From the NCBI GenBank assembly GCA_030158485.1, contig JAOASS010000013.1, forward strand, positions 47,300 to 111,299: 64,000 bases of DNA, read 5' to 3'. Under the pieces are notes generated by a model. It saw only the letters and a program-made list of their open reading frames with translations, searched no databases and was not told the DNA's origin. The translations under genes and the position numbers were made by a program. How positions within the stretch are numbered: the first letter of the stretch is position 1; each line of letters opens with the position of its first letter. The DNA comes from Pseudobdellovibrionaceae bacterium. Its GTDB lineage: Bacteria; Bdellovibrionota; Bdellovibrionia; Bdellovibrionales; Bdellovibrionaceae. Below are positions 1 to 64,000 of the stretch, in pieces.

Positions 1-2
1 TA

Positions 3-608
3 ACGGGCCTTCTTATGAAACAAAATCCGACTGCTAATCGTGCCGTGCTGGGGTGGCCTTTCTTCAAACAGCTTTTTCAATTTAAAACGACCGATATCAG
101 TGTCGCCGTGGAAAAAAGTCTCCCTTTTCTTCCCGGCCTCGCCTTTGCTCCCACTGTTAAGAATGCTGAAAGTAAAAAAATTTCTGAAATTGCAGCTGAA
201 CTCCAGCAGCTCGCAAAATGCGATGAGTCCAACAACGCTACTTTTGCGACCTATATGAAAATACTTAAAAGAATTCCCAGGCCCTTTGCCGTTTGGATCA
301 TTAATCTTCCTTATTTATTTCCGTCTCTTTGGCCTCGTTACCGTGGTTGCGCCGCTTGGGTGAATGCTCCTTCAAAAGCAGGGGCTGATCTGGTCATGAC
401 AACTTGGCCGTGGCCTCTGACTTTTTCTTTTGGGATTGTGAAACAACGACCTTTTATAATCCATAATCAAGTGCAACCCTGTTTAACAATTCCTGTTGTG
501 ATGGTATTTGACCGAAGAGTCATGGGCGGCGGCCCTGCGGGAAGACTTTTTTCTGAATTTCAAAAAATGATTGAAACAGCTGATACTCTTTTAGCCAAAG
601 AGATTTAA
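3..608 (+). CDS. 2-oxoacid dehydrogenase E2 (CAT-fold) acyltransferase-like protein, partial at 5' end
   Basis: The reading frame is open to the left edge, so the protein probably starts outside the window; the ATG at 15 is internal to the recognisable fold. A stretch beginning ISVAVEKSLPFLPGLAFAPT and running through KNAESKKISEIAAELQQLA resembles the middle of E2 catalytic domains (ISVAVDTPxGLxVPVI...KSLxELA). The C-terminal FDRRVMGGGPAGRLFSEF aligns by eye with the E2 active-site block (DHRVxDGxxAxxFL). The catalytic His of that block is replaced by Arg and the Asp by Gly, so ordinary acyl transfer is doubtful. No lipoyl domain is visible in this part. Seen: the motif and its substitutions. 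Inferred: a catalytically altered CAT-fold paralogue. Confidence 0.6.
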   Translation, partial: TGLLMKQNPTANRAVLGWPFFKQLFQFKTTDISVAVEKSLPFLPGLAFAPTVKNAESKKISEIAAELQQLAKCDESNNATFATYMKILKRIPRPFAVWIINLPYLFPSLWPRYRGCAAWVNAPSKAGADLVMTTWPWPLTFSFGIVKQRPFIIHNQVQPCLTIPVVMVFDRRVMGGGPAGRLFSEFQKMIETADTLLAKEI

Positions 609-661
609 CAAATTCCGGGGCTGCCGAATCTTTCAACATTAATTGTCAATTAAGTCCTTTG

Positions 662-690
662 TTGACATCAAAACTCTGACGTGGGGTGAT
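662..690 (+). promoter_or_regulatory. Possible promoter of the subtilase gene
   Basis: A perfect -35 hexamer TTGACA lies at 662-667, and a weak -10 candidate (GGTGAT) follows after 17 bp at 685-690. A good ribosome-binding site (AAGGAG) lies just before the ATG at 714. The -10 box matches at only half its positions. Confidence 0.3.
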
Positions 691-713
691 TCTTCTCACT
701 CTAAGGAGAATTC

Positions 714-2084
714 ATGAAATCGACAAGTTCAGTACTTTTGATGTGGGCTCTAACTCTGAATGGAAACTTATCTTGGGCCAAACCAAAATTAGATCCGACA
801 GTCAGTGCTTTTTTGAATTCGCCCAGTTCATTATCTGAAAACTCTTTACCCGTTATTCTCACTTACAAAATAAAAAAAACACTTCCTTTGCGCCCTCATC
901 ACCCAAAACATCATGCTGACATTCAAAAAGCTCTGATGAAAAACACTTTGTCAGAAGAAGCTTCTCTTTTTGGTTTATCCATTTTAAATCAAGCCAGGCC
1001 TTCTCAAACTTTATGGATTATAAACAGCACTTTAACATCCTTAAATTACAATCAGCTGAAAGCTTTATCGCAAAGCCCGAAACTTTCAGCAATTCAGTTT
1101 AGTCAAAAAAGAATTCGAATGGTGAAGTCACCGGTTTCTCGAATGACAGACTTCAATATCAGATACACTTACGGTCTTGAAAAATTTAATGTTCCCACAC
1201 TTCGCACTCGCTATCCAAAGCTTCAGGGGACCAACGTTCGAGTCGGAATTCTGGATACTGGTATCGATGCGCAACACCCCGACCTGAAAGGAAAAGTAAA
1301 AGTTTACAAAAATTTTTCACCAGCCCCCAACCCTACGCCTTCTGATGAATTTGGTCATGGAACCCATGTCGCCGGCACAATCGCAGGAGGCTCAGCTTCT
1401 GGTCTTGCAATTGGCGTTGCCCCACAAGCTGACTTAATTGTCGGAAGAATCTTTGATGCCAATGGAAATTCCACTCGAGAAAATATTTTGCTTGCGATGC
1501 AATGGATGGCCGACCCCGATGGCAATCCAGATACAAATGATTTCGCGCAAGTCGTTAACAGCTCTTGGAGCGACGATGAACCCTACAGCGACCGCGAATC
1601 CCATGACGAACCATTTTGTCAAATTATCGACTCTTGGGTTCAGCTGGGTATGATTCCTGTCTTTTCTGCTGGTAATACAGGCCCCAGTGCTGGAACAATT
1701 AATATTCCAGCTGGCTGCCCCCGCTCTTTTGCCGTGGGCGCCACTGAAATCGGTGACAGATCGCCTCACTTCAGTTCGACGGGTCCTGTTAAATGGAAAT
1801 CCACTAGTTTTATAAAACCTGATGTTGCAGCCCCGGGATTTAAAATTTTGTCGGCCACACCGGGCCGTGGCTACGAAGAAATGTCTGGCACTTCAATGGC
1901 GGCACCGCACGTATCGGGCGCATTGGCTGTCGTTCTTCAAGCCAGACCGGATTTCACAGTTGAACAAGCCACGCAAGCCATTCTGGCCGGCATTCAGGAT
2001 TTAGGAAACCCAGGGCAAGATAACGTTTTTGGCTGGGGCCGCCCCAACCTTCTGAAGTCAATCGAGCTGATCACTTCACCCTAG
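714..2084 (+). CDS. Secreted subtilisin-like serine protease (S8 family)
   Basis: This is an endopeptidase exported through the Sec pathway; the N-terminus has a signal peptide ending near WAK (about residue 23). Residues about 45-140 look like an I9-type propeptide. The catalytic triad is visible as Asp181 (GILDTGID), His215 (FGHGTHVAG) and Ser394 (GTSMAAPHVSG), with the oxyanion Asn321 in SAGNTG. Cys302 and Cys335 could form a disulfide outside the cytoplasm. The length of 456 residues is normal for a pre-pro-subtilase with no extra C-terminal domain. The start is supported by an AAGGAG site six bases upstream. Secreted subtilases are abundant in predatory and soil bacteria; the substrate cannot be read from the sequence. 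Confidence 0.93.
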   Translation: MKSTSSVLLMWALTLNGNLSWAKPKLDPTVSAFLNSPSSLSENSLPVILTYKIKKTLPLRPHHPKHHADIQKALMKNTLSEEASLFGLSILNQARPSQTLWIINSTLTSLNYNQLKALSQSPKLSAIQFSQKRIRMVKSPVSRMTDFNIRYTYGLEKFNVPTLRTRYPKLQGTNVRVGILDTGIDAQHPDLKGKVKVYKNFSPAPNPTPSDEFGHGTHVAGTIAGGSASGLAIGVAPQADLIVGRIFDANGNSTRENILLAMQWMADPDGNPDTNDFAQVVNSSWSDDEPYSDRESHDEPFCQIIDSWVQLGMIPVFSAGNTGPSAGTINIPAGCPRSFAVGATEIGDRSPHFSSTGPVKWKSTSFIKPDVAAPGFKILSATPGRGYEEMSGTSMAAPHVSGALAVVLQARPDFTVEQATQAILAGIQDLGNPGQDNVFGWGRPNLLKSIELITSP

Positions 2085-2125
2085 ACTGGACCCCTCACGT
2101 GTATTTTTTAAATCATTTTCAATAC

Positions 2126-2154
2126 TTGCGCCCCACTTCGATCTTTCTTATGCT
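2126..2154 (+). promoter_or_regulatory. Probable promoter for a leaderless transcript (PQQ-repeat gene)
   Basis: TTGCGC at 2126-2131 and TATGCT at 2149-2154 are spaced by 17 bp. The -10 box ends only 7 nt before the ATG at 2162, and no Shine-Dalgarno sequence precedes that ATG, so transcription would start at or next to the start codon. The same layout recurs elsewhere in the window. Confidence 0.4.
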
Positions 2155-2161
2155 TTAAGTC

Positions 2162-2761
2162 ATGGGGAATTTAACGGGGCTCTTGTTGCTGTTCTTAAGT
2201 CTTTGCGCAGAAGCTAACAAAGTGACTTGCTTCGAAGACAAAAAAGAAATGCTCATTCCTAACACAAAATACACTCTTACACATCGTGGAGAACTTTTGA
2301 ATGGCACTCAAAAGTTTGCCAATTTACCACTTCCAAAAGGATTTTTAGCAGAATGCCTGCTGAGCTCTTCCATTAAAACTGATGCTCTTGTGATCTTATC
2401 TATGAGCGCAAAAGACTATGATAAAAAAAGTACTTTTGTTTTTAGAATTTCACAAAAAGATTCGAAAGTCTTATGGAGCCAACTGCTGAGCAACCCAGCC
2501 CAACCGAGCCCCGCTTTTATAAATGATAAAATAGTCGCTGTGCCAACTTTAGGACAAGTGGTGGGGCTTAACCCAGAAACCGGAAATATACGCTGGAAGT
2601 TCGGCAATGCAGAAACAGAAGCTTTTGATTTTCATAAAATATCGATCCAAGGGACTTCCACTTTAGTTGCAGAAGGCACCATGACAGGTGCCGGTGTTCG
2701 AACAAATAGTCAGTACGAAATTAATCTTTTTGACGGCAAACTCTTGCCGCCAAAAAAGTAA
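2162..2761 (+). CDS. Exported PQQ-like beta-propeller repeat protein
   Basis: The product is 199 residues and begins with a signal peptide (GLLLLFLSLCAEA). At least one PQQ-type repeat is clear near residues 135-150 (VVGLNPETGNIRWKFG), and a preceding strand set with KVLWSQLL fits the same repeat class. The protein is too short for a complete seven- or eight-bladed propeller, so it is either a small family member or a few blades that pair with a partner. No function can be assigned. The start has no ribosome-binding site, and a -10-like box sits just upstream. The gene converges on the solute-binding protein gene with a 19-bp gap. Confidence 0.6.
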   Translation: MGNLTGLLLLFLSLCAEANKVTCFEDKKEMLIPNTKYTLTHRGELLNGTQKFANLPLPKGFLAECLLSSSIKTDALVILSMSAKDYDKKSTFVFRISQKDSKVLWSQLLSNPAQPSPAFINDKIVAVPTLGQVVGLNPETGNIRWKFGNAETEAFDFHKISIQGTSTLVAEGTMTGAGVRTNSQYEINLFDGKLLPPKK

Positions 2762-2780
2762 TCTTTATTATTAAGTCGAA

Positions 2781-4448
2781 CTAAAATGTCCACTCTTCTA
2801 CATTCAGAGTTTCATAGTATAAATGTCCCGACAAACGAAAATTCTTTAAGCCCGCGGGAATAACTGCATTGTTGGCTCGATAATATAAGGGCAATACTGG
2901 AAGATCTTTTGCGTAAAGATTTAAAAGTTTCTTTCCTAAATCTGCACGTTTTTTACTATCTAATTCAGTTTCCAAACGATCAATTAAGCTATCGACTTCT
3001 TTGTTCTTGTAGCCCGTATAATTTTGGCCTGCTTTTGAATTGGCCACTGTTGGAATGCTTGTCGAATGAAGTACCGATCTGGGACTGTTATCGGGAATCG
3101 AAACCCAACTATAAAGAGCCAAATCAAAATTACGATCTCGAACAGTGTCCCCAAAGAAAACTCGTGCTGGTTCATTTTTGATATTGAGCTGAACACCAAT
3201 GTTTCTCCACTGGTCTTGAATGTAAGTTTCGATATTATCATTCAGCTTCACTCCGGCAACTGCCATGATCGTCAAGCTCAGTTTTTTTCCATTTTTAACG
3301 CGGATACCATCAGCTCCTTTTTTCCAGCCAGCTTCGTCTAAAATTTTATTCGCCGTTCGAGGGCTGTATTCATACTTTTTCACTTGATCTGTGTACCAAG
3401 GGTCTTTTTCAGTTACAAAGTGAGCCGCAATTCGACCTTTGCCTTCCAAAAGAGAATCGATCATTTCTTTTTTATTCAAACCGTAAGCAAGGGCTTGCCT
3501 GACTTGAATGTCAGATAAAATGGAATTGTCTAAATTAAAATCGATATGAGCATAAATCACACCATCTTCAAATACGACTTGATAGGGAATATTTTCTGAT
3601 TTCACTTTTTTATCAAACACCACTGCTTGATCTAAGCTGAATCCACCTGCAGATGAAACCATATTGATACTTTGAGACCTTAAATTGGCTTCGAGTGTTC
3701 CTGTATTCGGAATTAATTTAATCACAATTTTTTTAAACTGAGGTCGCTGACCTTTAAATTGTGGGTTCACAGAAAAAATCACATGACTTCCCAACTTCAC
3801 TTCAGAAATCACATAAGGCCCATTGTAAAGCCCCGGGTTTGTCGGATTTTTTGTGTACAAAGAATTTTGATCGTAGCCTTCAGCTTTTGAGGAATACTTT
3901 GCAAAGATTGGACCTTCTAAGTGTTCAGGCAAAGGGTCCGGAATATTGGCAAAATAATCAAATTTTGCTTTTACAAAAGTGATTGTGCACTTTTGAGGAT
4001 TATTTTTATCAGCCAAAACGCTTGTGATGTTTTCATATTTTTCACGATCTGGTATCGAAACATTTTTTCCCTTGCCCACTTTAACTGAAAATTCAATATC
4101 ACGGCAAGTGACAGGAACACCGTCACCCCACTGCATTTCAGGCCGTATTTCGATTACCATTTCAAGGCCTGGGCCTTTGGGTTTTAAAAGTTTATTTTTA
4201 AGAGTTGGAATTTCCTTAATCATTTGCGGCTTCCACTGCAAATCAGGAGTTAAAATAATCAACGGACGGTGGGCTAAATAGAGCATGTAACGAGTTGCCG
4301 CTTGTGAAGAAATCAGCGGATTTAAGTTTTCGAATTCAGCACCAATTCCGATATTCAAAGTATCCGTTCCCTTGTTTGATGCAGCTGTCGAAACACTTGC
4401 CAAGATGAGAACTAACGTCAGAGCCAATTTTTTGATGATATAAGCCAT
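2781..4448 (-). CDS. Periplasmic peptide/oligopeptide-type substrate-binding protein (SBP family 5)
   Basis: This is a family 5 extracellular solute-binding protein of ABC importers for peptides or similar ligands. Family features include NIGIGAEFENLNPLISSQAA near the mature N-terminus, WGDGVPVTCRDIEFSVK and DIQVRQALAYGLNKKEMID. The start used here is the ATG at 4448, which gives 555 residues and a proper signal peptide (MAYIIKKLALTLVLILASVS, cleaved near STA-AS). A GGAGG lies four bases upstream. A longer frame to 4607 would overlap the photolyase gene and lacks a signal peptide. There is no lipobox, so the protein is probably free in the periplasm. No permease or ATPase genes are adjacent: this is an orphan binding protein. 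Confidence 0.85.
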   Translation of the reverse strand: MAYIIKKLALTLVLILASVSTAASNKGTDTLNIGIGAEFENLNPLISSQAATRYMLYLAHRPLIILTPDLQWKPQMIKEIPTLKNKLLKPKGPGLEMVIEIRPEMQWGDGVPVTCRDIEFSVKVGKGKNVSIPDREKYENITSVLADKNNPQKCTITFVKAKFDYFANIPDPLPEHLEGPIFAKYSSKAEGYDQNSLYTKNPTNPGLYNGPYVISEVKLGSHVIFSVNPQFKGQRPQFKKIVIKLIPNTGTLEANLRSQSINMVSSAGGFSLDQAVVFDKKVKSENIPYQVVFEDGVIYAHIDFNLDNSILSDIQVRQALAYGLNKKEMIDSLLEGKGRIAAHFVTEKDPWYTDQVKKYEYSPRTANKILDEAGWKKGADGIRVKNGKKLSLTIMAVAGVKLNDNIETYIQDQWRNIGVQLNIKNEPARVFFGDTVRDRNFDLALYSWVSIPDNSPRSVLHSTSIPTVANSKAGQNYTGYKNKEVDSLIDRLETELDSKKRADLGKKLLNLYAKDLPVLPLYYRANNAVIPAGLKNFRLSGHLYYETLNVEEWTF

Positions 4449-4564
4449 GAAGCCTCCAGGGAAAGGATCAGACACTGAAGACTTTCTGTTGCCAAGCACT
4501 TTACTTGTTGCTGCACCGTAACTATTGCCTATACAAAAACTTGAAGCTCGAATAAAACTGGCGC

Positions 4565-6097
4565 ATGACGCAGACCAAATCTCAGATTCGCAACGACTCA
4601 GCACCATGGGGCCTCCACTGGTTCAGACGCGACCTCCGAATTGCTGGTAACGAAGCCCTTCGCACTAACTGGAAAAAAAGTAACGGCCGCACACTTGGTT
4701 TTTTTTGTTTTGATTCAACTTTTCTTTCCCGATCAGACTTCTCCCACAACCGATTTGCTTTCTTTTTAGACAGCTTAGTTTCGCTTAAAAAAGAGCTCCA
4801 AGCTCAAGGCGGGGATCTTCTTGTTGTGGACTGCTCCCCACTAGAAGCTTTCGCAAAATTAATTCAATTTTGCGAAAAAGACGGCCAACAGAAACCCCAC
4901 TTCGTCTCCTGGAACAGAGACTACGAACCTTTCGCTCGAAATCGGGATGAACAAGTCAAAAACTATTTAGACAGTCAAAATATCGACATTTCGACCCATC
5001 GTGATCATTTACTTTTTGAACCTTACGAAATTTTGAAAAGTGAAAAAATAACCGACTTTTACCAAATCTACTCGCCTTACGCCAGAAAATGGTTTTCACA
5101 ACTTACTCAAACTCTGGGCCAAGACCGAATCAAACAGCAAAAAAAAGCGAATGAGTACTACCATAACCTTGAAAATAAAAAATTAGACCAAAATTTTAAA
5201 CTGACATGGAAATCTTTTTTAGAAAATACTTTTTTCCCATTTCCAGATGCTCTTGAAAAATTTAGGTCTGCAAATAACAAAAATGTCACGATTGAAATTC
5301 CCCCAGCCGGATCCCTTGTGGCTTTTCGACAAATGCAAGATTTCAAAAATAAAATCGAAAATTATCAAGACAAACGTGATTTTCCAGCCAGCCCAGGCAC
5401 TTCAAGACTTTCAATTTATTTAAAAAACGGCAGTCTTGTGTCGACGCAAATTCTTTCTGAACTTAAGCTTGATCAAATGACTTGGGAACCCAAAGGAAGT
5501 GCTAATCAATTCGTAAAAGAAATTGCCTGGCGGGAATTTTATTATTCAATACTTTTCCATCGACCTGATGTTGAAAAAACAAGTTTTAATCTCCAGTACG
5601 CTCAGCTTAAGTGGCAAAATGACGAAAATCTTTTTAAACGATGGCAAGAAGGAACAACGGGATTTCCTATTGTTGACGCTGGTATGCGGGAACTCTTGCA
5701 AACAGGATGGATGCATAACCGCGTGCGAATGATTGTCGCTTCTTTTCTAACAAAAGATCTTTTGATCGATTGGAAGTGGGGTGAAAATCATTTCATGAAA
5801 CACTTACTTGATGGTGACTTGGCTCCGAATAACGGTGGCTGGCAGTGGGCTGCGTCTACTGGATGCGATCCTCAACCTTACTTCAGAATTTTTAATCCTT
5901 GGCTTCAAAGTGAAAAATTTGACCCTGACGGACAGTATATTAAAAAATATATTCCTGAATTAAAACATGTCCCAGCCAAAGCTCTTCATGATCCTGAAGG
6001 CAGTCGTTCCGCATTCAAGTACCCGCTACCTATTGTTGATCATAAAGCACAAAAAGAAAAAGCTTTGGCTCTTTATAAAACCTCAAGGACAAGTTAA
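4565..6097 (+). CDS. phrB: Deoxyribodipyrimidine photo-lyase (class I CPD photolyase)
   Basis: A flavoenzyme that uses blue light to split cyclobutane pyrimidine dimers. The N-terminal antenna domain opens with WGLHWFRRDLRIAGNEAL. The FAD-binding domain shows SRLSIYLKNG near residue 280, KEIAWREFYYSILF near 315, and the signature NNGGWQWAASTGCDPQPYFR near 421, followed by FNPWLQSEKFDPDGQYIKKY. The 510 residues are slightly more than the usual 470-480, mainly through the N-terminal half. The gene diverges from the solute-binding protein and ends 3 nt before a small membrane protein gene, so the two are probably cotranscribed. The start lacks an obvious ribosome-binding site. Confidence 0.93.
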   Translation: MTQTKSQIRNDSAPWGLHWFRRDLRIAGNEALRTNWKKSNGRTLGFFCFDSTFLSRSDFSHNRFAFFLDSLVSLKKELQAQGGDLLVVDCSPLEAFAKLIQFCEKDGQQKPHFVSWNRDYEPFARNRDEQVKNYLDSQNIDISTHRDHLLFEPYEILKSEKITDFYQIYSPYARKWFSQLTQTLGQDRIKQQKKANEYYHNLENKKLDQNFKLTWKSFLENTFFPFPDALEKFRSANNKNVTIEIPPAGSLVAFRQMQDFKNKIENYQDKRDFPASPGTSRLSIYLKNGSLVSTQILSELKLDQMTWEPKGSANQFVKEIAWREFYYSILFHRPDVEKTSFNLQYAQLKWQNDENLFKRWQEGTTGFPIVDAGMRELLQTGWMHNRVRMIVASFLTKDLLIDWKWGENHFMKHLLDGDLAPNNGGWQWAASTGCDPQPYFRIFNPWLQSEKFDPDGQYIKKYIPELKHVPAKALHDPEGSRSAFKYPLPIVDHKAQKEKALALYKTSRTS

Positions 6098-6100
6098 TCG

Positions 6101-6541
6101 ATGATTCATGAACTGATTGTCATTCAAAGCTTTTCTTGTTTTTTTATGACGGGTTTGATCTGGTTGATTCAAATTGTTCACTATCCCAGTTTTTTATTCG
6201 TTGAACCAGCCCGCTTTATTGAATTTGAAACTTTTCACTCAAAAAAAATCAGCTTGATTGTGATTCCGATCATGCTAACTGAACTGGCCACAGCCTTACT
6301 TCTGATACTTCACAAGCAAGAATTTGTTTTCATCATAAACTTGATTCTTCTTGCTTGCATTTGGCTTTCAACATTTTTCTTAAGTGTTCCGTTGCATAAT
6401 AAACTGATGAGTTCTTCTAACGGAACACTTGATGTGGGTTCCATTCAAAAATTAATTCTCACAAATTGGCCCCGTACAATTTTATGGACAATAAGATCTT
6501 TTCTTTGGCTGGGGCTGCTTCTGCTTCCTACTTTCGTCTAG
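6101..6541 (+). CDS. Small four-helix integral membrane protein, unknown function
   Basis: The 146-residue product has about four hydrophobic segments (near residues 5-28, 50-70, 77-97 and 122-144). A polar segment with HYPSFLFVEP and FEAFHS-like residues (FETFHSKKIS) follows helix 1, and PLHNKLMS follows helix 3. Conserved-looking His residues in these loops suggest a family with a defined site, but I do not recognise it with confidence. The gene follows phrB after 3 nt, so an operon with the photolyase is likely, though a functional link is not shown. Confidence 0.65.
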   Translation: MIHELIVIQSFSCFFMTGLIWLIQIVHYPSFLFVEPARFIEFETFHSKKISLIVIPIMLTELATALLLILHKQEFVFIINLILLACIWLSTFFLSVPLHNKLMSSSNGTLDVGSIQKLILTNWPRTILWTIRSFLWLGLLLLPTFV

Positions 6542-6659
6542 AAGCGAAATAATTTAAACCAATTTCACAACTTTAAATAACCCGCTAAGGCTTTCTGGCA
6601 TTAAGTTCTAAGCCTATTCGTCCGAACCGTTTCCTAACTCATCCGAGAAAGGAATTCCG

Positions 6660-7499
6660 GTGTTTAAATCAGCTCCATTCAATTCTTTTTTATCATTTTT
6701 ACCCACACTTGTTATTCCATTCTTTTTGATGGCTTGCAGTCCTGGTCAAATCAACAAATTACCAGATGACCCTGATCATGAACCCCTGATTCAACCAGTT
6801 CCAGGACGCGATGAAGGCTCCGTGGATCTTCCTTCAAAAGAAGAGAATTTAATTCCACCAGACTTTGAAACAACAATGCCCTTAACTGAAAAACAAAAAA
6901 TATTAGCTCAATATGATGACATCGATCCAGATCGCATCGTCCCGACAAAAGCTCTTGAGAAAGCTTTACTGTATTTTCATGAAAATAAATTTAATTTGAA
7001 AAATACTGATGTTATTTCAATTATTGATTTTAAACAAAGTTCACAAAATAAACGATGGTATTTTATCAATATGTTAACAGGACAAGTTTGGAACATACAT
7101 GTGGCCCATGGAAAAGGTTCGGATACGAATCACGACGGTTTAGCAGAAAAAATGAGTAATATCTCGGGCTCAAATGCCAGCTCGATTGGATTTTATAAGA
7201 CAGCAGAAACTTACCAAGGAAAGCATGGCTATTCACTCAGACTTGATGGTTTATCTGAAACAAATTCGAAAGCCAGAGCTCGAGCTATTGTGGTCCACGG
7301 GGCTGATTACGTTCAAGATCGAGAAGTCATTCAAGGTCGAAGTTGGGGCTGTCCAGCCGTTTCTCAAAAAAATTATAAAAAAGTGATTGATCTGATTAAA
7401 GGGGGCAGTCTGATTTTAGCAGTCGGCCAAGACCTAAATAAATCTTTGAATGACAATCAAAAAAGTCATTTAAGTTACAACGCCGTCGGTGGATTTTGA
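6660..7499 (+). CDS. Lipoprotein murein L,D-transpeptidase (YkuD_2-type catalytic domain)
   Basis: The enzyme would make or exchange 3-3 type cross-links or attach groups to peptidoglycan. It starts at a GTG and has a lipoprotein signal with FFLMACS, so it is probably lipidated at the Cys near residue 26. A Pro/Asp-rich linker leads to the catalytic domain at about 115-260. The HG...SxGC motif is complete: His213 (VVHGAD) and Cys231 (SWGCPAV). This arrangement matches the YkuD_2 branch rather than classical YkuD. The 3' end overlaps the convergent gene on the minus strand by 25 bp. A second, different L,D-transpeptidase occurs at 39.5-40.6 kb. Confidence 0.85.
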   Translation: MFKSAPFNSFLSFLPTLVIPFFLMACSPGQINKLPDDPDHEPLIQPVPGRDEGSVDLPSKEENLIPPDFETTMPLTEKQKILAQYDDIDPDRIVPTKALEKALLYFHENKFNLKNTDVISIIDFKQSSQNKRWYFINMLTGQVWNIHVAHGKGSDTNHDGLAEKMSNISGSNASSIGFYKTAETYQGKHGYSLRLDGLSETNSKARARAIVVHGADYVQDREVIQGRSWGCPAVSQKNYKKVIDLIKGGSLILAVGQDLNKSLNDNQKSHLSYNAVGGF

Positions 7500-8185
7500 G
7501 AATAACGAATCACAACCTGCTGCTTTTCGTCTTTTGCAGTGCTTAAATTTGAAAGTCCACGGAATTCCAGAAGTCCGCGGTTTTTCCTATCATACTGAAC
7601 ATATATAGGATCGGCAAAAGCTTTTAAAAAGACAGAAGCAATTTGAATTTTAAATTCAACAGTTGCGCTATTTTCTTCAGGTGCCTTTTTTCGAGCCGCT
7701 TGAAATTTAAAGAAATCTAAAAGGGGAATCACAACAAAAGAAACTTTTTTATTTTGACCCGATGCTAAATCATCGAAGTACTTCAAAATAAAATTATTAA
7801 ACCCCTGCCCTGCTACAAAGCTGGAATCAGTTCCTACAACTTTTTCTTCTTTTTTATTTCCTTCAATAAAAATAGCGATGCGCGCTTGATCCCCTTGCAA
7901 AATAAGAGTTTCTTTTCGTTTTAACCGATTGTCATTGAGTTCACTGTCGGGAACAAATAAATTTGATTTAAATTCTGATTTCATGTTTGCAAATTCTTTT
8001 AAATTTAAATCGAGATATTTTGTTTCGACTAATTGATTGTAGCCATTGACATCTAAAGTCACCTGGTGAATTTCGTGATAAAGAAGATTTTTTCCAGTTT
8101 GATCATAAGCTTGACCGTAAAGCTTATTCACTTGGGCCCGTGAATTCATTGAAAATATTAAAACAAGTAAAAATGTGAGTTTCAT
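7475..8185 (-). CDS. Unrecognised periplasmic protein
   Basis: The 236-residue product has a clear signal peptide (MKLTFLLVLIFSMNSRA) and a mature part rich in beta-type sequence with no recognised motif. Sequence such as YGQAYDQTGKNLLYHEIHQV and a central KKEEKVVGTDSSFVAGQGFNNFI suggests a soluble periplasmic domain. Its start overlaps the end of the upstream membrane-protein gene by 4 bp (ATGA), so the two are translationally coupled. That upstream partner is DUF2878-like, which suggests a shared envelope or lipid role (inference). Its 3' end runs 25 bp into the convergent L,D-transpeptidase gene. Confidence 0.7.
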   Translation of the reverse strand: MKLTFLLVLIFSMNSRAQVNKLYGQAYDQTGKNLLYHEIHQVTLDVNGYNQLVETKYLDLNLKEFANMKSEFKSNLFVPDSELNDNRLKRKETLILQGDQARIAIFIEGNKKEEKVVGTDSSFVAGQGFNNFILKYFDDLASGQNKKVSFVVIPLLDFFKFQAARKKAPEENSATVEFKIQIASVFLKAFADPIYVQYDRKNRGLLEFRGLSNLSTAKDEKQQVVIRYSQNPPTAL

Positions 8186-8700
8186 ATTTTATTCCTTTTA
8201 TCAAGACCGTACAAAATGAAGAACAACAAAGCCCAAAATAAACCGTGAAGAGAATAATAAAATAACAAAGGCTCTGAATATTTCAAAACTCCGATTTTTT
8301 CGCCGGCCCAATAAGACAGAGGACCGAATAATGCGGCTAATGGCAATCCCAAAAAGGGCTTCTTGATTATTTTTTCTAATGAATAGGGCACACAGCTCAC
8401 AAAACCCCACCACATACCAAATAGCCAAAAAGTTTCAGTCAAAGTCTTATGTTTCAGAGTAAATAAAATATTTTCAAAAATATAAAAATCAATTAGATAT
8501 CCGCTGATTGCAAAAGACAGCATCATTTTAAAATCTCGCCCTTTATTTTCACTTACAAAGTAAAAATGCAAAACCGAATACAAAATAAAATTAGCGACGA
8601 CTCCTAAAATGTTTTCAGAGTGAGCGCAGATAAAATAAATCCACCAACTGATATGAAATAAAATAATATTTAAAAACTGTTTATTTTTCATTGAACTCAA
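8182..8700 (-). CDS. DUF2878-like integral membrane protein
   Basis: The 172-residue product has five to six hydrophobic helices. The block GLPLAALFGPLSYWAGEKIG near residues 117-136 resembles the signature of DUF2878 membrane proteins as I recall it, and the overall length also matches. The molecular function of that family is unknown; members are often near lipid-modification genes in other proteobacteria (recalled, not checked). The last 4 bp overlap the start of the periplasmic protein gene downstream. The start could be the first ATG (8700) or the second (8691). Confidence 0.6.
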   Translation of the reverse strand: MSSMKNKQFLNIILFHISWWIYFICAHSENILGVVANFILYSVLHFYFVSENKGRDFKMMLSFAISGYLIDFYIFENILFTLKHKTLTETFWLFGMWWGFVSCVPYSLEKIIKKPFLGLPLAALFGPLSYWAGEKIGVLKYSEPLLFYYSLHGLFWALLFFILYGLDKRNKI

Positions 8701-8924
8701 AGCCTGTGTTTTTTATTAATTTTTCTTATCATTCCAGATTAAAAGCCTAAACTGTAAAATGACATCATTCAACGCCACAAGCCAACGCAGACAGTTATAT
8801 TTAAGCTCGCGGTCTTCGCCTCAGCTTTAACTGAAGTGACGTCCCAAAAAAATTGAAAAAATATACTTTGGTCAAGCTTGCTTATTGAGGCTGACGATTC
8901 ATTCTCTTAGTAGGAGGTACAGTT

Positions 8925-9320
8925 ATGGAAATAAGTGAAATGACAATGTCCTATCAAGGTTTTCAGCCATCCGATTTTACAAGAAGCTACTTAGAACAGA
9001 CAATGGCTGAACTCTACAACGAGTCTCCCAATGGTTCATTCTTTCAAGCTGCTTTCAGCCGCCAGAACCATATTTTCAAAGCGCGAATCAGAATTAATTC
9101 TGCAAACGGCCATTTTTTTGCAGTTGCTTCAGGCAAAAAGCTGAAGGATGTGACTCATAAAGTTGCTTTTCAAATTAGAAAGCAATTAGGCAAGTGGAAA
9201 TCATTACGTTTTAATAAACGTCTGGCAAAACAATCTTTTACAGAACTGATAAATGAACTTAAAAAAGAAAGTCAGAGCCTTCAAGAATCGAATAATCAAT
9301 TTTCCGCGAACGCTTCCTGA
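8925..9320 (+). CDS. HPF/RaiA-like ribosome-associated (S30AE-type) protein
   Basis: The 131-residue product starts behind a strong ribosome-binding site (TAGGAGGT). Its core matches the S30AE/hibernation-factor pattern by eye: MSYQGFQPSDFTRSYLEQTM (helix 1), then FKARIRINSANGHFFAVASG (paired strands) and LKDVTHKVAFQIRKQLGKWK (helix 2, basic C-terminus). Family members bind the 30S decoding region and inactivate or protect ribosomes in stationary phase. The short polar C-terminal tail lacks the dimerising domain of long HPF. Family assignment is by pattern, and an alternative role for the fold is possible. Confidence 0.6.
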   Translation: MEISEMTMSYQGFQPSDFTRSYLEQTMAELYNESPNGSFFQAAFSRQNHIFKARIRINSANGHFFAVASGKKLKDVTHKVAFQIRKQLGKWKSLRFNKRLAKQSFTELINELKKESQSLQESNNQFSANAS

Positions 9321-9341
9321 ATAGAAGCGGCACTGGATTTA

Positions 9342-10433
9342 TTAATTTTCAACTGGTTTTGGGTAAACTCGAATAACGGCTCGAACCGGTCGATGATCTG
9401 AAGGAAGTCTTTCCCGATCTTTAAATGTTTGAGGATCGGGAATGATTTCTCCGTTGGCTTTTGTATACTGGACAACTTCAGCCTCTATCACAGAAAGATT
9501 GCCTGCAACTCGGATGTCATCCATTTGTCGTGCCGACTTCCCGTTGGGTCCGAAGTAAAAATGCGTGACACGATTATTCTCGTCGAAAATTTTTCCAGGT
9601 ATGGAATCAAAAACACTCTTTAAAACTTCTCTAATTGAATCCATTTCGGCAGCTCTGATAACATCTGTATTAAAGTCACCACCTAAAATAATGGGAATAT
9701 CTTGTCCATATTTCTCTCGAAGTTCTTCAATAATTTTTTTGACACCTATTTCGTACTGGGCTGTTCGGTACCGAGTACTTTCTTTGTCTCCGGGATTATC
9801 ACGTTTTGATTTGGCATGATTACCTATTACCAGTAAAATTGGTTTTTCATCACCAGGCCGAGTCAAACTCAGAACAGGCAAATCCCTTGAAAAAAGGGGG
9901 TACTCGGTTTTTGTTTTTGGATCAACCCAAATACGATCTTTATAAGAAGTCAGTTTAAATTTGAACCCTAAATCTTTCTTCACACCAATTGTAATGTTGA
10001 TTCCACGATTACTATTTCCTTCTTTTAAAAACATATAGTAATCATTTTGAAGTCCATTTGTTGCCAGATTCATTAAATCCCGAGCATCTTCATCTTTATG
10101 AATTTCAGATCCTATAAAAATATCGGGATCATTTTCTTTAATTATTTCCCTTTGCCAATCCAATTGAGCTGTGGCTTTGAATCTAAACTTTTTATCTTTT
10201 GTCAGAATCTTTGCGTCGCCTCGACGATCTGCGGATTCCTTAATAAAATCATCTTTTAAATTAAAAATAAGGACTTTAAGATCAAGAGGATTTTGGGTGA
10301 AAGCTCGTCCCACACCTAATTGAACACGGCACGACTGAGCCGCACTTGCCGACTGACTAATAACTAGACAGATCGACAGTATTTGCAGGCAAAGTACCAA
10401 CTGAGCAGTTTTAAAAACGTGTTTACGCAACAT
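9342..10433 (-). CDS. Secreted endonuclease/exonuclease/phosphatase (EEP) family protein
   Basis: A metal-dependent phosphoesterase fold (DNase I/sphingomyelinase superfamily). Diagnostic pieces are IFIGSEIHKDEDA (metal-binding Glu), VIGNHAKSKRDN (catalytic His), IILGGDFNTDV (GDFN) and LPSDHRPVRAVI (SDH). I place the start at ATG 10433, giving 363 residues: it has GAGG eight bases upstream and opens a signal peptide (LVLCLQILSICLVISQSASA). A longer frame to 10616 would overlap the methyltransferase gene. Export suggests an extracellular nuclease or phospholipase rather than DNA repair. The substrate is not determinable from sequence alone. Confidence 0.85.
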   Translation of the reverse strand: MLRKHVFKTAQLVLCLQILSICLVISQSASAAQSCRVQLGVGRAFTQNPLDLKVLIFNLKDDFIKESADRRGDAKILTKDKKFRFKATAQLDWQREIIKENDPDIFIGSEIHKDEDARDLMNLATNGLQNDYYMFLKEGNSNRGINITIGVKKDLGFKFKLTSYKDRIWVDPKTKTEYPLFSRDLPVLSLTRPGDEKPILLVIGNHAKSKRDNPGDKESTRYRTAQYEIGVKKIIEELREKYGQDIPIILGGDFNTDVIRAAEMDSIREVLKSVFDSIPGKIFDENNRVTHFYFGPNGKSARQMDDIRVAGNLSVIEAEVVQYTKANGEIIPDPQTFKDRERLPSDHRPVRAVIRVYPKPVEN

Positions 10434-10515
10434 AGGGGACCTCAACTTGTAATAAACGTACTTCTCATAAGATAATCTGCAAATAGACTGCCCGAAAATA
10501 GGCGTCGAATGTGTA

Positions 10516-11154
10516 TCAGGCTTTGAATACAATATATTTTTCAAAAACTTCCAGATGAGAAAACTCAAATTTGGTTTTGATATAACGAAGACTTTTGATG
10601 TTATAGAAGCTGACATGGGAGGGGTCCCGTTGATAATACCATTGGGTAAAATCTTGAACCTGATCCGTCAGTGACGTCTTGATATAAAGTTGCCCCTCTG
10701 GCTTCAACAGCAAACGTAATTTTTTAAACTCTTGATCAGGATTAAAAAAGTGCTCCACTACTTCTGTGCAAGTCACATAATCATATTGATTCAAGAGTAA
10801 GTGCTCTAAAGGAAAGAAAAAGGGGTCATAATCCACAATTTGATAAGATTGTTTTTTTAAGAGGTGTGAAATCACAGATGAAGGGCCGCAACCGAAATCC
10901 ATTCCCTGCTGTTCTGGCGTATGATTTTTTAAAATAGCTTCTACAATGGGCCTCAAGAAGTTTTGGTAGTCTAAGTCGGTCACGTTATTTTGATGAAGCT
11001 CATAGCGAGCTCTTTCGGCTTGTAAGGAAAGACGATTTTCAGGACTTCTAAAAAATAAACCGCAGCCATTGCAGCGACAAAAAATGTGTGAATTTTCATT
11101 TTGATAAAAATCTTGGACTGTTATCGTCTGAAGACAAAGCAAACACTGGCGCAT
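10516..11154 (-). CDS. Class I SAM-dependent methyltransferase with N-terminal zinc ribbon
   Basis: The N-terminus carries a likely zinc ribbon (Cys4, Cys7, Cys28 and Cys31 in CLLC...CNGC). The SAM-binding motif follows (GMDFGCGPSS, residues 84-93), then VDYDPFF and YVTCTEVVEHFFNPDQEF, typical of Methyltransf_23-type enzymes. The substrate is unknown; cysteine-ribbon members of this group often act on sugars or small molecules, which is only family background. The gene diverges from glnN and is followed by the EEP gene on the same strand after about 80 bp. Confidence 0.8.
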   Translation of the reverse strand: MRQCLLCLQTITVQDFYQNENSHIFCRCNGCGLFFRSPENRLSLQAERARYELHQNNVTDLDYQNFLRPIVEAILKNHTPEQQGMDFGCGPSSVISHLLKKQSYQIVDYDPFFFPLEHLLLNQYDYVTCTEVVEHFFNPDQEFKKLRLLLKPEGQLYIKTSLTDQVQDFTQWYYQRDPSHVSFYNIKSLRYIKTKFEFSHLEVFEKYIVFKA

Positions 11155-11381
11155 GGGGTCAGCCGATTCCTAGTTAAGATTGTTAAGAAGCTTTTACAAT
11201 TCCTAACATTCTAACACTTGCATTTCTAGGGGTTTTTTCCGTAATGTAAGTTGATTTATGAAAATTTCCAAGAGTGATCCCTGATCTATTCTTGAAGAGA
11301 TTTTCTAGAAGCTTTCAAACAATAAATAAAATTTCCCTGAGTCTCTGATTCAGTTCGAGATTTTAACGAAAGGATTTTTTA

Positions 11382-13619
11382 ATGAACACACAGAACCCCT
11401 CTGTGTCTGAGCGTTTTAGCGCCTTCAGATCAGCCGTGAATCCACCACCGACAAAGAAAATCGAAAAAATCAAAAACGCTTCTGGCAAAGAAGCTGCGAT
11501 CTCAGAATATTTCGGTTGCATGACTTTTGGCTTAGCCCAGATGCGCGAAAAACTTCCTAAAGATGCTTACAATTCTCTTTTACAGACACTCGAAAAAGGA
11601 AAAAAGTTACCCAAAGAAAGTGCTGACGCAATAGCCAGTGCCATCAAAGAATGGTCTGTTGCTAAAAATGTGACTCACTTCTGTCATTGGTTTCAACCAA
11701 TGACAGGTTTAACCGCTGAAAAACATGACGCTTTTATTTCGATTCAACATTCTTACCACTCGGAACTTCGAGTTATTGAACGCTTCACAGGTTCACAACT
11801 GATTCAAGGTGAACCTGATGCTTCAAGTTTTCCAAGTGGCGGCATGCGTACAACTTTTGAAGCTCGTGGTTACACAGCCTGGGACCCGTCTTCCCCTCTT
11901 TTTATTATTGAAGAAGAAAGTGGAAATACACTTTGCATTCCAACTGTTTTTTTCGGTTACCATGGCCAAGCGTTGGATAATAAAACTCCGCTTTTAAGAT
12001 CAATCGAAGTTCTTTCACGCGAAGGCTGCGAATTTCTGAAACTTGTTGGTGACGTCGATGTTAAAAGACTTCAAGTCACTTTAGGCTCTGAACAAGAATA
12101 CTTTCTAATTGATAAAAATTTAGCTTCTCTTCGACCTGATTTAATTATGACGGGGCGTACACTTCTTGGTACTTCTTCGACTCGTGGACAGCAGTTGGAA
12201 GATCATTATTTTGGTTCAATCCCTAGCCGAGTCAATAAGTTCATGCAAGAAGTAGAATTCGAACTTTATAAATTAGGTGTTCCCGTTAAAACCCGACACA
12301 ATGAAGTGGCACCCAGCCAATTTGAGTTAGCTCCGATTTTTGAAGACGTGAATATTGCAGCCGATCACAATCTTTTAACGATGGAAGTTTTAAAAAGAAT
12401 TGCTTTGAAGCATGGAATGGTTTGCTTGCTTCATGAAAAACCTTTTGCTGGCGTCAATGGCAGCGGTAAACACAACAATTGGAGCATCGCAAACGACAAA
12501 GGTGAAAACTTACTTGAACCGGGAACAACTCCTCACCAAAATTTAAGATTTTTAGCTGTCTTAGCTGTCACTCTCAAAGCAGTTTACAAGCACGCTGATG
12601 TCTTGAGAACATCGATTGCCAGCCCTGGAAATGATCACCGCTTAGGGGCCAACGAAGCACCCCCTGCGATTATTTCTGTTTTTTTAGGCAGCATGCTTGA
12701 ACAAATTTTAAATAATATCGAAGCCGGCAAAGCCAATAAAGCAACTGATCAGCAGATTATTGATTTAGGCGCCAGCCAAATCCCGACTATTTCCAGAGAC
12801 TATACAGATCGTAACCGAACCAGCCCCTTTGCCTTTACAGGAAATAAATTTGAATTCAGAGCCGTTGGATCAAGTGCAAATGTCGCAGTTCCGATGTCCA
12901 TCTTAAATTCAGCAGTGGCCGCCACTTTTAAAGAATGCACGGAAAGATTGAAAGAAATCTTGAAGAAAAAAACAAACCGTGACGAAGCCATCATGGAACT
13001 TGTTCGTGAAATCAGCAAAGAAACCAAAGCGATTCGTTTTGAAGGCAACGGCTATTCTCAAGAATGGCGGACTGAAGCTAAAAAGCGTGGCCTCCCAATC
13101 TTAAGCACAACACCGGAAGCTTTAAAAGTTTTCAATAATAAAAAAGCCACCCAGTTTCTAGTAGATACAAAAGTTTTATCTCAAGAAGAAATTGCCAGTC
13201 GTTTTCACATCAACGTTGAACGTTATGTGAAAACTCTTGATATCGAATTCATGACTCTTCATGAACTTGTAAAAGGATTTGTGATTCCAGCTGTTGAAAA
13301 ACAACTTATTCAAGTTGGTAATGCTCAAAGTGTGATGAAATCACTTTCAATTAAAAAAGTTCACAAAGGACGTCTTGAAGAACTTGAAAATAATTTTGTG
13401 GATATTTTAAAGTGCCTTGAAGCGTTTGAAAAAGTCGTCACAAAATCTCAAGGACTTCATGACGAAATTGCACGAATGGATTTAATTGTGACCCAAGTTG
13501 TTCCGGCTGCCGAAAAACTTCGCACAGCCTGCGATTTAGCTGAAACTCTTGTTTCTGATGAATTCTGGACTTTGCCCAAGTATCGCGAAATGCTTTTTTC
13601 AAACACTCTGACTTCTTAA
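11382..13619 (+). CDS. glnN: Type III glutamine synthetase
   Basis: ATP-dependent ligation of ammonia to glutamate, the entry point of ammonium assimilation. At 745 residues it is the size of GSIII (about 700-730) and far larger than GlnA. Signature stretches are KTRHNEVAPSQFELAPIFED (about residue 300-320), FAGVNGSGKHNNWSI (about 355-370) and SPGNDHRLGANEAPPA (about 413-428). The gene stands alone with its own strong terminator and no adjacent GlnB. I looked for a sigma-54 promoter in the 227-bp upstream gap and did not find one. The ATG at 11382 is preceded by AAAGGA. Confidence 0.96.
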   Translation: MNTQNPSVSERFSAFRSAVNPPPTKKIEKIKNASGKEAAISEYFGCMTFGLAQMREKLPKDAYNSLLQTLEKGKKLPKESADAIASAIKEWSVAKNVTHFCHWFQPMTGLTAEKHDAFISIQHSYHSELRVIERFTGSQLIQGEPDASSFPSGGMRTTFEARGYTAWDPSSPLFIIEEESGNTLCIPTVFFGYHGQALDNKTPLLRSIEVLSREGCEFLKLVGDVDVKRLQVTLGSEQEYFLIDKNLASLRPDLIMTGRTLLGTSSTRGQQLEDHYFGSIPSRVNKFMQEVEFELYKLGVPVKTRHNEVAPSQFELAPIFEDVNIAADHNLLTMEVLKRIALKHGMVCLLHEKPFAGVNGSGKHNNWSIANDKGENLLEPGTTPHQNLRFLAVLAVTLKAVYKHADVLRTSIASPGNDHRLGANEAPPAIISVFLGSMLEQILNNIEAGKANKATDQQIIDLGASQIPTISRDYTDRNRTSPFAFTGNKFEFRAVGSSANVAVPMSILNSAVAATFKECTERLKEILKKKTNRDEAIMELVREISKETKAIRFEGNGYSQEWRTEAKKRGLPILSTTPEALKVFNNKKATQFLVDTKVLSQEEIASRFHINVERYVKTLDIEFMTLHELVKGFVIPAVEKQLIQVGNAQSVMKSLSIKKVHKGRLEELENNFVDILKCLEAFEKVVTKSQGLHDEIARMDLIVTQVVPAAEKLRTACDLAETLVSDEFWTLPKYREMLFSNTLTS

Positions 13620-13632
13620 ATCCATGAAACCC

Positions 13633-13676
13633 AGAGCTCTTACGATTTTATAAAATCGTAAGAGCTCTTTTTTTTT
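13633..13676 (+). terminator. Rho-independent terminator of glnN
   Basis: A perfect 36-bp palindrome (two 18-bp arms, 13633-13650 and 13651-13668, starting AGAGCTCTTACGATTTTA) is followed directly by a run of eight T. It lies 13 bp after the glnN stop codon. The arms meet without a spacer, so the real loop must open the central bases. Confidence 0.92.
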
Positions 13677-13713
13677 CGACTTATCAAGGAACTCCAGATA
13701 TCCTTAATTTAAA

Positions 13714-14121
13714 ATGAAATACCCGCCACCTTTTCATGAATTTAATTTTGAAACAACACGCTCTTCTGGCGCTGGCGGACAGCATGTCAATAAAACGGAA
13801 TCTGCCGTTATCCTTCGTTGGAACCCAAAAACCAGTTCAATTTTTTCAGAACTGGATCAGCACCGAATCATTCAATTTTTTTCAAAATCCCTGACCCGAG
13901 AAGGCGAACTTCTGATTCGAAGCTCTGAATCCAGATCGCAAAAACAAAATAAAGAAACTTGCGTAAAAAAGTGGATCGCATTAATCACAAAAGCGCTTCA
14001 GCCACGAATCAAAAGAATTGCAACACGTCCTACGCGCTCTTCTCGACTCAAGCGAGTAAATGAAAAAAAGCGACATTCTGAAGTTAAAAAAATGCGCTCA
14101 AAAATTTTAAGGAATGATTAA
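13714..14121 (+). CDS. arfB: Peptidyl-tRNA hydrolase ArfB (YaeJ), ribosome rescue factor
   Basis: Releases nascent chains from ribosomes stalled on mRNAs without a stop codon. The 135-residue protein has the release-factor GGQ loop at residues 21-23 (SSGAGGQHVNKTES) and no codon-recognition domain. The C-terminal tail is strongly basic (TRSSRLKRVNEKKRHSEVKK), as needed to sit in the empty mRNA channel. Length and motif order match ArfB (E. coli, 140 residues). It follows the glnN terminator and converges on an unknown gene 9 bp away. A full-length release factor is excluded by size. Confidence 0.9.
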   Translation: MKYPPPFHEFNFETTRSSGAGGQHVNKTESAVILRWNPKTSSIFSELDQHRIIQFFSKSLTREGELLIRSSESRSQKQNKETCVKKWIALITKALQPRIKRIATRPTRSSRLKRVNEKKRHSEVKKMRSKILRND

Positions 14122-14130
14122 TCAAATTTA

Positions 14131-14619
14131 CTAGTGCGCTTTCTTTTTTTCTAATTCTAGAATCCGCTGATTCAAGCGAAAAACTTCGGCTTTGAGTTCA
14201 TAGAATTGATTTTTCCACTCTTGCGAAATTTCAGCTTTTGACGGCGGCGCTTCTACGACTACGGGCTGATTTGAGTGATCATTTTCAAAAGCTTGAGGCC
14301 CACGCTCAAAGTTTTCGATACGATTTTCATTTCCCGTTGATGTTGCTTGAACTTTTCGAGTCGCTTCAAATTGGCTGACTTGCCGATGTTGGCTTTTTTC
14401 AAGATCGGCAACGAGCTCTTCTGCTGTTAAGTGCCCACTTTGGTGACCGATTTGTGTTTTTAATTGAATTAATTTTTTGTATTCAGTGTAAACTTTTTTA
14501 AATTTTGAAACTGTCGGCGGAAATTCTCCAACAAAAAGTGATACTCCAATCAGTGCAAAGATGGCTGAAATCATCAAACTTGCTAAAACACTTTTAATTA
14601 ATTCACGGAAAAAACTCAC
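14131..14619 (-). CDS. Membrane-anchored coiled-coil protein, unknown function
   Basis: The 162-residue product has one N-terminal transmembrane helix (residues 9-31), a helical segment, a low-complexity linker (about 85-115) and a C-terminal heptad-like helix (EWKNQFYELKAEVFRLNQRI). It looks like a structural or scaffolding bitopic protein. It lies 46 bp downstream of the thiolase gene on the same strand and could be cotranscribed. I do not recognise a family. Confidence 0.65.
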   Translation of the reverse strand: MSFFRELIKSVLASLMISAIFALIGVSLFVGEFPPTVSKFKKVYTEYKKLIQLKTQIGHQSGHLTAEELVADLEKSQHRQVSQFEATRKVQATSTGNENRIENFERGPQAFENDHSNQPVVVEAPPSKAEISQEWKNQFYELKAEVFRLNQRILELEKKKAH

Positions 14620-14665
14620 TCTAGGACCCCCATAAAATCTTTATCGGAAATCCCGAGCTCTTGCT

Positions 14666-15934
14666 TTATGGGGCTTCTAAAATAGCTGCGACTCCCATTC
14701 CACCGGCTGTGCAAATTGAAATTAAACCTCGACCTTTGCCGTGGTTTTTTAAAAGCTTGGCGAGTGTCGCGACAATTCGTCCCCCAGTTGCTGCAAAAGG
14801 ATGTCCCATTGCAAGACTTCCACCTTTAACGTTTAATCGATCTCGGGGAATATCTCCTAATATCTGATTTCTACCTAAATAATTTTTGCAGTAAACAGGG
14901 TCATTCCAGGCTTTGAAAGTACAAAGAACTTGGCCCGCAAAAGCTTCATGGACTTCGTAAAAATCAAAATCTTGAAGCTTCATATTATTTCGCTCTAATA
15001 GTTTTGAAACCGCTAAAGTTGGTGCCATCAAAAGGCCATCGCCTTTAACAAAATCCAATGCCGCTACTTCAAAATCGACAAATTTTGCTAAAATAGGAAG
15101 ACCTTGCTTCTGCGCTTTTTCACGGCTCGCTAACAGAACACAACTGGCACCGTCAGTCAGTGCCGTTGAGTTTCCGGCCGTTAAAGTTCGATCACCTGGA
15201 AAATCAAACGCAGGCTTAAGCTTTGCTAATTTCTCAACAGTTGTATCACCTCTTAAAAGAGTGTCTTTTTTGACCCCTTTAAATTCAAAAATCAAATCAT
15301 CAAAAAAATTCTCAGAAACTGCTTGAGCACCTTTTTGGTGACTTTCAAAAGCCAGTCGATCCTGGTCGGCCCTGGAGATTTGCCATTCCTGAACCATTTT
15401 TTCGCAATGTTGTCCCATTGAAAGACCTGTTCTGGCTTCAAGTACCGCCGGAAATATGGGCTTCAAATCAGACAATCTTAACTTTAATAGACTTTGAAAT
15501 TTTTGTGAAAAAGTTCGAGCACTATTTAATGCGATCATTTTTTCTGAAAAAGATCGCGGATAAAGAATAGGCAAATCCGTGTTTGTATCAGAACCTCCGC
15601 CAATCCCCCACTCAATTTGCTCAAGCTTAATTTTAGAAGCTATTTGGCTGATCGCTTCTAAACCGGTACCACAAGCTCTTTGTATATAATGAGCAGGAGT
15701 CCAAGGATGTAAACCCGAACTTAAAACACACTCACGAGGCATGGCCCATTCATTTGATGCATTGATAACGGAACCCAGCGCAACGTCACCTAGAATTTGA
15801 TTCTGTAAATTAAATTTTTGGGTTAACGACATCAAAGCCGCTGTCATGAGCTCTTGGTTTGTCGTTTTTTGATAAAAAGACATGGATTTAACAAATGGAG
15901 TTCTTTGTCCCCCACAGATAACAGCTTCTTTCAT
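14666..15934 (-). CDS. Acetyl-CoA acyltransferase (thiolase, FadI/FadA-like)
   Basis: Condensing/cleaving thiolase for 3-ketoacyl-CoA or acetoacetyl-CoA. The nucleophilic Cys88 is in QRACGTGLEA, the GHP motif (GGSLAMGHPFAATG) sits near residue 377, and the second catalytic Cys is in CTAGGMGVAA near residue 407. I start it at ATG 15934 (422 residues) because CAGGAG lies seven bases upstream and thiolases begin with a sequence like MKEAVICGGQRTPF. The slightly long form resembles FadI-type enzymes. No beta-oxidation partner is adjacent. It could in principle supply acetoacetyl-CoA to the mevalonate genes at 33-38 kb, but nothing in the sequence ties them together. Confidence 0.9.
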   Translation of the reverse strand: MKEAVICGGQRTPFVKSMSFYQKTTNQELMTAALMSLTQKFNLQNQILGDVALGSVINASNEWAMPRECVLSSGLHPWTPAHYIQRACGTGLEAISQIASKIKLEQIEWGIGGGSDTNTDLPILYPRSFSEKMIALNSARTFSQKFQSLLKLRLSDLKPIFPAVLEARTGLSMGQHCEKMVQEWQISRADQDRLAFESHQKGAQAVSENFFDDLIFEFKGVKKDTLLRGDTTVEKLAKLKPAFDFPGDRTLTAGNSTALTDGASCVLLASREKAQKQGLPILAKFVDFEVAALDFVKGDGLLMAPTLAVSKLLERNNMKLQDFDFYEVHEAFAGQVLCTFKAWNDPVYCKNYLGRNQILGDIPRDRLNVKGGSLAMGHPFAATGGRIVATLAKLLKNHGKGRGLISICTAGGMGVAAILEAP

Positions 15935-15935
15935 T

Positions 15936-17231
15936 TTATTCTCCTGTTTTTTTAAAAAACTGACGAAGTTCTTCAATCCAAGCTTCTTGTAAAATTCCGT
16001 CTGCTTTACATTTTACCAACACACTATCAGTTAGATCTTCTTTTTTATAATTTTCAGATGTAAATTTTTGCATGATCGCAACTGTCACTTCTGCAACATA
16101 GCTATGAACAAGTCGTGCATCCTTAATATCTGAATTCGTACGTGTTAAAAATTGATTTTGGTAATTTTTGAGATCTTCTAAAGTCTCAGCTGGGAAGTCA
16201 GGCGACAACTGATAGTTTTGAATAAACTCTGGATAAACATTCCAAGTTTTTTTTTCTTCTTCATTTAAATCTTGTCCTAGATGCCAACTTTTAAAAAGCA
16301 AAGAATTAACACTCAATCGGCACAAAGTCAGCAGCAGCCTTAGATCAGTCAGCTTTTCCGCTTCGTCTTCCCCGATATGACGAGAAAGATAACTGCTGAC
16401 AATGAGTTCAATTAAAGATCGATCGTGATCAAAACATGGCATTCGACTTAATTCAAAAATAAGTTCAAATGGATCTTGTGAATTCACAAAATAATCAAGC
16501 AATTCCCCCAACCACAAGTTGAAGTCTGGCCTGACTGTTAAAAAAGATTCAACTTCTTTTACATTTAGCAAATAGGAATAACTTAATTCTCTCCACTCAT
16601 TTAAAAGCTGATACGTTCGGGACTTGGATCTTTTTTTAAGGCCCACGCTGAATTGATCAAAATATTTTTTAATATATTCAGCGTAAGCAGAACTATCACT
16701 TCTATCGATATATAGAGTTCCGATGTTTTCCGCTCTGCGGTGTCGTTTTTCGGTTAATTTAAAATTTTCATGAACTAAAGGTAAGTACTTTTGATTCAAG
16801 GGTAAAAAGTGATAAGCATTAAAGTAGACCATCGAATCTGGAAAAAGATCCGATGGCGAAATCTCATAAAATTCGCAAAAATTTCTTTGAAAAAGAAAAT
16901 ACTCGAATACAAAAGTCGAAAGCAACTCAGTTGTAAAATAATGTTGAAGATAATTTTCTGACTTTCGATCTTCATTTTTTTCAACGATTCCCACGACTTG
17001 AGTTTTTAAATAGATTCTTTTGATTTTTTGCAAAAGATTTATATCTTGGGTCGAAACCGTTCTTAAATCCACAAGAAGTGTCCGCGGCCGAACTCTTTCA
17101 TCATCTAAAAAAAGCTGAAGGCTTGCGTAAAAAAGTGGCTGAGTAGAAAAGTACTCACAAGCTTGTTTACACCTGGCAACTGTCACATCAGAAGTTGTAA
17201 TAAAAACGATTGAATGACGTTCTTGCTTCAT
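15936..17231 (-). CDS. Receiver-like N-terminal domain with long helical C-terminus, unknown
   Basis: The first 90 residues look like a degenerate response-regulator receiver: a strand IVFITTSD, a second strand with an acidic end (TLLVDLRT) and a strand ending in a Lys-like position (TQVVGIVEK). The phosphoacceptor pattern is incomplete. The remaining 340 residues are helical with many acidic/aromatic positions and no enzyme motif that I recognise; a degenerate HD-type output domain is possible. It ends 1 bp before the thiolase start, so the two are surely cotranscribed. Confidence 0.6.
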   Translation of the reverse strand: MKQERHSIVFITTSDVTVARCKQACEYFSTQPLFYASLQLFLDDERVRPRTLLVDLRTVSTQDINLLQKIKRIYLKTQVVGIVEKNEDRKSENYLQHYFTTELLSTFVFEYFLFQRNFCEFYEISPSDLFPDSMVYFNAYHFLPLNQKYLPLVHENFKLTEKRHRRAENIGTLYIDRSDSSAYAEYIKKYFDQFSVGLKKRSKSRTYQLLNEWRELSYSYLLNVKEVESFLTVRPDFNLWLGELLDYFVNSQDPFELIFELSRMPCFDHDRSLIELIVSSYLSRHIGEDEAEKLTDLRLLLTLCRLSVNSLLFKSWHLGQDLNEEEKKTWNVYPEFIQNYQLSPDFPAETLEDLKNYQNQFLTRTNSDIKDARLVHSYVAEVTVAIMQKFTSENYKKEDLTDSVLVKCKADGILQEAWIEELRQFFKKTGE

Positions 17232-17372
17232 AATTTAAGACTTTTCACTCGAGTTCTGTCTTTAGGCGTTAAACTTAACGCTTATCCAAAAGCTTGAATC
17301 AGCTTCATTTAAAACTCAAATTATTTACTCAAATGACACGTCTAGATTTACGACCAAGTCTCATCAATATTT

Positions 17373-19751
17373 TTAGTGATCAACCGGCATATGAGGCTGA
17401 TAAGGCGGGCTTAAAACTAAAGGGTCCTGCCTTGGAAACTCAAGATCTAGTGCCCACTTTAAAACTTCATCGATATGTTCGACTCCATGAACTTCCAGAT
17501 CATTCCGCACTTCATCTGGTAAGTTTTTTAAATCTTTTTCATTAAACTTAGGAATCAGAACTTTTCGAATTCCCCCCCTGTGGGCGGCCATTAACTTTTC
17601 TTTGATACCACCAACGGGAAGCACGGCTCCAGCTAAAGTGATTTCACCCGTCATTGCGCGATCAATGGGCACAGAGCGAGCTGTCAGTAAGGACGCCAGT
17701 GAAGTTAGCAAAGTCACCCCTGCTGACGGTCCATCTTTCGGCGTCGCCCCTGCTGGAGCATGGACGTGAAAATCAAATTTTGAAAAATCAAAACCTGGAT
17801 TAAAAAATGCCATTCTTGACTTGAGAAGGCTCAATGCAATTGATGCAGACTCTTTCATGACGTCACCCAACTGACCAGTCAATGTTAACTGCCCCTTACC
17901 TGGCATCAGTGCTGATTCAATATAGAGCAAGTCTCCGCCGACGGGTGTCCAAGCAAGACCCGCTACAACTCCTGGCATGCTATGGGCCCGCATTTTCTCA
18001 AAAGAAAATTTTTCTTGTCCTAAAATTTCTTCAAGCTGTGAAACTTTAACTTGGATGGGTGTGACTTCACCTTTGACGATACTGCTACTGGCCCAGCGAC
18101 AAATTTCAGCAATTTTTCTTTGCAGCTCCCGAACGCCGGCTTCTCGAGTATAGCGGTTGATCACAAATGTTAAAACCTCGTCATTTATTTCGATTTGACC
18201 GGATTTTAGTCCGTGTTCTTTCATTTGTTTTTCGAGCAAATGCTTTTTAGCAATTTCAAGTTTCTCTTTTGATGTGTAGCTTCCCAATTCAATAACTTCC
18301 ATTCGATCAAGCAAAGGTCCAGGAATTCCATCAAGAGAATTGGCTGTTCCAATAAAAAAAACTTGAGATAAATCAAAAGGGACGTCTAAGTAATGATCCA
18401 TAAAAGCTGTGTTTTGCTCGGGGTCTAAGACTTCAAGCATCGAACTGGCCGGATCACCACCAAATCCCCGTGTCATCTTATCAATTTCATCCAAAACAAA
18501 AACGGGATCTTTTTCACCCGCTTTTTTCAGAGAAGAAAGAATTCTCCCAGGCAATGCCCCGATGTAAGTTCTGCGATGGCCTCTAATTTCAGCGTCATCA
18601 CGAATCCCGCCTAAGCTGGCGCGAACATATTTTCTTCCTAATGCTCTCGCGATACTTTGCCCTAAAGATGTTTTCCCCACACCAGGAGGACCCAAAAAAA
18701 GTAGAATTGAACCCTTCTTACCTTCCGTTAAACGATAAACAGCTAAATGTTGAAGAATTCTTTTTTTAATTTTTTCTAACCCATTGTGGTCTTCATCTAA
18801 AATTTTCTGAGCCTCATCTAAATTGATTTCTTCTGACCCAGACGATTTGTTCCAAGGCAAACCCAACATGAAATCCAAGTGATTTTTTACAACATGATAC
18901 TCTGGAGAACTGGGCGTTAGCTCTTCTAATCTTTTAACTTGTGCTTGAGCTAATTCCAAAGCCTCAGTCGGCAAATTGAGCTCTTCAATTTTTTTTAAAT
19001 ACTGCTCTTGAGCTTTGCCTTCTCCGTTTTCCCCAAGCTCTTCTTTGATTGTCTTAAGCTGTTCTCGTAAAATCTGTTGGCGCTGTGACTGGCCAAATTT
19101 AGTATTCAGCTTCTGTCTGATATCAGCTTGCACACTTAAGTTTTCTTTTAAACTTTGAAGCAAGCTCAGAATCTGCATCGAGCGTTCTTTCAGATAGGAA
19201 TTTTCTAGAAGTCCTTGTTTTTCATTCAATGGGAAATCGGCGTGAGCCGAAACAAAGTAACCCAATTCTTGTAAATCTTCGGCGCCTTCCACAGCTTCTA
19301 TAACAGGTTGTGATTGCGCCACAAAAAGTTTCAATGTTTCAACAGAAAGATCTTTTAAACTTTTTAGCAAAGTTTTTTCTACGACTTGATCCAAGTTTCT
19401 AAAATCTTCTAATTTTTCGAATTCAGCTTCGTAAAAATTTTGAGTGTGCTTCCAACTAAAGCGCTTAACTCGGTTTACACCTTTGACGACGATATGATAT
19501 CCTGATTCTGGATTTCCACGAACACTTTCAATTCGAACCAAAGTTCCAACAGAGTAAAGATCGCTTTCTTTTTCAACGTTACGACTGGGGTCAATTTGAG
19601 TAAAAGTTAAAATCCAATTGTTATTTTGGAAAGCATGCTGAAGAGCTTTCAAACTTTTTTCTCGACCCACGCGAAGCGCCTGACTAACACCTGGGTAAAG
19701 AACTGTATTCTTTAAGGGCAACACAGGAACAAACCCTGTCGGAAATGACAT
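17373..19751 (-). CDS. lon: ATP-dependent protease Lon
   Basis: Cytoplasmic AAA+ serine protease that degrades misfolded and regulatory proteins. The 792 residues cover the N-terminal substrate domain (VLPLKNTVLYPG), Walker A GPPGVGKT (354-361), Walker B VFVLDEID (417-424) and the protease domain with the Ser676-Lys719 dyad (DGPSAGV; GGIKEKL). Everything needed for activity is present. A short extra tail rich in Pro follows residue 770. The promoter region carries a perfect TTGACA and an inverted repeat, suggesting regulated expression. The next gene downstream on the strand starts 141 bp away. Confidence 0.97.
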   Translation of the reverse strand: MSFPTGFVPVLPLKNTVLYPGVSQALRVGREKSLKALQHAFQNNNWILTFTQIDPSRNVEKESDLYSVGTLVRIESVRGNPESGYHIVVKGVNRVKRFSWKHTQNFYEAEFEKLEDFRNLDQVVEKTLLKSLKDLSVETLKLFVAQSQPVIEAVEGAEDLQELGYFVSAHADFPLNEKQGLLENSYLKERSMQILSLLQSLKENLSVQADIRQKLNTKFGQSQRQQILREQLKTIKEELGENGEGKAQEQYLKKIEELNLPTEALELAQAQVKRLEELTPSSPEYHVVKNHLDFMLGLPWNKSSGSEEINLDEAQKILDEDHNGLEKIKKRILQHLAVYRLTEGKKGSILLFLGPPGVGKTSLGQSIARALGRKYVRASLGGIRDDAEIRGHRRTYIGALPGRILSSLKKAGEKDPVFVLDEIDKMTRGFGGDPASSMLEVLDPEQNTAFMDHYLDVPFDLSQVFFIGTANSLDGIPGPLLDRMEVIELGSYTSKEKLEIAKKHLLEKQMKEHGLKSGQIEINDEVLTFVINRYTREAGVRELQRKIAEICRWASSSIVKGEVTPIQVKVSQLEEILGQEKFSFEKMRAHSMPGVVAGLAWTPVGGDLLYIESALMPGKGQLTLTGQLGDVMKESASIALSLLKSRMAFFNPGFDFSKFDFHVHAPAGATPKDGPSAGVTLLTSLASLLTARSVPIDRAMTGEITLAGAVLPVGGIKEKLMAAHRGGIRKVLIPKFNEKDLKNLPDEVRNDLEVHGVEHIDEVLKWALDLEFPRQDPLVLSPPYQPHMPVDH

Positions 19752-19807
19752 ACGGGGCCTCCTTTTTTTAATCCATCAAAAAGTGATCAATTTTTTTCTA
19801 AGTCGAT

Positions 19808-19854
19808 CACGACTCACTACAGAAGCAATGTGGGTCGTGTTGAGAATCTGTCAA
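19808..19854 (-). promoter_or_regulatory. Candidate lon promoter with overlapping inverted repeat
   Basis: Reading the minus strand, TTGACA lies at 19854-19849. Overlapping the expected -10/+1 region is an inverted repeat: CACGACTCAC at 19808-19817 pairs with GTGGGTCGTG at 19830-19839 (one G-T pair, 12-nt loop). It is about 57 bp upstream of the lon start codon. It does not match CIRCE. It could be an operator or a 5'-leader hairpin. Confidence 0.4.
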
Positions 19855-19940
19855 GATGAGTGCTTTTGTTAATCGTCAATTTGAGCCCAATCTATTCTAT
19901 TAAATAGCTATCAAAAAAATATTTTTTTTAGCCGTAAAAA

Positions 19941-21071
19941 TTAATATTCTTCAAAAACTGATCTTAAAATAAATCCACGCAATTCAGACTTTATGCGAGG
20001 CAAATTGATAATCGGATTAAGTGATTTTGAATCATTCCAAATAAAACAAGCATACAATTTCCAAACAGATGAAAAAAGATAAGAATAAAATTCAGCTTTG
20101 TGGACTGCTTCCGGTTTACTTTTTTTAAATAAAGTCAGGACTGTTTCAAAAAATGACTTCATGCCGCGACGACTCATTTCCTGAATTGCAGGATCATTTT
20201 CCAAATAAGCCCACAAATTGATCTTGTAATAATCTTCATGGGATTCCACAAAAGTTAAAAATGATTCTAATACGACTGCCAAATGGCCTTTATTCATATC
20301 ATGAATTTTTCCCAACAAAGGGCCTAAAAACTGATACGCTTGTTCATGATATTTTCCAGCAATCCATAGCCGCAAAGCATGATCAGTCTCCCAGCGTGCT
20401 ACCAATTCATAAGCGGGAATTTTTGTAATCAGGGCTGCTTTCTGAAGCGTCAAAGCCTTAAAACCATTTTGGCAAATAAATCGAACTAAAATATCGAACT
20501 CAGCTTCTTTTAATTCTAAGAAATTAAGCTCAGGGTCTGGATAATTTTGCACACCCAATTTCTGAATTTTTTCTAAGTAAGCGCCGATTTCTTTTTGAGC
20601 CCAGCTCTTAAGTGGGTGCTCATTAAAACGTAAAATTTCGACTAGCGAAAAAAACTCATGAAGATCACGATCTTCGGATGCCGCACGGGGAAGCCCATCC
20701 CAAAGCGGAGCAATCACTTCACCGTCTGTCGCTTCGCCAGGGCAAGGCCAAACATAGGAACCTTCAATTGCATCAAATGAGCCTAATATTTTACTGGATC
20801 CAGATAACGCAAGTGCAAGCCCCGAACCTGATTTCGTTTGGCTTGCGGGCCACCAAAAAGAAATCGCTTCTACTAAAAAAAGACGAACTCGATCAATTTT
20901 AGGAGCAGATCCTTTGGTTTCTATCAGACCAAAATGCTGTAAGCGTCTTTGAGATTCACTGACTTCAGAAACAGACATACTTTTTTGAGCAAATAGACAA
21001 GGGGTCCATGGCAAATTTTGAGCTTTGCAAACAAGGGCTTGATATAAAACGAGTAAGTCTTGCGGTTTCAA
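19941..21071 (-). CDS. Two-domain putative regulator: MarR-like wHTH domain joined to a TetR-like domain
   Basis: Residues 1-170 resemble a winged-helix family annotated as MarR-like: KPQDLLVLYQAL, then a recognition helix region (SVSEVSESQRRLQHFGLIE), then VWPCPGEATDGEVIAPLWDG and LHEFFSLVEILRF. Residues about 188-385 look like a TetR-type regulator: ILVRFICQNGFKALTLQKAA and AYELVARWETDHALRLWIAG mimic the TetR helix-turn-helix, followed by an all-helical ligand-binding-like part. Both halves are in one uninterrupted frame of 376 residues. No neighbour reveals the ligand. Assignment of each half is by pattern only. Confidence 0.55.
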   Translation of the reverse strand: MKPQDLLVLYQALVCKAQNLPWTPCLFAQKSMSVSEVSESQRRLQHFGLIETKGSAPKIDRVRLFLVEAISFWWPASQTKSGSGLALALSGSSKILGSFDAIEGSYVWPCPGEATDGEVIAPLWDGLPRAASEDRDLHEFFSLVEILRFNEHPLKSWAQKEIGAYLEKIQKLGVQNYPDPELNFLELKEAEFDILVRFICQNGFKALTLQKAALITKIPAYELVARWETDHALRLWIAGKYHEQAYQFLGPLLGKIHDMNKGHLAVVLESFLTFVESHEDYYKINLWAYLENDPAIQEMSRRGMKSFFETVLTLFKKSKPEAVHKAEFYSYLFSSVWKLYACFIWNDSKSLNPIINLPRIKSELRGFILRSVFEEY

Positions 21072-21213
21072 GAAATGATGGACTCTTCTTTGAAAATTCT
21101 AACTCCAGACTAACTAAATAAAAATCATCTGAATAGCAATAATGTTCTTGATGCTACGCATGACTTAAGATCCACCGAAACTCTTTAAACAGAAGGTTAT
21201 AAAGCAGAAGACT

Positions 21214-22197
21214 CTATTTTGATAAAATCTGACGACACGACGAAGTTAATGAGTTTTTTTGCCAGGCTTTTAAACGCTGAAAGAAGCCTTGAGTAAATAA
21301 TACGTTGTTATCTGCCATTTCAGGGTGAAATTGCACCAGAAGAACTTGGCGATCACGAGATTCCAAACTCTCTATGACTCCATCAAGACTTCGTGCCGAT
21401 ACTTGAAAAATCGTGCCCGTAACTGAATTCTCGCGGGCTGATTGATGGTGATGACTATCCACAGTATCCTGAGGCAAACCCGTTAAAATATTTTTTAAGA
21501 CTGAATTTTGTGTTTCAGAAAATAGAATCGAATGATGCCCGCCTTTGTTGTGAACTTCTTTGGTCTTAAGATCATAATTCACATCTTGATTTAACTGACC
21601 CCCTAAAGCCGTGAAGACATTTTGCAGCCCACGGCAAACACCCAGTATTTTTCTCTGACTGTTAAAGTAGATAAAGCGGATTAACCGAACTTCTAAAACA
21701 TCTCGAAACCTCTTGGTGTTTATAGACCAAGTCTTTTTCTGCCCGTAAAGGCTGGGATCTAGATCGTCACCACCCATAAAAATAAAAAGCCCAAAATGAA
21801 GACTCAATTCTCGGTAAAATGAATTTTCATCTTGACGATTTAAATTCAAAGCAGCCCCCACAGGAACAACAAAGGTTCGAGAAAAATGTTTCCCAAAATT
21901 ATTCACTCTCTGATGAGAAGGGCTGTGATCAGCTGGGCTGTTCGCCACAAGTAAGGCTCGCTCGTCTGATCCATGACTATCTGTTTTGATACTTCGAAGT
22001 TGGTCGCGGTGAGAGTAAATTGTTGATTGAACAAAAATAGACAGCTTGTGATGATTTTTGACTTTCTGTAGATAGTTTTGCGGGGAAACGCCTTGAGGCA
22101 ACACGTAAGTTAAATCTTGGCCTTCGGGGGACCAAAAAGTAAGCTCTGCTTTGGCGGCCACTACAGTTAGAACAAAAAAAGCAATCAGACGTACCAT
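21214..22197 (-). CDS. Exported class I glutamine amidotransferase-like hydrolase (peptidase C26 type)
   Basis: The family includes gamma-glutamyl hydrolases such as PuuD. Visible active-site parts are MGGDDLDPSLYG (141-151), nucleophile Cys188 in ILGVCRGLQNVF, DSHHHQSAR (248-254) and the His291/Glu293 pair in VQFHPE. A signal peptide (MVRLIAFFVLTVVAAKA) precedes the domain, and about 110 residues of extra N-terminal sequence with no known motif follow it. Export is unusual, since most PuuD-like enzymes are cytoplasmic; secreted gamma-glutamyl hydrolases exist. Likely substrates are gamma-glutamyl compounds such as glutathione- or folate-type peptides (inference). Confidence 0.8.
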   Translation of the reverse strand: MVRLIAFFVLTVVAAKAELTFWSPEGQDLTYVLPQGVSPQNYLQKVKNHHKLSIFVQSTIYSHRDQLRSIKTDSHGSDERALLVANSPADHSPSHQRVNNFGKHFSRTFVVPVGAALNLNRQDENSFYRELSLHFGLFIFMGGDDLDPSLYGQKKTWSINTKRFRDVLEVRLIRFIYFNSQRKILGVCRGLQNVFTALGGQLNQDVNYDLKTKEVHNKGGHHSILFSETQNSVLKNILTGLPQDTVDSHHHQSARENSVTGTIFQVSARSLDGVIESLESRDRQVLLVQFHPEMADNNVLFTQGFFQRLKAWQKNSLTSSCRQILSK

Positions 22198-22447
22198 TCA
22201 AATAGGCTTAACAAAGTTCAAGCCAACTTAAACCATGACAATTCAAAATAATGACTCCTGAAAGGGCTTAAAAAGCTGTGAACTGACAAATCTCAGTCGC
22301 TGTCTAAAATCTAGTCGAATTAAGAGCTCGCTTGTATTCTTCTGATATACGCCGCAACATTTTTTAAAATCTCGCCCAGATTGCGGATAAGAAAGCTCAA
22401 AAGTCAGCACTGGCTTGTGATTTTAAAAAATGTCATAATACAAGCTC

Positions 22448-23557
22448 ATGGAATTTAAATTTGACTGGGAGCGCGCTGCTCTTCTGGAATTAACACAAGA
22501 ATATGCTCGCATTTGCCGAGAACGAAAAGTTTCTTTGCGTCCTGCTTCAATCCAGCTTTTTGATTCTCAAAGTTTGTGGGGGCAATTTAATCCTTTAACA
22601 AGATCTATTTCAATTTCACGAAAACTCATTGAAAATCAATCTTGGCAAAATGTTCTTGGTGTTTTTCGTCATGAAATGGCTCATCAACATGTTTTTGAAA
22701 AAGATCCTGCCGAATACAATCAAAAACCCCATGGTGAAATTTTTCAGAATGCTTGCTCTGTGCTGGGCGTACCCTTTCAGTTCACGAAAGCCAAAATAGG
22801 TTTTCAAGATTCATCTCTTGATTGGAAAGATGAAGCAGAAGATACCTCTGACCATAAAATGCTTGATAAAGTTAAAAAGCTTTTATCATTAGCTCAATCT
22901 GCTAATATTCACGAATCAGGTCTTGCGATGCAGAAAGTCCAAGAACTTTATGCGCAATATAATATCAACAAATTTGCGATACCGGGACTTGATCGCTCGC
23001 AATATGTTCATTTGATTATTGCAGAAGGGAAAAAAAGAAAAAACACTTGGGAGCAAAGAATTATCAGTCTTCTTTTAGAATCATTTTTTGTCGAAATTAT
23101 TATTTTACAGCAATACAATCCACAAACAGCGGAAAAAAATCAAGCCTTTGAAATTATTGGAACTCGAGAAAATGTTTTGATGGCAGAATATGTTTACTAT
23201 TTTCTACTCAACCAAGTGGAAGTTCTTCTTAAACAATCGAATGCAAAGTCTAGAAACGAAAAAGCTTCCTTTAGATTGGGCATCATAGAAGGTTTTGCAG
23301 CAAAACTTCGCTGTCCTGAAACTGTTATCTTAAATCAGAAAGAAATATCAACGGTTCAAAAAGCTTTGATTCTTTTTAAAAGCAACTCTTCTCTGGAAAA
23401 ATATTTAAAAGACATATATCCCCGTCTTTCTTTTAAAAAAAGCTCATCGCGAGTGATCGACACCCGTTCTTTTTATGCCGGACAAAAAGAAGGTCAAAAA
23501 TTAGTTTTAAATAAACCTCTTGAGAACTCAAAAAAATCAGGACTTTTTATATCCTGA
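22448..23557 (+). CDS. SprT-like zinc metallopeptidase with DUF2786 domain
   Basis: The N-terminal part carries a zinc-binding site HEMAHQH (His75, Glu76, His79) with a likely third ligand at His95 (KPHGEIFQ), the SprT-like arrangement. A DUF2786 segment follows (MLDKVKKLLSLAQSANIHES, then AMQKVQELYAQYNI). Similar DUF2786 proteins are predicted DNA- or nucleoid-associated proteases, but experimental data are scarce. The C-terminal 150 residues have no motif that I recognise. No Shine-Dalgarno sequence precedes the ATG; TGTCATAAT, an extended -10-like sequence, ends 8 nt upstream. Confidence 0.75.
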   Translation: MEFKFDWERAALLELTQEYARICRERKVSLRPASIQLFDSQSLWGQFNPLTRSISISRKLIENQSWQNVLGVFRHEMAHQHVFEKDPAEYNQKPHGEIFQNACSVLGVPFQFTKAKIGFQDSSLDWKDEAEDTSDHKMLDKVKKLLSLAQSANIHESGLAMQKVQELYAQYNINKFAIPGLDRSQYVHLIIAEGKKRKNTWEQRIISLLLESFFVEIIILQQYNPQTAEKNQAFEIIGTRENVLMAEYVYYFLLNQVEVLLKQSNAKSRNEKASFRLGIIEGFAAKLRCPETVILNQKEISTVQKALILFKSNSSLEKYLKDIYPRLSFKKSSSRVIDTRSFYAGQKEGQKLVLNKPLENSKKSGLFIS

Positions 23558-23703
23558 TGGGTTTTTAACAAATGAAGATCCCGAACAGGGTCCTGTTAAA
23601 CAAAGTATGCAATATGAAAGTCCAGTACGGCTCGAGTTTATTTCAAAAATGCCGATATGTTTTTGCATGAGCCGCTCTCGACTCACGCAAGGAGACACCA
23701 CTT

Positions 23704-24015
23704 ATGAAAAAACAATCCGACGCACCTCAATCATTATCAGAAGCCATTGAAAAGCTAGAAAGCGTTTCGGGATCAACCGTACAGGGGTTTAAAAATATTC
23801 TAGAAAAAGATTATGCCGAAATTAAAAAATCTCTTGAAAACTTAAAACCGCACCTGACTTCTTTGCAAGAAAATTTAGAAACTGAAGTGATTCAAAAAAA
23901 GCAAGCAGCTGAAATGAAAGTCAAAGAAAACCCCTGGCTTACAATTGGGATCGTCGGATTTTTAGCCTTTATCTTGGGACTATTTTGTGGATCTAGAAAA
24001 AATAAGAAAGACTAA
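23704..24015 (+). CDS. DUF883/ElaB-YqjD-type membrane-anchored protein
   Basis: A 103-residue protein: helical cytosolic part (SLSEAIEKLESVSGSTV...) and a C-terminal anchor introduced by the family-typical VKENPWLTIGIVGFLAFILG, ending in a basic tail (CGSRKNKKD). E. coli ElaB and YqjD are inner-membrane proteins that associate with ribosomes in stationary phase. A strong AAGGAG site precedes the ATG. It abuts the next gene with no gap (TAA then ATG). Confidence 0.75.
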   Translation: MKKQSDAPQSLSEAIEKLESVSGSTVQGFKNILEKDYAEIKKSLENLKPHLTSLQENLETEVIQKKQAAEMKVKENPWLTIGIVGFLAFILGLFCGSRKNKKD

Positions 24016-24363
24016 ATGATTAAATTAATTTCATTTTTTTTAAAAACTATCTCTTATCAATTCGCTTTTGAAAAAGCGAAAAGAAAAAGCGTTTTGATTT
24101 ACTTAAAAATAGTATCTGCTGTTAGAAAAAGTTTGATTCTTGCAATACTTTTATTTGTGACATTGCAATTAATGGTCATCGGAATGATCGGAGCCATTGT
24201 TTCTGGAGTTTGGCTTTTGCCAATAGAAGATCACGCAGTCAGAATTTGGATTTTGTTTTCGTTCTTTGCCACATTATTCCTGATCCCTTTTATTATTTTA
24301 GTCATCGCTTTTTCAGAAAAGACGTGGCTCAAAATATCTCGAGCCACCGAACTCATGAAATAA
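24016..24363 (+). CDS. Small two-helix membrane protein (YqjE-like position)
   Basis: The 115-residue product has a basic N-terminal amphipathic segment and two long hydrophobic helices (about 38-66 and 73-100). It starts on the base after the stop codon of the DUF883-type gene, so the two are coexpressed. In enterobacteria, YqjD is followed by the two-helix membrane protein YqjE, and the layout here matches that; sequence identity was not checked. Confidence 0.65.
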   Translation: MIKLISFFLKTISYQFAFEKAKRKSVLIYLKIVSAVRKSLILAILLFVTLQLMVIGMIGAIVSGVWLLPIEDHAVRIWILFSFFATLFLIPFIILVIAFSEKTWLKISRATELMK

Positions 24364-24414
24364 ATTTTAGATCTTCACATTATAAATATAAGTATCTGTT
24401 CTCGATTCCAAGTT

Positions 24415-24449
24415 CAAAAAAAAACCGGTTTTTTAATCAAACCGGTTTT
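24415..24449 (-). terminator. Bidirectional intrinsic terminator between convergent genes
   Basis: Arms AAAACCGGTTT (24421-24431) and AAACCGGTTTT (24439-24449) pair perfectly with a 7-nt loop. The A-run at 24416-24424 becomes a T-run for minus-strand transcripts, so it serves best as terminator of the Phe/Tyr-rich protein gene, and more weakly for the plus-strand pair. Confidence 0.8.
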
Positions 24450-24476
24450 CATCATATCAAAAAAATATTTTCGAGA

Positions 24477-24848
24477 TTAAGCTTCGAAGTCTTTCATTAT
24501 TTTTTCGTACTGTTTGAAGTTTTTAGTGAAAGCTTTTGTGTAATATGTGTTGTAACCAGAAAATAATGTGTCCAAAAACTTATAATACTCTTGATATAAA
24601 AAATTTCCCATGAATTTACCGTAAAATTCACGAGGAGCATTTTTGCTGTAATCAAATTTACGGTAAAAAGAAGCGACATATTTATTAAAACTTGTCCACC
24701 ATTTACGAGCTTCTTTAGCGTTGATAAAGTTTCCAACGAAATAAGTTTTTCCACCAGATGTTAAACCAACTTCGTATCCCTTGCCCGCGGTTTTGTAATA
24801 TGTTTTGAATGCAAAACCTGCAAATTCATAATCCTTAAATTCAGTCAT
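24477..24848 (-). CDS. Phe/Tyr-rich small protein, unknown function
   Basis: I start at ATG 24848, behind GGGAG, giving 123 residues (MTEFKDYEFAGFAF...). Counting by hand, 17 Phe, 16 Tyr and 2 Trp make up 28% of the chain, mixed with many Lys. There is no signal peptide or membrane segment; the residues are spread in patterns such as WWTSFNKYVASFYRKFDY. It could be a helical, self-associating structural or storage-granule protein, but no family is recognised. The gene has its own terminator and a strong ribosome-binding site, hinting at high expression. Confidence 0.65.
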   Translation of the reverse strand: MTEFKDYEFAGFAFKTYYKTAGKGYEVGLTSGGKTYFVGNFINAKEARKWWTSFNKYVASFYRKFDYSKNAPREFYGKFMGNFLYQEYYKFLDTLFSGYNTYYTKAFTKNFKQYEKIMKDFEA

Positions 24849-25034
24849 GTGACTCCCTATTCTTCGGTCGTTAATTCGACCGATTTTCATTCCATTCACG
24901 ATTGCTACATTTGTCACCACTTTTTTGCAGCCTGGACTTTTGTATTTGAGTGAACTGGACCGAAAATAAGACTCTCAACAATAAAATAACTTTACCTTTA
25001 CCTTTAAAATAAGGATTTAAACGCTCAAAATCGA

Positions 25035-27182
25035 CTACCGAATTTGCATAAATGAAGACTTTTTAAAACTTTCACACTGTTCTTCAGTTAGATGATCATT
25101 AAGAAGTGTGATCTCATCTGAAAGTAAATTAGGGTTCCTGGATTCCGTATGACCACAATCACAAAGTAGATGGGCCACTTCGTGAGCCACTGGATTGTAG
25201 GACCGTGGAATACTCGATTGATAAGCAGGCGTCATGATAATTTGACTGATCCACCCAGTCCACATCAAGGGAGCCATGGGTGAACCTTCCGCAATATTGC
25301 TCGTGTAAACTTCTGAAGTATTATCGGCCCCCATAAAAAATAAAGCTGGTTTTAAACTTTCAGGTAAGGTCGATACAATCTCAACGTCATGGGGTCTTGT
25401 GTATTGAGTATGCCCAAATGGTGGTTCGATTACTTCAAGTCTCACCGGAGACGGTTCGATTTGACATTGCTTTAAAATTTCTCGTGTGCGGTTGATTTGG
25501 CTCATCACTTGCTCTCGAGTCCAGCCAGTCCCTTTCACCATAAAAATCGAAAGGGGAAAAAAATATTTTTCCTGCGGTTTTGAATATAAAAACTCTATCG
25601 AATCAGTTTTATATCCTGATTTAACACTTGTTATGTCTTCAGGTAACGCTGAAAAATTAGTTTTAGTCCAAGGACCCCAAAAATCTGTTCGTATCGCTGA
25701 TAGGTCCACTTCACCTTTTTCTGTCAAATCAAAAGTGTGAGACAAAATGCCCACCAGTTTCAGTGTCTGATCAGGGGCTAAAGCTTTTAGATCACCCGTT
25801 GCTTCAAAAATGGGAGAGCCTGAAGCTAAATACCACCCAGGCAAAGTCGATTCATAAAGCTGACCCAAATAGTGCGGCAAAAGCGAACTGATTTCACCTG
25901 ACCTTCCAGTTGTCTCTCCGTAAGAAAAAAGTCTTGAAGTCTCTCGTGCTTTTTGTGGTAAAGAATAACCGACTGAAAATACTTTTTGTCCAGGCTGCTG
26001 AAAGTTTTTTGAAGTTAAATCAAATTTGGGTATTTTAATTTTACCCAATGTCAGTGAAGGTTCATAAAGAATGAGGGCCCAGTCATTCGATCCAGAAATT
26101 TCCGAAATTGATTTTATCTGAGTTCCCGTAATAGAAATTGGTTCAGCTTTATCTTGAGAATAAAATTCCAAAGTCACGTAGTTGGGGCCAATTAATGTCA
26201 AAAGCTTTTGTCCCTGAACCATTTGTCGAAAACAATGTTTAGCTGTTAAAGCTTGACCATGATTTAAAATAAAAATGGTACACAAAGGCTGCGACTGAAA
26301 AAGCATTCTTCCGACAAACTCAAAATTTTCAGTCAAATTTCGGTTCTGACTTTCAATAGCCTGAACATTTGCCTTCGGCTTCAATAAAAATCTAAATTCA
26401 GTACGCTTAATAAACTGATAAACTGAATCGGAAAGCTGCTCAGATAAACTCGGGTTATAAATTAAGTAGGTCAGTACTTCGACAACAAATTCCTCAATCT
26501 GAGTTGTCGCATAAAGCGAAGGAAAACCAATTTTTTGGGCTGTTTGAGTATCCAGCTCTAATGCTTGCTGTTTTTTTCCAGAAACAATCATATCACGAGT
26601 CTGAGAAAATATTTTATTGATCTCACTTGTTCGAGACAAATAATGGGACTTATGTGCACTTGTCCAATCGGTTGCTTTTCTTGCCGCAACCCAAAATGGT
26701 GATAAGTAATAGTCTTTACCGTATTTAAGTGAAAGATAAAAATGTAATAACTCATGTGTCAGAGTATGGGTTTTTTCTGACGAACCAGTGTATTGAATAT
26801 CTTCTGACAAAAGGCGAGTCGAAATAAAAATAACTTTTTGCCCATTAAAGTTCTGAGACGCAGCTTCCATTTGCGGATCATCTAATTTAACTAAATAAAT
26901 AGGTCCTTTTGAAGCTGCTTTCAAAGCTCTCAGTACAGGCCCCATGAATCCCCATTTAATTTGCGCCAAAGCTTTTTTCATCGAAATGACTTCGGAAGAA
27001 GTCCAGTCTCGATAAAGATCAGGATAAACAGAGCACAATGTTTGAAACTCGGGATTCTTTTTACAATTCGAAGTATTAAAAAATTCGAAATGCAAAGTAT
27101 TAGCATCTTGCACTTTTGGCGTAGCTAGCGCTTCCAAATTAAAAAAAAGACCGAGGGTCGCAATAAAAAAGAGTTTATTCAT
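25035..27182 (-). CDS. Exported multi-domain protein with two HExxH sites and a trypsin-like domain
   Basis: The 715-residue product has a signal peptide (MNKLFFIATLGLFFNLEALA). Three protease-like regions follow. Residues about 90-245 hold LTHELLHFYL (His143, Glu144, His147) with a possible third ligand in EEFVVE (230-235). Residues about 285-500 are trypsin-like: LTAKHC (His316), GSNDWALI (Asp367) and YLASGSPIF (Ser454; the usual GDSGG/GDSGS is changed). Residues about 540-715 contain NPVAHEVAHLLCDCGH (His667, Glu668, His671, His678), then NPNLLSD. Whether all three are active is unknown. The gene stands alone. Confidence 0.7.
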   Translation of the reverse strand: MNKLFFIATLGLFFNLEALATPKVQDANTLHFEFFNTSNCKKNPEFQTLCSVYPDLYRDWTSSEVISMKKALAQIKWGFMGPVLRALKAASKGPIYLVKLDDPQMEAASQNFNGQKVIFISTRLLSEDIQYTGSSEKTHTLTHELLHFYLSLKYGKDYYLSPFWVAARKATDWTSAHKSHYLSRTSEINKIFSQTRDMIVSGKKQQALELDTQTAQKIGFPSLYATTQIEEFVVEVLTYLIYNPSLSEQLSDSVYQFIKRTEFRFLLKPKANVQAIESQNRNLTENFEFVGRMLFQSQPLCTIFILNHGQALTAKHCFRQMVQGQKLLTLIGPNYVTLEFYSQDKAEPISITGTQIKSISEISGSNDWALILYEPSLTLGKIKIPKFDLTSKNFQQPGQKVFSVGYSLPQKARETSRLFSYGETTGRSGEISSLLPHYLGQLYESTLPGWYLASGSPIFEATGDLKALAPDQTLKLVGILSHTFDLTEKGEVDLSAIRTDFWGPWTKTNFSALPEDITSVKSGYKTDSIEFLYSKPQEKYFFPLSIFMVKGTGWTREQVMSQINRTREILKQCQIEPSPVRLEVIEPPFGHTQYTRPHDVEIVSTLPESLKPALFFMGADNTSEVYTSNIAEGSPMAPLMWTGWISQIIMTPAYQSSIPRSYNPVAHEVAHLLCDCGHTESRNPNLLSDEITLLNDHLTEEQCESFKKSSFMQIR

Positions 27183-27487
27183 ACTTTAAACTTAATTCAC
27201 ATTTCATGCCCAAATGGATTTGTCTCATTTTAAGAAAGTGGGCCCGCTTAAAAAATCATAGGCGCTAGAAACGAAAAGACCGCAAACAGTTGGACTTCGA
27301 TCTTGATCTAAATTCTCTAATTGAGACACTAAGCCCGATTACTGCAAGACCTGCAAAATCGATAGACACTTGATTATTTGTGAGATCCGCACTCTCCCTA
27401 TGCCTAAGATTCAGGGGTTGTGTCAGTCCTGACATGATCAAACAATTTTGACTCGCCGCCTACTGGTAAGTGAGTGGGTACCTTAAA
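27183..27487. other. 305-bp intergenic region with a small palindrome
   Basis: No coding sequence or structured RNA is recognised. The only notable signal is TGTCAGTCCTGACA at 27421-27434 (6-bp arms, 2-bp spacer), which could be an operator half-way between the tRNA-Pro gene and the multi-domain protease-like gene. The region should include the promoter of the latter gene. Confidence 0.4.
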
Positions 27488-27564
27488 TGGTCGGCGTGGC
27501 GGGATTTGAACCCACGACCCCTTGCACCCCAAGCAAGTGCGCTACCAGGCTGCGCTACACGCCG
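27488..27564 (-). tRNA. tRNA-Pro (anticodon GGG), CCA encoded
   Basis: Folding the minus strand gives a 7-bp acceptor (CGGCGTG with CACGCCG), a D stem GCGC/GCGC, an anticodon stem CTTGC/GCAAG with loop TTGGGGT (anticodon GGG), and a T arm GTGGG-TTCAAAT-CCCGC. The discriminator A and the CCA end are encoded. The 5' end lies 7 bp after the merR-type gene stop codon, so the tRNA may be cut from the pheST-ihfA mRNA or have a promoter inside merR. Confidence 0.97.
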
Positions 27565-27571
27565 ACACAAT

Positions 27572-28075
27572 CTATTTAAATAATTGGCGAAGTTTTCTGA
27601 CGTCATCAGCTACATTTTCTAGGCGTTCGGAAAAATTCACAGATAGACTTTGAAATTTTTGAACAACATGAATGTAGTCTTTTTCTTTTTTGACGTAGCT
27701 TTTAAGTTCTTTCATTGCATTTCTTGCGCCTTCAATCGAAAAACGATCCCGGTGCAAAAGCTTTCGAATCACGTAAGCGTTTTCAACATCTTTACGTGTA
27801 TATAATCTTTGATTGTTAGTCGCTTTTTTGGGCTTTAAAACATCAAATTCAGTTTCCCAGTAACGAAGAACATACGGTTTAATTTCAAGAAGTTCGGCTA
27901 CGTCTCCGATTTTAAAACCCATTTTATCTGGAATCGCTTTTATTTCGGCTAATAACAATTCATCACAAAGTGCCGCAGGTAAACTTTCAGTTTGCTTTTC
28001 AGGCTCGACAAAGTCGAGATCCTTCAGTTGCAATTCACCGTCTATAAAAGGATCCTGCTCATTCGTCATCATCAT
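27572..28075 (-). CDS. MerR-family transcriptional regulator
   Basis: A helix-turn-helix domain at about residues 50-120 (FKIGDVAELLEIKPYVLRYW, then RLYTRKDVENAYVIRKLLHR) identifies a MerR-type regulator. A C-terminal helix follows for dimerisation, with no effector cysteines. Regulators of this kind directly after ihfA are common in former deltaproteobacteria. The start is ambiguous among three adjacent ATG codons (28075, 28072, 28069); the third has the best spacing to AAGG. The 5' end overlaps the ihfA 3' end by a few bases, so coupling is likely. Confidence 0.85.
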   Translation of the reverse strand: MMMTNEQDPFIDGELQLKDLDFVEPEKQTESLPAALCDELLLAEIKAIPDKMGFKIGDVAELLEIKPYVLRYWETEFDVLKPKKATNNQRLYTRKDVENAYVIRKLLHRDRFSIEGARNAMKELKSYVKKEKDYIHVVQKFQSLSVNFSERLENVADDVRKLRQLFK

Positions 28076-28400
28076 CCTTCAATCCTGTTATGTCTTCACC
28101 ATTCAAAAGAGCCTTCAAAACTTGAGAAGGTCTAAAAGTTAAAACTCGACGAGCCGAAATCATGATTTGCTCACCCGTTTGTGGATTGCGCCCGATTCTT
28201 TGATTTTTACCTCTGACTAAGAAATTACCAAAGCCTGAGATTTTCACTTTTTCTCCACTGTGAAGTTGATCTTTCAAAGTGTTGAAAACCATCTCGACTA
28301 GTTCAGAAGCTTCTTTTTTAGAGAAACCAATTTTTTGATAAACTTTTTCAACGATATCTGCTTTTGTCATCGTTGATTTACTAACGTTTTGTCCGCTCAT
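28059..28400 (-). CDS. ihfA: Integration host factor subunit alpha (HU/IHF family)
   Basis: A DNA-bending nucleoid protein. MTKADIVEKVYQKIGFSKKE, then KISGFGNFLVRGKNQRIGRN and PQTGEQIMISARRVLTFRPS, carry the dimer and DNA-arm motifs including the intercalating RNPQTGE loop. The 113 residues include short N- and C-terminal extensions (DDDDE tail). Its place after pheT is the same as in E. coli, which supports the IHF-alpha call over HU. Two start codons are possible (28400 or a later ATG at residue 11). Confidence 0.93.
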   Translation of the reverse strand: MSGQNVSKSTMTKADIVEKVYQKIGFSKKEASELVEMVFNTLKDQLHSGEKVKISGFGNFLVRGKNQRIGRNPQTGEQIMISARRVLTFRPSQVLKALLNGEDITGLKDDDDE

Positions 28401-28470
28401 AGGTCCCTCTTGTTCATCTTTAAAAGCTTAAGCCAAACCCTTGAAATCCTTCAATCTTTTTATATTGAAT

Positions 28471-30909
28471 TTAACGGAGTGCGATAGAGTACCGAGCTTT
28501 GAGCTCTTCCAATAGTTTTTGCTGTAGCGCGTTTACGCGATCTTCTTGCAATGTGTTTTCACGATCTTGAAGCACCAGTCTTAAGGCAACAGACTTCTGC
28601 CCTTTTTCAAGGGGAGTTCCTTCAAAAACGTCGATCACTTTCAAATCGATCAGCAGGGCGCCTGATTGATGTCGAATCGTCTTGATCACGTCGCCTACAC
28701 CCAAATCACTCGGCATCACGAAAGCCAAGTCCCGCTCAACAGAAGGGAATTTAGATGGGGTCTGAGATTTTAATTTTAGCGCTGGTCTTTTAAAAAGACG
28801 ATCGATTTCAATTTCAAAAAGTGCAGCTGGTACTCGAATCTTATTTTCATCTGAAAGTCTGGGGTGAAGAGTGCCGATAAATCCAACCGGCTGTCCTTCA
28901 AGCTCGATGATGGCCCACTGACTTCGATGTAAAAAATCAGGCGCCTGAAAGACTTTGTCCACTTTAAATTCAAACGAGCTTAATTGATTTTTCTTGGCCC
29001 AAACTTCGAGTGCACCTTTTAGTTTAAAAACCGGAGACTCGTGGTTTTGCTTGCCCCACAAATCCTGAGGCAAACCCCAAGTCAAACCCCCAAGCCGTGT
29101 ACTTTCATGCAAGGCTCCGTTTACTTTCGAGAAACAAGAACCCGTTTCAAATAAATGTCCTTGGCCCTGACCATGGCGGTAATTATGAAGCGTGTTCACG
29201 AAAAGCCCATAAGAAAGGCTCGAGCGCATGACGTTCAGTTCTTCATTCAAAGGATTCACTAAAGCAATCGGATCAGAAGTGATCTGAAGCCCCAACGCTT
29301 TTAAAGAAGCAACATCACCCAAAAAAGATTTTTCTTTCTGACTTGAACAAAAAGCAAAGTTAACCGCTTGAGCAAAACCTAAATTTGAAAATGTTTGAGC
29401 TGTCATTTTCAAATTCAAATACTTCGAATCATGTTGAGAAGGTTCTTTATCAAACTGAGGCAAAGATTCAGGAATATTTTCATAGCCGTTTAATCTTGCG
29501 TACTCTTCAACAAAATCCATTTCATGAAATAAATCTTGGCGAAACGATGGGGGAATTAAAGTCAAGACTCCTTCATTTTCACTTTCAATTTTTAAATGTA
29601 ATCTTTTTGCAAATTCTTTGATGTTTTCTAACGTGGCCTGATAACCCAATCTGTCACTGATTAAATCTGCTGAGACTTTCATTTTGCGATTCAGCGGAAT
29701 TCGGTTGTCAATATCGACATAATCTTCAGCCATTTTTCCGCCCGTGACTTTCACAATCATTTCACAAGCTTTCGCCAAAGCACGCTCTGTAAATGAAGAA
29801 TCAATTCCCCGAGCGAATCGGTAAGATGAATCTGTTTCAATTCCAAAAGTCCGAGCTGTTTTGCGAACAGACTGCGGAGCAAATGTCGCAGCTTCAAGAA
29901 AAATATTTTTCGTATCGATGTGGGTTCCCGAACTCAATCCCCCGATGACTCCCGCCAAACAAAGAGTCCGAGCTGAATCTCGGATTCCTAAGTTTTCGGA
30001 TTTCAGATTCAGTTCAGTGCCATCAAGAGTTTTAAACTTTTCATCTTGCGGAGCCCGCTCAACAAAAATGACTCCCGATTGAATTTGGTCCGCATCGAAA
30101 GCATGCAGTGGCTGCCCCAATTCGATTAAAATGTAATTTGTGATATCCACGACATTGTTGATTGATTTTAAACCGACACTTTCAATTTTTCTTCGAAGCC
30201 AGCCAGGACTGCCACCAATCCGAACATTTTCAATCAACCGACCCATGTAGCGTGGGGCTAAGTCCGGAGCTTTCACACTGACTTTAATTTTTCCACTTTG
30301 AGTCGACTTTGTACCCCTTAATTCAGGAGTCAAATCTTTCACGTCTTTTTTTAAAAGGGCTGCAATTTCACGAGCCAATCCAAAATGACTTAAACCGTCG
30401 GCTCTATTGGGAGTGACTTTCAATTCAAAAATCACATCATCAAGTCCCCAAAATTCGGCAAATGAGACGCCCACTGGCGCATCGGGATCAAGAATAACAA
30501 TGCCATCCGTATTTCCAGTTAAACCCAATTCCTTATAAGAACAAAGCATTCCACCGGACTCAACACCTCGAATGGAAGATTTTTTAATCGCGAAATTTCC
30601 AGGTAAAATGGCGCCGGGCAAAGCGACAATCACACGATCACCAGCTTTGTGATTTTGAGCACCACAAATAATTTGATGAACTTGATTTTGTCCCGTACTG
30701 ACTCGACAAAGACTGAGCTTGTCAGCGTTTGGATGTTTATCTTTTTCTAAAATATGCCCGACAACGACCATCGAGAACTGCTTTCGATGGTCGTGAATCG
30801 CTTCGACTTCAAATCCCGCACGAGTCAGAATTTCGGCGAGTTCTTCGGGCCTGTTCATATAAGATTCGATATCAACAAATTCTTGAATCCAACGTAATGA
30901 TAATTTCAT
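28471..30909 (-). CDS. pheT: Phenylalanine-tRNA ligase beta subunit
   Basis: The 812 residues show the full bacterial order: N-terminal B1, tRNA-binding EMAP-like domain ([20 protein letters not shown]), B3/B4 with editing site ([20 protein letters not shown]), B5, catalytic-like core and the C-terminal anticodon-binding ferredoxin-fold domain ([15 protein letters not shown]). Its ATG overlaps the pheS stop by 4 bp, ensuring coupled synthesis of the alpha2-beta2 enzyme. ihfA follows after 70 bp. Confidence 0.97.
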
Positions 30910-31937
30910 GAAAACTGCCTTAAAAATCGAAGATCATTTTCCGGTAAGAGCCTGATATCTTCGATGCCATATTTAATAATCGCCATTCTTTCAATTCCAA
31001 AACCGAAAGCAAAACCTTGCCACTTCGGATATTCAATTTTTGCGTTCTCAAAAACTCGGGGGTTCACAAGACCTGAACCGCCAATTTCGATCCAACCTGA
31101 ATTTTTACAAAGCGCACAACCACTGCCCTTACAAACAGGGCAAGAACAATCCACTTCTGCCGAGGGTTCTGTGAATGGAAAAAAACTGGGACGAAATCGT
31201 GTTTTAAGCCCTGGTCCAAAAAATTCACGAACGAAAAAAGCAATCGTTCCTTTCAAGTCAGCCATGGATATTTTTTCATCGACACACAAAGCTTCAATCT
31301 GATGAAAGTGTGGCAAGTGAGAAATATCGCTATCACAACGAAAAACTGCGCCTGTTCCAATAATTCGAAGCGGTAATTTTTCATTTTCTAAAGAATGAAT
31401 CTGGATGGGTGAAGTGTGAGTCCTTAAAACGTGCGTCTGATCTACAAAAAATGTATCTTGCATATCACGCGCCGGATGATCTTGCGGAATATTAAGGGCT
31501 TCAAAGTTATAATAATCTTTTTCAATCAGCGGACCCGTTCTTAAAGAGTATCCGAGCCGAGCCATAATTTGCACAATTTCATCAGTCACTTTTTGCACAG
31601 GATGAAGTGATCCTAAAATTGAACCTGAGCCTGGCAAAGTAAGATCCAGTCTTTCATTTTCCATTTTGGAATGAATCTCTTGATTTTTGAGATTGAGTTC
31701 CAATTCAGCGTAAAGCTTTTCAAGAAACTCTTTCACTTCATTCACTTTTTTACCAAACTGTGGCTTTTCTTCTTTCGGAAGTGTTGCCATCGCTTTCATC
31801 ACATCCGTGACTGCTCCGGTTTTACCAAGATACTGCACTTTTGCATTGTAAAGATCCTGGAGGTTTTGAGCTTTTTCAAAAGCTTGCTGAGCTTGAGTTT
31901 TTAGTTGGTCTAATTGAGCACTCGCTGGGTTTGACAT
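30906..31937 (-). CDS. pheS: Phenylalanine-tRNA ligase alpha subunit
   Basis: Class II synthetase catalytic subunit: N-terminal coiled-coil arm for tRNA, motif 2 ([20 protein letters not shown]), a small cysteine cluster ([17 protein letters not shown]) that is a usual feature of many bacterial PheS proteins, and motif 3 ([17 protein letters not shown]). The 343 residues are typical. No Shine-Dalgarno sequence is placed properly before the ATG; a -10-like TATTAA ends 6 nt upstream, so the mRNA may be leaderless. Confidence 0.97.
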
Positions 31938-31943
31938 AGATTT

Positions 31944-31972
31944 TTAATATGACCTAATTCCTGAGAAGTTAA
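31944..31972 (-). promoter_or_regulatory. Probable pheST promoter, leaderless layout
   Basis: On the minus strand, TTAACT (31972-31967) and a -10 TATTAA/ATATTA (31949-31944, or one base up) are spaced by about 17 bp, and the -10 box ends 6 nt before the pheS ATG. It is back to back with the rsmG promoter in the 78-bp gap. Confidence 0.5.
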
Positions 31973-31978
31973 CAGTAT

Positions 31979-32007
31979 TTGAAGCTCTTGACGAGTTGTG
32001 CTATTAA
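31979..32007 (+). promoter_or_regulatory. Probable rsmG promoter, leaderless layout
   Basis: TTGAAG at 31979-31984, a 17-bp spacer, and TATTAA at 32002-32007, ending 8 nt before the ATG at 32016. No convincing ribosome-binding site is present. Confidence 0.5.
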
Positions 32008-32015
32008 CGAGACCC

Positions 32016-32837
32016 ATGGCTCACAAAAATAAGACAAATTACAGTCCCTATAAGGCTCGGCAAGAAAGCTCCAGCTCGCGGCGGCCCCACCGTGGCCAGC
32101 ACCGCAAGCCTGCAACCATTCACACTGTGCAAGAGGCCAACGATCGACTTTATGATTTATTTCGTAATCACGAAGCCGATTTTATCAATCATGAACAACG
32201 CAGCCTCATGGCTCGATTCTATGAAATTCTGATGAAAGAGCAAGAGCACCATAATTTTACGCGGTTGATGACAGTGAAAGATGTGGGACTTAAACACTTT
32301 CTGGATAGCGTGCTTGTCACGAGGCTAACAAAACTGAAATTTCCTTTGATGGACATGGGAACTGGACCCGGATTTCCAGGAATACCTCTTAAGTTTTTTT
32401 ATCCAAATGAAAAGATTATTTTAGCTGAGGGTGTTCAGAAACGGGTTCATTTTCTTAAAAAAGCCCGGGAGCAACTGGATCTTAAAAACCTTGATATTAT
32501 CGGTCGAAATATCGATGAAGAATTCGGCTATCCTTTACAAGGAATTATTACTCGAGCGGTCGAAGATGCTTCAAATACACTTCGAAATGTTTCTCAGTGC
32601 CTTGAAGTGGGCGGCCGAGTTTATCTGATGAAAGGGCCTCACGTCGGCCCAGAGCTTGAAATGGCTCAAAAATGGAAGAAGTATTATCGACTCATCGAAG
32701 ATCATGACTACGAAATTCCTCAAACTCCATACAAGCGACGACTTTTAGTTTTTGAAAAAACAAATTCGATTCCGCTAGATCACGGCATTGAAGAAAACTT
32801 CACCCCTTCTCTTTCCAATAAAAGAGAACCTTCATGA
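32016..32837 (+). CDS. rsmG: 16S rRNA (guanine-527 N7)-methyltransferase RsmG-like
   Basis: SAM-dependent methylation of the 530 loop of 16S rRNA. The SAM site is MDMGTGPGFPGIPLKFF, followed by ILAEGVQKRVHFLKKA and TRAVEDASNTLRNVSQ, as in GidB/RsmG. The usual core of about 210 residues is preceded by about 50 extra basic residues (SSRRPHRGQHRKPA). I start at ATG 32016 (MAHKNK) instead of the GTG at 31998, because the -10 box lies between them. It overlaps the next gene by 4 bp. A position away from mnmG is not unusual. Confidence 0.85.
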   Translation: MAHKNKTNYSPYKARQESSSSRRPHRGQHRKPATIHTVQEANDRLYDLFRNHEADFINHEQRSLMARFYEILMKEQEHHNFTRLMTVKDVGLKHFLDSVLVTRLTKLKFPLMDMGTGPGFPGIPLKFFYPNEKIILAEGVQKRVHFLKKAREQLDLKNLDIIGRNIDEEFGYPLQGIITRAVEDASNTLRNVSQCLEVGGRVYLMKGPHVGPELEMAQKWKKYYRLIEDHDYEIPQTPYKRRLLVFEKTNSIPLDHGIEENFTPSLSNKREPS

Positions 32838-33568
32838 GCCAACCTAAAATTGACAGTCTTTCATCATCCGGAAATCCCAAATTTATCCTTTGGAGAAGCT
32901 TGCTAAATGCTAAAGGCATTAAAAAAGAGAACCTCTTTATTTTAAGCGGTGAAAAATTAGTTCGAGAATTTATTCAAAATCCCACTTACAAAATTTCTTG
33001 CGAACTGATCACCAAAGATCTTTTCCCGCTACAAGCTCAAAAAAATATCTTTGAATTAGATAAGACTCTTTTTCAAGAGCTAGATGTGATCGGCACAAGA
33101 TTTAATCTACTTGTCTTAGAAATTCCGGAAATAAAAGAATCTGTTTCTTCAGATAAAATCGAAGGAATTGAAGTCGTCGCCCCTTTAGGAGATCCTAAAA
33201 ATTTAGGAGCCTTGATCAGGTCTTGTGTCGCTTTCGGTATCAGAAAAATTCACTTAACAGATGAAAGTGCTCATCCTTTTCATCCTCAATGTTTGAAAGC
33301 TTCTGCGGGAGCTGTCTTAAAAGCCCCTCTTTATAAAGCCGGGCTCTTAAAAAATTGGGACCTCAAGACTTCTTGGGCTTTGGACTCAAAAGGCCAAGAA
33401 CTTGAGCAAGTGCCAAAGCCTGATACAGCTCGAATCATCGTCGGCGAAGAAGGCCGCGGCTTAGCTGGCTTTGAACAATCTCAGTTTATTTCAATTCCGA
33501 CTCAAAATGTGGAATCTTTAAACGCCACTGTGGCCGCAAGCCTTTTGCTTTATTCTTGGAGTCATTAA
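32834..33568 (+). CDS. TrmH/SpoU-family RNA 2'-O-methyltransferase
   Basis: A SPOUT-fold enzyme: knot motifs are GDPKNLGALIRSCVAFGIRK, RIIVGEEGRGLAGFE and SIPTQNVESLNATVAASLLL. The N-terminal 100 residues resemble the substrate-binding part of RlmB/TsnR-like proteins. The target (rRNA or tRNA) cannot be told from the sequence. ATGA overlap with rsmG couples the two rRNA-modification-type genes. It converges on the mevalonate kinase gene with a 9-bp gap. Confidence 0.88.
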   Translation: MSQPKIDSLSSSGNPKFILWRSLLNAKGIKKENLFILSGEKLVREFIQNPTYKISCELITKDLFPLQAQKNIFELDKTLFQELDVIGTRFNLLVLEIPEIKESVSSDKIEGIEVVAPLGDPKNLGALIRSCVAFGIRKIHLTDESAHPFHPQCLKASAGAVLKAPLYKAGLLKNWDLKTSWALDSKGQELEQVPKPDTARIIVGEEGRGLAGFEQSQFISIPTQNVESLNATVAASLLLYSWSH

Positions 33569-33577
33569 GGCTTTTAT

Positions 33578-34501
33578 TTAATCAGTTTGAATGACAGTGG
33601 CTTTTAAAAACTCAATTCCAGGAACTGCTGGCGGCCGATTCCAAATTGATAAAACATAGCCACCAAGCCCTGATCCTGTGGGTTTCATGGCTTTGGCACC
33701 CGCTTCATTTAAAACTTTCATATGTGCTTTCAAAGCGGGATCTATAAGACCCCATTGCCAGAAGCAATTTTGCGCCAACTGAAGAGCTTCAACCAATCGG
33801 TCAAATCCCCGATCCGGATGAGATGTCAAAGCTTCCATACAAAGTTCAACAGATTTTTTCATTCGAGAATCAGATTCATCAAGTGCGCTTGGATTATCGA
33901 ATCCCCAACTTTGAACTTTTTGAACGCACTCTTTCGTTATTCCTTTATGACCGCTATGACTCAGATACCACTCTGGTTGCCAGTGACTTTGAAAAGACTC
34001 GCGCGCTCCATTTCTTTGAAATAAAAGCCCTTTTTCTGATAGAACCACCGCGACATCCACTCCGCTTGATTCGCCATGAAAAACATCTTCTAAAGTTTTT
34101 GCAAAATCAAAAATTTCAACCGAGCTCACAAGTTTTAAACTTTCAAACCACCGAGCAATCGCAACACAAAGAGAAGCACTTGCACCCAAGCCGGAACCGA
34201 CAGGAATATTGGCTTTCATTTGAATCAGTCCTTGAAAGTGAGACGGAACTAATCCCTTCATGTTGCAGGCTTTTTCAAAAACGGCCCAGAATAACAATTT
34301 AAAATCTTCTGGATAGCCCTGGGGTATTTCAAGAGTCAGATTTTTATTATTCTTAAAAAAATACTGAAAATCTAAAAATCGCGACTTCAAAGGAAAAACT
34401 AAAGCATGGCCACCACGCAGAACCGTGTGTTCACCAGCTAAAATCCATTTCCCAAAAGTTCTTGTTTCAAAATTTTGAAGATCCATCAGTCCATTTTCCA
34501 T
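33578..34501 (-). CDS. Mevalonate kinase (GHMP family)
   Basis: ATP-dependent phosphorylation of mevalonate. GHMP motifs are in order: WILAGEHTVLRGGHALVFPL (GEH form typical of mevalonate kinase), NIPVGSGLGASASLCVAIAR (phosphate loop), GESSGVDVAV (catalytic Asp region) and KPTGSGLGGYVLSI (motif 3). The 307 residues are normal. It is the last gene of the mevalonate operon and overlaps mvaD by up to 16 bp; the alternative start at 34486 gives a TGATG junction. Confidence 0.85.
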   Translation of the reverse strand: MENGLMDLQNFETRTFGKWILAGEHTVLRGGHALVFPLKSRFLDFQYFFKNNKNLTLEIPQGYPEDFKLLFWAVFEKACNMKGLVPSHFQGLIQMKANIPVGSGLGASASLCVAIARWFESLKLVSSVEIFDFAKTLEDVFHGESSGVDVAVVLSEKGLLFQRNGARESFQSHWQPEWYLSHSGHKGITKECVQKVQSWGFDNPSALDESDSRMKKSVELCMEALTSHPDRGFDRLVEALQLAQNCFWQWGLIDPALKAHMKVLNEAGAKAMKPTGSGLGGYVLSIWNRPPAVPGIEFLKATVIQTD

Positions 34502-35421
34502 GACTTGATGACAGTTTCATTTTTAAACTTCTGCATGTACTTTTCAGCCCACTGAAGATCTGATTTTTCAAAAAGAAAGTGGATATTAGGTCCTGCATCC
34601 AAAGTCACCCAAGGTCCATGTCCTTCTTGCTTCCAATTGGTTTCAGACCAGTTTAAAACTTCCCGAGCCTTCGCCGTGATGTATCGAAACGGATTTTGCG
34701 AAGTATGAAAAAGATCATGCATGTCTTCAAATTCTTCCCAAACAAGTTCTCTTCCGATTTTCCATTCATTTTTTCGTATAATCGAAATCAAATCTTCCAA
34801 TCGACTTTCTGCTCGCTTCACACGACCACTAAATCGTGGACTTGTGATCACTCTCTTATGAGCTTCACTTGAAGAAACTTTTTTAGGTTCATTTTCTAAA
34901 ATGACAACAGCGTGAAGAAGTCTGAGCGGCAAATCAAGGGCTTCCGCGCCTTCTTCTTTCCACAAAGCCCAGGGTGAAAAAAAGGACCGACAAGAAGAAC
35001 CTGACCCCTGTCTTGATAATTTTGAAAGCTCTTTTAAATCTGCACCCCACTTTTGAGGATGAGACTTTTGAAAGATTTCAGCTGCGGCCAAAGTCAATGC
35101 TGCAAAACTTGAGGCGCTACTTGCTAACCCACAGTCACTTGGAAAAGTATTACCCGATTTGATATGAAAATTTTCATGCACATTCCACTTTTCTTTTAAA
35201 AATTTAAAATGTTTCAAAAATTTTTCTACACTATGCGGTTTTAATTTTAAATCAAAAAGTGGACTCCAATAATCTGGACCCTTTACAGGCTCAATATGCA
35301 CTTCACTTCTGAGGTTTTCCAAAGTCCAAGAAAGGGATGCATTAATCGGCTTATTCCCAATCCCATCAACTTTTCCCATGTATTTAATTAATGCAATATT
35401 AGACGGTGCTGAGCTTTTCAT
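34486..35421 (-). CDS. mvaD: Diphosphomevalonate decarboxylase
   Basis: Converts mevalonate diphosphate to isopentenyl diphosphate with ATP. Typical blocks are APSNIALIKYMGKVDGIGNK, PINASLSWTLE, SDCGLASSASSFAALTLAAA and SRQGSGSSCRSFF, plus ENEPKKVSSSEAHKRVITSP. Length (311) fits. It overlaps the upstream kinase by 23 bp and the downstream kinase by up to 16 bp. Its presence commits the pathway to the classical (not archaeal) route. Confidence 0.92.
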   Translation of the reverse strand: MKSSAPSNIALIKYMGKVDGIGNKPINASLSWTLENLRSEVHIEPVKGPDYWSPLFDLKLKPHSVEKFLKHFKFLKEKWNVHENFHIKSGNTFPSDCGLASSASSFAALTLAAAEIFQKSHPQKWGADLKELSKLSRQGSGSSCRSFFSPWALWKEEGAEALDLPLRLLHAVVILENEPKKVSSSEAHKRVITSPRFSGRVKRAESRLEDLISIIRKNEWKIGRELVWEEFEDMHDLFHTSQNPFRYITAKAREVLNWSETNWKQEGHGPWVTLDAGPNIHFLFEKSDLQWAEKYMQKFKNETVIKSWKMD

Positions 35422-36268
35422 ATTCGTCCCCTAATTTGAGACCTTCAAAACAAACATCAGAAGATCGAATGATTTGATTGGGGTTCCAAACCTGAAGTGT
35501 TTTTTCAAGATGCTGAGAACTGTTTTTTTCAAAAAGAATAAAAAGGACGTCAGACCCCAAAGCCCCGCAGCCTTTAACGCATTGAACCCCTGGAGTTTCT
35601 AAAAAAACTTCAACGAGCTCTGTCGTTTGAGAAACTTCCAAGTCACTTTGAAAAAGAAACTGTCTCCAGGAATTCAAAGCTAAAATAAATTCTTCTATAT
35701 CTGCATTCTGAAAAGCTTCCACAACAGTTTGATTCAGTTTTTTTAATTTATCCCAGTCAAGATTTAAAGTTTTTGATAAGTGCTCATGAGTTTTGACTTT
35801 ATTGCCAGTGATCAGAGCAACCCAATCATGACTTTCAAAAGGCCACTCAAGATTTTTAATCTCTTGATTTTGAGTTTCAGTTAAACAATATCCGCCCCGT
35901 ATCTGGGTCAACAAATCAACTCCGCTTGGAGTGTTGCTTATTTTGCCCTGAATATTTCTATAAGTTTTCCAAACTTCCCATTGGTATTCAGAATCAAATT
36001 TTTCTAAATTCAATTTCGAAGTTGCTGCTGCTAAAAACTCGGCAGTACTTCTTCCCATTCCACCTATATGATGAAAAGGATCTATAAAACGTCCTTCTAA
36101 AGTTGGATTTAAAAGTCCAGCGGGACTCTGGGGATGAAAACAGGCTGGACCCTGTTGACTGGATTGAAATGTAAAACAAGGATGAACTGCGACAGTCAAA
36201 GCTGGTAATCCATGAAGAGCAGCGTACTCACCCGCTATAAAAATCTTTCCCGGAATCTTTAAAGTCAT
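35399..36268 (-). CDS. GHMP kinase, probable phosphomevalonate kinase
   Basis: Would phosphorylate 5-phosphomevalonate. Motif 1 reads KIFIAGEYAALHGLPALTVA (GEY form typical of phosphomevalonate kinase); the phosphate loop is altered (GGMGRSTAEFLAAATS); SGVDLLTQIRGGYC and the C-terminal KGCGALGSDVLFIL complete the fold. The 289 residues are shorter than most PMK proteins (about 330-360). Assignment rests on position: it is the only gene left to fill this step in the operon. The ATG overlaps the mvaA stop by 4 bp. Confidence 0.75.
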   Translation of the reverse strand: MTLKIPGKIFIAGEYAALHGLPALTVAVHPCFTFQSSQQGPACFHPQSPAGLLNPTLEGRFIDPFHHIGGMGRSTAEFLAAATSKLNLEKFDSEYQWEVWKTYRNIQGKISNTPSGVDLLTQIRGGYCLTETQNQEIKNLEWPFESHDWVALITGNKVKTHEHLSKTLNLDWDKLKKLNQTVVEAFQNADIEEFILALNSWRQFLFQSDLEVSQTTELVEVFLETPGVQCVKGCGALGSDVLFILFEKNSSQHLEKTLQVWNPNQIIRSSDVCFEGLKLGDEYEKLSTV

Positions 36269-37590
36269 AAACTAAAAGAACCAGAATCTTTTTTTTGAGG
36301 ATCTCTGATTTCTTTCAAGGCTTCGATCGCATGAGATAAAGAAATTCTTTTCCGTAACTTTAAAACTTCTTCGAGTTTTTTTTGCAAAAGCGGCATTTCT
36401 TTTTCTTCTGCCCCAGCTCCAAGGCTTAAGTTGCGGATATGCAGTTTCATGTGCCCCTCAATAATTCCAATAGTCGTCAAAGCACGTAAAGCACCCAAGT
36501 TTTGAGTCAATCCAACAGCTGCGCAGATCCGAGACAAGTGATTTGAATTTTGAATTTTCATCATTTTCATCGCAATTTTAGCTGTTGGATGAAGAGCCGT
36601 CACACCGCCAACAGTTCCAACAACAAGTGGAGCTTCAAAAGTTCCCACAAGAGTAGAACCTTCTTTTCTCCAACGAGTAATGGATCGATATTGACCACTT
36701 CGTGCCGCGTAAGCATGAATCCCGGCTTCTACAGCCCGCCAGTCATTGCCCGTTGCAATCAAAATAGGATCAATACCGTTCAAGACACCTTTATTGTTTG
36801 TTGCAGCCCTGTAGGGGTCTTGTTCGGCAAAAATTGAAGCTTCTTGTATTTTAGAAGCCAGCTCGGGCTCAATATTTTCCATGACAAGAGTGGCTCGTGT
36901 CACTTTCGTGTCAACTAAATTTGAAAGAATACACATCGTGACTTTTTCTGAAGTCAAATGTTCAAGAGGCTGTTTTAAAAATTCACAAACTTGATTGATA
37001 ATGTTAGCGCCCATCGCATCAACAGGATCAAGAAGAACATGAACGACTCCCATAAACTGAACATTTTCCGCCGCGTGTTCTTCACGATCAACAAAGCGAA
37101 CTTGAAGATCTTGAACACCACCTCCGCGACGAACAAGTCCAAAAGCTACTTCTCTGTTAGCGATTTCAATTAAATAATTTTTTTGAGATAAAATTTCTTT
37201 TTTAAAATTTTCCGGATTTTTAACGTGGGAAAACTGAATTTGCCCAATAATATGATTTCCCACCACTTCAGTTCGAATCGTACCGTTATCTCGAACCCAT
37301 TTTGCTGTTTTGCTAGCCGCCGCCACAATCGAAGTTTCTTCAACTGCCATCGGGATGGCGTAATCTTCCCCATCAATTTTAAAATGAGTCGCAATCCCTA
37401 AGGGAAGCTGAAAATAGCCAATGACATTTTCAATAAATTTTTCGCCTAAAGAAAGGTCTTTCATTCCACCTTCTTTTAAGTATTTTGCTTCTTCAGCTGT
37501 CAAAAGCAAAGTATCTTTCAGAGCGGATAGCCTTTGATCTAAAGTCAGCTTGGAAAAGCCTTTAAAGATTTCACTTAAGCTTTTTGCCAC
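36265..37590 (-). CDS. mvaA: Hydroxymethylglutaryl-CoA reductase (bacterial class II type)
   Basis: Reduces HMG-CoA to mevalonate. ENVIGYFQLPLGIATHFKID, the catalytic-Glu region VEETSIVAAASKTAKW, VDAMGANIINQVCEF, the ATNNKGVLNG loop and GTVGGVTALHPTAKIAM match class II enzymes. Cytosolic, without membrane anchor. I start at GTG 37590 (441 residues): AGGTGG lies five bases upstream, and family proteins begin near KSLSEIFKGF. A longer frame to 37641 would overlap fni by 67 bp. As chosen, the overlap is 16 bp. Confidence 0.93.
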   Translation of the reverse strand: MAKSLSEIFKGFSKLTLDQRLSALKDTLLLTAEEAKYLKEGGMKDLSLGEKFIENVIGYFQLPLGIATHFKIDGEDYAIPMAVEETSIVAAASKTAKWVRDNGTIRTEVVGNHIIGQIQFSHVKNPENFKKEILSQKNYLIEIANREVAFGLVRRGGGVQDLQVRFVDREEHAAENVQFMGVVHVLLDPVDAMGANIINQVCEFLKQPLEHLTSEKVTMCILSNLVDTKVTRATLVMENIEPELASKIQEASIFAEQDPYRAATNNKGVLNGIDPILIATGNDWRAVEAGIHAYAARSGQYRSITRWRKEGSTLVGTFEAPLVVGTVGGVTALHPTAKIAMKMMKIQNSNHLSRICAAVGLTQNLGALRALTTIGIIEGHMKLHIRNLSLGAGAEEKEMPLLQKKLEEVLKLRKRISLSHAIEALKEIRDPQKKDSGSFSL

Positions 37591-38615
37591 TGTCCCACCT
37601 TTCGCAAACTCAAAGATTGCGGATTCACAGAGCCCGTACAAAAAAGAGCTATTTTCAATTCAAATTGAAGTCGATTGTATAAGTCTTCTAAAGCTTCTTC
37701 AGAAACAACAGCTGCTTTCAACCAGGGCTGGGCCAACCCAACCATCTGCGCATTCAAGCTAAGACATTTGGCGACATCAAGACCATTTCGAACGCCTCCA
37801 CTGGCCCAAACAGAGTAAGAAGCTTTAACCTCGGAAAAATCCTTTAATATTTCAAGAGTGGTTCGACCCCAGTTATTAAAAGTAAGTGAAGCTTGATTCA
37901 TCACTTGATTCTGAGATCTTAAACCTTCGATCCGACCCCAATGAGTTCCGCCCTTGCCACTGACATCAACTGCTGCAACACCCGTTTCATTTAATTTTTC
38001 AAGAGTCTGCCGAGAAAATCCAAAACCCACTTCTTTAACAACAACTGGTACAGAAATTTTTTTACATAGTTTTTCTAAAGCGTTTAAGCCGCCACGAAAA
38101 TCAGGAGTGCCTTCTAATTGCAAAACTTCTTGCAAAGGATTTGTATGAATAATTAAAGCTACTGCTTCCAAAGAATCAACCAGCCTTTGAATATCGTCAG
38201 AAGCTGAAGATATGATTTGTGTCAGACCCAAATTTCCCATGAGTAAACTTTTCGGATAATTTTTTCTGATTTTCTTCCACTCATTTGAAGCTTCTGCATC
38301 ATGGAGTTCTTTTCGCTGTGAACCGACTCCCATCAAAATCTGTTTATTTTGGGAAAGTGCCGCCAACCGCGCATTGATTATTTCACCTTGCTGGTGGCCT
38401 GCCGTCATTGAGCTTATAAAAATTGGAGAACTGGTTTTATACGAAAAAAAAGAGGCGGATAAATCCACCTCTTTAAAATTAATTTCAGGAAAAGCCTCAT
38501 GATGAAGTTGATACTGATCCCAGTTTGAAGAGCTCACACTCTGAGTTGACTCTTCAAGAGCCAAAGTAATGTGTTCTTGTTTTCGCTTTTCAAACTGACC
38601 CGCATCTTCTTTCAA
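37575..38615 (-). CDS. fni: Type 2 isopentenyl-diphosphate delta-isomerase (FMN dependent)
   Basis: Interconverts IPP and DMAPP. Family marks are KRKQEHITLALEE at the N-terminus, SPIFISSMTAGHQQGEIIN, MGVGSQRKELHD, VVKEVGFGFSR, VDVSGKGGTHWGRIE and WASGGVRNGLDVAKCL (FMN phosphate). Start is TTG at 38615, with GAGG five bases upstream. First gene of the mevalonate operon, 58 bp after rplT; that gap holds an 8-bp hairpin (AGAAGAAC/GTTCTTCT) but no T-run, so read-through from rplT is possible. Confidence 0.93.
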   Translation of the reverse strand: MKEDAGQFEKRKQEHITLALEESTQSVSSSNWDQYQLHHEAFPEINFKEVDLSASFFSYKTSSPIFISSMTAGHQQGEIINARLAALSQNKQILMGVGSQRKELHDAEASNEWKKIRKNYPKSLLMGNLGLTQIISSASDDIQRLVDSLEAVALIIHTNPLQEVLQLEGTPDFRGGLNALEKLCKKISVPVVVKEVGFGFSRQTLEKLNETGVAAVDVSGKGGTHWGRIEGLRSQNQVMNQASLTFNNWGRTTLEILKDFSEVKASYSVWASGGVRNGLDVAKCLSLNAQMVGLAQPWLKAAVVSEEALEDLYNRLQFELKIALFCTGSVNPQSLSLRKVGQWQKA

Positions 38616-38673
38616 AACGACCTCTTAGAAGAACTTGAATTAAACTTTGTCGTTCTTCTTGCTGGGTTGATTG

Positions 38674-39021
38674 TTATTTCATTGCGTGAACGCAAAGAGA
38701 TTCGAAAGCTTTCAAGTCTTGAACTGCTAAGTCAGCCAAATTCTTACGATCGATTTCAACGCCAGCTTTAATCAAGCCGCCCATCAGTCGAGAATAAGTT
38801 GTACCGAACATACGAGCAGCAGCATTGATTCTTTGATTCCACAATTGGCGGAATTGTCGCTTACGCATCTTACGATGTTTGTAAGCATAAACCATTGCCC
38901 TGTCGTCCATCTCAACTGCGTGTGTGTACGCACGTGAGTTGGCGCTGTAGCGGCCTTTTGCCCTTTTTAATACTTTTTTGTGTCTTGCACGATTTGTTTT
39001 ACCAGATTTTACGCGAGCCAT
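38674..39021 (-). CDS. rplT: 50S ribosomal protein L20
   Basis: [20 protein letters not shown], the [20 protein letters not shown] stretch and [20 protein letters not shown] identify L20; 115 residues is normal. L20 binds 23S rRNA early in assembly and in several bacteria represses its own operon through a leader structure. It follows rpmI by 38 bp. Confidence 0.97.
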
Positions 39022-39059
39022 TTTTCTTCTCCCATGAGCTTACAAGATTTAATCTTGAT

Positions 39060-39251
39060 TTAGAATACGAGCGTTCTGCTTGTTTGATACATGTTAGCGT
39101 CGTCAACATAACCACCCTTACCGAGTTGGCGTTTTGTTTTTGAGCTCATGTGTGAGTTTAAGTGACGCATTTTTGTACTTTTGCGTTTTACTTTTCCGCT
39201 TGGGAGAAGCTTCAAGCGCTTCTTCGCACCTGAATGAGTCTTCTGTTTCAT
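39060..39251 (-). CDS. rpmI: 50S ribosomal protein L35
   Basis: KQKTHSGAKKRLKLLPSGKV and KRKSTKMRHLNSHMSSKTKR are typical L35 sequence. Starting at ATG 39251 gives 63 residues, the expected length; the longer frame (39320) would add 23 non-homologous residues. The leader upstream contains CCCC-CCTT-ATCC-AAGG-GGGG hairpin elements near 39390-39415, possibly an L20-type control site. Confidence 0.95.
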   Translation of the reverse strand: MKQKTHSGAKKRLKLLPSGKVKRKSTKMRHLNSHMSSKTKRQLGKGGYVDDANMYQTSRTLVF

Positions 39252-39450
39252 TGTTTGTCTCTTTCCCGAGATGGCGTTACTTTCACCGCGAAAGTACTCT
39301 TTGTGGGCCATTTTCAGCATGAGGAAACGTTCTAGCAGAAGGCACCCCCCATGTAAACTATCAGAATGATTAAAATGTCCTCTTCAGAAAAGACCCCCAC
39401 CTTATCCAAGGAAAGGGGCTTGATAAAAACTCAAAAAAAAGACTCATTTT

Positions 39451-40572
39451 TTAGCGAATAGGTCTTGAAGGCTGAGTGGACTGACTCGTCTGCTGATAGC
39501 GAAACTGTGCCACTTCTTCTTGCCAAGGCACCGTACTTTCAACCGAATCAGGTTGAACAATCAGAAGCGCATTGTAAGAGGGAAGAACGGTCCTTCGCTC
39601 TCGACCTTGGCCTTCGTAATAAATAACTTCTTCGCGGCTCTTATAAGTTAATTGACCTCTTGCATCAAGAACTGGTTTTCCCGTTAAATCGATCACGGGA
39701 ATTGTCGCACCACGAGTGGCAAGAACGGCTTCAAAAAGAGTAGACGCCGTATTGGGATCCATCCGAGTGCAACCACCGGAAGCCCGTGCTCCGAGATTTG
39801 CAATTTTTTCAGATAAACTGACTTCGTGAAGAGCAATACCTCGATTTCGAATGTAGAACATCGCATTTGGCATATCAGCTTCATCATATGATTTTGATTT
39901 GAACTCTTTGGCTAGTTCTTGGAAATTATAATAACCTGACTCTGTCACAGAGTAATAAGACTCAACCGGTCGATTCCCGCAAGCTCCAATTCGGTCTCGA
40001 AGTTCAAAAACATGACGTCCCGTTGATACTTTTGCTACCCGAATAAGTTGACCGCGGTGGTAAACTCGAATTGTTTGAGCACCTTTAATCCCAGTCGCCA
40101 TTCGTTTGTTATTTCCATCACGCAAAGGTGCGCCAAACTTTCGAACTTGCATCGCTAAACTACCGTACTGCATGTCGAAATACTGCGCTGGCATCACAGA
40201 GCTCTCATTGTCCAAAATAAGACCCAGCTCACTCAACGCTGGTAAAACGATTGGAACCTGAGTCGGTACGATTTCATTTTGTTTATAGGAATTTGAATTA
40301 TTCACGACAACAACGTATTCGTATTGCCGAATCCATGGCTTTGACTGGAAATCAGACTCTTTAAATGGAATAACTTTTCGATTCAATCCAGCCGGAAGTG
40401 GTGTGGTCACACGTTCGTAATTGGTAATCGCAACATCCACCGGATTATTATAGTCCCACGTGCAATCACGAAGAAAAAAGTTTCCAAGCTTACGCCCGAG
40501 CTTGGCTTCAGACAACGGCGCACCGATGGTGAAAGCGGCAAAAGCCAAAAGTGGCATGTGTTTAATCTTCAT
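39451..40572 (-). CDS. Secreted L,D-transpeptidase (YkuD family)
   Basis: Signal peptide MKIKHMPLLAFAAFTIGAPL then SEA; mature enzyme in the periplasm or exported. The YkuD site is present as His249 (GIALHEV) and SGGCTRM with Cys268 and Arg270. The 373-residue chain has a large N-terminal region (30-160) with no motif I know. It sits between infC and rpmI, where the classical translation cluster has no gene. A strong hairpin (40847-40885) isolates it from infC, and its upstream region carries a 26-bp tandem repeat. Confidence 0.85.
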   Translation of the reverse strand: MKIKHMPLLAFAAFTIGAPLSEAKLGRKLGNFFLRDCTWDYNNPVDVAITNYERVTTPLPAGLNRKVIPFKESDFQSKPWIRQYEYVVVVNNSNSYKQNEIVPTQVPIVLPALSELGLILDNESSVMPAQYFDMQYGSLAMQVRKFGAPLRDGNNKRMATGIKGAQTIRVYHRGQLIRVAKVSTGRHVFELRDRIGACGNRPVESYYSVTESGYYNFQELAKEFKSKSYDEADMPNAMFYIRNRGIALHEVSLSEKIANLGARASGGCTRMDPNTASTLFEAVLATRGATIPVIDLTGKPVLDARGQLTYKSREEVIYYEGQGRERRTVLPSYNALLIVQPDSVESTVPWQEEVAQFRYQQTSQSTQPSRPIR

Positions 40573-40790
40573 AAATCAGTTACTCCTAATCAACAAAAGC
40601 AAACAAGATTTCTTGAGCTTTTGCAGTCTAAGTGAAGAGTTGTGATTTAGAACCTGTCAGGATTTTGGACAGTAGAAAGTTCTCGAAAAAAAGTAACGCC
40701 GCTGTCGAACTTATAGCCGAATTTGTACTCAATTTAAAAAAATGGGTATTGACTCAAACGTGGGGAAGGAATTTTCTAACAAGTATCAAG

Positions 40791-40842
40791 CTTTGTAACT
40801 AATTGATTGGAAGTTACTTTGTAACTAACTGCTTGGAAGTTA
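40791..40842. repeat. Two tandem copies of a 26-bp repeat upstream of the L,D-transpeptidase gene
   Basis: CTTTGTAACTAATTGATTGG.. (40791-40816) and CTTTGTAACTAACTGCTTGG.. (40817-40842) differ at two positions. The junction creates TTACTTTGTAA (40814-40824), a perfect TTAC-N3-GTAA palindrome. The rest of the 356-bp gap (40573-40928) shows only this and the adjacent hairpin. Confidence 0.85.
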
Positions 40843-40846
40843 AAAC

Positions 40847-40885
40847 AACACTTCGAAGAACCACTCATTGGTTCTTCGAAGTGTT
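40847..40885 (-). terminator. Strong hairpin terminator after infC
   Basis: Arms AACACTTCGAAGAACCA (40847-40863) and TGGTTCTTCGAAGTGTT (40869-40885) pair over 17 bp with a 5-nt loop. On the minus strand it is followed by TGTTTTAA. It lies 43 bp after the infC stop, ending the thrS-infC unit. The U-tract is short, so termination efficiency is uncertain. Confidence 0.75.
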
Positions 40886-40928
40886 TTCAAAAAAGTATCT
40901 ATTTTTTAATTAATAAAACTTTGATTTT

Positions 40929-41615
40929 TTATTCGTCTTCGTTATCGTCTTTTTCCTGCTTCAATTCACCTGGAGCTGCGGCTTGAGCCTTTTTCACAGC
41001 GTCTGGGTGGGCTTTCATATAATCTTTTACTTTAACAGGATCTGGAGTCAGCAGCGTAAACATCTGCTTACCTTCCATTTTCGGCTGAGTTTCCACCATT
41101 GAAAGATCACTGACAAATTCGATCGCTTTTTTCATCAAACTGATCCCGAATTCTTGGTGAGCCATTTCCCGACCCGAAAACCGCATGTTGATTTTCACTT
41201 TATCGCCTTCAAGTAAAAAACGTCTTGCGTGGCGCATTTTAGTTTCAAAGTCATGCTGGTCTGTGCGTGGACGCATTTGAATTTCTTTAATAACAACGAT
41301 CACTTGTTTTTTTCTGGCTGCGGCTTCCTGTTTTTTCTTTTCGTATTTGTATTTACCGAAGTCCATAATTTTACAAGTTGGGGGAGTTGCATTAGGAACA
41401 ATCTCGATTAAATCTAAGCCTTTGTCTTCAGCCAATCGAACAGCTTCTGGTACTGTCATAACCCCGATCATCTGGCCATTATCGTCGATGACACGGATTT
41501 GTGGTGCTCTGATATCTCGATTGACCCGGAGGCCATCGTTAGGTCGTTTCTTGTCACGGAATCCTCCGCCGCCTGAACCGCCTTTAAAATCTTTTCTCTC
41601 AAATGGTGCTGCGAT
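40929..41615 (-). CDS. infC: Translation initiation factor IF-3, with rare ATC start codon
   Basis: IF-3 prevents premature 50S joining and rejects non-canonical start codons. The IF3 N domain starts at LRVNRDIRAPQIRVIDDNGQ, linker GKYKYEKKKQEAAARKKQVI, C domain EIQMRPRTDQHDFETKMRHA. The only ATG in frame upstream (41657) lies inside thrS and has no ribosome-binding site. A perfect AAGGAGGT (41628-41621) is followed 5 nt later by ATC (41615-41613), giving a 228-residue protein. E. coli infC uses AUU and Myxococcus AUC for autoregulation. The C-terminal tail is unusually long and acidic (KQEKDDNEDE). Confidence 0.9.
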   Translation of the reverse strand: MAAPFERKDFKGGSGGGGFRDKKRPNDGLRVNRDIRAPQIRVIDDNGQMIGVMTVPEAVRLAEDKGLDLIEIVPNATPPTCKIMDFGKYKYEKKKQEAAARKKQVIVVIKEIQMRPRTDQHDFETKMRHARRFLLEGDKVKINMRFSGREMAHQEFGISLMKKAIEFVSDLSMVETQPKMEGKQMFTLLTPDPVKVKDYMKAHPDAVKKAQAAAPGELKQEKDDNEDE

Positions 41616-41620
41616 TGTGT

Positions 41621-41628
41621 ACCTCCTT
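41621..41628 (-). promoter_or_regulatory. Perfect Shine-Dalgarno that sets the infC ATC start
   Basis: AAGGAGGT on the minus strand, 5 nt before the ATC codon at 41615 and 10 nt after the thrS stop. It is the strongest ribosome-binding site in the cluster, as expected if it must compensate for a rare start codon. Confidence 0.85.
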
Positions 41629-41637
41629 AGGTATTTG

Positions 41638-43581
41638 TTAAACGCCGCGAAATTCAAATTCTCGTGAGCGTATTGCTTGCACGAGTTGGTTTATAAAAAC
41701 TTCTGCTTCAATTCCATTTATATTAGTTCCATCCCGTAATCGAACTGAAATTTTATTATTTTCAGCTTCTTGATCTCCGACAATAATCATAAAAGGGATT
41801 TTCTGCATTTGCGCTTCTCTGATTTTGTAATTGAGTTTTTCATTCTTGCGATCAAACTCGACTCGAACACCTTCTTGGAAAAACTGGGCTTGTAGTTTTT
41901 CACAATAAGCGTTCACACGGTCTGTGACATTCATAATAATAACTTGCACGGGCGACAACCACACGGGCAAATGACCTGCCGTGTGCTCCAGGTAAACACC
42001 AATAAATCTTTCCAACGAACCAAAAATGGCTCTGTGTAAAATGACAGGTCTGTGTTCGTGATTATCTTCACCGACGTATTTTAAATCAAAAGCTTCCGGT
42101 AAATTAAAATCACACTGCAAAGTTCCCAACTGCCAAGGACGTTTTAACGCGTCGACAAATTGAATATCCAACTTGGGACCGTAAAAAGCCCCGTCACCTG
42201 GATTGATTGTATAGGGTAATTGAAGTTTTTTAAGGGCTAATTCAAGGGCCGATTCTGCTTGATCCCAAACTTGGTCACTTCCCATTCGTTGAGCGGGCCT
42301 TGTTGAAAGAGCAATTTTATAATCCTTCATGCCCATGATCTTGTAGGTTTCATTAAGCATTGTCATAAAGTTTTCAATTTCACTTTGCAACTGATCGACC
42401 ATACAAAAAATATGAGCATCGTCCTGACAAAAAGTACGAACCCGAGTTAAACCATGCATGGCACCCGATTTTTCGTATCGGTGAAGCCTTCCAAAGTCAG
42501 CCATGCGAATTGGCAATTCTTTATAGGAATGTTTATCTGCGCCAAAAAGTAGACAATGTGAAGGGCAGTTCATTGGCTTTACACCGAAATCCCGTTCATC
42601 GGCTTTCATAAAATACATATCTTCTTTGTAGTTCTGGTAGTGGCCTGATGTTTTAAACAAACTCACATCAAAAATCTGCGGAGTGATAACTTCTTGGTAA
42701 CCACGCTGCCGGTATTGATCTCGCATCAATTTTTGGAGTTCATTATAAACAATAGCACCTTTACCCGTAAAAAACGGAGAGCCCGGCGCCCACTCATGAA
42801 ACATGAAAAGTCCTAATTCTTTTCCTAATTTTCTATGGTCACGCTTCTTGGCCTCTTCCAAGTTCAGAAGATACTGTTCTAATTCTTTTTTATCGCCGAA
42901 AGCTGTCGCGTATACTCGCTGAAGCATAGGATTTTTTTCGTCACCCCGCCAGTAAGCTCCGGCTACGCTTAAAAGCTTGAAAGCTTTTACTTGTCCTGTG
43001 CTTTGAATATGCGGGCCTCGACACAAGTCGAACCACTCACCTTGATTGTAAAGGCTGACAGTTTTGGCTCCCTTGGCGGCAAGGTCTTGAATCAATTCAA
43101 CTTTAAAACGTTCTTTCATGTTTTGAAAAATTGAAATCGCTTCCGAAATTTCGATATCTTTCCGAGTAAGGGGCAAATCTGCCGCAACAATTTTTTGCAT
43201 TTCTTTTTCAATTTTTGCAAAATGCTCTTCAGTAAAAGTAAAGGGAGAATCAAAATCGTAATAAAATCCATTTTCAATTACGGGCCCAATCGTTACTTTG
43301 ACTTCAGGCCAAAGCTTTTGCACAGCTTCTGCCATAATATGCGCACAGGAATGTCTGATCACTTCAACCGAGTCAGGGCTTTTAGTTGTGACAAGTTCAA
43401 TTTTTGTTTGGTCTTTAAGTGGTAATCGAACATCTAGGATTTCTTTTGACCCATTGATTTTAACGCCTAAAGTTTCTTTCGCAAGACGAGGACCAATGCT
43501 AAGAGCTACTTCAAGAGCTGAAGGTTCGTGATCAAAAAACTTAACGGAGCTATCCGGCAGGATAATTTGAATTTGAGACAT
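41638..43581 (-). CDS. thrS: Threonine-tRNA ligase
   Basis: Class II synthetase with all bacterial domains in 647 residues: TGS domain (residues 1-60), editing domain with HSCAHIMAEAVQKL and a zinc-like CRGPHI, catalytic motifs (RMADFGRLHRYEKSGAMHGL; RTFCQDDAHIFC; PVILHRAIFGSLERFIGVYL) and the C-terminal anticodon domain. infC starts 22 bp downstream. Whether the 200-bp leader has a tRNA-like operator as in E. coli could not be judged. Confidence 0.97.
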   Translation of the reverse strand: MSQIQIILPDSSVKFFDHEPSALEVALSIGPRLAKETLGVKINGSKEILDVRLPLKDQTKIELVTTKSPDSVEVIRHSCAHIMAEAVQKLWPEVKVTIGPVIENGFYYDFDSPFTFTEEHFAKIEKEMQKIVAADLPLTRKDIEISEAISIFQNMKERFKVELIQDLAAKGAKTVSLYNQGEWFDLCRGPHIQSTGQVKAFKLLSVAGAYWRGDEKNPMLQRVYATAFGDKKELEQYLLNLEEAKKRDHRKLGKELGLFMFHEWAPGSPFFTGKGAIVYNELQKLMRDQYRQRGYQEVITPQIFDVSLFKTSGHYQNYKEDMYFMKADERDFGVKPMNCPSHCLLFGADKHSYKELPIRMADFGRLHRYEKSGAMHGLTRVRTFCQDDAHIFCMVDQLQSEIENFMTMLNETYKIMGMKDYKIALSTRPAQRMGSDQVWDQAESALELALKKLQLPYTINPGDGAFYGPKLDIQFVDALKRPWQLGTLQCDFNLPEAFDLKYVGEDNHEHRPVILHRAIFGSLERFIGVYLEHTAGHLPVWLSPVQVIIMNVTDRVNAYCEKLQAQFFQEGVRVEFDRKNEKLNYKIREAQMQKIPFMIIVGDQEAENNKISVRLRDGTNINGIEAEVFINQLVQAIRSREFEFRGV

Positions 43582-43704
43582 AAAATTACAACGTAGTAGT
43601 AACAGTCATGCTGTTAGTTTGAAGAGAAAAATTATGAGTAATAAAAATAAGACCTGGGCAATGACGCATACATTCAAAGTATCGGATTTTTAGCGATTTG
43701 GTCA

Positions 43705-43754
43705 AATAAAAAAAAGGTTTAGTGGTCATAAGACTCAATGATCAGCCTTATGAC
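43705..43754 (-). terminator. Intrinsic terminator of the act operon
   Basis: On the minus strand GTCATAAG (43754-43747) and CTTATGAC (43732-43725) form an 8-bp stem with a 14-nt loop, followed after a few bases by a T-run (about 43709-43716). It lies 31 bp downstream of actF. Confidence 0.75.
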
Positions 43755-43784
43755 TCACCGTCACGCCTAATGTCCCTGTCACCT

Positions 43785-44990
43785 TTAGTAAGTCACGTGG
43801 TGGTTGATAGCTTCGTTAAGCCTTGGATCTTTAATTGGAATTAAACTGAATTTTTTAAAGAAGCTCACGACAGCCCATAAAAAGAGTCCAGCAAATCCAC
43901 AAAAAATACCAATTTCAACTACACCGAAAGTCACTTGGCCGTCAAAAAAGTTTGGATAAACCATCCAGTAAATATCGAGATACTGCATAATCAAGATTAA
44001 ACAACTAACCAAAATTAAATGGTTTTCATTACGCTTTAAACCCCTTGGCAGAAGGGCAATAAAGGGAACAATAAAGCGAAAGATTAAAAGACCAAACGAA
44101 AGAGCTAACCAGCCACCGTTTTGTGAACGCATGATGTAGTATTCTGTTTCCTCTGGAATATTTGCATACCAAATCAGCATAAACTGAGAAAATGCAATAT
44201 AAGCCCAAAAAACTGTGAAGCCCTTTAAAAATTTCGCGATATCGTGCTGATGTTCAACTGTCACGTAGCCTTTTACAAAGCCTGTTCGCTTTATAAAAAT
44301 AATCATCAAAGCCATAAAAGCCAATGAGGACTGAAAAAGTCCTGCAAAACAGTAGATCCCAAAAATAGTCGAATACCAAGTAGGCAACAAACTCATGAGG
44401 AGATCCATTGAAAAAGCAGTGAACGACAATGCAAAAAATAAAATAAAACCGATCGAAAGACTGAGGTTTTTCAATGTCAGTTTGTGGTCCCCGGTAATAT
44501 CTTGCTTAACAGAGTTACCAACAATCAAATGCTTAAATAAAAACCATCCACCGCAAAAAAGAACTAAACGTCCGACAAAAAAACCAACATTCAAATAACT
44601 GGTTTTCGCTGCAACAATCGGATTGGATGCTATAACTTCAGGATCTGCCCATGGAAACAAATACTTCATGCCCGCAAGCAGGACCAATCCACCGATAAAA
44701 ATAAAGGGAATAAAAGAAGTCATTGCTTCGGAGTAACGTCGGATACTTGTCGACCAACCCGCTTTTGCAACATGCTGAATAGCGGTGAAAAAAAGTCCAC
44801 CCAGACCTAAGCATGAAAAGAAAAAGAAAGCTGTTAAGTAAGCGGGCCAAAGTCTTTCGGGACTTTTCATCCAACTGATCGCAAAAGTTAAAAGTCCAAT
44901 AACACTTAAAACTGCAATCAAAGTCTTCAAGTTTCCGGGAGTTTCAAACTTCTCAACTTTAAGTTCGTGGTGATGATTATCAGCTGCCAT
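43785..44990 (-). CDS. actF: Alternative Complex III subunit ActF (quinol:cytochrome c oxidoreductase)
   Basis: A polytopic membrane subunit of about 401 residues with ten or so helices, related to NrfD/ActC. Conserved stretches include FFFFSCLGLGGLFFTAIQH, SIGFILFFALSFTAFSMDLL and SQFMLIWYANIPEETEYY. Alternative Complex III oxidises quinol and reduces cytochrome c or an oxidase, replacing the bc1 complex. It is last in the operon, 8 bp after actE, and is followed by a terminator; no terminal oxidase genes follow. Confidence 0.88.
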   Translation of the reverse strand: MAADNHHHELKVEKFETPGNLKTLIAVLSVIGLLTFAISWMKSPERLWPAYLTAFFFFSCLGLGGLFFTAIQHVAKAGWSTSIRRYSEAMTSFIPFIFIGGLVLLAGMKYLFPWADPEVIASNPIVAAKTSYLNVGFFVGRLVLFCGGWFLFKHLIVGNSVKQDITGDHKLTLKNLSLSIGFILFFALSFTAFSMDLLMSLLPTWYSTIFGIYCFAGLFQSSLAFMALMIIFIKRTGFVKGYVTVEHQHDIAKFLKGFTVFWAYIAFSQFMLIWYANIPEETEYYIMRSQNGGWLALSFGLLIFRFIVPFIALLPRGLKRNENHLILVSCLILIMQYLDIYWMVYPNFFDGQVTFGVVEIGIFCGFAGLFLWAVVSFFKKFSLIPIKDPRLNEAINHHVTY

Positions 44991-44998
44991 AATATGTC

Positions 44999-45541
44999 CT
45001 ATTTCTTATCTTGTTTTTGTAAATGACGGATGTAGTTCACAACCTGCCAACGATAGCGAGCAGGAATATGAGATGCGTACGGGCCCATCACGCCTTGTCC
45101 CATCGTCACGACATGAAAAATGTTACCATCTGACCAGTTTCTGATTTTATCAGAAAGAAGCGTTGGCGGTTTAAGCGCCATCAGCTGTGATACGGAAGAC
45201 TTTTCTGAGCCTTCACCGTGAGTCCCATGGCAAACCATGCAATTCGTATTATAATATTTCATTCCCACATTTAATACGGACTCTGACATGTCACCCGCCA
45301 GAGGGTTTACCTGCTTCAGTGCACCTTCATAATCTTTTGCAAAAGCATAAGGCTTAAAGCCGCGAGGAACCGTATTATCTGGAGGTAGTCTCATGGCTGA
45401 ATTATTTGGTGCTGTAGCATCGTACTCTTGAGCTTTCAAAGCTGGAGATTCCATAAAATCTTGAATCAATTCGATATTCGGTTTTGATTTATCAAAACTA
45501 CAGGCCGTTAAAAAAGGAAGAATAAGTAACCATTTTTTCAT
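44999..45541 (-). CDS. actE: Alternative Complex III subunit ActE, monoheme cytochrome c lipoprotein
   Basis: Lipoprotein signal (MKKWLLILPFLTACSF, Cys at about 15) and one c-type heme site CMVCHG; the distal ligand is likely Met in VVTMGQGVMG. Residues around YATYMP-type sequences of the class-I cytochrome fold follow (RYRWQVVNYIRHLQ). It lies 1 bp after actD. It would carry electrons from the complex to the terminal acceptor on the periplasmic side. Confidence 0.9.
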   Translation of the reverse strand: MKKWLLILPFLTACSFDKSKPNIELIQDFMESPALKAQEYDATAPNNSAMRLPPDNTVPRGFKPYAFAKDYEGALKQVNPLAGDMSESVLNVGMKYYNTNCMVCHGTHGEGSEKSSVSQLMALKPPTLLSDKIRNWSDGNIFHVVTMGQGVMGPYASHIPARYRWQVVNYIRHLQKQDKK

Positions 45542-45542
45542 C

Positions 45543-46073
45543 TTAGAACTCCGCTACTTTTTTAGTTTCAACGGCACCCATTTCACGGAAAACCTGGGCC
45601 AACTTAGCTTCATCGTAACCCACATCATTTTCGGGAACAAAAATAGCGAACTTAGAGCAAGTTAAATCCGGATCAATCACAGGAGGATCAATTTGCGGCA
45701 GTCGACAGAAATAAAACAAAGCTCCCACAGAAGTCAGAGCTGCAAAAAGAATCGTCAGCTCAAAGATGATAGGAATAAAAGCAGCTAAGCTGAAAAAAGG
45801 TTTTCCACCCACATTCAAAGGCCAGTTAACAGCTGAAGTCCACCAAGTCAGCCAAAGTCCAAAACTCATTCCAAAAAGACCCGCTCCAAAAGTGACATAA
45901 GGAATGGGTGATCGGGGAATTCCACAAGCTTCTTCCATTCCGTGAATGGGGTAAGGTGAAATCGCATCAAACTTTAAAAAGCCCAAAGACTTAATTTTGC
46001 GTGCTGCTTCTACAACTTTGGCTTCATCTGTAAAAATACCTGCGTAACCGCCATATCTTTTTTTCTTAGCCAT
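45543..46073 (-). CDS. actD: Alternative Complex III subunit ActD
   Basis: Membrane subunit with two central helices and soluble ends. [40 protein letters not shown] (ActD signature) and [20 protein letters not shown] are typical. I start at ATG 46073 (176 residues): GGAGGG lies seven bases upstream, and this ATG overlaps the actC stop by 8 bp. The longer frame to 46124 runs into actC. Confidence 0.9.
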
Positions 46074-47451
46074 GAGCATGCCCTCCTTGTCCTTGAGGAC
46101 CAGCAGGATTATCCCGGCCCACATTTAAAACTGGTTTAATTTCCGCAATACTCACTGCTGGAACCAAACGAAGATAAAGTAAAAATAGAGTCAAGAACAT
46201 ACCGAAACTTCCAAACAAGATTGCTCCATCAAAAAACGACCAAGCATACTGACCCCAGTTGGAAGGTAAAAAATCACGATGGAGTGAAGTGATCGTAATC
46301 ACATAACGTTCAAACCACATTCCAATGTTAACAAATATTGAAACAATAAACATGAGCGGAATACTTCTACGGATTTTCTTAAACCAAAAAACTTGTGGAA
46401 TAATAACATTACAGCAAACCATGATCCAGTAAGACCAACCATAAGGACCAAAAGCACGATTGATAAAAACATATCTTTCATACATGTTTCCCGAGTACCA
46501 AGCGATAAAGAATTCAGAAGCATAAGCATAGCCTACCATCAAACCAGTCGCCATGATGATTTTATTCATCACTTCCATATGATCAATCGTGATGTAATCC
46601 TTAAATTGAGGGTATCCAATTCGAACTAACGTCATCAAAGTCACAACCATCGCGAACCCAGAAAAAATCGCGCCCGCAACAAAGTAAGGTGGAAAAATTG
46701 TCGTGTGCCAACCTGGCAAGCTGGCAACTGCGAAGTCAAAAGAAACGATTGTATGAACCGAAAGTACCAAGGGAGTTGAAAGACCGGCTAACAGAAGATA
46801 GAGCATCTCATAGTGGCTCCAGTTACGAGCGGTTCCCCGCCAACCTAATGACAAAGCCCCGTACACAATTTTGCGAACTTTATTTTTTGCGCGATCTTTG
46901 ATCGTTGCGAAATCAGGAACTAACCCGATATACCAAAAAACAATTGAAACTGTTGCGTAAGTAGACACCGCGAAAACGTCCCAAAGAAGTGGAGATCGAA
47001 AATTCACCCAGAGTGGACCCCGTTGATTTGGGTAAGGAAATAACCAAAAATCAAGCCAAGGGCGACCTGTATGAAGAAGCGGAAACAGACCCGCTGTCAT
47101 AACAGCAAAAACGGTCATGGCCTCTGCCGTTCTTGCAACAGAAGTTCGCCATTTTTGTCGAAATAAGAAAAGGATTGCAGAGATTAAAGTTCCTGCGTGA
47201 CCAATTCCAATCCAAAAAACGAAAGTGATAATCATCGTTCCCCATCCGTTTGGATGGTTGACACCTAATAACCCCATACCATTTGCAATCACAAGGCCCA
47301 AAATCACAACGTAAAAAATCAAAAGAGATTTGGCACTTAGGAAAAGAGCCACCCAACCTTTAGAAGGGAAAGTTTCAACCGGCAAACAAATATCATCAGT
47401 GATATCTTTCAAGTTTTTATTACCTAAGATCAGTTGATTACGTTTAATCAT
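46066..47451 (-). CDS. actC: Alternative Complex III subunit ActC (NrfD-like quinol-binding)
   Basis: A 461-residue, ten-helix NrfD-family membrane protein thought to hold the quinol site and proton path. [40 protein letters not shown] and [20 protein letters not shown] are family blocks. Its ATG overlaps the actB stop by 4 bp and its 3' end overlaps actD by 8 bp. The C-terminal tail is Gly/His rich (GQGGHAHG). Confidence 0.92.
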
Positions 47452-50400
47452 GAGTGACCTCCGTCTTTTGAGGCGGCATGTTCGGTTTGAACTGTTTCCT
47501 TATTATTATTTCTAATTTTTGTCATATACCGAACAGAAGGCTTGGCTCCCCACTCTTCAAGCAGCCCGTAAGCTCTTTCTTGCTTCAGTGCCAAAGAAAC
47601 TCTTGAAGTAGGATCATTCGTATCACCAAAAATAATAGTGTCTGTTGGACAAGCTGTTTGGCAGGCTGTTTTCACATCACCATCTTGAAGAGCCCGGTTC
47701 TCGTTCTTGGCCAAGCTGCGCGCTTGTTTAATTTTATGGATACAAAAACTACATTTTTCCATCACACCGCGGATCCGAACTGTGACATCGGGATTAAAGC
47801 CCATGTGCTGTGGAGCTGGAATTTCTTTTCTGTAGTTGAACCAATTAAAACGACGAACTTTATAGGGACAATTGTTAGCGCAATAACGAGTTCCAACACA
47901 ACGATTGTAAATCATATCGTTTGTGCCTTCATCACTGTGCACAGTCGCAAGGACAGGACAAACAGTTTCACAAGGAGCATTATCGCAATGTTGACACATG
48001 AGTGGCTGAAATACAGTTTCTGGGCTTGATGGGTCACCTTTATAATAACGATCAATTCGAAGCCAATGCATTTCTCGACCTTCAAGAACATACTTCTTAC
48101 CAACTGTGGGAACATTATTTTCTGACTGGCAGGCCACTACGCAAGCAGAACAACCTGTGCAAGAATTCAAATCGACAGCCATTCCCCATTTATTACCGTT
48201 GTACTGGTGACCGCCCCAGATAGACCACAAATGGTGCTTATGAATATTAGCACTCTTATTTTTTTCGTAGTCTTTCAGCGTGGCTTCCACCACAATCTGG
48301 CGACCTTCCATTGAATTGTGACCCGCCGTAATGGCAAGCTGAATATTCCCACCCGCTTTTGTAACTTCAGCACTTTGACCTGAATAGATCACTTGACCAT
48401 TCAAAGTTTTGGCCCACAAAGCTGCATTTTGTCCGACTCCGTTTGCAATACTACCAGCCGCTGTTCTTCCGTAACCAATCGCCACAGCCACAACTCCATC
48501 ATGCAAACCTGGCTGAATATGAGTTGGTAATTTTATTTTTTGTCCCGCAACATCAACTGAAACTAAATCGCCTTCTTCAAGCTTCAGCTTTTGTGCTGTC
48601 GCTAAAGACAGACTTGCGTAATTATCCCAAACAACTTTTGTCACCGGATCAGGAAGTTCTTGAAGCATCGCAATATTTGAAGCGCTTCCGTCTCCGAGCT
48701 GAATAGTCGGGTAAAGAACAAGTTCAAAGCCCGCTGCAATTGCCGAAGTTGATTTAATTTGATTCAAAGAATCCATTCGGAAATTTCGGTTTGGTCCACC
48801 CTTGGGAGCTTCTCCGACAAAACCCTTTTGCAAAAGGTCTTGCCAGAAATTTTCAAAACCCAAAGTCCCACTGAAAGAAGGAGCTATTTCTTCTTTCCAG
48901 TAGTTTTTCAAATAATCAAAATAAGTTTCATAAGCTAACAAGCGCTTGGGGCCTTGATTTGCAAGATAAGCCCATGTCATCAAACTGAGTTGGAAAGATC
49001 TTGTGTCCCAAAGTGGTCTTAATGTTGGCTGATGAATCGCAAAAAGTCCTTTTGTGAATTCTGCGTCTCCCCAATTTTCCATGGCATGATTATCAGGAGC
49101 CACGAAGTGAGCCCAATTTCCGGTCTCATCCATTCTGTCGCCTGTGTAAATAACGGTTTCAACTTTCTTCAAAGCTTCTGCAAAACCAAAAGATTCTGGC
49201 AATGAAAAAATTGGATTCACTCTGTGGATAATAAGAGTTTTCACTTGGCCTTTTTTCATCGATTCAATCAAGTCAAGAAACCCTGACCATGAACCTTCAC
49301 TGGCAGCCACCCAATGGTTTTTTGCGTCCACTGTTTTCCCGTCATTTCCTAAAACACTGTTTAAAAAATTAACTGCAATTTGAAGACTCAGTGAATTTCC
49401 GTTCAAAGTCGGAAGCCCACCCGCCACAACAAGACTTTCACCTCTGTGATCCCAAAGGTCTTGCGCAATTTGAGAAAATAAAGCGGCTTCGATTCCAAGC
49501 TCTGAGGCCACTTGAGAGTATTTTCCTAAAAGCGTTTGAACTGAACTTTGTCCCGCATAAGAAGACAGATTTTTTTTAATGATAAGTTCATGGGCTAAGC
49601 CCAAGACAACTGACAGCTGCTGGCTTGGTTTAATTCGAAAACGAATATCGGCATTGGAGCCTGTCAGTGAATAGTTGGAATCAAACATCACCAAACGTGT
49701 CATTTGAGCCATATCCTTACGGGCTTTCGAGAAAGAGCGGTTATTTGTTGTCGGTGCCCCCCAAGTTCCAAGGAAATCTGCATCGACCGATACAATCATT
49801 TTTGTCTTATCAAAATGATAGTGAGGAAAAACAGAATCACCATAAGAAGCTTGCTGTCCTTCCACGACATCAGAAGAATTGAGAGTTTCCCAAACGTAGT
49901 GTTTCCCGCCAAAAGCCTGATTGAATTCTTTGATCAGAGAACGAGTTGAAGGGCTTGCTAAAGCGCCTGTTAAAACCGCAACGTTTCCTTTTTTTAAAAG
50001 GGCCGTGATCTGATCATCCATATCTTCCCACTTGATATGAATCGTGTCTTTATTCGATCTTTTTTCATTAAAAATATTTTTTCGTGGGCCTTTCAATCTT
50101 TCAGGATCGTAAAGACTCATCAGACTGGCTTGTGCTCGAGCCGATGTTCCCCCCAGAGTGAGAGGAAATTCAGGATTTCCTTCGACTTTAACGGGACGAC
50201 CTTCGCGAGTACGAACTAAGAGACTTAAAGGTTCAATTCCATCATGAGCCGCACCCGAATAATCATTCGTAATTCCCAACACAACTTCTTCTGGTTGTTT
50301 GTTGTAAGGTACGATTTTTTGAACAGGTCTACGCACGCAGCCGGCAGTCGCCATTGCAACAGAGGCCCCCATCAGCTTCATAAATTCTCGGCGGGCCCAA

Positions 50401-50582
50401 CCTTCTTCTTTTTCACCACGAAGTGGTGACGATTGAAATTCCGCTTCAGCTTGTTTCCAAAATTGGGGGTCGTTATTGTACTGAGCTAAATTAACCCAGT
50501 ATTCATTCTGGTGCTCAATTTTAGGACGAGCTGCTTTTTTAGCTTCAAGTTCTGCTTCGCTGTGATTTTGATGTTCTGACAT
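47448..50582 (-). CDS. actB: Alternative Complex III subunit ActB (fused molybdopterin-like and iron-sulfur protein)
   Basis: A 1044-residue fusion of a molybdopterin-oxidoreductase-like domain (apparently without cofactor in the family) and an NrfC-like four-cluster ferredoxin domain. Near the N-terminus is a Tat motif ([20 protein letters not shown]), implying folded export. Cysteine sets near the C-terminus are [41 protein letters not shown] and CSFCIHKI...CQTACP. These would pass electrons from quinol toward the hemes of ActA and ActE. 16 bp separates it from actA. Confidence 0.93.
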
Positions 50583-50598
50583 GCTCTTGGCCTCTTAC

Positions 50599-51126
50599 TT
50601 AGTAGTGACAAGTTGAACAGTTAAGGGGGGCTTTATTTTCAGATTGACGGTGACAATTCACACACCAACCCATTGAAAGATCAGAATACTGATAAACTTT
50701 CTGCATCTTTTCAACATCACCGTGACATGTTTGGCAGTTCACGCCTTTGGTCACGTGAGCCGAGTGATTAAACCTGACGTGATCAGGCAACATGTGCACA
50801 CGATTCCACTCGATTGACTTCCCAGCATCATAAGCTTCCCGCAATTTTTGAATGTGCGGAGAATCTGTTTTGACTTGTAAATGACAATTCATACAAGTTT
50901 GAAGACTTGGAACATTCGAGTGACGAGATTGTTCCACTTGGCTGTGGCAATACTGACACTGAATATTATGTTTTCCCACATGAACCGAATGGTCATAGGG
51001 AATGGGTTGTTCTGGTTGATAACCTTTATTGTAGCCGATGCTGGGCTGAAATTTACAACCAGCAATTATTTGGCTCATTAAAAGAGCCAAAACAGCCGCG
51101 ACAAAAAAACTTGAAAGTTTTCGCAT
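50599..51126 (-). CDS. actA: Alternative Complex III subunit ActA, pentaheme cytochrome c
   Basis: Five CxxCH sites (CQYCH, CMNCH, CQTCH, CVNCH, CSTCH) in 175 residues, with His residues for bis-His ligation. An N-terminal hydrophobic segment ends in IIAGC, possibly a lipobox. Start at ATG 51126 is preferred: AAGG is 10 nt upstream, while the GTG at 51135 is too close to it. First gene of the act operon; its promoter should lie within the 226-bp gap (51136-51361). Confidence 0.93.
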   Translation of the reverse strand: MRKLSSFFVAAVLALLMSQIIAGCKFQPSIGYNKGYQPEQPIPYDHSVHVGKHNIQCQYCHSQVEQSRHSNVPSLQTCMNCHLQVKTDSPHIQKLREAYDAGKSIEWNRVHMLPDHVRFNHSAHVTKGVNCQTCHGDVEKMQKVYQYSDLSMGWCVNCHRQSENKAPLNCSTCHY

Positions 51127-51361
51127 AGCTTGCACACCTTTTTTAGATTCGATTCACATTTAAAATGTTTTAAAGCCGTGCGGCAAGTGGTTTTTGCAAA
51201 CGTATTGAGAAAAGAGAAGCTCCAAACATTTTTGCGTTTGCTATTTTTTTATGCAAATGTCTTAGCAAGTGAAATCAAGTTTTCAAAAATTCAGCCTTGA
51301 CGAAACGGCGCATTACTCGCGACTCAAAATAAAAACTCAAAAATAACTTAAAGATTGAAGC

Positions 51362-52987
51362 TTAAGTGGATTTTGCTCGCTCGCGGCGCACAAGCCACGC
51401 ATAAACGATCAATAAAATATGAACCAGCACAAAGCCCGTTACGTACTCAATGCCGCCAGCACCAAATCCATAAGTATGAAGTCCCGCACCCAGTACAAAA
51501 TTAACACCGTACCAAGACATGATGACTAAAGAAAAGGCACCGACTCCGGAAGCAATCATTCCAAAGTCTTTGATCAGTCCGACAAGTCGACCGTGCAGGA
51601 CCGCAACATAACCAAGCAATGCGATAAGGGCCCAAGTTTCCTTTGGGTCCCAACCCCAAAATCGCCCCCAGGAATAGTCGGCCCAAACTCCACCCAAAAG
51701 AATTCCAGGTGCTATAAAAGCCACACCAATTTGAATCGAGCGATAAACTGACTGGGCCAATGCTTTGATTTCTGTTTTGTGCTGAGCTTCACCTTTTATA
51801 AAATAAAATAAACCCAAGTCTCCCAATGCCATTGCTAAGAAGAAAGCAGCATAACTAATCGTGATTGTGAGCACATGTATCGTCAGCCAGTAATTACTTC
51901 TTAGAACAGCCTCAAGAGGCTGAATCGAAGCATCTAGAATAATCGGCGCTGTATCGGCAATGATCAGACAAAAAGTGGCCACCATCGTTCCACCCAAAAG
52001 TAAGAAACGATTTTTCATATAATATGTTAAAATTCCGGCGAATACGATCGCCCCCAATGCCACCCAAACAACTGTTTCATACATATTTGTAACAGGAGGA
52101 TGCCCCGTTAAGTAACACCTGAGGGAAAATCCCAAAACATGTAGAATCACTGCGCTTATTAAAAAAACATATGCTGTTTTTTCGCCCCAAGATCGATTCA
52201 TCACCCAAGCGATCAAGAAAAAGATCAAAGCCAACCCATAAGCCAACGCTGCCCACCCAAAAGGATGAAATTCGTTAAAAAACACTTCAATTTTCATATC
52301 AGTTGAACTCACTGCTTGATCGCTACCAACTGAAGATTTAAAAGTTTTGACTGCTTGATCAAAATTTTCCCGAAGAGCTTTTCGATCCGCTTTTCCATCG
52401 ACTTCAGCGCTGATGCTGGCAATAAAACCTTTTGTCACTTCCATGAATTCACTTTGGTGTACTTCAGGCAAATCCGCCACAGAAACCCAAGTGTCCGACT
52501 GGGGATCTGGCATGACTTTTAGCATCCGACCCGCTGCAATTTCAGTAAACACGAAGTATTGATTTTCAAGTCTTTGCAAAGCTTGAAAATAGGGAGTCAG
52601 CTTTTCTTTACTTTCTCTTTTTCCGTTAAGTTCAGCCATCAGGCCAGGGAAAGCTTCGTGAGAAAAAATCGGATCCCCTTTGAATCGCTTTTGATCACTT
52701 TTTAAACCCAATTTTTTTTTCACATCCAAGTTTTGGACCTGAAAAATTTCTTTTTCCTGCCAAGCTTCTGGCGTCATCATCCAAGTTAAAATAACTTCGT
52801 AAGCAGATCGACCTTCAAATTGAGTTTTGCCATAAACAATTTCAAGCTGTTCTCGCGCAAAGCTGTCAAAGGGCTTGATTCGCCCCGCATGCTGAACTGG
52901 CAAAACTTGCATTTCATTAAATGCGTACGCCAAATGACTTATAAAAAGAGAGAACATAAAAACAACTAGTCTTTTTTGGAAGACCAT
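51362..52987 (-). CDS. ccsA: System II cytochrome c biogenesis protein CcsA (ResC) with extended periplasmic domain
   Basis: Brings heme across the membrane and ligates it to CxxCH proteins together with ResB. The tryptophan-rich heme motif is WGRFWGWDPKETWALI near residue 440; histidines such as HPPVTN, HVLTI and HGRLVG would be axial ligands. About 230 residues precede the eight-helix core: a signal or anchor followed by a domain (HAGRIKPFDSFAREQLEIVY) common in deltaproteobacterial/Bacteroidetes-type CcsA. It overlaps resB by 22 bp; AAGGAG lies six bases upstream of the ATG. Confidence 0.92.
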   Translation of the reverse strand: MVFQKRLVVFMFSLFISHLAYAFNEMQVLPVQHAGRIKPFDSFAREQLEIVYGKTQFEGRSAYEVILTWMMTPEAWQEKEIFQVQNLDVKKKLGLKSDQKRFKGDPIFSHEAFPGLMAELNGKRESKEKLTPYFQALQRLENQYFVFTEIAAGRMLKVMPDPQSDTWVSVADLPEVHQSEFMEVTKGFIASISAEVDGKADRKALRENFDQAVKTFKSSVGSDQAVSSTDMKIEVFFNEFHPFGWAALAYGLALIFFLIAWVMNRSWGEKTAYVFLISAVILHVLGFSLRCYLTGHPPVTNMYETVVWVALGAIVFAGILTYYMKNRFLLLGGTMVATFCLIIADTAPIILDASIQPLEAVLRSNYWLTIHVLTITISYAAFFLAMALGDLGLFYFIKGEAQHKTEIKALAQSVYRSIQIGVAFIAPGILLGGVWADYSWGRFWGWDPKETWALIALLGYVAVLHGRLVGLIKDFGMIASGVGAFSLVIMSWYGVNFVLGAGLHTYGFGAGGIEYVTGFVLVHILLIVYAWLVRRERAKST

Positions 52988-54381
52988 AGTGAGCTCCTTT
53001 TAAAGTAGAAAAGCAAAATAATACCCAAAGACATCACAGTCGAACCTAAGTATTTTAAAAATCGACCGGGATCATAATTCACAGATAAAATACTTGCGAC
53101 AGGCTTACCCATCTGATCATTTTGAAAGCTCGCTTGATAAAAAGTAAGACCTTTATACTTTAAAGGTTCATTCATCGATATGACGTGATCCGAGATATCG
53201 GGCACGCTGACGATACTTTTATACTCTTTCGCTTTTGAAATACCTTTGTAGGTTTCCATTTCAAAATTCTTCAACTGAACGGGAAATGACAAATCAATTC
53301 TTTTTTGAGAGTAGGCAATAATATAGACAGCGTTATCTGAAAAAAGCTTGAGCGTATCATTCAAGAGCACCCATTGTTCCTGATCTTTGTAAAGAATCTT
53401 AACCGCAGGAACTGTTAATTCTGTCGGTCCTTCTTTAAAAGTCAGATCCCACGTTTCACGAGCCTGCGGAAGTAACCTTAAAATTTTCAATTCAAAACCC
53501 ATCCACTTCAATGGAACGCTGTCTCCTTCGCTTAATTTCCATCTTTGCGCGGGCTCAGGATTATTTTTATCATAAGCCGTCACGATTAGTTTTTGATCTT
53601 GGATTTGAAAATGAAGCTGGTTGCGATCAGTCACCGCTGATTTCAAAGGCCCCATGGAAATCGTTAAGGGCCCAAGCTCAAGCTGATCCGAAGTGTGGGC
53701 ACTGCGCTGGTACAACCATTCAATCATTTGCGCTTGCCTGATCGAAGGATTGATCAGTTGAAACCGAACTGCCATTCCGTCACGGGGCAATTCAGATGCA
53801 ACAATTTCCCTTCGAGGAATCACAAATGGAGCATATTCAACAAACTGAAAAGCTTCCTTTTCCAATTGAAAGGTCAGGGGCTTATTTAAAGTTGGTGGAC
53901 TTGTAATAAAATCGACATTTTGTTGATAAAGACGAGTGTAATTTTGAGCGTCAAAAGAGCTGTAAATTTGAACTTCAGTGTCACCAATAACAACTTGCTG
54001 ACCACTGCTACCAATCGCAATTCGCATAGTTCCATCAAGCCCATATTGGTTCGTCATCCACTGGCCCAGGATGATAAAAATGATTCCGATGTGGGCCAGA
54101 ATAAATGACGAGTGTTTTTTTTCCCAAGGCCAGCGATCAATGATCACAGAAGTTAAGTTGATGATAAAAATTCCCATGACAATCATCATCCAATAAGATC
54201 GGTAAACTAATTTTTGAGCATGCTGAACGCCCAAACTTGCTTCTACAAAAGTTCCAATGGCCGAGACAACGCCAATTAAACAAATTGTAAATACAGCTAA
54301 TTTCAAAGAAGCCATTTTTTTAATAAGGCGGCGAAATAAAGATTTTTGAGTTTTATCCTGAGTTGTTTTCAATACCGGCAA
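52966..54381 (-). CDS. resB: System II cytochrome c biogenesis protein ResB (CcsB)
   Basis: Partner of CcsA. Four helices (about 30-50, 65-82, 90-110 and 440-462) flank a large periplasmic domain. MASLKLAVFTICLIGVVSAI near the N-terminus, ILAHIGIIFIILGQWMTNQY, and the C-terminal EPLKYKGLTFYQASFQ and VNYDPGRFLKYLGSTVMSLG are ResB family blocks. The adjacent act operon encodes six predicted c-type heme sites that this pair would mature. Confidence 0.9.
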   Translation of the reverse strand: MPVLKTTQDKTQKSLFRRLIKKMASLKLAVFTICLIGVVSAIGTFVEASLGVQHAQKLVYRSYWMMIVMGIFIINLTSVIIDRWPWEKKHSSFILAHIGIIFIILGQWMTNQYGLDGTMRIAIGSSGQQVVIGDTEVQIYSSFDAQNYTRLYQQNVDFITSPPTLNKPLTFQLEKEAFQFVEYAPFVIPRREIVASELPRDGMAVRFQLINPSIRQAQMIEWLYQRSAHTSDQLELGPLTISMGPLKSAVTDRNQLHFQIQDQKLIVTAYDKNNPEPAQRWKLSEGDSVPLKWMGFELKILRLLPQARETWDLTFKEGPTELTVPAVKILYKDQEQWVLLNDTLKLFSDNAVYIIAYSQKRIDLSFPVQLKNFEMETYKGISKAKEYKSIVSVPDISDHVISMNEPLKYKGLTFYQASFQNDQMGKPVASILSVNYDPGRFLKYLGSTVMSLGIILLFYFKRSSLWSSKKD

Positions 54382-54434
54382 ATTTAATTGAGCTTATCGA
54401 TAAAATCTATGGAAACAGTTTATGACGCTAAAGG

Positions 54435-55235
54435 CTACGCAATTCCCTGAAGCACGGCTTCGATTGCTTTTCGAATCTGAACTTGAACTCCAATATGAGA
54501 ATCTTTTAATTTTTTTGTTTTTTCGTTCATATATAATTCACGATTGATTTCGACTTGAATCGCATGGTGGTTTTCGAGCGGTTTTCCATATTGTTCAGTC
54601 AAACGGCCTCCGTAGTAAGGCCAATTATAGCCCACTTGAAATCCCGCTTCCTCATAACACTTCATCACGAGATTTTTAAATTCTTCAGAACAACTTTTGC
54701 CCAAGCTATCACTAATCACAATATCTGCACGCCTTTGCCCTGGGTCGCGATGTTGTTTTGTGCCCACGGATGGCATACTGTGCACATCTAAATGATAAAC
54801 GATTCCGTTCACTTTTTTTAGCCGAGCCGCTAAACCTTGAACTTGATGATGAAAAGGTTGATAAATTTTTTGCACAAGCTTTTCATGAGTCTCGATTGAC
54901 ATCGGCTGCGGCATAAGCTGAATTTCAGTTGTTGTCATAACCCAGTGAAAACCCCGAAGATGGGGGCCCGCAGGTACATTATGACCTAAAACCGATCCCG
55001 CATCCACATCATCTGCCAAGCGATTCAGATCTCCTGCATAACGGTGCCAATTCGTTTTAACAGAAGGAATTTCAAATTCATTTAAAAGAGGCTCATAAAG
55101 CAAATCAACATAGCGATCAACATCGCACATTAAGATTTCTTCGGGTAAAGCTTTAAGCCAAGGCGCTTCGGCTGGAACCTCTTCCCCCGAATGAGGAATT
55201 GTGATCATTAAATTTTTTGCTTTTATTTTTTCCAT
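54435..55235 (-). CDS. N-formylglutamate amidohydrolase family protein
   Basis: Zinc-type hydrolase of N-formylglutamate or similar N-acyl amino acids. Motifs are ITIPHSGEEVPAEAPW, CDVDRYVDLLYEPLL, NRLADDVDAGSV, VYHLDVHSMPSVGTKQHRDP and AIQVEINRELYMNE. The 266 residues fit. No histidine-degradation genes are nearby, so the physiological substrate is open. No ribosome-binding site; a -10-like CATGAT ends 8 nt before the ATG. Confidence 0.85.
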   Translation of the reverse strand: MEKIKAKNLMITIPHSGEEVPAEAPWLKALPEEILMCDVDRYVDLLYEPLLNEFEIPSVKTNWHRYAGDLNRLADDVDAGSVLGHNVPAGPHLRGFHWVMTTTEIQLMPQPMSIETHEKLVQKIYQPFHHQVQGLAARLKKVNGIVYHLDVHSMPSVGTKQHRDPGQRRADIVISDSLGKSCSEEFKNLVMKCYEEAGFQVGYNWPYYGGRLTEQYGKPLENHHAIQVEINRELYMNEKTKKLKDSHIGVQVQIRKAIEAVLQGIA

Positions 55236-55243
55236 ACTGAAGA

Positions 55244-55272
55244 ATCATGACATGACCTTCAAGTCAGAACAA
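55244..55272 (-). promoter_or_regulatory. Probable promoter of the N-formylglutamate amidohydrolase gene, leaderless layout
   Basis: On the minus strand TTGTTC (55272-55267), a 17-bp spacer and CATGAT (55249-55244), ending 8 nt before the ATG at 55235. It is back to back with the pduO promoter. Confidence 0.4.
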
Positions 55273-55301
55273 GTTTTAACAATCAATCGCGGACATTGTC
55301 G

Positions 55302-55332
55302 TTGACACAAGGACCCCCGATTCCCTGATAAT
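55302..55332 (+). promoter_or_regulatory. Probable pduO promoter, leaderless layout
   Basis: A perfect TTGACA at 55302-55307 and GATAAT at 55327-55332 (19-bp spacer). The -10 box ends 6 nt before the ATG at 55339, with no Shine-Dalgarno sequence between. Confidence 0.5.
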
Positions 55333-55338
55333 GCTCGT

Positions 55339-55926
55339 ATGAGCGAAATAAAAAAAGCTTCTATTTATACAAAAAAAGGGGACTCTGGTCAAACCAGTCT
55401 TGTTGATGGACAACTTGTTCCAAAGTCACACAATCGCGTCGAAGCTTACGGGGACATCGACGAACTCAATTCTGTTATCGGAGTATTTAAACAATCCCTG
55501 GTTTCGCATCCGATCTTACATGATTTAAATCCGATTCTTTTTAAAATCCAAAATCACCTTTTCAATATTGGAAGCCTTCTCGCTTGTGAAGACGAAAAAA
55601 TTCTGACTCTGCTTCCTTCCCTTGATTTGAACCATATCAACTGGCTTGAAAAGCAAATCGATATTTTGAATGACCCCTTACCTGCTTTAAAAGAATTTAT
55701 TTTACCGGGTGGACACGAAGCTGCCGCATGGGCTCATATGGCCCGAACCGTCTGCCGCAGGGCCGAAAGAAAAGTGGCACAGATTTTATCCGATTCGCAA
55801 ACACTTGGCTCTTCAGGGAATCTTCTTATTTACTTAAATCGCCTGAGTGATTTTTTCTTCACTGCGGCCCGCTGGATTCATTTAAAAAGTCAAATCGCTG
55901 AAGTCAGATGGGATTCAAAAGCATGA
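55339..55926 (+). CDS. pduO: PduO-type cob(I)alamin adenosyltransferase
   Basis: Makes adenosylcobalamin from cob(I)alamin and ATP. The ATP loop is IYTKKGDSGQTSLVDGQ; VEAYGDIDELNSVIGVFK, WAHMARTVCRRAERKVAQI and LIYLNRLSDFFFTAARWIH are family hallmarks (Arg and Asp of the active site). The 195 residues are normal. First gene of a coupled plus-strand run. No B12-dependent enzyme or riboswitch is visible in the window. Confidence 0.92.
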   Translation: MSEIKKASIYTKKGDSGQTSLVDGQLVPKSHNRVEAYGDIDELNSVIGVFKQSLVSHPILHDLNPILFKIQNHLFNIGSLLACEDEKILTLLPSLDLNHINWLEKQIDILNDPLPALKEFILPGGHEAAAWAHMARTVCRRAERKVAQILSDSQTLGSSGNLLIYLNRLSDFFFTAARWIHLKSQIAEVRWDSKA

Positions 55927-57053
55927 ATCTGGAAATCGCTCGCCCTGAAGACAGTTGGGAATTAAAACAGTTTTTTAAAAACTTCACGATGGGCGAGTTA
56001 ATCGAGCTTAAAATTGATCGGCCCGATGATTTTTTTATTCCCTATGATATTCAATCAGATTCTCACGTGACGTATGTCCTCAGGGACCCAACAGATAAAA
56101 GTATCCAAGGAGTCGCAACTTTTGTAATTCGCAATGTTTGGCTGAATCAAAAAATTCAAACCATCGCAATCGCCCGGGATTTGCGAATTCTCCCGACTCG
56201 AGCTGCAATCGTATCTTGGGGCCAGTATTTTATGCCGGTCTTAGATGAAATCAAAAAAGCTTACAATGTCGACCAGTTTTTTTCTGTTCTGAATATGAAA
56301 GAAGCTAAAGTTCTGAACACTTTCATTCGACCTCGGCACCAAAAGCGGCCCTGGCCCCGCTACCAACTTTTTAGACGCTTTAACCTTGTTAGCGTTCATG
56401 GAGTCTTGCCCTTTACAAAAAATCCGCTTCCTCACATGAGAATTCGCAAAGTGGACCCAAGCTTGCATGAAGATCTGTTGTATTACATCGTGAACAAAAA
56501 AAGAGAAAAGGAACTTTCTCCGATCTATGACAAGTCCAGTGCCGAAGAATTTATTGATCGCTGGAAAGGTCTCAGCTTAAATGATTTTTATGTTGCTCTT
56601 GACTCGGAAAACCGAATCGTCGGCTGCGTTGCGCCTTGGTCATCAGCTGCTATTCAAGAATTTATCCCCCATCATTACAATCAAGTGGCACACAACTTTC
56701 GCCAATTCTTAAAGTTTGGCAAGTGGCTTGGCTGGACTCGAACGTTAACGAAGCCCGCATCTCGACTTAAAACAGAAGCTTCACTTAACTTTCGATATCT
56801 CACTTGTTTTTTGTCTGATAACGAAGATATTTTTGAAGCTCTTCTCTGGAGAGTCTTTCAAGAAGTTCACTCTCACGAGTTCCTCGTCTACTTGCAAATG
56901 AAGCCTGACCTTTATACGCGTCCACCTCGCGGCTGGATTTCAGCCAAACTTCCTTACGGACTTTATTGCCTTTTGCCGCCCGGACAAGAAGCCCCCGATT
57001 TCCTGCATCCCTCAAACGAAGCTTTGTGTGATTGGGAAGCATTTCATGTTTAA
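55923..57053 (+). CDS. GNAT-like acyltransferase, unknown substrate
   Basis: The N-terminus (LEIARPEDSWELKQFFKNFT) and a strand-helix with TFVIRNVWLNQKIQTIAIAR, RDLRILPTRAAIVSWG resemble GNAT acetyltransferases, with a second GNAT-like region near residues 175-250 (MRIRKVDPSLHEDLLYYIVN; FYVALDSENRIVGCVAPW). This suggests a tandem GNAT of 377 residues. I use ATG 55923, whose ATGA overlaps the pduO stop. Substrate is unknown and the family call is moderate. Confidence 0.6.
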   Translation: MNLEIARPEDSWELKQFFKNFTMGELIELKIDRPDDFFIPYDIQSDSHVTYVLRDPTDKSIQGVATFVIRNVWLNQKIQTIAIARDLRILPTRAAIVSWGQYFMPVLDEIKKAYNVDQFFSVLNMKEAKVLNTFIRPRHQKRPWPRYQLFRRFNLVSVHGVLPFTKNPLPHMRIRKVDPSLHEDLLYYIVNKKREKELSPIYDKSSAEEFIDRWKGLSLNDFYVALDSENRIVGCVAPWSSAAIQEFIPHHYNQVAHNFRQFLKFGKWLGWTRTLTKPASRLKTEASLNFRYLTCFLSDNEDIFEALLWRVFQEVHSHEFLVYLQMKPDLYTRPPRGWISAKLPYGLYCLLPPGQEAPDFLHPSNEALCDWEAFHV

Positions 57054-58449
57054 GCAAGCGTCACAAAAGTCAGTGCTCCTTTTTTTTTTCGTTTATATCC
57101 TGACTTGTTTTGCAAATCCCGGATTCATGGGAACGGATGAATATTGGACTGGCATCACTCGCTATGTCCCGGCCCAAGAAAAAAACCTTCATAATATATT
57201 ACAGGCTGATGATGTTAAATCACCAACCCAACTCATGCCACTCTTAGGTCTTTCACATTTGGCTTTGGGCCTAGGGCTTGAAGCCCCTTACGAGCAATAT
57301 CGATTTGTTCAAATTTTCATAGGTCTTTTTTCGGCACTTCTGATGGCTTTTTGCCTACTTCGATTCTTACCGCAGGAAAAACACACATTTGTCTTTTTAA
57401 GTTTTACATTTTATTTTGCAAGCGCTTTTGCATTGACTCGTCCCATGTATGAATCCATGAGCGCCCCTTGGATTTTGATGAGCGCTTTAAGCCTGAAAGA
57501 ATATCTGAAGACTCCTCAGCTTAAATGGATTGGGACTTCTGTTGCGGCCATCAGCATCGCTTTTCTGTTGCGGCCTCAAACTGGGATTTGCGCTTTTGCT
57601 ATTATAGGGTTTCTAACTTGGAAAAAAGACTGGAAAGCTTTACTAGTGGCTTCATTTTTAGGTTTTTTATTTTTTATTTTAGCAGGTTTTCCTGATTTAT
57701 ACTTAAGATCAGGTTTTCATTCTTCTTTAAAAAATATTCTGCTTTATAATGTCAAATTCGGCACTTTGTATTCTCAACAACCTTGGTTTTTCTATATTCC
57801 TTTGGTTTTCTTTATGATGTGGGGGCCCTTTTGGATTTCAAAAAAAACACGACATCTGATCAAGTCCACTTGGGATGATCACAAAATTTACTGGGTCTAT
57901 ATAATTTTACTTGTTGGGTTGCACTCATTCTTTCCCCAAAAGTGGGAACGATTTGTAATCCCGGTACTCGGACTCATGATTCTGATCATGGCAGACTGGC
58001 TCAAATATGAATGGAATCAAGGATCAAAAAAGCGCGTTTGGCTTTTAGCAACTTTGAACGGGCTTTTTTGGGTCCCTTCCACCTTTTTTCCAGCTCAAAA
58101 AAATTTGATTGATCTCTCTCGCTACTTAGATTCCCATACTGAAATAAAAGAAATCTTAAGATACAAAAAAAGCCCCCAATGGATCACAGAAGTTTTCATC
58201 AGTAGAACTGACTGGAAGTGGACTGAAATCGAATCACTGCCAACCGAACCTCTCAAGTGCGACTCAAGACTGGTGATGAATCTAACAGATTACAAAAACT
58301 TAGTTCCGAAACTTGATTTAGAAATGACTTTTGAAACAAATTTAATTGAAAAAATTGCTTACAAACTAAATCCAGAAAAAAACTTACGAAGAACGCCTCT
58401 CGTATTACTGAAAGACTCCCGTTGCGTAAACTTTGGTTTTAATTTGTAA
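57046..58449 (+). CDS. Multi-spanning GT-C-like (GT22-like) glycosyltransferase
   Basis: About ten hydrophobic helices in 467 residues, with an acidic pair in the first periplasmic loop (NPGFMGTDEYWTGI), as in GT-C enzymes of the GT22/PIG-B type that transfer sugars from polyprenyl phosphates. LLRPQTGICAFAIIGFLTW and FFPQKWERFVIPVLGLMILI are further GT22-like blocks. Start ATG 57046 overlaps the preceding gene by 8 bp and has GGGAAG upstream; the GTG at 57028 is less likely. Sugar and acceptor are unknown. Confidence 0.65.
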   Translation: MFKQASQKSVLLFFFVYILTCFANPGFMGTDEYWTGITRYVPAQEKNLHNILQADDVKSPTQLMPLLGLSHLALGLGLEAPYEQYRFVQIFIGLFSALLMAFCLLRFLPQEKHTFVFLSFTFYFASAFALTRPMYESMSAPWILMSALSLKEYLKTPQLKWIGTSVAAISIAFLLRPQTGICAFAIIGFLTWKKDWKALLVASFLGFLFFILAGFPDLYLRSGFHSSLKNILLYNVKFGTLYSQQPWFFYIPLVFFMMWGPFWISKKTRHLIKSTWDDHKIYWVYIILLVGLHSFFPQKWERFVIPVLGLMILIMADWLKYEWNQGSKKRVWLLATLNGLFWVPSTFFPAQKNLIDLSRYLDSHTEIKEILRYKKSPQWITEVFISRTDWKWTEIESLPTEPLKCDSRLVMNLTDYKNLVPKLDLEMTFETNLIEKIAYKLNPEKNLRRTPLVLLKDSRCVNFGFNL

Positions 58450-58466
58450 CAAAAGGAATTTTGTTT

Positions 58467-59396
58467 ATGAAACAACAAGAAAAACTATTTGAAAAATTCA
58501 AGTGGATTGATATTGAAAAACCAGATGCCGCTGGAATCGCCCGACTTTCAAAAGAAATTGGCCTCAATGAAAAAATGGCACGACTCACTTTAGATCCAGA
58601 ATATTTACCTAAAGTTCATTTTCTTAATAACAATGAGCTGTTTTTAGTTTTTCGCGTGATTGACCCTAAACCCCGACAAAATGCCGATTCAATTCCTGAG
58701 CTCACGACAAAAGTTTCATTTTATGTTAGGGACCAACTCATTGTTTCTTTACATCGACAAAAATTAGATTTTCTTGAAAAAATATTTAATGAGTCTTCTC
58801 AAAGCCTGAGTCAGACAGAATTTTTAAGTGAATTGATTTGGCAAGTCGTACAAACTTTTGATGCTCCCCTTTTGGATCTGCAATCAAAGTTAGATCAGTT
58901 CGATGAAAAAATATTTTCACCGACAAAATCAAAACGTTTAGTTCGCGAAGGCTATTTTTTAAAAAGACATTCGACAAGCTTCAAAAAAGTACTGAAGTTC
59001 ACGATCGACAACGTTGTTAAACTAACAGACCGCGGAAGCGTGAATGAAAAACGCCTCCAAGAGTCAAGAGACTATTTAGAAAGACTCATTTTTTATGCCG
59101 AAGATGTTTTTGAAAACGTCACAAGTTTACTTAATATTTATATTTCTCTCGTGTCGCAAAAAACGAACGAAGCCTCTTTTAAAACCAACGAAGTTATGCG
59201 AGTTCTTACAGTTTTTTCTCTATTTTTCTTACCGTTGAATTTTATGGCCGGAGTCTACGGTATGAACTTTGAAAATATGCCTGAACTCAAAAACCCCAAC
59301 GGCTACTATCTTATTTTAAGCTTTATGCTTGTTTTTTCGATTTTACTTTTTGTTTATGTTTGGAAAAAAGGCTGGCTCAAATCTTCTGAAAATTAA
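58467..59396 (+). CDS. corA: CorA-family divalent metal ion (Mg2+) channel
   Basis: The cytosolic funnel of about 245 residues is followed by two C-terminal helices with the selectivity motif GMN (265-267; VYGMNFENMPEL). LLNIYISLVSQKTNEASFKT and FLPLNFMAGVYG precede it, and the basic end KKGW follows. The start ATG 58467 has AAAAGGA upstream. It lies 17 bp after the glycosyltransferase gene and converges on an unknown gene with 2 bp between. Confidence 0.9.
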   Translation: MKQQEKLFEKFKWIDIEKPDAAGIARLSKEIGLNEKMARLTLDPEYLPKVHFLNNNELFLVFRVIDPKPRQNADSIPELTTKVSFYVRDQLIVSLHRQKLDFLEKIFNESSQSLSQTEFLSELIWQVVQTFDAPLLDLQSKLDQFDEKIFSPTKSKRLVREGYFLKRHSTSFKKVLKFTIDNVVKLTDRGSVNEKRLQESRDYLERLIFYAEDVFENVTSLLNIYISLVSQKTNEASFKTNEVMRVLTVFSLFFLPLNFMAGVYGMNFENMPELKNPNGYYLILSFMLVFSILLFVYVWKKGWLKSSEN

Positions 59397-59398
59397 TT

Positions 59399-59731
59399 TT
59401 AAAAAGTCACACCTGTGATAGATTCACAAACAGTCTGCTGAGCTTTCCAACGGCTGTTGTCTTTTTTTATGAAAACACCACAGTGGTATTCGATGTAACT
59501 ACCCACCACATAGGATTCTGCATAAACTTCTGCTTCGACTAAATAATCTACACCCACTGTTGATATCTTGTTAAAAGTTTCGAGCTTTACAACTTTTACT
59601 TGGCGACCAGATGTAAAAAAATACTGATGAATGGAGTCCCGAGCTTCAGCTGCCAAATTGCTTCTGACCGAAGACCTCGCTTGGGAAAAAGCTAAGAAAA
59701 GACTGATTAGAGCAAAACTAAATGACCCCAT
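59399..59731 (-). CDS. Small exported protein, unknown function
   Basis: Starting at ATG 59731 gives about 110 residues with a signal peptide (MGSFSFALISLFLAFSQARS) and a small beta-rich domain containing two Cys (YHCGVFIKK; QQTVCESIT). The longer frame (59764) adds 11 residues ahead of the signal. It resembles NTF2-like or immunoglobulin-like small periplasmic domains only in a general way. Confidence 0.55.
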   Translation of the reverse strand: MGSFSFALISLFLAFSQARSSVRSNLAAEARDSIHQYFFTSGRQVKVVKLETFNKISTVGVDYLVEAEVYAESYVVGSYIEYHCGVFIKKDNSRWKAQQTVCESITGVTF

Positions 59732-59792
59732 GCCCTGATCTAACCTGCCTACCGCTTGAGTCAATACTTTAATTTTTTAAACTTGTTCCAAC

Positions 59793-60341
59793 TTAGTGAC
59801 GCGACAAATCAATGTCGAAAAAAGTGTCCTTTTGGCTGTTTGGGTTTGCGATCTCTGACCAAAACCAACGTAATTTGGAATCTTGGCTGATGACATCAAT
59901 TAAAATGACGTCGCAATTGAGCTTCAAGTTTTTTTGAATTCTATCGAGATGAATTTTTAAATCATCAAAGCCTGGACCCACGACGTAAATTTCGATTCTG
60001 GGCTTAGATTGCAAAAGTGGAACAAATAGATTTTCAAGAGACATCGAATCTTCTAAACGAGTTCGCTTGAACAAGCTGGAGTATTTAAAGCCTGTTTTCC
60101 GGAGTCGCGCAAAAAGACCTTTTTGTACAACTGCCACCCAATCCTGGAATGCCTCTTTCAGATGAGTATTCTTGATATCATTCAATCCCAAAAAAGCCAT
60201 CATTGGATCTTGACACTGAAGCTTGGCCGGCAATTTTACTTTTCTGATTTCAGATAAAACTTCTGGAATCCGCACAAGCTGTCTTCTCACTTGTTCATCT
60301 AAGAGCGATGTTCCTGAAGTAAAATAAAGCAGCTTCATCAC
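59793..60341 (-). CDS. Conserved-looking cytoplasmic protein, unknown function
   Basis: The 182-residue product has no signal peptide or membrane segment. A strand-rich start (MMKLLYFTSGTSLLDEQVRR) and a later VVGPGFDDLKIHLDRIQKNL with DVILIDVISQDSKLRWF suggest a small alpha/beta fold, perhaps receiver-like. Nothing more can be said. Divergent from gspC. Confidence 0.55.
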   Translation of the reverse strand: MMKLLYFTSGTSLLDEQVRRQLVRIPEVLSEIRKVKLPAKLQCQDPMMAFLGLNDIKNTHLKEAFQDWVAVVQKGLFARLRKTGFKYSSLFKRTRLEDSMSLENLFVPLLQSKPRIEIYVVGPGFDDLKIHLDRIQKNLKLNCDVILIDVISQDSKLRWFWSEIANPNSQKDTFFDIDLSRH

Positions 60342-60417
60342 CTTATCCTATCAGCATTTGCAGGAAATTTGCTTTTGATTTTCCTTGAAATCGAGAGCGA
60401 AACTAGACTTAAGACAG

Positions 60418-60445
60418 GTCTGGTTTTAAGTGCTTCAAACCAGAC
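60418..60445. promoter_or_regulatory. Inverted repeat upstream of gspC
   Basis: GTCTGGTTT (60418-60426) and AAACCAGAC (60437-60445) form a perfect 9-bp inverted repeat with a 10-nt spacer, in the divergent gap before gspC. No T-run follows on either strand, so an operator or leader hairpin is more likely than a terminator. Confidence 0.5.
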
Positions 60446-60539
60446 TATTTGGTAACTTTTTAAAGAGTGAATTGTTGAAATTCACTTGAGATCTTTTACG
60501 GATGAAAAATCTCAAAAAAGAAAAGGAAATGTTGAGCAC

Positions 60540-61448
60540 GTGAGCAAGTCTTCAAAGCGCGCAGGTCAAAATCAAGTGGCTCCCTGGGGACACAAGTACT
60601 GGCCACTTTTTTTCTTTTTAGTATTGGGATTGTTCACGGCCGATCTTTTGATTTTAGCTTTGCGTGATAAATTCTTGCCAACGCAAGTTCCCCCGACAAA
60701 GCCCCTTCAAAAGTTTGCAGACGAAACTCCTGGTCGTGGTGCCTATCAGGGAATTATCACAAGAAATATTTTTAACTCGGATAATATCATACCCGATCCG
60801 CTTCGCACTGAAGGACAAGAAAAAACACAAGATGCGGCACCCGTTTTGTCTTCACTACCACTTGCTCTGGTGGGAACACTTGTTCATTCCAATCCAGAAA
60901 AATCAATTGCTGCAATCGAAATTAAAGGCAAAAGCCAAGTTCTATCTTACGGAGTTAAGCAAGACGTTGATAGTATTGCCGTGATCGAAAGTATTGAACG
61001 CGGCAAAGTCATCATTCGAAATAATAATAACGGTCGACTTGAGTATATCGAACTGACTCAGCAATCAAAATTGGCTTTCGAATCAGCAAAACCTTCAAGC
61101 ACAACAGAGATTAAACAAGTGGCCGAAGGTCAATTTGAATTAAAAAAAGCAGACTTAGATAAATATCTGAATGATTTGCCAAACTTACTTATGCAAGCTC
61201 GAGCTGTTCCGGCCAGACGACCTGGCACAGGCGAAACTTATGGCTTCAGGGTACTTGAAGTTCAACCCAACAGCGTTCTAGCACAAATTGTAAAACCAAT
61301 GGACGTTATCACCGGAGTCAATGGCTCTCCTGTGACTTCGATTCAACAAGCGATGGAATTATATAATGCGATGAAAAATTCGCCACGCGTTTGCATGAAT
61401 GTTGAGCGAGACGGACGAAGTGTAGAAAATTGTTATTCAATTCGATAA
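60540..61448 (+). CDS. gspC: Type II secretion system inner-membrane protein GspC with PDZ domain
   Basis: Links the inner-membrane platform to the secretin. One N-terminal helix (YWPLFFFLVLGLFTADLLIL), a linker, an HR domain (LPLALVGTLVHSNPEKSIAA to IIRNNNNGRLEYIEL) and a C-terminal PDZ domain (YGFRVLEVQPNSVLAQIVKP; PRVCMNVERDG). The start is uncertain: GTG 60540 in frame with AGGA 12 nt upstream is preferred, while a TTG at 60486 extends the frame. gspD follows after 31 bp. Confidence 0.85.
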   Translation: MSKSSKRAGQNQVAPWGHKYWPLFFFLVLGLFTADLLILALRDKFLPTQVPPTKPLQKFADETPGRGAYQGIITRNIFNSDNIIPDPLRTEGQEKTQDAAPVLSSLPLALVGTLVHSNPEKSIAAIEIKGKSQVLSYGVKQDVDSIAVIESIERGKVIIRNNNNGRLEYIELTQQSKLAFESAKPSSTTEIKQVAEGQFELKKADLDKYLNDLPNLLMQARAVPARRPGTGETYGFRVLEVQPNSVLAQIVKPMDVITGVNGSPVTSIQQAMELYNAMKNSPRVCMNVERDGRSVENCYSIR

Positions 61449-61479
61449 AGTTCCAAACCCAAAGTAGAGGTGGTTTAAA

Positions 61480-63861
61480 GTGAAAAAAATAATCAATATT
61501 GAAAGAACTTTTAAAGTTTCTTTAAGCCTTCTCCTTTTTTCTTGTTTGGCTGGAGCTCAAGCTGGACGCTCAGGCAACTCTGGAAACTCATCCGAAAAAA
61601 CAACTTTCGGTACAAGTACAAAAGCCGGAATCTTAACAAAAGAACAGCAGGAAAAGTTTTCTCGGACCGACTCTGAAGATATAACGAATGCTAATTTTCC
61701 TGAAACCATTGAATCTTTTGATTTTCCTAATGCAGATATTGCTGACATCGTCAAAGCGATCAGCGAACTCACGGGGCGAAATTTTATTTTAGATCCAGGT
61801 GTGCGAGGCAAGATTACAATCATCGCGCCGTCTAAAATCACTGTCGCTGAAGCTTATAAAATGTTTTTATCTGCACTTGCAATTCACGGCTATGCGATTG
61901 TCCCCAGTGATGGCTATTACAAAATCCGACCTTCAAGAGCCGCTCAACGCGATAGTATTGAAACTTTTTCGACTTCTTATTATCCCAATTCGGATCAAAT
62001 GATCACAAAAATTATTCACTTGAAATACATTTCGGCAGAAGAAGTGAATCGGCAGTTTCGAAATATCACCACAAAAGACGGAGATATCAATGCTTATGCT
62101 CCGACAAATTCACTGATTATTTCTGACTATGGATCTAACATTGACCGGATCGTGAAAATTATTAATCAGCTCGATGTTCCTGGATTCGAAGATCAAATTG
62201 AAGTGGTTCAAATCCGAAATGCTAAAGCCAAAGACTTAGCCGATTTAATTGAAAAAATAGTCAACAAAGGCCAAAGCACTAAAACTGGGGGCGGCGGAAT
62301 ATCAAGTGGTTTTCAAGGTGCAGTTCCGCGATTTTCTCGACCCGGGACCAATGCTGGCACAGGTTCTCAACAAGGTGGATCTTACTTTTTAGCCTTTCCT
62401 GATGATCGCACTAACTCTTTGATTGTTGTTGGAAACAAAGCTGGAATTTCACGAGTTCGCAAATTAGTAGCACAACTTGATTTCAGAATGAACCCTGCGG
62501 ACTCAGGGGGCGTTTACGTTTATTACGTCAAGCACGGGGATGCTGAAAAAATTGCAGCTGTTCTAACAGGTGTTGCCAAAGATGCTGGTGGGGACTCGTC
62601 AAAAAAGAATCCTCAAGGACAAGGCTTTCTACCTCCGAGTTTTCTGAACAGTGGATCGAATACGCCAGATCCAAAAAGTTCGGCTGATATTTTTGGTGGA
62701 GATGTCAAAATCACAGCGGATAAAAACACCAATTCTTTAGTCGTTGTCGCCAGCAAACAAGACTATGAAAAAGTGATGAACCTTTTGAATCGAATCGATA
62801 TCCCACGTGATCAAGTTTTCGTCGAAGCCATTATCACAGAGATGTCTGATAGTGACGCAAATTCTTGGAAAGTCGGATATTATCAATTCGGCAAACTTGG
62901 TAAAGGTGGTTTTAATACTTTTACTCCCACTGAATTGGCAGGCTTTACATCTTTGACCGGTGGCGATGGCGTGATCATACCTTTCGCAAGTGGATCTCAG
63001 CAGTTTACACAAGTAACAGCTGGAACAACTGGCGCCGCAACAACATCAACACCTATTACTGTTCCTAATATTTTGGGATTTATTAATTTTTTGAAAAGTA
63101 ATAATAAAATTAATATCCTGTCGACTCCTCGAATTTTAGCTTTAGATAATCAAGAAGCTCAAATTAAAGTCGTTGATAAAGTTCCAACAAGTCAGACTAC
63201 CGCTTCGAGTGCTGCGGGAACAACGGCCAATATCACTTTTGAAGAAGCGGGTATTGATTTAAAAATCAAACCTTTTATTTCTCCAGCAAGTGACACGATT
63301 CGACTTGAAATCACACAAGCTATTTCACAAGCCACTCAACCGCCACGAACAGTACCCAGTGCTCTTTCTCAAGCAAGTACTGTGATTGCAAAACGTGAAC
63401 TTAAAACATTTCTTGTGATTCGAAATAATGATACAGCCGTTCTGGGAGGCTTAGTTCGCGAATCAGAAAGAGAAGATGTTTCAAAAGTTCCTGTTTTGGG
63501 TGATATTCCCGTCATTGGTTGGCTTTTTAAATCGAGTACTTCAAGTAAAGAAAAATTAAATTTAATGGTTTTTTTAACTCCAAAAATTATCCGCAATCCC
63601 GGGGATCAAAAAAGCGTGCTCAGTAAAACATTGGACGAACGGACTGAATTCATCAAAAATACGGGCGGACGAGATCCTTATGGGAAAAAAATGGATCAAG
63701 TGAGAAACTACCAGCCTGATGAAAACGGAAATTTGGTTGATCCAAACGAAAGCATGAGAATCGAGCAACCTCGGGGCATGACCCCACCTTCATCCGGAAT
63801 GAAGAACGGAACCGAACCCACATTATCGCCGGCGGAAATGGAAGACTCGAGTCTTGAATAG
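61480..63861 (+). CDS. gspD: Type II secretion system secretin GspD
   Basis: Outer-membrane pore of the type II system. After a signal peptide (LSLLLFSCLAGAQA) come N0 (FDFPNADIADIVKAISELTG), N1-N3 modules (VVQIRNAKAKDLADLIEKIV; DDRTNSLIVVGNK; ITADKNTNSLVVVASKQDY) and the secretin core (VEAIITEMSD; NKINILSTPRILALDNQEA; SVPTSQT-like; VPVLGDIPVIGWLFKS; LMVFLTPKIIRNP). The 793 residues are long because of Gly/Ser-rich linkers. Start is GTG 61480 behind AGAGGTGG. A C-terminal tail of about 90 residues is hydrophilic; no S-domain pilotin site was identified. Confidence 0.93.
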   Translation: MKKIINIERTFKVSLSLLLFSCLAGAQAGRSGNSGNSSEKTTFGTSTKAGILTKEQQEKFSRTDSEDITNANFPETIESFDFPNADIADIVKAISELTGRNFILDPGVRGKITIIAPSKITVAEAYKMFLSALAIHGYAIVPSDGYYKIRPSRAAQRDSIETFSTSYYPNSDQMITKIIHLKYISAEEVNRQFRNITTKDGDINAYAPTNSLIISDYGSNIDRIVKIINQLDVPGFEDQIEVVQIRNAKAKDLADLIEKIVNKGQSTKTGGGGISSGFQGAVPRFSRPGTNAGTGSQQGGSYFLAFPDDRTNSLIVVGNKAGISRVRKLVAQLDFRMNPADSGGVYVYYVKHGDAEKIAAVLTGVAKDAGGDSSKKNPQGQGFLPPSFLNSGSNTPDPKSSADIFGGDVKITADKNTNSLVVVASKQDYEKVMNLLNRIDIPRDQVFVEAIITEMSDSDANSWKVGYYQFGKLGKGGFNTFTPTELAGFTSLTGGDGVIIPFASGSQQFTQVTAGTTGAATTSTPITVPNILGFINFLKSNNKINILSTPRILALDNQEAQIKVVDKVPTSQTTASSAAGTTANITFEEAGIDLKIKPFISPASDTIRLEITQAISQATQPPRTVPSALSQASTVIAKRELKTFLVIRNNDTAVLGGLVRESEREDVSKVPVLGDIPVIGWLFKSSTSSKEKLNLMVFLTPKIIRNPGDQKSVLSKTLDERTEFIKNTGGRDPYGKKMDQVRNYQPDENGNLVDPNESMRIEQPRGMTPPSSGMKNGTEPTLSPAEMEDSSLE

Positions 63862-63866
63862 AAATG

Positions 63867-63898
63867 ACGTTCAACGATGGGAACACTCTGTTGAACGT
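63867..63898 (+). terminator. Hairpin after gspD (weak terminator or attenuator)
   Basis: ACGTTCAAC (63867-63875) pairs with GTTGAACGT (63890-63898), 14-nt loop. A T-rich stretch (GATTTTTAAAATTT) follows about 11 nt later rather than directly, so partial termination between gspD and the next gene is more likely than a full stop. Confidence 0.5.
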
Positions 63899-63932
63899 GC
63901 CTATTCTTGATTTTTAAAATTTAAGTCGGCAC

Positions 63933-64000
63933 CATCAATTCAGTTCATCAATTCAGTTCATCAATTCAGTTCATCAATTCAGTTCATCAATTCAGTTCAT
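63933..64000. repeat. Tandem 13-bp repeat running off the window
   Basis: The unit CATCAATTCAGTT is repeated five times without a mismatch (63933-63997), and a sixth copy begins at 63998. It lies 72 bp after the gspD stop. The copy number is unknown because the window ends here. Confidence 0.95.

Follow-up and report, generated by a model that had tools for sequence, protein, structure and literature searches.

Why should one bacterial gene carry the motifs of three proteases? The question is raised by a gene in the window (by which we mean the whole 64,000-nucleotide stretch of DNA analysed, which comes from a member of the order Bdellovibrionales), in which a sequence-only reading had seen two zinc-binding motifs with a trypsin-like triad between them. 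We propose, with a little more belief than doubt, that the gene encodes a likely exported polyprotease of three modules, at least the first two of which likely cut proteins outside the cytoplasm; judged from the sequence, the working role of the chain is likely that of a three-in-one protein-cutting enzyme.

One chain, three modules

The gene lies on the minus strand (25035–27182) as one open reading frame of 715 amino acids with an ATG start (Table 1), and its GC content is 38% against 40% for the window. Profiles of the three modules match residues 12–271 (N), 258–521 (S) and 526–713 (C), the gene itself being a member of each profile. A computed listing places HExxH in the chain only at residues 143 and 667, and all of the residues singled out earlier (H143, E144, H147, H316, D367, S454, H667, E668, H671 and H678) are where they were said to be. 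Chance motifs are ruled out by the conservation of these residues and by shuffling of the protein, which gave at least two HExxH motifs in just 2 of 20000 trials. A misreading of two or three genes as one is likewise ruled out by the single open frame and by a relative, P0002 (57% identity), in which the three modules follow in the same order.

The earlier remark that no standard family has a metallopeptidase, an S1 and a metallopeptidase part in this order holds for NCBIfam and for the PDB by sequence, in which no single multi-protease family was found: the NCBIfam search of the chain gave one match, to an unrelated model at E 0.2, and two PDB sequence searches gave nothing convincing (best E 0.85 and 0.13). 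With the full-length chain Foldseek returned no match at E<=1e-3, and its N and S rows are hints only.

Table 1. Features of the three-module gene and its surroundings, in window coordinates.
Feature	Position	Strand	Evidence
Whole gene, 715 aa, three protease-type modules	25035..27182	-	single frame; N, S and C profile matches
Predicted Sec signal peptide, residues 1–20 (A18-L19-A20 then T21)	27123..27182	-	by eye and hydropathy; cleavage inferred
N module, residues 31–268, gluzincin-like zinc domain (C40 and C50 pair)	26379..27092	-	profiles, conservation
HELLH 143–147	26742..26756	-	listing, conservation in relatives
E231–E235 (EFVVE), presumed third zinc ligand E231	26478..26492	-	both Glu invariant 7/7
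Variable linker, residues 269–284	26331..26378	-	4/16 identical to P0002 (25.0%)
S module, residues 285–515, S1 (trypsin-like) domain	25638..26330	-	Pfam, profile, conservation
His316 codon (TAKHC; C301–C317 likely disulfide)	26235..26237	-	alignment, listing
Asp367 codon (NDWA)	26082..26084	-	alignment, listing
Ser454 codon (LASGSP)	25821..25823	-	alignment, listing
Variable linker, residues 516–538	25569..25637	-	6/23 identical to P0002 (26.1%)
C module, residues 539–708, predicted metzincin fold	25059..25568	-	structure model built on 520–715, profiles
HEVAHLLCDCGH 667–678, presumed zinc site of C module	25149..25184	-	listing, conservation
NPNLL 683–687, position of metzincin Met-turn (Leu where Met usual)	25122..25136	-	relatives' alignment; turn inferred
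tRNA-Pro (ggg), next gene upstream	27488..27564	-	same tRNA then integrase element in sister genome G001

The N-terminal, putatively zinc-binding module

By its sequence the N module has the signature of a gluzincin, an HExxH motif followed downstream by a Glu. H143, E144, H147, E231 and E235 are invariant in the seven aligned sequences, and the third ligand, previously sought within residues 230–235, is best placed at Glu231, either of the two invariant Glu residues being a candidate for zinc binding. HExxH is found in all 18 N-family rows that span the site (two of which are this gene), and the strict pattern E-x-F/Y-A/V/S-E in 15 of them, the misfits being the two rows of this gene (EEFVVE) and L079. 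Pfam gave SprT-like and Peptidase_Mx1 signals for this part, both sub-threshold; for Peptidase_Mx1 the module scores 13.7 bits and the whole chain 12, below the curated cut-off of 25.6. The module gave weak profile and fold matches to proteins of the Peptidase_Mx1/ATLF/PPEP kind, its fold being modelled at low confidence. Comparison of the N and C modules by hhalign gave a probability of 1.2%.

These matches bear on whether the folds are put to a non-proteolytic use, for example as an HExxH oxygenase or another hydrolase, which we regard as very improbable: the Glu that follows HExxH is consistent with a gluzincin, the matches of S and C are to protease families, and five of the matched rows represent peptidases, whole or in part. 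Among these, the rows for lethal factor align to its residues 27–252, presumably outside the catalytic part.

The trypsin-like module

The S module is recognised by Pfam as a trypsin-like domain at residues 285–465 (PF00089, Trypsin, 25.3 bits, cut-off 20.6), and PF13365 (Trypsin_2) scores 27.4 bits, just below its cut-off of 27.6. V8 and Spl proteases are among the folds listed for it, in a search of the full-length chain that gave no match at the threshold above. Of 12 aligned rows 11 keep the catalytic His and Asp (the other is a fragment that lacks the region), and all 12 keep the Ser.

The change of GDSG to ASGS at Ser454 had been described correctly, and LASGS is read also in P0002 and P0003, so that the three fused chains share LASGSP in place of G-x-S-G-G; the nine other S rows read xSGG, and in eight of these a Gly stands two positions ahead of the Ser. 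With Leu replacing the usual oxyanion Gly and Ala next to the Ser on its N-terminal side, the motif suggests an altered or weaker serine protease. Trypsin-type zymogen activation uses an Asp before the catalytic Ser, and the Ala found there speaks against activation of that style. In the sister genome G001 a trypsin-like fragment (L173:7818–8357) reads GNSGSP, and the end of the altered motif is therefore seen outside the fused chains as well.

The C-terminal module and its exception

A metzincin fold was predicted for the C module, in agreement with the zincin-type fold expected of this part. All 11 aligned rows, that of the window chain included, keep H667, E668, H671 and H678. The site departs from the classical HExxHxxGxxH/D with its third ligand at +10, as in HEVAHLLCDCGH the third His comes at +11 and the customary Gly is absent from its position. 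The turn claimed to follow HEVAH would lie at PNLL (684–687), which is indeed present and for which the relatives read NLM, NLL, NIL or similar; the window chain has NPNLL without the Met-turn methionine, and many relatives have NLM.

A census of C-type sequences gave 87 rows, eight of which were left out (weaker than E 1e-6, not spanning the site, or repeats). HExxH is present in 79 of the 79 retained rows (P0002 is outside this count), 18 of which were retrieved by a pattern containing AHExxH and so carry the motif by construction, the other 61 not. A third His follows after a gap of 6–8 residues in 70 of the 79, one more match ends just past HExxH, and the remaining eight have an LM turn and the classical spacing of +10. 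No Pfam or NCBIfam model reached its cut-off for the C part among the members scanned.

The exception is P0002. The motif residues named earlier are kept in the relatives, save that HEVAH is broken in this one full-length relative, which reads DPVAHLLCDCGH with four residues missing, the HE among them. Because VAHE and VAH nearly repeat each other here, the gap may have come from a slip, and be recent, or it may be an artefact of assembly.

A rival reading takes up this point, namely that the chain is partly pseudo-enzyme, with one module (most likely N) cutting and S and/or C serving as non-catalytic binding or folding parts. The lost HE in P0002, in a C module otherwise conserved, is what such a reading would expect, as is LASGSP for GxSGGP in all three fused chains, and polyserase-2, of whose three domains only the first is active according to PMC1435904, offers a precedent. 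Set against this, the three fused chains all retain a complete S triad, SGSP recurs in the sister-genome fragment, the C site of the window keeps three His and the Glu invariant, and the P0002 loss sits in the near-repeat where it may be recent or an error. We rate this reading as a real, if distinctly lesser, possibility. Our preference for an active polyprotease has as its main support the catalytic residues of N and S, kept in all three fused chains; the case for an active C module draws on residues kept in the window chain and in the family, and is weakened by P0002.

Predicted export, linkers and cysteines

Residues 1–20 resemble a Sec signal by eye, as had been claimed, with K3, a hydrophobic run and A18-L19-A20. 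In 19-residue windows mean hydropathy peaks at 1.56 from residue 4, against a maximum of 0.99 beyond residue 25. Identity to P0002 is 57.1% in N (31–268), 58.4% in S (285–515) and 65.1% in C (539–708), and with the far lower values of the two linkers (Table 1) this marks out three conserved modules with two poorly conserved connectors between them. Of the eight cysteines in the chain, four are in C and two each in N and S. C40/C50 is invariant in 7 of 7 N rows, C573/C703 in 11 of 11 C rows, and C301/C317 is kept in 11 of 12 S rows, that is in all rows covering it; these pairs would suit an exported protein in which every module has one or more disulfides.

We infer export, metal binding, activity, linker cleavage and the digestion of prey or environmental protein, in the following manner. 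The chain would leave the cytoplasm via Sec, as predicted, and fold as three separate beads, each with a conserved cysteine pair and with the two short, fast-changing linkers between them. Three cutters of different chemistry would allow one secreted protein to break its substrate at several kinds of site, and cuts in the linkers, whether made by the same chain or by some other protease, could release the modules.

A stricter version of linker cleavage is that the uncut chain is latent, and that a module becomes active when another cuts a linker, in a self-activating or self-inhibiting cascade. The two fast-changing linkers between conserved modules would suit it, as would modules so closely consecutive that there is little room for separate propeptides; yet neither a cleavage site nor a propeptide is demonstrable from the sequence, and the Asp of trypsin-type activation is Ala here. 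We consider such a cascade unlikely. The earlier interpretation, self-activation being one of its suggestions, is supported in part.

Relatives and stand-alone families

Besides the query, only two proteins in a set of 5.8 billion were found to be related (7997 candidates sharing most words were scored): P0002, of 698 aa, and P0003, of 487 aa and 47% identity, which stops after the trypsin-like part and may or may not be complete. The isolated C and N pieces had no relatives in this set at E<=1e-3, and their relatives were therefore drawn from whole-genome searches. Searched with the three-row alignment, 143 genomes of the class gave 16 matching ones. The genome of the window has all three parts, G098 holds S and C on two different contigs, and each of the remaining 14 has a single family. 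No match came from the other two members of the window's genus, one of which (G002) is just 67% complete.

Across 368 genomes of the phylum Bdellovibrionota the module profiles match C in 70, N in 27 and S in 8, the window's genome being counted in each; the figure for C is taken at E<=0.001, where the weakest matches are only partial. All three protease-type domains also occur alone in related bacteria. Among the places listed from these genomes none other has two families in one frame. Two families lie at different places of one genome in G098 and G204 (S and C), in G144 (N and a weak S) and in G177 (N and C), and N and C do so in G075 and G168, with weak N matches. We also looked for an operon of three separate genes, and among loci L001–L168, with flanks mostly of 1.5–5 kb, no locus but the window's own holds two families. 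The nearest case of linkage is L161, where a HELGHH zinc-protease-like frame (2–1402) lies directly upstream of a separate S-type gene starting at 1414 on the same strand. In G216 two C-type metzincin genes stand close together (L058:1252–2178 and 2606–3610).

The C module with other partners

The C module recurs in other chains, and 10 of the 79 census rows, this gene included, carry a second enzyme-like domain; these were chosen by frame length and inspection rather than by scanning all 79. Four chains of 615–643 aa from gammaproteobacterial or proteobacterial metagenome-assembled genomes (L104, L107, L111 and L118) end in it, with a subtilase-like part before it. The three of them that were scanned match Peptidase_S8 at E 2e-23 (L104), 8.7e-25 (L111) and 7.8e-21 (L118), and L107 resembles L104 closely when inspected by eye. 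In L052, L054 and L024/L035 the C module is followed by a second HExxH domain of about 300 residues with an (H/Q)ELFAD motif (by eye), for which no Pfam model reached cut-off in the two chains scanned. Compared by hhalign this domain gave a probability of 24.1% with C, over just 16 columns around HExxH, and a common origin with N is unsupported (0.4%). In L059 (1405–2553) the domain behind the C module matches N-terminal glutamine amidase below threshold (E 2.8e-4, 20.9 bits, cut-off 27), and L060 (559–1674), which has no Pfam match, resembles it by eye. L059 and L060 share a CSRN...SWKFHAF pattern, also by eye.

A tentative reading, to which we attach rather less than even weight, is that of a roaming metzincin, joined repeatedly to other secreted enzymes to give mixed-clan polyproteases that mature by cuts in their own linkers. 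Its partners would be, with equal reserve, a gluzincin and an S1 domain here, a subtilisin in gammaproteobacteria and, elsewhere, a further HExxH domain and one resembling glutamine amidase. If true, this would be a bacterial counterpart of the polyserases, with different catalytic chemistries brought together in a single chain.

Genomic surroundings

The gene is flanked by tRNA-Pro on one side and by a short open reading frame (24477–24920) on the other. In G001 an element follows the same tRNA (L173:5608–11002), with a phage-type integrase (PF00589, E 5.5e-23) and, at L173:5608, a 14-base repeat at the tRNA end, so that this spot takes in mobile DNA in the sister genome. The element also holds an HExxH protein with a likely signal (8415–9464; Peptidase_Mx1 23.3 bits, cut-off 25.6), a helix-turn-helix-like frame (by eye), a frame with a likely signal at 9448–10467 and the trypsin-like fragment with GNSGSP described above. 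A recent island at tRNA-Pro is unsupported in the window, which has no such 14-base repeat; a search for repeats of at least 12 bases gave just one, a 12-mer on the opposite strand at 30808.

Elsewhere in the window, at 21214–22197, is a class I glutamine amidotransferase-like protein (GVCRG and QFHPE by eye) with an apparent signal peptide, seemingly an uncommon feature in proteins of this fold. At L088:1156–3087 DUF7844 is fused to an Lnb_N domain in one chain of 643 aa.

Comparison with known systems

Should its modules be active, the chain would be a compact enzyme of several specificities and a natural test of why proteases become fused. Naming the C family would annotate many unknown proteins of predator-related bacteria. 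Each module can be set beside known peptidases. N shares with gluzincins of the Peptidase_Mx1/ATLF/PPEP kind HExxH and a downstream Glu in an ExFAE-like motif, and is compared with them on weak profile and fold matches, the Pfam scores lying below cut-off and the fold being modelled at low confidence. S shares with S1 chymotrypsin/trypsin-like peptidases (PF00089/PF13365) the Pfam match, the triad and TAxHC with its Cys pair, and differs from them in LASGSP and in being embedded between two zinc modules. C shares with metzincins (adamalysins/snake venom metalloproteinases, fragilysin) the predicted fold, the HExxH helix, a third His and the position of an N-L-(L/M) turn, and differs in the spacing of that His, the usual Gly and the Leu for the turn Met. 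The subtilisin chains described above end in the same metzincin, with S8 rather than a gluzincin and S1 as partner.

For whole chains there are parallels among human proteins, as described in PMC1435904. Polyserases 1–3 likewise string several protease domains together, and in polyserase-1 these come apart as individual units, but all are serine proteases, whereas the window's bacterial chain mixes two kinds of zinc protease with a serine protease. ACE and carboxypeptidase D, with two or three metalloproteinase domains per chain (one inactive in carboxypeptidase D), are membrane-bound and repeat one kind of domain where the window chain mixes kinds. The 'modular proteases' of PMC10084794, in the passages that treat them, are proteases joined to binding domains, not several proteases on one chain. 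Among the literature matches listed (titles and openings of abstracts, mostly outside the subscription literature) none describes a mixed-clan three-protease bacterial chain. Chains that repeat one kind of protease are thus already known; among these matches, what is new here is the presence of two zinc-protease folds and a trypsin-like unit on one bacterial chain.
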